Virus record (IMG/VR): IMGVR_UViG_3300025889_012946
Location: 1 to 22,558 of that record
Length of the DNA: 22,558 nucleotides
Strand: one strand, 5' to 3'
Origin: a virus
A program made the position numbers and the translations under genes. Shown here piece by piece: positions 1-22,558 of the stretch (its first letter is position 1; every line of letters begins with the position of its first letter). The notes under the pieces were generated by a model. That model was not told the DNA's origin. It was given only the letters and a program-made list of their open reading frames with translations, and searched no databases.

Positions 1-106
1 GGGGGGGGGGGGGGGGGGGGGGGGGGTCTGCGGAGTTGAGCACGGGCGAGGGAGAGGGGGGTCGGCAATCGCTTTGACCATATTTCGCAAAAGGGGGGGG
101 GGGGGG
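1..106. other. Poly-G low-complexity contig end
   Basis: The first 26 bases are all G. A further 14-G run lies at 93-106 and a 6-G run at 56-61. The bases in between are mixed (27-55, 62-92) and include a stretch that is noticeably more AT-rich than the rest of the window. No gene is supported here. Long pure G runs at a contig edge are typical of two-colour sequencing dark-cycle artefacts, so I would not trust this sequence as biological. A real homopolymer tract downstream of the last gene is possible but less likely. Confidence 0.7.
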
Positions 107-109
107 TAT

Positions 110-385
110 TCAAGGGTAAACCGTAATCTTACGTCGCGCGCGACGGAACGCCATGTACGCCCACAGGTCCGCCAGCTCCTCCTTCGCGTTGTCGGTGAAC
201 CACGGCTCGTCGCGGCTGGCCCAGTCGCCGGCGAAGGTGTCGCAGCCCTCCTCGTAGCGCTGCCTGACCATCTCCACCAGCTCGCTCGGTGGCTCCTCGA
301 CCAGCGCGAGAACGTCCTGCCAGGCGTCCTCGAGGTTCTCCTGCACCTTCGGCCACAGCGCGCGCGCCTCAGCTGGTCGCATCAT
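110..385 (-). CDS. Hypothetical protein, 91 aa
   Basis: I do not recognise this family. The product is a small, mostly helical protein rich in Glu, Asp, Arg and Trp, with no signal peptide or membrane segment. It starts with two consecutive Met codons (385 and 382), either of which could be used. The start overlaps the end of the upstream gene by 14 to 17 bases, which supports translational coupling and a real gene. It is the last supported gene of the transcription unit before the poly-G sequence. The ORF ends with a TGA at 112-110, just before the 14-G run, so its 3' end is close to doubtful sequence. The position after the phosphoesterase suggests an accessory rather than structural role, but nothing specific can be assigned. 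Confidence 0.6.
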   Translation of the reverse strand: MMRPAEARALWPKVQENLEDAWQDVLALVEEPPSELVEMVRQRYEEGCDTFAGDWASRDEPWFTDNAKEELADLWAYMAFRRARRKITVYP

Positions 386-605
386 CGGACCCGATCATCT
401 CGGCGAGGTTGCGCAGCTTCTCCTCGCGTGTTGCGTGCACCGGATGGCGCAGCACGTCGGCGTCGATCAGTTGCAGCACGGCGTCAAACCCTTTCGCGTC
501 GAACGGCCGGACCTTGGCGCCGGCCTTGATCACCTCGGCGAGCACCTGCGCGCGCGGCGACAGGTGCGCACGACCGAGGCGGAACTCGTCGATGTAGAAG
601 CGCAC
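369..605 (-). CDS. Hypothetical protein, 78 aa
   Basis: I do not recognise this family. The chosen start is GTG at 605, five bases after the phosphoesterase stop codon (613-611). A longer reading from 662 would run into the phosphoesterase gene and is less likely. The protein begins VRFYIDEFRLG and then forms what look like several short amphipathic helices (for example SPRAQVLAEVIKAGAK and REEKLRNLAEMIG). There is no membrane segment or Cys motif. Tight packing between two neighbours, with a short overlap at its 3' end, argues that it is expressed as part of the same operon. Function is unknown. Confidence 0.6.
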   Translation of the reverse strand: MRFYIDEFRLGRAHLSPRAQVLAEVIKAGAKVRPFDAKGFDAVLQLIDADVLRHPVHATREEKLRNLAEMIGSDDATS

Positions 606-610
606 GGCCG

Positions 611-1798
611 CTAGGCGGCGAGTGCGGGCTCCACCACGCGCCCCTGGTGGTACTTGATCCACTCAGGGACGATCCCGACGACCGAGCCGTCGTCGCCGAG
701 GCGCAGCTTGACGACCCACGCGCCGACCGCGGGTTGCAGGCCCAGCCTGACGAGCAGGTCGGTCTGCCACTCGAAGCAGCCGGCGAGCAGTGACGGCACG
801 CTCCGGTGCTCGAACCACCCGGCGACGTGGTAGTGCCCGTGGATCAGCAGCGCGGGCTTGCGGCCGGGTGGCAGGCCCTCGATGTAGCGCTGCGGCTTGT
901 AGCTGATCGCGTACCCGCCGCCGCCGCGGCCGTGCACCATCGTCGCGTGGGCGCCGTTCGGCAGCTCGACGCTCCCGTGGTACGCGCCGCAGTAGACGAA
1001 GTCACGGCGTCGGTGGCACACCGCCTGCACCGGGTCGGCACCGATCCTCCCGGCCTCCCCCTCGATGTCATGGTTGCCGGCGATGATGTAGGTCGTCATC
1101 CCGCTGATGCGCGGGTAGACCTCCACGGCGTAGTCGACCTGCTCCTTGTAGGTGTGCATCCCGGGGAGCAGTCCGTTGGCGACCTGGCCGCGATAGATGC
1201 CGACGCCAGCGACGAGATCGCCGGCGTGCAGGACCGTGTCGATCCCGCGCGCCTCGAACTCCGCGTAGGTCGTATGCAGCTCGTCGAGCGCCTGCTCGCG
1301 GCTGCCGATGTGCGTGTCGGACACGATGCCGAGCGTGATCTCGTCGCCGGAGATACGCAGGCGCGTCACGTTCACCGATGCCGGTGGGAGCTTGTTGAGA
1401 CGGACGGTGCCCGGCTGATTCTCGTCCTCGTCAACCCGGAAGCCCTCTTCCTGCAAGCGACCGATGACCTCGCGTGCGCGTCGTGGCGAGACGTCCATCG
1501 CATCCGCAAGCGACTCGATGGTGACCGATTCCTTGCTCCGGTCCAGGAAGTCGCGCGCCATGTCGAGCATGTGATCGAGGCCGGCGTCGGTGTTCTGCAC
1601 GATGGCCGGAACCAGCGGCAGGTCGAGCCGCTTCGTCCAGATCCCCAGCGTGCGCTCGGAGACTCCGGTCGCACGCGACACTGCCGCAAGCGTGCCGTGC
1701 TTGGCGAGCATCTCGCTGAGCTTGTCCCGGTCGCGGTAGTACGGCACCTCGCGCTCGGACTGCGATGGCGGCGGAAGGTCCGGCGCATCCTCGCGCAA
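611..1798 (-). CDS. Helix-turn-helix metallophosphoesterase (calcineurin-like)
   Basis: A binuclear-metal phosphoesterase fused to DNA-binding domains. With the TTG start at 1798 the protein is 395 aa. Residues 23-62 form a helix-turn-helix (TLAAVSRATGVSERTLGIW), residues about 88-138 look like a winged helix (SLADAMDVSPRRAREVIGRL), and residues 155-360 carry the phosphoesterase motifs in order: SDTH (D161, H163), GD (D194), GNHD (N242, H243), VHG (H289) and GHYH (H322, H324). All expected metal ligands are present. The family includes nucleases and phosphatases; the attached DNA-binding domains suggest a nucleic-acid substrate, which is inference. The start is uncertain: the frame stays open upstream to about 1996 and encodes a second helix-turn-helix, yet no ATG, GTG or TTG occurs there. 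It follows the holin gene directly. Confidence 0.85.
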   Translation of the reverse strand: MREDAPDLPPPSQSEREVPYYRDRDKLSEMLAKHGTLAAVSRATGVSERTLGIWTKRLDLPLVPAIVQNTDAGLDHMLDMARDFLDRSKESVTIESLADAMDVSPRRAREVIGRLQEEGFRVDEDENQPGTVRLNKLPPASVNVTRLRISGDEITLGIVSDTHIGSREQALDELHTTYAEFEARGIDTVLHAGDLVAGVGIYRGQVANGLLPGMHTYKEQVDYAVEVYPRISGMTTYIIAGNHDIEGEAGRIGADPVQAVCHRRRDFVYCGAYHGSVELPNGAHATMVHGRGGGGYAISYKPQRYIEGLPPGRKPALLIHGHYHVAGWFEHRSVPSLLAGCFEWQTDLLVRLGLQPAVGAWVVKLRLGDDGSVVGIVPEWIKYHQGRVVEPALAA

Positions 1799-1996
1799 CG
1801 ACGACCCGCCGGCGGTACTGCGCGAGAGCGGGATGCCGTGCTTGCGCGCCCAGTGGTGAAGCGTGGACGGTGTGACGTCACCGCTCGCGGTGGCGACGGC
1901 GACGCATGATCCGTGCTCGCGTATCGCCTCCAGGAGAAGGTCACGATCCCACCACCACGGCTGGTTGGCAGCGATCGGACGACCTACTGCTGGACG
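1799..1996 (-). other. In-frame upstream extension coding a second helix-turn-helix copy
   Basis: The phosphoesterase frame is open upstream of its TTG start as far as a TGA at 1999-1997. Translated, residues such as DRDLLLEAIREHG and VTPSTLHHWARKHGIPL align with DRDKLSEMLAKHG and VSERTLGIWTKRLDLPL of the annotated N-terminus, 72 codons downstream. This looks like a genuine tandem domain duplication rather than a chance ORF. No ATG, GTG or TTG lies in frame in this stretch; only rarer candidates such as ATC at 1975 or CTG at 1933 are available. Either initiation is non-canonical, the true start has been lost by a base error or frameshift near the holin stop, or this is a decayed N-terminus. 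Confidence 0.6.
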
Positions 1997-2238
1997 TCAG
2001 TGGGCGCGGCCGGAAGCTCGTCCACGAGCTCCGACGAGATCACGGGAACCGGCTCCGCGTACATCGTCTGCACCATCGCCTGCATCTGCCGGCCGAGAAC
2101 GACGACGACGCCGAGCACCGTCGCGCACGTCGCTCCCCATTGCCAGGGGAGAGTGCTGAACACCGGAGCCAACGCGGCCGCGACTGCGCCGATGAGCCCG
2201 ATCCATGATGCGGGCCCGAACTTGACGGACTGATTCAC
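1984..2238 (-). CDS. Holin candidate, two membrane segments
   Basis: A small membrane protein of 84 aa, probably forming the lysis pore or triggering lysis in the inner membrane. The chosen start is GTG at 2238, with an AAAGGA ribosome-binding sequence about nine bases upstream; a longer reading into the endolysin gene gives an Arg-rich N-terminus and is rejected. Two hydrophobic segments are visible, about residues 12-30 (WIGLIGAVAAALAPVF) and 36-50 (ATCATVLGVVVVLG), separated by a short loop containing Pro and Trp. The C-terminal 30 residues are polar, acidic and Pro-rich. Its place immediately after the endolysin gene supports a holin role. The sequence alone does not identify the holin family. 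Confidence 0.7.
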   Translation of the reverse strand: MNQSVKFGPASWIGLIGAVAAALAPVFSTLPWQWGATCATVLGVVVVLGRQMQAMVQTMYAEPVPVISSELVDELPAAPTDVQQ

Positions 2239-2254
2239 AGGGTCATTCCTTTCG

Positions 2255-3028
2255 TCAGGTGGTCTTGCCGAGCGCCTCTGGCGCTCCTTGAGATCCGGCC
2301 TCGTGCCGGACGCGGGAGAACGGGCGAAGCTGCCGCCCCAGGCGCCGCTCGAGCACGGCTTTCGCGTCCTGCCGTCCGATCTCGTCGAGCCACGGGCCAT
2401 AGACCCTGCGGCCGAGCTCGAACCCGTACCTGCCCTTCACGCGCACCCGCCGGGCCAGCGCCCGCTTGCCCGGCGCGAGGCCCGCGATGACCTTCTCGCG
2501 CTGCTGACGTGTTCGCCAGGGCCCGTAGAGCTTGGGGACGGCCTTGACGTCCTCGAGGAAGTAGACGCGCTGCGGCGTGTGCCTGCCGTAGCGCAGCTCC
2601 GGGGAGACCACAATGGTCGCGCCGGCGAGGCTGCGCACGCGGCGCGCGACCGAGTCGGCGGTGTTCCCGCCGATCGTCGCCCAGGTGTTCGCCGCGCCGC
2701 GGACGGGCGCGACCAGGATCTCGACGTGCGTGCCGCACCACACGATAAGGGCACCCGGCACGGGCGTCGTGGTCTCGTAGCCCTTCATCCGCGCGTTGGT
2801 GCAGATCGCCGCGGTTGACGGATTGCTCACGTCGGTCACGTCACTCTCGCGCAGGATTCCCGACGCGAAGCACCCGCACCACGGCACCGGCCCGATGGAC
2901 GTGCCCCGGCCCATTCCCCAGTAGCGCTGCCACTGGTCGATCGGCCCGCCGTAGTCGGTGTTCGTGCCCTTCTCGCGCACGCCGATGTAGCGGGCGGCCG
3001 TAGCCACGACCCGCTCGTTGGCAGTCAT
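2255..3028 (-). CDS. Endolysin, CHAP-like cysteine peptidase/amidase
   Basis: Peptidoglycan hydrolase of 257 aa that would cut the host cell wall at lysis. The N-terminal 160 residues fit a CHAP or NlpC-like fold: the candidate nucleophile is C51 in PWCGCF, the His is H101 in CGTHVEIL, and the polar third residue is N122 in IGGNT. There is no signal peptide, so export through the neighbouring holin is expected. The C-terminal part (about 163-237) is strongly basic and contains YGPW at 168-171 and again at 210-213, each followed by a charged helical stretch; this could be a cell-wall-binding repeat. The start ATG has a strong GGGAAGGGAG ribosome-binding site. Whether it cleaves amide or peptide bonds cannot be told from sequence. 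Confidence 0.82.
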   Translation of the reverse strand: MTANERVVATAARYIGVREKGTNTDYGGPIDQWQRYWGMGRGTSIGPVPWCGCFASGILRESDVTDVSNPSTAAICTNARMKGYETTTPVPGALIVWCGTHVEILVAPVRGAANTWATIGGNTADSVARRVRSLAGATIVVSPELRYGRHTPQRVYFLEDVKAVPKLYGPWRTRQQREKVIAGLAPGKRALARRVRVKGRYGFELGRRVYGPWLDEIGRQDAKAVLERRLGRQLRPFSRVRHEAGSQGAPEALGKTT

Positions 3029-3049
3029 GTCGTGCTCCCTTCCCAGCGA

Positions 3050-3334
3050 CTAGATGACGTCGCTGTCGTCGATGTAGAAGCTGCCCTCGGCTGCCGCCTT
3101 GGCCGAGCCCTCTCCCGCCCATCGGTACGAGTGCTTCCCGGCCTGCGTGCTGGTGAAGTCGGCGGTGTAGATGCCGGTCGCCGTCTTGGTGACCGACGGC
3201 GTCGAGGTGGTCTCGTCGGGCAGCTTCACCGTGCAGACCGGCGTCGGCGATGGATCGGTGGCGACGCCTGAGACGGTGAAGGTGGCCGTCAGCCGGATCA
3301 CGTTGCCCAGCATGTAGTGGTTGGGGTTTGGCAT
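3050..3334 (-). CDS. Small Ig-like virion protein, 94 aa
   Basis: A beta-rich protein of the type often found near phage tail-fibre genes. It begins MPNPNHYMLGNVIRLTATF and continues with alternating hydrophobic strands (FTVSGVATDP, GIYTADFTSTQAGKHSYRW, GSFYIDDSDV), a pattern typical of a single immunoglobulin-like domain. Such proteins are usually annotated as minor tail or hypothetical structural proteins. The ATG lies three bases after the upstream stop, with a GGAGG ribosome-binding sequence. It sits between the repeat-rich protein and the endolysin, at the end of the tail block. A role in virion surface decoration or receptor contact is inferred from position only. Confidence 0.65.
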   Translation of the reverse strand: MPNPNHYMLGNVIRLTATFTVSGVATDPSPTPVCTVKLPDETTSTPSVTKTATGIYTADFTSTQAGKHSYRWAGEGSAKAAAEGSFYIDDSDVI

Positions 3335-3336
3335 GC

Positions 3337-4917
3337 TCAGCCTCCGAGGGTGTCGGCGAGAGCGAGGTCGCCGGTAGCGGTGTCATCTGTCGTGGTGCCG
3401 GCGCGCTGGACGTCCGCGAGCGACGCGACAGCGGCAGCGACCTCGAGCAGCTGCACATCCGTCAGTCGCGCGTCGCGCAGTCCGATCAGCGCAAGCGCCA
3501 CGTCTGCGGACGCGACATCGAAGGAGCGAAGGCCGTCGCCGGTAATCAGCAGCGCGCGAGGCCGGTCAGTCGCGGCGATCGAGGCGGAGTCGGCATCGAC
3601 GACCGGCGCAAGCGCGCGTTGTATGTCCTGGTCGTCGGCGCTGGCGATGATCTGCTCGAGCAGCGCGGCCTGCGCGATCGCGGCTTCGCCGAGCGAGACC
3701 CGCCCGGGGACGTACACCTCGGGGACCGAGCCGATGGCCTGTGCGACGGCGGCGATGGCCGCCAGCGTGATCGAGAGCGCCGGAGCGGCCGCGGCAGCGG
3801 TCGCCGGTGCCACTGGCGCCGGGACACGGGTCTCCGGCGTGACCTGGGGAGCGGTCGCTGCGGCGGTCGCCGGCGCGGACACTGACTCGACCGTGAGGTC
3901 GATCTGCGCGACCGGAGCAGCCGCGGACGCTGTCGCCGGGCACGCTGACGCAGTGAGCGTGATGTCGTTCTCGATCGCCGGGGACGTGACCGCCGCGGAC
4001 GCGGAGGATGCCGGTGCCGGCATCGACACGACAGGCGCAGGTGCGGAGATGTCCGCCGAACTCGCGCCCGCGACGCCGGGGAGAACATGCGACGGGACAG
4101 GCGCCGCCACGGCGCCGGTCGCAGCGGCCGCGGCGGGAGCGACGACCAGCGAGGCATCCGGGCCCGTCGCGGCTGCCGTTGCCATGCCAGCAGGTGCGGC
4201 GACCGACACGACAAGGCCGGGCACGGTGCTCGCGGCACCTGCGTCGGCGGCCGGTGCGGTGATCTCCACGTCGCCGCCGGTGCCCACGACCGGCGCCTGG
4301 GCGCTTGCCGTTGCCTCCGCCGGCGTGGCCGCAACGGTCAGGTCGATGTCCACCGCGGGAGCAGTGGTGGCGGCCTCGGCCGCAGCCGCAGGCGGTGCAG
4401 CCGCGATGGCGACGCCTGGTGTGCCCCCAGCGCCAGTCGCACCGGCGGACGTCGCGCTGACCGTCACCTCGAGCGTCGGCGACGTGGCATCCGCCTGCGC
4501 TGATGCGACCGCCGCCGCCAGCGTGACGGAGAGCGCCGGCGCGGTTGCGTCGGCGTCCGCCTGACCGGACGGTGATGCGACCGAGACCACAAGCACGGGC
4601 GTCGCGCAGTCGGCGCTCGCCGTCGCAGCCGGCACGACGAGCGTGGTGTCCATGCTCAGCGCCGGAGCGGTCGCGGCAGCGGTCGCCGGTGCGGGGGTGC
4701 CCGACACCGACACCGACACGCTGAGCGCCGGAGCGGTCGCGGCAGCGGTCGCGTCGGCTGCGACGCCGGTGACCGACACCGACACGCTGAGCGTCGGTGC
4801 CGTCGCGGCAGCGGTCGCGTCGGCTGCGACGCCGGTGATGTTGACGTCCGCACCCTGGTCGCCGGGGTACAGCGTCGAGCCGGGATAGACCGACCCGGAC
4901 GGATAGAGCAGCGCCAT
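3337..4917 (-). CDS. Repeat-rich tail fibre/virion protein, 526 aa
   Basis: A low-complexity Ala/Thr/Ser/Val/Pro-rich protein. After a short N-terminus with three YP motifs (YPSGSVYPGSTLYPGD), residues about 28-390 consist of roughly 17 degenerate repeats of 19 to 24 residues. The first copies are nearly identical and follow the pattern ADATAAATAPALSVSVSV; later copies drift but keep an Ala-rich half, a Pro and an alternating Val/Ser half. Residues about 390-526 are non-repetitive, helical and acidic. Repeats of alternating beta-strand and small residues would suit a fibrous stalk. Position among tail-tip genes and before the lysis genes supports a virion fibre. Receptor specificity cannot be inferred. 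Ser/Thr density makes it a possible glycosylation target. Confidence 0.7.
   Translation of the reverse strand: MALLYPSGSVYPGSTLYPGDQGADVNITGVAADATAAATAPTLSVSVSVTGVAADATAAATAPALSVSVSVSGTPAPATAAATAPALSMDTTLVVPAATASADCATPVLVVSVASPSGQADADATAPALSVTLAAAVASAQADATSPTLEVTVSATSAGATGAGGTPGVAIAAAPPAAAAEAATTAPAVDIDLTVAATPAEATASAQAPVVGTGGDVEITAPAADAGAASTVPGLVVSVAAPAGMATAAATGPDASLVVAPAAAAATGAVAAPVPSHVLPGVAGASSADISAPAPVVSMPAPASSASAAVTSPAIENDITLTASACPATASAAAPVAQIDLTVESVSAPATAAATAPQVTPETRVPAPVAPATAAAAAPALSITLAAIAAVAQAIGSVPEVYVPGRVSLGEAAIAQAALLEQIIASADDQDIQRALAPVVDADSASIAATDRPRALLITGDGLRSFDVASADVALALIGLRDARLTDVQLLEVAAAVASLADVQRAGTTTDDTATGDLALADTLGG
4655..4852 (-). repeat. Three tandem 66-bp repeats in the fibre gene
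   Basis: Three in-frame units with a 66-base period begin at about 4655, 4721 and 4787 and encode the first 22-residue protein repeats. The last two units differ at only a few positions. A partly conserved, more distant copy is visible near 3772-3810. The near identity at DNA level, compared with strong drift in the later units, suggests recent duplication at the N-terminal side of the protein. Confidence 0.8.
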
Positions 4918-4920
4918 CGT

Positions 4921-5490
4921 CTAGTCCGGCTGCTTGATGATGACGGCCTGCTGGAAGGTGTAGTTGTTGTTCACGTTGCCCGAGACCAGCGTGAGCTCGA
5001 TCAGGTTGCTCGCCGTGGTGTTGATCGAGGTCTGCGCGGTGTTCGCCACCACCGGGCTCGTCGCCGAGTGCAGGTTGAAGATCGAGCCGTACATCGTCCC
5101 GCCCGAGCCGGTGGTGCGGATGGTGACCATCGCGTCAATCACGCCGGCGACGGCCGTGGCGGCGCCGGGGATGCTGGCCGTGGCGGCGATGGTGCCGGTC
5201 AGGGTCGTGGTGCCGATCCTGACGCGCGCGGTGGCCGTGGCGCCGTTGGTGCCGGCGCGCGTGTAGTAGGCGCGAATCCGCCACACGTCGCCGGCCGCGT
5301 AGGTGTCGGCCGGGATCGAATACGAGATGACCTGCGTCTCGGTGTTGGCGATGGCGCTCGTGGCCGTTGTGCGGACGGCGACCTGCTTGGCCGCGAGGCT
5401 GATGCCGGTCTCCATCACGTCGAGGTTGGCCGCGTTGATCGGCGTGCTCGTGCTGGGCGAGTCCGCCCAGTTGACCTTGACGTAGGTCAT
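4921..5490 (-). CDS. Minor tail/fibre-type virion protein, 189 aa
   Basis: The N-terminus contains TPINAANLDVMETGI, a motif widely seen at the start of phage tail-fibre and upper-baseplate proteins. The remainder is beta-rich, Thr/Ala/Ile-rich, and resembles a jelly-roll-like virion domain (WRIRAYYTRAGTNGATATAR, LTLVSGNVNNNYTFQQAV). The start ATG at 5490 shares a base with the stop of the upstream gene (TGATG), giving tight coupling; a 14-residue longer reading would overlap that gene and is rejected. It lies next to the repeat-rich fibre protein, so both may form part of the same tail appendage. Family-level assignment is reasonable; exact location in the virion is inference. Confidence 0.7.
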   Translation of the reverse strand: MTYVKVNWADSPSTSTPINAANLDVMETGISLAAKQVAVRTTATSAIANTETQVISYSIPADTYAAGDVWRIRAYYTRAGTNGATATARVRIGTTTLTGTIAATASIPGAATAVAGVIDAMVTIRTTGSGGTMYGSIFNLHSATSPVVANTAQTSINTTASNLIELTLVSGNVNNNYTFQQAVIIKQPD

Positions 5491-5942
5491 CAGGCGGCGG
5501 TGATCTTCATCACTCCGTCCGTCGCGTCCCACGCGATCGAGAACGTGCCGGAGCTGACGGTCTGATCCGCGCCGAAGTCGACGTACCCGAGCAGCGGGGA
5601 CGTCGAGCCGACGCCGGTGTCCTTGTAGACCACCGCGTAGCGGGCGGTGAACGACGCGGACGACCAGGAGGTCGTCGCTGCCCGGAGCGACATGACGTTG
5701 CTCGCCGTGTCGTAGTTGACGCTCTTGGTGCCCAGCGTCTCGCCGCCGGTGGTGTACCCGTTGCCGTTGGCGACTTCGTTGGTGATGTCCGAGTAGAAGT
5801 CGTGCGCGTCCTGGTCGGGCGAATACGAGCTGGTGGTCAGCGCCACCTTGATCGTGTCAGTCGCCCAGTCAACGCGGCGTGCCGAGGTCGTGCCGTACTG
5901 GCCCTCGAGCGCCCTGCCGTACCACTTGGCCGAGATAGCCAT
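5490..5942 (-). CDS. Phage virion (minor tail-type) protein, 150 aa
   Basis: The protein belongs to a common family in phages of Gram-positive bacteria, recognisable from ALTTSSYSPDQDAHDFYSDI, TARYAVVYKDTG and GYVDFGADQTVSSGTFSI. It is mostly beta-strand with no membrane segment. The family is normally found among tail-tip or virion decoration genes, and its precise role is not established. The ATG at 5942 has a strong AAGGAGG ribosome-binding sequence in the 35-base gap that separates it from the XhlA-like gene, so it probably has its own efficient translation initiation. It overlaps the next gene by one base. Confidence 0.75.
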   Translation of the reverse strand: MAISAKWYGRALEGQYGTTSARRVDWATDTIKVALTTSSYSPDQDAHDFYSDITNEVANGNGYTTGGETLGTKSVNYDTASNVMSLRAATTSWSSASFTARYAVVYKDTGVGSTSPLLGYVDFGADQTVSSGTFSIAWDATDGVMKITAA

Positions 5943-5977
5943 GTGTCAATGCCTCCTTGGCCCGTCGGCCCGGTGGA

Positions 5978-6301
5978 TTAGAGGAAGTACCCGATGACGG
6001 CGCCGAGGATCACCAGGAACGAGCCGGTGAGCAGCGCCCACACGCGAGCGGAGATCGTCGCGCTGCGCTCGGTGTCGTCGTCGTGATGCGAGTCGGCGAT
6101 GCGCGCGCGGATCTGGAGCTCGCCGACTTGGTTCTCCAGCTTGCCGACCCGGCCGTTCTGCGTCTTGACCTTCGCGTCCAGGGCCTCGAGCCGGTCGCCG
6201 ACGCGGACGAGCGCGCCCTCCATCAGCGCGTTATGGCGCGCGTGCTCGCGCTCGATGTCGCCGAGGCGGTCGAAGATGGCCTCTAGGCGATCAATGCTCA
6301 T
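5978..6301 (-). CDS. XhlA-like coiled-coil membrane protein, 107 aa
   Basis: The start ATG at 6301 overlaps the upstream stop (ATGA); a longer in-frame reading runs back into the neighbouring gene and is rejected. Residues about 5-68 form a charged heptad-like coiled coil (LDAKVKTQNGRVGKLENQVGEL). They are followed by a His/Asp-rich linker, SHHDDD, and one membrane segment at 87-107 (VWALLTGSFLVILGAVIGYF) ending the protein. This layout matches the XhlA/haemolysin-type phage membrane proteins that act with holins in some Bacillus phages. It lies among tail genes rather than next to the endolysin, so a lysis role is possible but unproven; a membrane-contacting tail component is an alternative. 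Confidence 0.65.
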   Translation of the reverse strand: MSIDRLEAIFDRLGDIEREHARHNALMEGALVRVGDRLEALDAKVKTQNGRVGKLENQVGELQIRARIADSHHDDDTERSATISARVWALLTGSFLVILGAVIGYFL

Positions 6302-6762
6302 GCCGGCCCGATGTCCTCGACCAGGATGTAGCCCGGCGCGGTCGCCACTTGCGTGAGATCCACGGTGCCAGCGCTGGTGGAGATGCGGCCCTTGCGCGTG
6401 ATCGAACCGGAAAGGCCGGTCTCGATCACCTGGATCATCACGGCGAAGAAGTCGCTCGTGGCGAAGGTGCCGTTCCACTGCTGCTTGTCGACGTTTGATG
6501 CGTCGGTGATGCGCACGACTACCGTTCCGCCGCTGGTTTTCTGCTGGCAGTACGGCAGGTAGATCGTCGTGCGGTAGGTGCGCGACGATGTTGCCGTCCA
6601 GGTCGCCGCGGTCATGCTGGTGATGTCGGCAACCGTGGACACGCCAGTCTGATTAGCCGTCACCAGGTTGTAGTAGACGACCCCGCGCGGGAGATAGTTG
6701 AAGTTGGTAGCAGTGAGGACGTCGCCGGTCGAGACCTGCGGCGTCGTGGTGGTCGCGCCCAT
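6298..6762 (-). CDS. Minor tail/virion protein, 154 aa
   Basis: A beta-rich protein with features of a family common in actinobacteriophage tail-tip regions: PRGVVYYNLVTANQTGVSTV, TYRTTIYLPY, VIETGLSGSITRKGRIST and a terminal APGYILVEDIGP. The start ATG at 6762 has AGGAGC seven bases upstream, formed partly by the previous stop codon. No enzymatic motif or membrane segment is visible. It probably forms part of the tail tip or a receptor-contacting appendage; this follows from gene order and family resemblance, not from a defined domain. Confidence 0.7.
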   Translation of the reverse strand: MGATTTTPQVSTGDVLTATNFNYLPRGVVYYNLVTANQTGVSTVADITSMTAATWTATSSRTYRTTIYLPYCQQKTSGGTVVVRITDASNVDKQQWNGTFATSDFFAVMIQVIETGLSGSITRKGRISTSAGTVDLTQVATAPGYILVEDIGPA

Positions 6763-6771
6763 CGGCAGCTC

Positions 6772-7743
6772 CTAGTAGGTCAGTCGTGAGTAGGTCTGCT
6801 CGACCCAGGCACCGGAGACGCGCTTGTAGTAGCGGCCGGTGTCGGACTCGAGGATGAAGTCACCGTTGGTCGGCGACGAGGGCCGCGAGGCGTTGGTGCA
6901 CACGGTGTAGGTGACCGTTCCGTCCGGCGGTGCGAACGTGCCCTGTGTGCTGCTGTCGAATACGAAGGGCAGCGCCGTGCCGTACTCGCTCAGGGTGAAC
7001 GTCGTCACGAAGCGATTGCCGCCGTCGGCGATCTCGACGTCGATGCCCTCGATGATGTAGTCGCCGCTCGTGCCGGCGTTGGCGTCGGTCACCGTCACGC
7101 GATCCTGGAGCTCGAGCGAGAGCATCTGCGTCACCGCGGCGGCCGGCCCGCCGTCCATGTCAATCGTGACCGGCGCTGCGAACGAGCTGCGGATGTTCAC
7201 GATGAACTGCCCGAGGTTGAGCGCCTGCGAGTCGCTCGAGACGTATTCGGTCTCGATCTCCTGCCCGTCGATGACACCGAACGTCCTGACGCTGACGTCG
7301 TTCTTGGTGACCTGCGTCGTGCCGTTGGCGAGCGTGTTCGGGCTGGTGCCAGCGGCGCCCGACTGATACCGCCGGGTGACCGCCTGCCGGTTGACGAGAT
7401 TGTCCAGCTCGAATCCCGGCTGGCTGGTCAGCGCGTAGGTCGTGAGCGTCGTGGTCGATGACGTGCGACGCGAGCGGCTGTTGCGCTCCTCGTAGGTCGC
7501 CTTGCCGTCCTTCGAGATGAACAGCACCCCGCGCTCGGCCTCGAGGAGCTCCTGGATGATCGCCAGCGCGCTCTTGCTGCCGTCGGCGTTTCCCACCGTG
7601 ATCGTGTCGCCGGTGTCGAGCGCGCCGGTGCGCCTGGTCCCGTCGGCCTTGATCCCTCCCTGCCACAGCGCGCGGTCGTTGAAGTCAATGGCGTCGAGCA
7701 GCTGTCCGATCCGCCCGCCGGTGGTGCTCGCGGTCCAGCTCAT
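6772..7743 (-). CDS. Minor tail protein, 323 aa (C-terminal half of hub-type protein)
   Basis: Likely a tail-tip or baseplate-hub component. The N-terminal region (GGRIGQLLDAIDF, GDTITVGNADGSKSALAIIQELLEAERGVLFISKDGKATYEERNS) resembles the central part of longer minor tail proteins in other phages. The middle and C-terminus are beta-rich and end with a short module (TNASRPSSPTNGDFILESDT) that is frequent at the tips of phage tail proteins. The ATG overlaps the upstream stop by four bases (ATGA). Together with the upstream 208-residue protein it has the length and order expected of a single minor tail protein, so the two may be a split gene or be separated by a frameshift. Confidence 0.75.
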   Translation of the reverse strand: MSWTASTTGGRIGQLLDAIDFNDRALWQGGIKADGTRRTGALDTGDTITVGNADGSKSALAIIQELLEAERGVLFISKDGKATYEERNSRSRRTSSTTTLTTYALTSQPGFELDNLVNRQAVTRRYQSGAAGTSPNTLANGTTQVTKNDVSVRTFGVIDGQEIETEYVSSDSQALNLGQFIVNIRSSFAAPVTIDMDGGPAAAVTQMLSLELQDRVTVTDANAGTSGDYIIEGIDVEIADGGNRFVTTFTLSEYGTALPFVFDSSTQGTFAPPDGTVTYTVCTNASRPSSPTNGDFILESDTGRYYKRVSGAWVEQTYSRLTY

Positions 7744-8366
7744 GCCAGCCTCGCCAGGCCGCTGCGCGACACGGAGCCGTCGGTCGCCGATGTCACGTCG
7801 GCTTCTGTCCCGTCGTCCGGGGTGTAGGAGTCCGAGCCCGTGCCGCCCTCCGTGGTCGACAGCGCCGGGTCGAGCGGGTTGGTGCGCGACAGGAACATCA
7901 TCAGGTCAACGCAGGACAGGTGGCAGACCCCGGTCGCGTAGTCGAACCGGGCCGAGCGCAGGAACCCCCAGAACAGGCCGTGGGTGGTTGATGTGTTCGG
8001 GTCGGTGGCCCGAATCCTGATCGGTCGCATCGGGACGAACCCCGGGGCGTTGGCCGAGTTGAGCAGGCTGCTCTTGTTCGCGGGATTCCAGTAGGCACGA
8101 TCCGACGGGCGCATCACGTCGATCTCGGCGGTGCCGGCGTTCATCTGCGCGAGCAGGTCATCGCGCCCACGCTTGATCCTCACCGACAGGACATCGGCCG
8201 AGACGTCGTCGTATGCGCCGTTGAAGAATGTCGAGTAGGCGTTGCCGAACACATCCGCGGTCTGCACCACTCCGCTGATGGTCTGGAAACTCGTGTACTC
8301 GAACACGATGAGGCCGGCCTGCGCCGAGCTCCACCCGATGCTGACCTCGAACGTCGGAACAGCCAC
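7740..8366 (-). CDS. Minor tail protein, 208 aa (N-terminal half of hub-type protein)
   Basis: First gene after the tape measure, the position of the distal-tail or hub protein in siphoviruses. It begins with GTG at 8366, four bases after the tape-measure stop. Visible features are beta-strand-rich segments such as VSIGWSSAQAGLIVFEY, VLSVRIKRGRDDLLAQM, TAEIDVMRPSDRAYWNP and HGLFWGFLRSARFDY followed by CHLSCVDLMMFLSRTNP. These fit the N-terminal domain of hub-like minor tail proteins that continue into the sequence found in the next gene. The C-terminal 35 residues are Ser/Thr/Asp-rich and low in hydrophobics. Confidence 0.72.
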   Translation of the reverse strand: MAVPTFEVSIGWSSAQAGLIVFEYTSFQTISGVVQTADVFGNAYSTFFNGAYDDVSADVLSVRIKRGRDDLLAQMNAGTAEIDVMRPSDRAYWNPANKSSLLNSANAPGFVPMRPIRIRATDPNTSTTHGLFWGFLRSARFDYATGVCHLSCVDLMMFLSRTNPLDPALSTTEGGTGSDSYTPDDGTEADVTSATDGSVSRSGLARLA

Positions 8367-8369
8367 GGA

Positions 8370-11078
8370 TCAGACCGCCAGCCTCACGAGGCGGTCGAGC
8401 TCGGGACGCAGCACGCGGGCGGCGTCCCGCGCGTCCAGGACGCCGTTGAACGTCAGGTTGATGACCGGCCCGCCGGATACTCCCGACGCCTGGAGCATCT
8501 TTCGCGCCCGGCCGCTGTCGAGCGGGATGACGGCCTCGCGGCCCGCCTCGCCGATCCTGGCGACCGTGTCGCCGGTGACGATGCCACCCTTGGCGAGCTG
8601 GATGTTGTACCTCGGGGCGTTCGCCTTCTTCCATGCGCCGAGCTTCTCGGAGAGCCACTTCGAGCCGCCGTTCTTCGTCGTCGGCGCGTCGCCCTTGTGC
8701 GCGTCCTTCCACTGCTTCGTCAGGGTTGCGCGAACGCGGCCCACCGCGGCTTCCCAGTCGGACTGGCGTGCGCCCGGCAGCGGGTTGGCCGTCGTGCCGG
8801 CGGTCTGTCCGCCGAGCGCGCCTTCGATGATCTGCGTGACCGGCGCCATCGCATCGCGGAACGCGGAGATCCAGTCGGTGCCGAACATCGCGCCCATCTC
8901 ACGACCGGCGTCGCCGCCGAGCAGCGCCTCGATCTGCGTCTTGAAGGTGTTGGCGTCGATCTCGCCCTGCTGGAAGCGGTTGGCGAGGCTCTTGACGGCC
9001 TCCTCGTCGCCCTTGATCGCGGCGTCGATCGCAGCCTGCTGGCGGTCGATCTCCCGCTGCGCATAGAAGTCGGCGAGCGCGTCACTTGCCGCCTGGCGTT
9101 CCGCCTCGGTTGCCTCCTCGTCGTCGTTGAGTCGCTTCACTTCATCCTTGAGCGCGTTCTCCTGCTTGAGCATCTGGCGATCGGCCAGTGCCTTCTGCTT
9201 GGCCCTGAGCGACATGCCCGCCGCGAAGCCCGTCCCGGCGTCGGAGAACGTGTCGCCGTTGGCGGTGAAGCCGCTCATCCCGGCGTACTTCTCGCCCTTG
9301 TATTGCCCGAACATCGACGAGAGCCCGGAGACGGCCGAGGCGGCCGACTGGCGCAGTTGCGTGAACGCCTCCTTGGTGGCCTTGCCGACGACCTTCCTGG
9401 CCGTGGCCTTGAGCGCGTCACCCTTCCTCTCCATGCCGACCATGATCCCCTCGACGATCGGCTCGCCGACACCGCGGGCGAATACGCGCGAGGGTGAGCC
9501 GATACCGAGCAGGCCGCCGACGAAGTCCTTGAGGCCGGGGACGTACTCGCCGAGCAGGCTGAGCAGGCCGCCCCACGATCCGGTCACGCCGGCCTTGATG
9601 CCATCGACAATGGCCTTGCCGATCTCCTTGAACCCCTCCTTGACGAGCCCCCACAGCGCGCCCGGGATCGCCTTGATCTTCCCCCAGATCCACATGCCGA
9701 TGTCCGCGATGACATTCGCCTTGGCCTTCATGCCCTCCCAGATGGCGTCGCCGAGCTTCTTGAACCCGTCCTTGACGAGCCCCCACAGCGCGCCCGGGAT
9801 CGCCTTGATCTTCTCCCACACCCAGCTGGCCAGGTCGGCGATCGAGCCGACGCCGGCCTTGATGCCGTCCCAGATGGCCTTGCCGACGAGCTTCATCAGG
9901 CCCCAGGCCGTCTGCGCGAGGTTCTTGATCGTCGAGGCCAGCCCGGTCACGAACCCGACGACGATCTGCTTGAGCCCGCCCCAGAGCATCCCCCAGTCGC
10001 CCTTGAGGATTCCGGCGAACACCTTGACCACGCCGCCGATCACGTTCATGGCGAACTTGACGCCGGCGACCAGCTGCGAGAGCGCCGGTCCGACCACCGC
10101 CCAGATCTGCGGCCAGTATTCGCGGAACACGCCGTAGATCGCCACGACGGCCTCCCCGATGCCCTGCCCGATCTCGCGGAAGGTCGGCAGCAGGTTGGCG
10201 CTGAACCAGTCCCACACCTGCTTGGCGATCTGCTGCATCTTCGGCCAGTTGTCCTGGAAGAACCTGGTCACGCCGCGGATGGCCGCGGTCAGCGCCGGCA
10301 GCAGTGCCGCCGCAAGCGGGACGACGGCGCTGACAAGGCTCTGGGTCAGATCCTCCCAGGCTCGCTGCGCTCGTGCGACCTGCCCCGGGACGGTTCGGCC
10401 ATAGGCCGCGGCCGAGCCCTTGGTCTGCTTCTCGAGCTCGCGCAGGATGAGCTGCTGCGCTTCGGCCTTGCGCCCGGTCTCGACGAGCGACTTGATGACG
10501 CCCTTCTGCTTGGCGCTGAACGTGACGCCGACGCGGGTCAGCGCGGTGACGCCCTTCTCGGGCTGCTGAAGCGCCTTGCCGACCATGATGGTCGAGCTGT
10601 TGAGATCCTTGTGGAACGCGACACTGAGATCCATCGCGGCGCGCGTGGCCCGGTCGAACATCTTGTCGGGGCCCTTGTTGCTGATCGCCGTGAAGGTGAG
10701 CAGGAGGTTCTGGGCGGACTGGATGGCGTCGTCCTGGATGCCGGTCTGCTCCTGCAACGCCGAGGCCATGCTCTCGATGTGCCCCTGCGTGACGCCGGCC
10801 GCGTTGCCGGTCGACTTGAGCGCTGCCGCGGTCTGCGCGGAGACCTTCTGCTGCTCGCTCATCTCATCAATGCCGGTGCGGAACGCGCTCACCAGTCCTT
10901 GCCCGATGGCGAACGTCGCGCCCGCTGCGGCGCCGGTGAGCAGTCCCATGCCGACCGCGCCGAGCTTGCTGCGCTTGCCGAAACGCGACGCGGAGTTGTC
11001 CGCCTGGCGGAACGCGCGGCTGAGGCCCGAAGCGTCGCCGACAATGGCAACCTCGACCTTGCGGACAGTGCGCGCCAT
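8370..11078 (-). CDS. Tape measure protein, 902 aa
   Basis: Sets tail length and probably crosses the cell envelope during DNA injection. The N-terminus (VRKVEVAIVGDASGLSRAFR) and hydrophobic stretch near residues 42-66 (GMGLLTGAAAGATFAIGQGL) are typical. The first 260 residues match tape-measure proteins (QEQTGIQDDAIQSAQNLLLTF). A Trp/Lys/Gly-rich middle contains two and a half 44-residue repeats. Further on are SPSRVFARGVGEPIVEG and, near the C-terminus, RIGEAGREAVIPLD, both common signatures of the family. At about 1.5 angstrom per residue the tail would be around 135 nm, an estimate from general siphovirus scaling. The ATG shares a base with the chaperone stop (TAATG). Confidence 0.95.
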   Translation of the reverse strand: MARTVRKVEVAIVGDASGLSRAFRQADNSASRFGKRSKLGAVGMGLLTGAAAGATFAIGQGLVSAFRTGIDEMSEQQKVSAQTAAALKSTGNAAGVTQGHIESMASALQEQTGIQDDAIQSAQNLLLTFTAISNKGPDKMFDRATRAAMDLSVAFHKDLNSSTIMVGKALQQPEKGVTALTRVGVTFSAKQKGVIKSLVETGRKAEAQQLILRELEKQTKGSAAAYGRTVPGQVARAQRAWEDLTQSLVSAVVPLAAALLPALTAAIRGVTRFFQDNWPKMQQIAKQVWDWFSANLLPTFREIGQGIGEAVVAIYGVFREYWPQIWAVVGPALSQLVAGVKFAMNVIGGVVKVFAGILKGDWGMLWGGLKQIVVGFVTGLASTIKNLAQTAWGLMKLVGKAIWDGIKAGVGSIADLASWVWEKIKAIPGALWGLVKDGFKKLGDAIWEGMKAKANVIADIGMWIWGKIKAIPGALWGLVKEGFKEIGKAIVDGIKAGVTGSWGGLLSLLGEYVPGLKDFVGGLLGIGSPSRVFARGVGEPIVEGIMVGMERKGDALKATARKVVGKATKEAFTQLRQSAASAVSGLSSMFGQYKGEKYAGMSGFTANGDTFSDAGTGFAAGMSLRAKQKALADRQMLKQENALKDEVKRLNDDEEATEAERQAASDALADFYAQREIDRQQAAIDAAIKGDEEAVKSLANRFQQGEIDANTFKTQIEALLGGDAGREMGAMFGTDWISAFRDAMAPVTQIIEGALGGQTAGTTANPLPGARQSDWEAAVGRVRATLTKQWKDAHKGDAPTTKNGGSKWLSEKLGAWKKANAPRYNIQLAKGGIVTGDTVARIGEAGREAVIPLDSGRARKMLQASGVSGGPVINLTFNGVLDARDAARVLRPELDRLVRLAV
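9637..9813 (-). repeat. Two 45-bp direct repeats inside the tape measure gene
   Basis: The bases 9637-9681 and 9769-9813 are identical over 45 positions, with a 132-base (44-codon) spacing. Each encodes the segment KIKAIPGALWGLVK. At protein level a more diverged third copy precedes them, giving a 44-residue period. The repeats are in frame, so gain or loss of a unit would change tail length without breaking the gene. Confidence 0.9.
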
Positions 11079-11547
11079 TACCTGTTCTCCCGATTCATCA
11101 TCTTGAGGTCGTGACCGATCTGCTCGATCTCATGCGCCGTGAACAGCTCCATCTCCCACGGCCTGATCCCGTACAGGCGCATCAGGCCGGCGTTCCACCA
11201 GGTGCGGGGGTCGTCGGGGTCGGGGTCTCCTGGTCGCCGCCTGCGGACTCGTCGGCGTCCGTCGGGGCGGCGTTCGTAGGGCCCTCGTCCTCGACCTCCA
11301 CCCTGATCGCGCCGAAGTCCAGATCCTCCAGCCGGTCGATGTCGACCTGCTCGCCGGCGCGCTCGGCTGCGATCAGCGCGATGCACACGATGACCTCCGT
11401 GTCGACGGCCATCAGGGCGTCCTCGATCTCACCGGCACGCAGTCCGGTGATGCGCTTGATGGTGCCCATCTCCCGGTAGGTGTAGGAGGTCGGCAACGGG
11501 TAGCGTCGCTCGCCCTGCGGCCATGCTATGACGACTTCGCTTGCCAC
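11078..11547 (-). CDS. Tail assembly chaperone, predicted -1 frameshift fusion product (156 aa)
   Basis: In most long-tailed phages the gene before the tape measure is extended by a -1 ribosomal frameshift to give a second chaperone. Here the upstream chaperone frame ends at 11182 and a second frame, in the -1 register and open from at least 11386, runs to 11078. It ends with DPRTWWNAGLMRLYGIRP and FTAHEIEQIGHDLKMMNREN, plausible coding sequence with no start of its own at a sensible place. A slip at 11284-11278 would join 90 residues of the first frame to the second, giving 156 residues. The fusion end overlaps the tape measure start (TAATG). The exact slip site is inferred. Confidence 0.7.
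11182..11547 (-). CDS. Tail assembly chaperone, unshifted product (121 aa)
   Basis: Cytoplasmic chaperone expected to bind the tape measure and help recruit tail tube subunits. Start GTG at 11547 with a GAAAGGA ribosome-binding sequence. The first 90 residues form a compact domain (VVIAWPQGERRYPLPTSYTY, TIKRITGLRAGEIEDALMAV) with acidic helices, as in the family. The last 30 residues are a Pro/Thr/Gly/Asp-rich low-complexity tail ending TPTTPAPGGTPA. Gene order (tail tube, gp10-like, this gene, tape measure) is the main support. The family is poorly conserved in sequence, so assignment relies on position, size and the overlapping -1 frame. Confidence 0.75.
   Translation of the reverse strand: MASEVVIAWPQGERRYPLPTSYTYREMGTIKRITGLRAGEIEDALMAVDTEVIVCIALIAAERAGEQVDIDRLEDLDFGAIRVEVEDEGPTNAAPTDADESAGGDQETPTPTTPAPGGTPA
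11235..11284 (-). promoter_or_regulatory. Candidate -1 frameshift signal (GGGCCCT and downstream stem)
   Basis: The minus strand reads GGGCCCT at 11284-11278, positioned as G_GGC_CCT in the chaperone frame, a canonical X_XXY_YYZ slippery heptamer. After a five-base spacer, CGCCGCC (11272-11266) can pair with GGCGGCG (11241-11235) in a 7-bp GC stem. The -1 frame is open through to the tape measure. Short GC stems are frequent by chance in this DNA, and C-rich codons nearer the stop are an alternative slip region. Confidence 0.5.
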
Positions 11548-11561
11548 GAGCGTCCTTTCGG

Positions 11562-12107
11562 TTAGAGGTCGTTCTTGCTGAGGAAGGTGTCGAGCCAGTG
11601 CTCGAGAGCGCGCTCGGTTTCCGGCAGCGCGTTGATCACGCCGGGGTACAGGAAGGCGCGAGGTCCGAACTCGCCGAACTCGCCGACCTTTCCGTAGATG
11701 GCGCCGTATTGCTTGCGCAGCCTCGCGCCGGTCTTGCTCCGGTTGGTGATGCGCGTCATCCCGCGGCGGTGCAGCTGCACGTCGCGCCCGCCGTATTCGT
11801 AGATCGCCGGGTAGGCGAATCCGCCCCGGGTTGCCTTGGCGCGGATGAACACGCCCATCTGGGTGACGGCGGGCGTGATCTTCCTGACCAGCTCGCCGGT
11901 GTCGACGAGCCCCTTCATCCGGGCCTCCATCTTCGCGGCGTTGGCCGCTGGCCCGGCGGCGTCCTTGAGGCCCTCGCGGACCTCCTTCTTGGCGGTCTTG
12001 CTGACCTTGTTGAGATCCCGCTGCAAGGCGGCCAGACCTTCAACCGAGAAGGTCCAGCCGCCCGCAGTGGTTGTCAGCGCGTTCCCTGGGGAACGACGAC
12101 GTGCCAT
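11562..12107 (-). CDS. HK97 gp10-like head-tail/tail completion protein, 181 aa
   Basis: The protein fits the HK97 gp10-like family: an N-terminal helical segment with GLAALQRDLNKVSK and helix-forming KKEVREGLKDAAGPAANAAK, then VDTGELVRKI, a central strand with YPAIYEYGG, and a C-terminal PRAFLYPGVINAL. In other phages this family acts at the head-tail joint or in tail completion. The ATG at 12107 lies three bases after the tail tube stop; a much longer reading would overlap that gene and is rejected. It lies downstream of the tail tube gene, whereas in many HK97-like phages it is upstream, which may reflect rearrangement. A strongly basic composition is visible throughout. Confidence 0.75.
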   Translation of the reverse strand: MARRRSPGNALTTTAGGWTFSVEGLAALQRDLNKVSKTAKKEVREGLKDAAGPAANAAKMEARMKGLVDTGELVRKITPAVTQMGVFIRAKATRGGFAYPAIYEYGGRDVQLHRRGMTRITNRSKTGARLRKQYGAIYGKVGEFGEFGPRAFLYPGVINALPETERALEHWLDTFLSKNDL

Positions 12108-12109
12108 GA

Positions 12110-13108
12110 TTAGGAAGCGGTGTCCGACGTCATGTAGTTGATGACGATCGGGTCGGTGCTCCCGTCGTAGAGAACCTTGAACGGGATCTCCTGCGTGAGC
12201 ACGTCCGGCCCCTTGATCTGCGGGTCGCCGCCGGCGTCGAACCGGGCCTTGGCGATGTCGATCTCGATGTAGGGGTAGGTCGAGCCCTCGATCGCGGTCG
12301 CCGCGGTCCACTTCGCGTTGATCGCGGCCTGCGTGTCGGCCGTGAAACGGGTGTACGCGGTCAGGTCGAGGAACTCCATCGTGATCGAGCCGGTGATCTC
12401 GGTCATGCCGGCGAGGATCGGCTCGCTCATCGTGGCGCCGCCCAGGAAGTACCTGTCCGACTTGAGGTTGTTGTTGACCTCGACGGAGATGTCGGTGACC
12501 ACGGCGACGGTCGACCCGGCGACCTTGACGACGCCCTGCGTCCAGTAGAACTGCTCATAGGCAGCGGCCGAGCCGGTCGTCGGATAGGTGGCCGTCGCAA
12601 GCGACTGCCCCGTCGTCATGTCCTGGCCGACGAATGACACGTCGGCCTTGAGGATCTCGTCGACCGACGAGCTGAGCGAGATCGTGTCGCAGCGCATGCC
12701 GAGAAAGCTGAACGGCTGGACGGTGCCGGAGACGTCCGGCCGGCCGACCTGCACGGTGAGCGACGTGCCGTAGATGTCGCCCAGGGTGTGCGCGTGGAGC
12801 CGCGCGAGCGTGGCGCCCGACGGCGTCGAGATCGACGAGCTGCCGAGCGCGTGCTTGAGCACGAGCCCGAAGCCCTTGGTGGCGGGCTCGAGCGTCACGG
12901 AACCCTCGACGCGCTTGTGTCCCGGCGCGTAGCGGTCGGTGCGGAGCACCCTGTTGTTCGCACGCAGGCCCGGCGACTCCACCCTCTCGATCTGATACTC
13001 GAACGACTCCTCGATGAACTCAAGGAAGCGGGTCGGGGTCTGATAGGTACCGAACGTGCTGCTCTCTGCGAGACCCATCTGGGCCGCGAGCGCTGACCTG
13101 ATGGCCAT
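12110..13108 (-). CDS. Major tail (tube) protein, 332 aa
   Basis: Forms the hexameric rings of the tail tube. The protein is beta-rich and shows the sequence style of actinophage tail tube proteins: an N-terminal AIRSALAAQMGLAESSTFG and TPTRFLEFIEESFEYQ, SVTLEPATKGFGLVLKHALG, then SVEVNNNLKSDRYFLGG and ITGSITMEFLDLTAYTRF in the C-terminal half. Length is within the usual range for tube proteins carrying an extra surface domain. The ATG at 13108 follows the upstream TAA by three bases and has a very strong GAGGAGGAG ribosome-binding sequence, as expected for an abundant virion protein. It is followed by the gp10-like and chaperone genes. Confidence 0.88.
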   Translation of the reverse strand: MAIRSALAAQMGLAESSTFGTYQTPTRFLEFIEESFEYQIERVESPGLRANNRVLRTDRYAPGHKRVEGSVTLEPATKGFGLVLKHALGSSSISTPSGATLARLHAHTLGDIYGTSLTVQVGRPDVSGTVQPFSFLGMRCDTISLSSSVDEILKADVSFVGQDMTTGQSLATATYPTTGSAAAYEQFYWTQGVVKVAGSTVAVVTDISVEVNNNLKSDRYFLGGATMSEPILAGMTEITGSITMEFLDLTAYTRFTADTQAAINAKWTAATAIEGSTYPYIEIDIAKARFDAGGDPQIKGPDVLTQEIPFKVLYDGSTDPIVINYMTSDTAS

Positions 13109-13111
13109 GTG

Positions 13112-13318
13112 TTACTCCTCCTCGGCCTTTGGGGCCTTCTTGGTGGTCTGCTTCGGAGCGGCCGGCTCTTCGTCCGCGCTCCATTCCCCGTTCGCCAGGA
13201 GAGACTTGGCGATGTCCTCGGGGAATGTGGTCGGCTCGCCGTGCATCGCCGACACCACGCGCCCATCGGCGAGCGGGACATCGACGCCGTCGTGCGGGCC
13301 GTGGTAGGTGATCTTCAC
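13112..13318 (-). CDS. Small acidic/Lys-tailed protein, 68 aa
   Basis: I do not recognise a named family. The first 45 residues (ITYHGPHDGVDVPLADGRVV, FPEDIAKSLLANGEW) look like a small folded domain, and the last 20 are a charged, Lys/Glu-rich disordered tail. Proteins of similar style and position, just before the tail tube gene, are common in actinobacteriophages and usually stay unassigned. Start is GTG at 13318 with a strong AGGAGG ribosome-binding sequence that overlaps the upstream stop region. Its place among connector genes suggests a head-tail joining or tail-initiation role, which is inference. Confidence 0.65.
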   Translation of the reverse strand: MKITYHGPHDGVDVPLADGRVVSAMHGEPTTFPEDIAKSLLANGEWSADEEPAAPKQTTKKAPKAEEE

Positions 13319-13328
13319 GGCGTACCTC

Positions 13329-13763
13329 CTAGATGCGCGCCTGGACGCGCACGCCGATCGTGAGGAGGGCCGAGCGTGTGGTGTCGCTCGCGCCGACCTC
13401 GAGGTTGACGGTGTTCACGGCAGCCACGCGGACGGTGTTGTCCATCGTGGGAGACGTGGTTGTCTCGCGCAGCTCGTCCTCGATCTCGGCGAGCAGCGCA
13501 TAGGCGCGCTCAACGGCAGGCTGGGTCTGCTGGCCCTCGCGGATCACGAACACCATCACTTGAACGGTGTAGACCTCTTCCTTGGCGAGCTGGCCGAGCC
13601 CGGCCCACGTCTGCTCGCCTTCGAGGCCGAGCACGTTGATGCTCTCGCGTCCGGGGTCCGGCAGCGCGGGCCCGTAGTTGACGCGCACGCCCGCCAGATT
13701 CGTGCGGGCCGCCAGAGCGGTGACCAGGGCGTCCATGAACGCCGGCGCGGTGCTGGTCGCCAT
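13329..13763 (-). CDS. Tail terminator/tail completion candidate, 144 aa
   Basis: Located between the gp6-like adaptor and the tail tube region, the usual place for the tail terminator that caps the tube and joins it to the head. The protein has an N-terminal helix (FMDALVTALAARTNLAGV) followed by alternating strands (EEVYTVQVMVFVIREGQQ) and a C-terminal strand (ALLTIGVRVQARI), the alpha/beta arrangement seen in gpU/tail terminator proteins. Start ATG at 13763 overlaps the upstream stop (TGATG). Sequence conservation is low in this family, so the assignment depends mostly on order, size and predicted fold. Confidence 0.65.
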   Translation of the reverse strand: MATSTAPAFMDALVTALAARTNLAGVRVNYGPALPDPGRESINVLGLEGEQTWAGLGQLAKEEVYTVQVMVFVIREGQQTQPAVERAYALLAEIEDELRETTTSPTMDNTVRVAAVNTVNLEVGASDTTRSALLTIGVRVQARI

Positions 13764-14401
13764 CAGTAGATCAGGTGCCGCCGGTAGGTGTTGAGCAGCC
13801 TGCGTGCGGCCGGCGGGAGTCCGTAGGACGCCACGCGCTCGGTCGCCAGCTGCATCGCCTCATCGACGTCCAGCGCGAAGGCGCTGATGTCGCGCCGCAT
13901 GCTTGACGTCACCGACAGGACCGCGGCCTGCTTCACGGGCTCGGGGATCGACGGGAATCCCCACACGCCGGCGACGTCGACGAGGGCGTAGCCGTAGCGC
14001 ACGGCCGTCGGTGAGGTGAACATGCCGGTGAGCAGGTTCGAGAACTGGATGCTGGTGAACACGCCCTCGGCCTTGGTCACCGGCTGCCCCTGGTACTGAT
14101 CGGTCACCGTCAGGGCGAGCGGCGCGGTCGACTCCGGGTGGAGGGTCACGGTGGAGATCGTCTGGCAGTCATACGGCTCGAGGTCGAGCCGGTACTGGCC
14201 AAGATCCATGCGGAACCGGCGCGTGGTCGGCGTGCCGACCGATCCGGTGACCGGAGCGAACTCGCGGTTGACCTCGTTGCAGATCGCCTTTGAGTAGATG
14301 CTGATCAGCGCGTCGATCAGCGAATCGCGGCTCGTGTCGGTGACGGGCGTCTCAAGCGCGAGGCGCACGTCCGTCCGCGAGCAGAGGTCACCAGCGGCCA
14401 T
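13763..14401 (-). CDS. Head-tail connector (gp6-like adaptor), 212 aa
   Basis: Ring-forming adaptor expected to bind the portal. The N-terminus (AAGDLCSRTDVRLALETP) and first helices (SRDSLIDALISIYSKAICNEVNREF) fit the gp6/gp15-type head-tail connector family. A beta-rich insert follows (TRRFRMDLGQYRLDLEPYDC, STVTLHPES), then TAVRYGYALVDVAGVWGFPSIPEPVKQAAVLSV-like helical sequence, common in this family, and a basic C-terminus that would contact DNA. Start ATG is at 14401, after the TAG of the preceding gene. It is the second gene downstream of the capsid gene, the expected position. Confidence 0.8.
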   Translation of the reverse strand: MAAGDLCSRTDVRLALETPVTDTSRDSLIDALISIYSKAICNEVNREFAPVTGSVGTPTTRRFRMDLGQYRLDLEPYDCQTISTVTLHPESTAPLALTVTDQYQGQPVTKAEGVFTSIQFSNLLTGMFTSPTAVRYGYALVDVAGVWGFPSIPEPVKQAAVLSVTSSMRRDISAFALDVDEAMQLATERVASYGLPPAARRLLNTYRRHLIY

Positions 14402-14404
14402 CGG

Positions 14405-14608
14405 CTATCGCTCCTCGACCTTCTTGGCGCGGGTCGTCTTGGGGGCAGGGCGCTTGGCGGCGCGTGCGGCCGGGGGAGCGGCCTGCCCGGTGATCTTGGC
14501 GATCTCGGCGTCGACGTCCTTGACGCGGTCCTTCATCCCGCGGATCTCGTACCCACGGCGCTCCTCGATCAGTCCTGCGAGGCGCTCGGCCTTGTCCTTG
14601 TCATTCAC
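14405..14608 (-). CDS. Small charged protein after the capsid gene, 67 aa
   Basis: I do not recognise this family. The start is GTG at 14608, with GGAG about nine bases upstream. The first 40 residues are a charged amphipathic helix (KAERLAGLIEERRGYEIRGM, DRVKDVDAEIAKITG) and the rest is a basic Ala/Pro/Lys/Arg tail (APPAARAAKRPAPKTTRAKK). Small proteins of this type with a Lys/Arg/Pro tail often lie directly after the capsid gene in actinophages. Binding to DNA or to the acidic prohead interior is conceivable from charge alone. It is separated from the capsid gene by about 90 bases containing a stable hairpin. Confidence 0.6.
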   Translation of the reverse strand: MNDKDKAERLAGLIEERRGYEIRGMKDRVKDVDAEIAKITGQAAPPAARAAKRPAPKTTRAKKVEER

Positions 14609-14638
14609 GATTCATGTCTCCATGTAGGGGAGAACGAC

Positions 14639-14666
14639 GCGGGGCGGACCCGAAGGCCCGCCCCGC
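14639..14666 (-). terminator. UUCG-capped hairpin after the capsid gene
   Basis: In the 89-base gap after the capsid stop, the minus-strand RNA can form a 12-bp stem, nine GC pairs plus a G-U wobble plus two GC pairs, closed by a UUCG tetraloop (C-UUCG-G). The plus-strand version has an A-C mismatch at the wobble position, so the structure is better formed by the minus-strand transcript. No U-run follows, so it may be a weak or partial terminator, or an RNA-stabilising or processing element that lets the capsid message accumulate above downstream genes. Confidence 0.75.
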
Positions 14667-14697
14667 TTGTGCCGTTACTGCTGTGGTGCGCTTAGCC

Positions 14698-15981
14698 TCA
14701 GAAGCTGGGTGAAGCCAAGCCCGTGCCCGAGATCTTGGCGATGCCCTTCGCGTAGCGCTCGGACGCGAACGCCGAGTAGTTGAAGAGCTGGAGACGGACC
14801 TCCAGCGTGCCCGAGAGCACCTGGTCCATCACGCGGGTCACCATCGGGCCCTCCATCAGCGGCATGTCGTCGGCGCGGACGAGGTAGATCTCGTCCTCGT
14901 CGGTGCCGGAGCCGTAGGTGGTGCCGATGTTGGCGTCCACCACCACGGGGTAGCCGGCGATCGACAGCGGCACGCCGCCATCCTGCTCACCGACGCCGCG
15001 GTAGAACCCGCCCTGCTGGAACAGCGGGAAGGTCGAGCTCAGGTTGCTCGCCAGCCATGCGGCGCGACGGGGGTGCATGACCCAGTGCGTCGGCGGCAGG
15101 TAGCGGTTGCTGAGGACCTTCTGCACCGCGTCGAAGAGCTTTGGCATCAGCTCAGCGGCCGTCGGAGAGCCGTCGGTGTAGGTCACCGTGTTGATCGACG
15201 ACACGTTGCGGATGCCGACGTGCTCCGAAGAGGCGGCGGCGCCGCGGATGCACTCGCGGTCGAGCTCAGTGGCGTGCGCCAGAGCCAGGTCGCGGAAGAT
15301 GATCTGGTCGAAGGCCGGGTTGCTGCGCTCGAGGAGTTGCAGCGACACGTCCTGCTGACCGGCGATCGTGCGGACGTACACCGAGATCTGGTCGGAGGTG
15401 ACGTCGGTCTCGCTGACCGCGGCGCCCTCGACCTGTGCCGCCTCGGACGCACCCGTGAGCATGCGCGGGAGCGTGACGACCATGCCGGCGTCCGGGAGCG
15501 GAACGCTCGGCAGCACGCTGGCGAACGGACGGCCCGCACGGGCGACCTCCACCGCGTACTCGGCGAGGTAGACCGGCGGGATGAAGCCACCGCCCGACGT
15601 GGTGATCGTCGTGTCGGTGTTGCGCATCTCCGCGTCGTGACGCATGAGGCGCTTGGCGGCCTCGGCGTCGGTGCGGTGGTGCACGATGTCGTAGAGGAAC
15701 GACCGCTGGTCCGGGGAGTCCGGGCGGTAGGTCGGCTCCTCCTTGGTGACGCGGACGTCCGTGGAGAGGGCGGGAGCGGCCTTGCGGGCCTCAGCCACCT
15801 TCTCGTAACGGGTGACGGCGCTCTTGCGCGCCTCCACCTCGGACACCGCGCCGTCGAACTCGGCCTCGAGGGCAGCCAGGTCAGCGCCCTCCTCGGCGAG
15901 CTCGATCGAGTCGGCCGCCGACTGCATGCGCAGCTCGGCGTCCTCGAGGGCCTTGCGGGCCTCGGTGATCTTGGTCTCCAT
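14698..15981 (-). CDS. Major capsid protein, HK97 fold, 427 aa
   Basis: Main shell protein. The first 70 residues are a charged coiled coil (TEARKALEDAELRMQ, EGADLAALEAEFDGAV), matching the delta scaffolding domain of HK97-type capsids that is removed by the protease; the mature part probably begins somewhere around 80-100. Later segments are typical: GFIPPVYLAEYAVEVARAG, ISVYVRTIAGQQDVSLQLLE, THWVMHPRRAAWLASNL (the MHPR motif), GYPVVVDANIG, and a C-terminal LSGTLEVRLQLFNYSAFASE. The ATG at 15981 has GAGGT about ten bases upstream. Order portal, protease, capsid is canonical. No cleavage site can be pinned from sequence. Confidence 0.95.
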   Translation of the reverse strand: METKITEARKALEDAELRMQSAADSIELAEEGADLAALEAEFDGAVSEVEARKSAVTRYEKVAEARKAAPALSTDVRVTKEEPTYRPDSPDQRSFLYDIVHHRTDAEAAKRLMRHDAEMRNTDTTITTSGGGFIPPVYLAEYAVEVARAGRPFASVLPSVPLPDAGMVVTLPRMLTGASEAAQVEGAAVSETDVTSDQISVYVRTIAGQQDVSLQLLERSNPAFDQIIFRDLALAHATELDRECIRGAAASSEHVGIRNVSSINTVTYTDGSPTAAELMPKLFDAVQKVLSNRYLPPTHWVMHPRRAAWLASNLSSTFPLFQQGGFYRGVGEQDGGVPLSIAGYPVVVDANIGTTYGSGTDEDEIYLVRADDMPLMEGPMVTRVMDQVLSGTLEVRLQLFNYSAFASERYAKGIAKISGTGLASPSF

Positions 15982-15988
15982 GAGTGTG

Positions 15989-16939
15989 TTACCTCGTGAG
16001 ATCGAACTTGACGATGGTCAGCCGGCTCTTGGTCTTGGCCTTGAGCTGGCGAAGCGCCTCGCCCTCGGGGGTGAGCGACGAAGTCGTGCCCGCAGGGTCG
16101 TCCTGCGCGACGGTGGCCCGTGCCGGCTGGGGCACGCGACCGGAGCGGAGCGCTCGGTCGAGCAGCTCCACCTTGGTGCCGACGGGGTATGCCGGCCATG
16201 TGACGGCGCTGACGTCGTACAGACCGTCAACGTCCTGGACGGTGCGGAACGGCTTGCCGTCCCGCATGTCCCACTCGTCTCCGTCCTCGGCGATCGTGAA
16301 CGCGAAGCTCATCTGATCAACCAGGCCGGAGCGGATCTTTCCGACGACACGCTGGACGTCGAAGTCCTCCATGTCCACCCGCGCCCACATGCGCAGGCCC
16401 TTACGGTCCTGCGCGAGCTCGAGCGTGCCGTTGCGCGTGCTCGCCATGACCGTGTCGGGGTCGTGGTTCCACAGCAGGCACACGTTGAGGTCGGTCGCCT
16501 CAAGCGCCCGGGTGAACGCACCGGGCGCGATCATCTCGCGGAAGCCGCCGAGGTCGTCCGACGGGGTGTTGAACACCGACGCATACCCGGTGAGGGTCCG
16601 GTACTGCGATCCGGCGCCGCTGTCGCGCCACTCGGCCTCGGCGAAGCGCGTCGTGTGCGTCTCCCGCGAGCGGTACGCGCCCATCTCGTCGTCCTCGGCG
16701 TCCATGTCGCCGTAGTGACTCATCGCGCCATCGCCGTCGGCGTTGTGGTTCTCGCCCTGGTCGATGTCGATGTGCACCGACACGTTGACGCAGTTGCCCT
16801 CGTCGCCATCGGGCTCGTCGCCCTCGGGCGCCTCGTCGGGCTCAGGGGCGTCGATCGGGTCAGTGACGACCGGGTCGACGCGCTCCTCCTCGATGATCTC
16901 GCGGCTCTCAACGGCCGCGTCGGCCTTGTCGCGGCCCAT
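15989..16939 (-). CDS. Prohead protease, HK97 type, with acidic N-terminal extension (316 aa)
   Basis: Serine protease that matures the prohead by cutting the capsid delta domain. The core (about 113-265) has LTGYASVFNT, FREMIAPGAF, the catalytic His in LLWNHDPD (H159), the catalytic Ser in VDQMSFAF (S211), and LYDVSAVTWPAYP, where D242 takes the usual Glu position. The first 110 residues are extremely acidic (EPDEAPEGDEPDGDEG), and about 50 residues at the C-terminus are basic, so the protein is longer than the usual 200 to 230. I chose ATG 16939 because of GAGGAGGG upstream; a GTG at 16969, overlapping the portal stop as GTGA, would add ten residues. Confidence 0.9.
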   Translation of the reverse strand: MGRDKADAAVESREIIEEERVDPVVTDPIDAPEPDEAPEGDEPDGDEGNCVNVSVHIDIDQGENHNADGDGAMSHYGDMDAEDDEMGAYRSRETHTTRFAEAEWRDSGAGSQYRTLTGYASVFNTPSDDLGGFREMIAPGAFTRALEATDLNVCLLWNHDPDTVMASTRNGTLELAQDRKGLRMWARVDMEDFDVQRVVGKIRSGLVDQMSFAFTIAEDGDEWDMRDGKPFRTVQDVDGLYDVSAVTWPAYPVGTKVELLDRALRSGRVPQPARATVAQDDPAGTTSSLTPEGEALRQLKAKTKSRLTIVKFDLTR

Positions 16940-16965
16940 AGCAGTGTTGCCCTCCTCGGCGAAGC

Positions 16966-18213
16966 TCACGCGGAGTCCGCCTTGTCGTTCTGGACGGTCG
17001 GTTGCAGGTTGGGAGCGCCACCGACCGGCGTCTGCTGCACCTCGTCGCCGCCTTCGACGGGCGGGAGGTTCTCGATCGCGCGTGCCTCGTTCATGCTCAT
17101 CCAGCCGCCCTGGCGCGCCTTGAGCAGAGCGTCGTAGCGCGTCTGCGTGTCCGCGCGCAGCAGTCCATCCACCAGCCACTCCGGCTCGAGGTCGGTGCCC
17201 TGCGGAAACAGCGCGTCGCACGCACGCAGCGCCATCTCAATGCGCCGGCAGCGCGGCAGCAGGCAGTAGCGCACGAAGCGCAGGGACTCCTCCTCCGCGC
17301 TCTGATTCGTGCCGGCGTTCGGGACGCCGAGCATGGCTGGCGGGATACGGAAGATCCTCGCCACCTCCTCGACGCCGTACTGCCGGCTGCGGATCAGCTC
17401 GGCGTCGGCCAGTGTCATGCCCAGGCGCTCGAGCGTCGCGCCGTTGGTGAGCACCGCCGGGCGCGCGGCGTTGTGAAGGCCCTGGTGGGTGCTGTTCCAC
17501 ACCTGCAACATCTCGGTGGCCTGCTGGCGTCCGAGGTTGCCCGGGACGGTGATCGCAAGGCCCGGGGTCGCGTCGTTCGCGTAACTGCGGCCGGCGAACT
17601 CCTCGGCGGCCAGCGCCACGCCCAGGGTGTTCTTGTGCTCGGCGATCGGCGAGACGCCCATCATCCCGCCGCGGATTGCGAAACCGCGGATGTGGAGCAT
17701 CTCGGCGCTGGTGAGGCTTTGGTACAGGTGACCGTCAACGGTCACGTCAAAGCGCTTCTCCTGCGTGTCCTTGTCGCGGTGCACGCGCACCCCGTAGGGA
17801 TCGACCACATGCATCTCGACCACGCGCGATCCTGCACGGTTGAGCTGGATGAAAGCGTTGCCGGTGTATTCGATGCAGCTCGCCACATCCGACCAAAACT
17901 CCATCGCCGACTGCTCGAGGTTCGGCCGCTCGTGGAGGAGCTGGTACTGCCAGTCACGCAGCGCCCTCACGCGCTCGGTGCCCGCGCCGCGGTAGGTGAT
18001 GAGCGGCAGCGAGCCGATGGTCTCGGCGATCAGCCTGACCGCTGCCCCCACGGCCGCGAGGCCGGACGCGACCTCGGGCGTGACGTAGCGCCCGGTGAAC
18101 GCATAGAGCCCGCCGCCGGGGGACATGCCCGGGAGCGGGATCGCGCTGCTGCCCCATTCCTGGGAGCGCTGCGCATGAGCCGCGGTCGCCTTCTTCTGCC
18201 AGGGCCATGCCAT
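16966..18213 (-). CDS. Portal protein, HK97 family, 415 aa
   Basis: Dodecameric ring at the capsid vertex through which DNA is packaged and ejected. The start ATG at 18213 overlaps the glycosyltransferase stop as TGATG; the longer reading upstream is Arg-rich shadow sequence. Characteristic segments are YVTPEVASGLAAVGAAVRLI, ETIGSLPLITY, SAMEFWSDVASCIEYTGNAF, YQSLTSAEMLHIRGF, GVSPIAEHKNTLGVALA, EVARIFRIPPAMLGV and AEEESLRFVRYCLLPRCRRIE. Length matches the family. The C-terminal 40 residues (EARAIENLPPVEGGDEV) carry the usual terminal portal motif. It lies between the glycosyltransferase and protease genes. Confidence 0.95.
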   Translation of the reverse strand: MAWPWQKKATAAHAQRSQEWGSSAIPLPGMSPGGGLYAFTGRYVTPEVASGLAAVGAAVRLIAETIGSLPLITYRGAGTERVRALRDWQYQLLHERPNLEQSAMEFWSDVASCIEYTGNAFIQLNRAGSRVVEMHVVDPYGVRVHRDKDTQEKRFDVTVDGHLYQSLTSAEMLHIRGFAIRGGMMGVSPIAEHKNTLGVALAAEEFAGRSYANDATPGLAITVPGNLGRQQATEMLQVWNSTHQGLHNAARPAVLTNGATLERLGMTLADAELIRSRQYGVEEVARIFRIPPAMLGVPNAGTNQSAEEESLRFVRYCLLPRCRRIEMALRACDALFPQGTDLEPEWLVDGLLRADTQTRYDALLKARQGGWMSMNEARAIENLPPVEGGDEVQQTPVGGAPNLQPTVQNDKADSA

Positions 18214-18986
18214 CAGGCCACGACCTCCATGCGCCCGTCGGGCGTCTCCATCATGCGGACGCCGGCGCGCTCGAGCGCCAGGGCGTCGCGTGTTCGGTAG
18301 TAATCGTGCGACGCCGCCCGGCGGTGCGCGGTGCGACGATGAGTACGGTGCTCGACCTGCACGCCGGCGATGCGCGTGCTGCGCTCGAGCGGCAGATTGT
18401 CGGTGCCCCACAGGTAGACCGGGTCATCTACGGGGCCGGCGAGGTAGGTGTAGTGATTGCCCTCGACCCGGAGATCGGGCAGGGCGCGGAAGATCATGCG
18501 GAGATCGTGCTGGCTGCGCGGCTGGAGGTTCATGGCGAGGTTGGCCTCGCCGCTTTCGTCGTATGCGTCATGCTGGGTCAGGGTGACCTCGATCACGTCG
18601 GACTCGATGCAGTCCAGGCGCGTGCGCAGGTCAGCGGGCGCGTGAGTCAGCACCTCGTCGGCGTCGAACACCCAGATCCAGTCGCAGGTGTCGGTGACCA
18701 GCTGCGCGAGGCGGAAGGCCAGGGTGCGCTTCTCGACCTCGTTGCCGAAGAACGGCTCGGTCGGCTGGTACAGCGTGAGCCCGATGCCCATCGCGTCGCA
18801 GGTCCGCTGGATGACCTCGGCCTGATCCGGCCCGGAACGCGCGACGCCGCCGTGCGGGTAGGCCATGTATGGCCCGTCAACGGCGACGAGGTGATCCAGG
18901 TGCCGGCCGAAGCTCGACACGGTCGCCGCGAGCCACGCCGGCGCCTCGTCGTACCAGGAGAGCAGGCCGACCAGCTTGCTCGTCAT
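18213..18986 (-). CDS. Glycosyltransferase (family 2-like), 257 aa
   Basis: Probable nucleotide-sugar-dependent glycosyltransferase. Near the N-terminus are KLVGLLSWYDEAPAWLAATV and HLVAVDGPY, the pattern of a GT-A Rossmann-like start with an Asp for nucleotide binding. The likely metal-binding DXD is D108-A-D110 in WIWVFDADEVL, preceded by EKRTLAFRLAQLV. A later His/Arg-rich part (VQVEHRTHRRTAHRRAAS) may be catalytic or bind phosphate. No membrane segment is visible. The start ATG at 18986 overlaps the previous stop (ATGA) and follows a GGGAGG ribosome-binding site. Its place between terminase and portal suggests virion glycosylation; DNA or host-surface modification cannot be excluded. The sugar and acceptor are unknown. 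Confidence 0.8.
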   Translation of the reverse strand: MTSKLVGLLSWYDEAPAWLAATVSSFGRHLDHLVAVDGPYMAYPHGGVARSGPDQAEVIQRTCDAMGIGLTLYQPTEPFFGNEVEKRTLAFRLAQLVTDTCDWIWVFDADEVLTHAPADLRTRLDCIESDVIEVTLTQHDAYDESGEANLAMNLQPRSQHDLRMIFRALPDLRVEGNHYTYLAGPVDDPVYLWGTDNLPLERSTRIAGVQVEHRTHRRTAHRRAASHDYYRTRDALALERAGVRMMETPDGRMEVVA

Positions 18987-19276
18987 GGTGCCCTCCCGGC
19001 GTCCACGATTGCCGCCCACAGATCGGCGCGACGTGCCTCGGACTCGTCGAACAGGTACTCGCGGGCCAGATCCATGACGTTCTCGAGCCGGCGCATGCGC
19101 AGCAGCGAGATCACGCCGTCGGGGGTGGGGACGTCGATCCCGTGCTCCTCAAGCACGGCGCGCAGTCCCAGGTTCTCACCGTGCGCGACCCGCAGCCTGT
19201 CCTCGAGATCCCAGATCACGTTCGCCGAGGCATCTGCGGCATCGCGCACGGGGATGCGGTTGGTGTCGGTGGTCAC
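18983..19276 (-). CDS. Hypothetical protein between terminase and glycosyltransferase, 97 aa
   Basis: I do not recognise this family. The start GTG at 19276 overlaps the large terminase stop as GTGA, and its stop overlaps the glycosyltransferase start as ATGA, so all three are tightly coupled. The longer reading upstream lies inside the terminase gene and is discarded. The protein appears largely helical: an N-terminal segment with SANVIWDLEDRLRVAHGENL, then LRAVLEEHGIDVPTPDGVISLL, and a C-terminal ENVMDLAREYLFDESEARRA. No metal-binding or membrane motif is seen. The first half could be a short coiled coil. Confidence 0.6.
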   Translation of the reverse strand: MTTDTNRIPVRDAADASANVIWDLEDRLRVAHGENLGLRAVLEEHGIDVPTPDGVISLLRMRRLENVMDLAREYLFDESEARRADLWAAIVDAGRAP

Positions 19277-20808
19277 GCCGGCACCTCGATGTCGTCCCAC
19301 GAGAGCAGGTAGTCCGCGGAGTCGCCTTCCATCTGGCAGCGCCATGTGGCGATGGCCGCGGCGACCAGCGCGTCGATCTTGACGCGCCCCTGCCCGCGGA
19401 TCTTGCGGACCTTCCATCCGTTCTCGGTATGCTCGGCCTCGGCGTGCGTGACGTGCTCCGACAGCACCAGGTCGCCGTCGTGCGCGATCCGGCCGGTCTG
19501 CACGCCGTCGAACCACGAGGCCCACGCGCGGGTCTGATTCGCGCGCCTGCCCCATGCGTCGGTGGTCGTGAATCCCTGCTCGGCCAGCATGCGCGCGGCC
19601 AGCTCGAAGCGGTTGGGGTCGTAGGAGACCTCACGGATGGCGTGCGTCTCGGCGAGCTTCTCGATGACCTCGAGCGCGATGCGCGGGTCCATCACGTTCT
19701 CGGCGACCAGCTCATGGCAGGCCACGCCTCGCTTCGCGCCGATGACGTGGCACTTGACGCCGATGCGGTCGGTGTCGGGGATGCGCCACGCCCAGGCGAC
19801 CGCGGTGCAGTCGTCGGCGAGCGCCGCATCCACACCAACGAACAGATCCGCGCCCTCGGGGACGGCCAGATCGGGAACCTCGAGGGCCTGCCAGGCGGCG
19901 CGCTTGATCCACGCGCGCTGCGAGCCATCGGTCCAGACGCATGCGTGCAGCTGGAGGAACTCGTCGGGGGAGAGCTCGGGGTTGGCGGCCTGCTTGGCGA
20001 GGTACTCCTCGGTGATCCACGACGCGGGGTTGGCGGCCTTGATGGCCTTCGTGTCGGCCGGGTCGGTGGTCTTGGCCTCGTACTTCCAGACGAGCGTGCG
20101 GCCGGCGAAGTTGCGCGAGACGGTAAGCGCGCCGTCCTTGGTGAGCTCGCCCTGGCGCTCGTTTCCGTCGATCAGGCGGCCGAGGATGCCGGTCTCGCGC
20201 GTGTGCGACTCGCCGGCCGTGGTGATCGTGAACACCTGTGCGCTCTTGCGGGCACCGCCGGCGGTCGTGAGCGCGGCCCATGCCCGGCGAAGTCGCGGTG
20301 CCTGCCAGGCGTGAAGCTCGTCAACCACCACGAGCGACGGGTTGAAGCCGTGGAGGCGGTCGGGGTCTGAGCTCATACGGAGGATGCGCCCGCCACCGTC
20401 GACGCGCGCAATCTCGCCCACGTAGTCGCGGATGTGAAACTGCGAGGCCAGAAACTCATTGCGGCGGATGAACGCGGTGACCGCGTCGAACAGCCGGCCG
20501 GCCTGACGGTCGGATGAGGCCGCGAGCAGGATCTCCGGAGAGCCCTCGTGCTCGAGGCAATGAAACGTGGCATACGAGGCGAGCATCGTGGTCTTGCCCT
20601 GCTTGCGCGGCAGCACCGCGCACACGCTCGACCAGATGGTGTTGCCCTCCTCGTCAACTGCCAGGGCCTCGTCGAAGAAACTGCGCTGCCAGGGCTCGAG
20701 CTCGAGCGGCTGGCCGGCGAACACGTCGATCGACTGGATGCAGTAGGTCTTGGCCCACCACGCGAAATGCTCGCCCCGGGTCGCGTGCGCGTACTCAGAC
20801 AGCGTCAC
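19273..20808 (-). CDS. terL: Terminase large subunit, 511 aa
   Basis: ATP-driven packaging motor and nuclease. The ATPase domain has Walker A at 67-73 (PRKQGKT), an adenine-contacting or coupling segment ILLAASSDRQAGRLFD, and Walker B VVVDE at 160-164. The RNase H-like nuclease domain offers acidic residues D327 (VGVDAAL), D397 (SYDPNR) and D479 (KIDA) in the expected order. The start is GTG at 20808, inside the end of the small terminase gene (14-base overlap), with AAGG about seven bases upstream. Length is normal for the family. The packaging strategy (cos, pac or repeats) cannot be derived with confidence here. Confidence 0.95.
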   Translation of the reverse strand: MTLSEYAHATRGEHFAWWAKTYCIQSIDVFAGQPLELEPWQRSFFDEALAVDEEGNTIWSSVCAVLPRKQGKTTMLASYATFHCLEHEGSPEILLAASSDRQAGRLFDAVTAFIRRNEFLASQFHIRDYVGEIARVDGGGRILRMSSDPDRLHGFNPSLVVVDELHAWQAPRLRRAWAALTTAGGARKSAQVFTITTAGESHTRETGILGRLIDGNERQGELTKDGALTVSRNFAGRTLVWKYEAKTTDPADTKAIKAANPASWITEEYLAKQAANPELSPDEFLQLHACVWTDGSQRAWIKRAAWQALEVPDLAVPEGADLFVGVDAALADDCTAVAWAWRIPDTDRIGVKCHVIGAKRGVACHELVAENVMDPRIALEVIEKLAETHAIREVSYDPNRFELAARMLAEQGFTTTDAWGRRANQTRAWASWFDGVQTGRIAHDGDLVLSEHVTHAEAEHTENGWKVRKIRGQGRVKIDALVAAAIATWRCQMEGDSADYLLSWDDIEVPA

Positions 20809-21259
20809 TGAGCACCTTCAGCTTGGGCGGCGCGGCCGCGCGGTCGGGAGCCGACACCGCGCCCACGGGGCGGCCGGGCTTGTTCTGGCTCTTGCCCTTG
20901 GCGCTGTAGCGCTCGGGGAAAGCGCGCTCGAGGTACCAGGCCGCGGCCTGCCAGGTGCCATCGGCGGCTGCGCGCTGGATGGTGGCAAGGGCCCGAACCT
21001 CAGCCTCGGAGCGCGCCTTGCGCACGTCCTGGGCAAGCGCGAGGTAGCGGTCGTCGGCCGCGGAAAGCTTCGCGCCGGCCTCGCGGCGGGTCTCGGCGTC
21101 CTCGCCCTTCTGAAGCCACGACTGCAGCGTGCGCTTCGACACGCCGGCGTGCTCGGCCGCGGTCTCGATCGTGCACCCGGTGCGAAGGATCTTCACGATG
21201 GCCTCGTGCAGCACATCGTTGAGCTTGCTCGGGCGGCCGGTCGGCCTGTGCTCGCTCAC
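20795..21259 (-). CDS. terS: Terminase small subunit, 154 aa
   Basis: DNA-recognition subunit that starts packaging. The N-terminal half contains a helix-turn-helix, residues about 30-51 (TIETAAEHAGVSKRTLQSWL), preceded by RPSKLNDVLHEAIVKIL, and a helical central part (LALAQDVRKARSEAEVRA) that would drive ring assembly. The C-terminus is Pro/Lys/Ala-rich and probably disordered. It starts with GTG at 21259, overlapping the methyltransferase stop (GTGA), and overlaps the large terminase start by 14 bases. Helix-turn-helix plus position immediately before the large subunit make the assignment strong, although small terminases have low sequence conservation. Confidence 0.85.
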   Translation of the reverse strand: MSEHRPTGRPSKLNDVLHEAIVKILRTGCTIETAAEHAGVSKRTLQSWLQKGEDAETRREAGAKLSAADDRYLALAQDVRKARSEAEVRALATIQRAAADGTWQAAAWYLERAFPERYSAKGKSQNKPGRPVGAVSAPDRAAAPPKLKVLSDAV

Positions 21260-22524
21260 CGGCTCTGGCCCTCGTAGCGCTTGCGGATGACATCGCAGTA
21301 GCGCGGGTCGAGCTCGACCAGGCGGGCCTTGCGGCCGAGCCGGTCGGCGGCGATGAGCGTCGTGCCCGATCCGCCGAACGGGTCAAGCACCACCTCGGCG
21401 TGGTTGGTGGAATTGCGGATGCACCGCTCCACCAGCTCGACCGGCTTCATCGTCGGGTGCAGCTCGGCCTTGCTCGGGCGGTTGATCTGCCAGAGCGAGG
21501 TTTGCTTCCGCCCGCCGTTGAAACGGTGCGTCCCCTCGATCCACCCGTAGATGAGCGGCTCGGCATCGGCGTCGGTGTCGACCACGGCCTCGCCGGCCTC
21601 GCCGTGGATGATGGGCTCGTGCTGGTAGTGGTAGTCCGAGCGGCCGAGCACCAGGCGGTCCTTGGCCCAGATGATCATGTGCCGGAGCGGGAACCCGGAG
21701 TTCTGAAGCGACAGCATCAGGTACATGAGCAGGTCGCCGCCCTGGGGCCCGGACACGTAGTACGCCGAGCCCGGCCGGAGCACCGTGTGCGCTGCCTTCC
21801 ACGCGCCGGACCAGAGCCGGGCCATATCCTCGGTCGAGAGCGAATCGTTTGCGATCGCGCGGTGCTTGGTCTTCTGCCCGCGCTCCTTCATCGACTCCAC
21901 GTAGCTCACGCCGTAGGGCGGATCGGCGAACAGCATGCTGGCCTCGTCGCCCTGCATGAGCAGCTGCAGCACAGCCGGGTCGGTGCAATCCCCGCACACA
22001 AGCCGGTGCGGTCCGAGCTCATAGACCTCGCCTTCGCGCGACTCGGGCTCCCCCTCTGGGAGGTCGGGAACGTCGTCGGCGTCGGCTGCGGGGTCGCCGG
22101 CCATCTCGTCCAGGGCCCGCGTGATGCTGCCCTCGTCCTCGGGGAGAAACGCGAGCACGTCCTGCATGCTCATGTCCTCGAGCACGTCCTCGAGCAGCCG
22201 GGCATACGCCTCGGGGTCGTCCTGGCCGCGGGTGCGGTTGAGCACCTGAGCGAGCACGCGGGCATGAGAGTCGTCGACGTCCACAATGTGCACAGGGGCC
22301 TTCTCGAGGCCCATCTTGCGGTACAGGCCGAGCCGGTGGTTCCCGGAGATGACCTCGTAACCGCCGTCCTCGCGCGCGCGCACCACCAGGTTCTCGACGA
22401 TGCCGAACTCCTCAATCGAGCGCTCGATCTTGGCGAGCACCTCGTCGGGAACGCGGTTCGCGTTCCACGGGGCGTTGTGCAGCTGCTTTACGGGAACCTG
22501 CTTGACGGTGAGTTGCTTCACCAT
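21256..22524 (-). CDS. ParB-like domain fused to DNA methyltransferase, 422 aa
   Basis: Residues 1-85 form a ParB/sulfiredoxin-type domain: VPVKQLHNAPWNANRVPDE, SIEEFGIVENLVVR, then VISGNHRLGLYRKMG with the GNHR nucleotide-binding motif at 61-64. Residues about 165-420 are a beta-class amino-methyltransferase: DPPY at 201-204 (motif IV), then HPTMKP at 356-361 and DPFGGSGTT at 381-389 (SAM-binding motif I). The DPPY-before-FGGSG order is diagnostic of this class; the modified base is adenine or N4-cytosine. No restriction endonuclease is adjacent, so it is probably an orphan enzyme protecting phage DNA or marking packaging sites. ATG 22524 is used here; GTG 22521 has better spacing to AAAGG. 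Confidence 0.92.
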   Translation of the reverse strand: MVKQLTVKQVPVKQLHNAPWNANRVPDEVLAKIERSIEEFGIVENLVVRAREDGGYEVISGNHRLGLYRKMGLEKAPVHIVDVDDSHARVLAQVLNRTRGQDDPEAYARLLEDVLEDMSMQDVLAFLPEDEGSITRALDEMAGDPAADADDVPDLPEGEPESREGEVYELGPHRLVCGDCTDPAVLQLLMQGDEASMLFADPPYGVSYVESMKERGQKTKHRAIANDSLSTEDMARLWSGAWKAAHTVLRPGSAYYVSGPQGGDLLMYLMLSLQNSGFPLRHMIIWAKDRLVLGRSDYHYQHEPIIHGEAGEAVVDTDADAEPLIYGWIEGTHRFNGGRKQTSLWQINRPSKAELHPTMKPVELVERCIRNSTNHAEVVLDPFGGSGTTLIAADRLGRKARLVELDPRYCDVIRKRYEGQSR

Positions 22525-22558
22525 CGCCTTTCAGGTTGGGTTTCCGTCAGAAACAAGG

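Follow-up and report, generated by a model that had tools for sequence, protein, structure and literature searches.

To our knowledge, natural AUC and AUA start codons have rarely been documented. A reconstruction of start-codon switches that covered more than 61,000 ancestral AUG starts recovered only one change to AUU (PMC5622118). In Streptomyces, the start codon is ATC for infC and GTC for sigR, such starts being used in high-GC bacteria and repressed by IF3 (PMC5472188). The phosphoesterase gene described here lies on the minus strand of a 22.5 kb IMG/VR virus contig, the whole stretch of DNA analysed and referred to below as the window. It resembles infC, the gene for IF3 itself (AUU in E. 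coli, ATC in Streptomyces), in the proposed use of an Ile codon one base away from ATG as a start, of a kind that annotation often misses (PMC5472188); it differs in being a phage gene beside a holin-like gene, whereas infC belongs to the host and is regulated by the protein it encodes. Like sigR, it sits in a high-GC genome and would have a weak, non-canonical start (PMC5472188), but a very extensive ribosome-binding site precedes sigR and a weak one precedes the ATC of the window. By analogy with these two genes, we infer that IF3 may also control the window gene. The window (GC ~68%) carries a late-gene operon on its minus strand, and its large terminase shares ~25% identity with its counterparts in Streptomyces phages (phiC31 and TG1, for example), a distant kinship that makes an actinobacterial host plausible. 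We consider it likely that the gene starts at ATC 1975-1973, where ribosomes terminating at the end of the holin-like gene would re-initiate, and that it encodes a 454-residue protein.

Standard ORF callers place the start at TTG (1796..1798, minus strand), giving an ORF at 611-1798 whose frame remains open back to TGA 1999-1997. The codons after this TGA read CGT CCA GCA GTA GGT CGT CCG ATC GCT GCC AAC CAG CCG TGG TGG TGG and continue until TTG 1798-1796. An initial annotation of this DNA had remarked that no in-frame ATG, GTG or TTG occurs between the TGA and 1798, and our recheck of the frame found none either. The proposed full-length gene (611..1975, minus strand; 454 codons from ATC plus a stop) would encode two helix-turn-helix domains (HTH1 and HTH2), a winged HTH and a metallophosphoesterase domain, as indicated by the open frame, alignment with relatives and a structure model with a mean pLDDT of 84.5. 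It appears to be ~60 amino acids longer than in standard software annotation. In another frame of the minus strand there is a GTG at window position 1944, to which the three Trp codons (TGG TGG TGG) in HTH1 lend a strong Shine-Dalgarno (SD)-like sequence; the frame of 190 codons that it opens is probably spurious.

Since the contig is metagenomic, a normal start might have been removed by a sequencing or assembly error, as the initial annotation had suggested for the junction. We have rejected this explanation, the probability of which we regard as negligible, because IMGVR_UViG_3300006802_000286, a contig from another metagenome (3300006802) with 3 differences from the window over 6865 aligned bases, has exactly the same junction sequence, and because two further lineages (L006 and L040) likewise lack a canonical start. 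Besides this near-identical contig, five close relatives (L006, L007, L008, L009 and L040) reach 76-83% in the phosphoesterase domain, and L091 and L092 are two further short loci of the L008 type. A scan for the phosphoesterase domain gave 80 loci, and a scan of genome contigs gave one distant match only; a nucleotide search of phage records and a protein search of plasmids returned no match, and a DNA pattern search for the PWW-DR motif added zero new contigs. The comparison of start sites covers four lineages and few contigs, all of them metagenomic.

Exact alignment of these four lineages revealed that the codon preceding Ala-x-x-x-PWW is ATC in the window (1973..1975, minus strand), ATA in L006, ATA in L040 and TTG in L007, L008, L009, L091 and L092; L013, which is more distant, likewise has TTG there, with a strong SD sequence in front. 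The homologues keep the position of the start and exchange it with the canonical TTG, and a conserved N-terminus exists without any usable ATG, GTG or TTG. The rare start (ATC) and the N-terminal truncation of the annotated protein, both put forward in the initial annotation, gain support from this alignment. In L006 and L040 the first ATG, GTG or TTG, a GTG, comes only halfway through the HTH, so that no canonical start there could yield the domain. Taken alone, the ATC of the window proves nothing, because ATC is frequent within genes too (4.3% of internal codons). Internal TTG codons amount to 0.1-0.3%. ATA is almost absent internally (3 of 6709 codons in the window, 0 of 1889 in L086, the locus of the L006 contig, and 0 of 3817 in L144, that of the L007 contig), yet it stands at this very position in two lineages; this points to ATA as a start, and its presence there is hard to explain otherwise. 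With ATC or ATA at one place in three lineages and TTG in the fourth, the locus offers a clean comparative case. TTG 1798 itself is not conserved, the aligned codon in close relatives being CTG, CTC or ATC, and it is probably an internal Leu codon.

The part of the protein that would be restored is a predicted DNA-binding domain. HTH1 (1826..1960, minus strand) is modelled as three helices with a pLDDT of ~88-92 and has a weak Pfam MerR match below the cut-off; HTH2 (1613..1744, minus strand; pLDDT ~80-85) matches Pfam MerR_1 / HTH_23; the third, winged HTH (1421..1582, minus strand) is supported by Pfam, alignment and model, and is conserved in relatives. Aligned as PWWWDRDLLLEAIREHGSCVAVATASGDVTPSTLHHWARKHGIPL and PYYRDRDKLSEMLAKHGTLAAVSRATGVSERTLGIWTKRLDLPL, HTH1 and HTH2 share 18 of 45 identities with one gap, and their alignment score of 84 lies far above those of shuffles (mean 9, sd 4.8, maximum 32, n=5000; z ~15.6). 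The hidden upstream HTH claimed in the initial annotation, in tandem with the annotated one at a spacing of 72 codons, is confirmed; what has to be revised is which copy is conserved. All close relatives reaching far enough upstream have a single HTH, then the winged HTH, then the phosphoesterase. Their HTH (PWWxDR-KLLAAIRQHGSAQAAAxAS-GEVS-PTLHxWARKxGIxLSRG) aligns with HTH1, while HTH2 lies opposite a gap in all of them. Hence the N-terminus covering the upstream segment, for which the initial annotation had recommended an alignment of homologues, is conserved in close relatives, and because their sole HTH aligns with HTH1 and not HTH2, HTH1 is, on this alignment, the ancestral copy and HTH2 an extra domain that within the close group only the window phage possesses. 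We have rejected HTH2 as a recent tandem duplicate of HTH1, since its distance to HTH1 is about the same as its distances to the HTHs of L006, L040, L011 and L013. ORF callers limited to ATG, GTG and TTG would cut away a conserved, predicted DNA-binding domain here, and the truncated annotation also conceals the gain of a second HTH by the window phage.

The upstream neighbour is a small membrane-protein gene (1984..2238, minus strand) with 59-66% identity to its relatives and a TAG stop at 1986-1984. We term it holin-like from its position behind an endolysin-like gene; its protein has zero Pfam matches and a PHROG match only at E 0.21. The proposed ATC lies 8 nt beyond this TAG and in a different frame. 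In every close lineage the phosphoesterase start falls between -2 and +9 nt from the holin stop, with a 2-nt overlap (ATAG) in L006; a start so near to the upstream stop throughout the close group, as in translationally coupled pairs, suggests re-initiation at the phosphoesterase start. SD-like sequences are good at both ATAs (ranking in the top 3.3% and 8.8% when compared with random places), weak at the ATC of the window (28th percentile), somewhat better at TTG 1798 (15th) and also weak in the TTG group. As both genes nearly touch in all lineages, a frameshift, which the initial annotation had allowed for, or stop readthrough might be thought to fuse the two frames. However, the holin-like gene of the window and of L006 terminates out of frame with the phosphoesterase, whereas in L007, L008, L009 and L040 its stop (TAA or TAG) is in frame with it, so that no one event would serve all lineages; the varying frame relation speaks against conserved frameshifting or readthrough, and the junction in the window (C CAG CAG TAG) contains no slippery heptamer. 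A fusion is thus highly improbable, and we have rejected it. Under the re-initiation that we favor, ribosomes ending the holin frame would resume just behind its stop by translational coupling, with initiator tRNA engaging the weak AUC codon as a start.

A scan with the holin alignment yielded a few more distant phages, which add no start sites because a different phosphoesterase follows the holin there. In L130, L138 and L139 (~3700-5000), which are more distant but have the same holin, a small GLLD-type protein and another calcineurin-like phosphoesterase lie behind it, and the L130 contig carries the two types of phosphoesterase one after the other.

Between L006 and L040, HTH1 differs at 5 first, 6 second and 25 third codon positions (pN/pS 0.22); by this measure it is under purifying selection as protein between the two ATA lineages, which have no canonical start for it. 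The selection on the upstream frame by which the initial annotation would be judged is therefore evident between these two lineages, but the window branch gives a third-position excess of only p = 0.19 for HTH1 (p = 0.77 versus the winged HTH). This unproven selection accords with a recent loss of the HTH1 start in the window phage, with translation from TTG 1798, HTH2 having taken over and HTH1 surviving as a remnant; TTG 1798, a codon rare internally, stands where relatives have CTG, CTC or ATC, and has a slightly better SD sequence than ATC 1975. We nevertheless regard such a loss as unlikely, given that the frame is open throughout, that HTH1 is modelled with high confidence, that its pN/pS against relatives (0.54-0.60) is near that of the winged HTH (0.45-0.50), and that the ATA relatives get by with a codon just as unusual at the aligned place. 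Production of two forms, full-length from ATC 1975 and lacking HTH1 from TTG 1798, is a further reading, since either codon is a plausible place to initiate and has an entire HTH behind it; as the second site is found in zero relatives, we rate this still lower, as quite unlikely.

Initiation at ATC would give a product in which HTH1, HTH2 and the winged HTH precede a calcineurin-like phosphoesterase of Mre11/PolD-DP1-like fold, and all four domains are present in the model of 454 residues. The phosphoesterase domain (614..1366, minus strand) scores above the cut-off for Pfam Metallophos_2 (1.2e-10), retrieves PolD DP1 and Mre11 in Foldseek, and carries SDTH, HAGD, GNHD, MVHG and HGHYH, which supply the metal-ligand motifs of the calcineurin-like family (D-x-H, GD, GNHD, H and GHxH) in addition to its fold. 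PolD DP1 and Mre11/SbcD, calcineurin-like proteins of DNA metabolism, share this fold and its metal-binding motifs, but identity to the top solved structures is <=19%, scores lie far under NCBIfam cut-offs (48.6 bits versus 445 for the equivalog of DP1, the small subunit of PolD), and the window protein differs in its N-terminal HTHs. With this fold and the metal-binding motifs kept, the product is likely to be a DNA-directed nuclease or phosphatase. The only significant relative among phage records is ORF43 of the Halorubrum tailed virus BLv36 (28% identity over 62% of the protein), which however belongs to an archaeal virus and has no recognisable HTH1 in the alignment.

A weak start may hold the protein at a low level. 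It is tempting to speculate, if only tentatively, that a lineage of phages keeps AUC or AUA as a means of controlling a nuclease-like late gene, such that translation would need both re-initiation from the holin and host IF3, a potentially DNA-damaging protein would be kept low, and standard callers would hide N-termini of this kind. Elsewhere in the window, upstream of the endolysin region, 3337-4917 (minus strand) encodes a 526-residue Ala/Thr/Pro-rich protein of diverged repeats (ADATAAATAPALSVS...), some copies of which are still ~87% alike in DNA.
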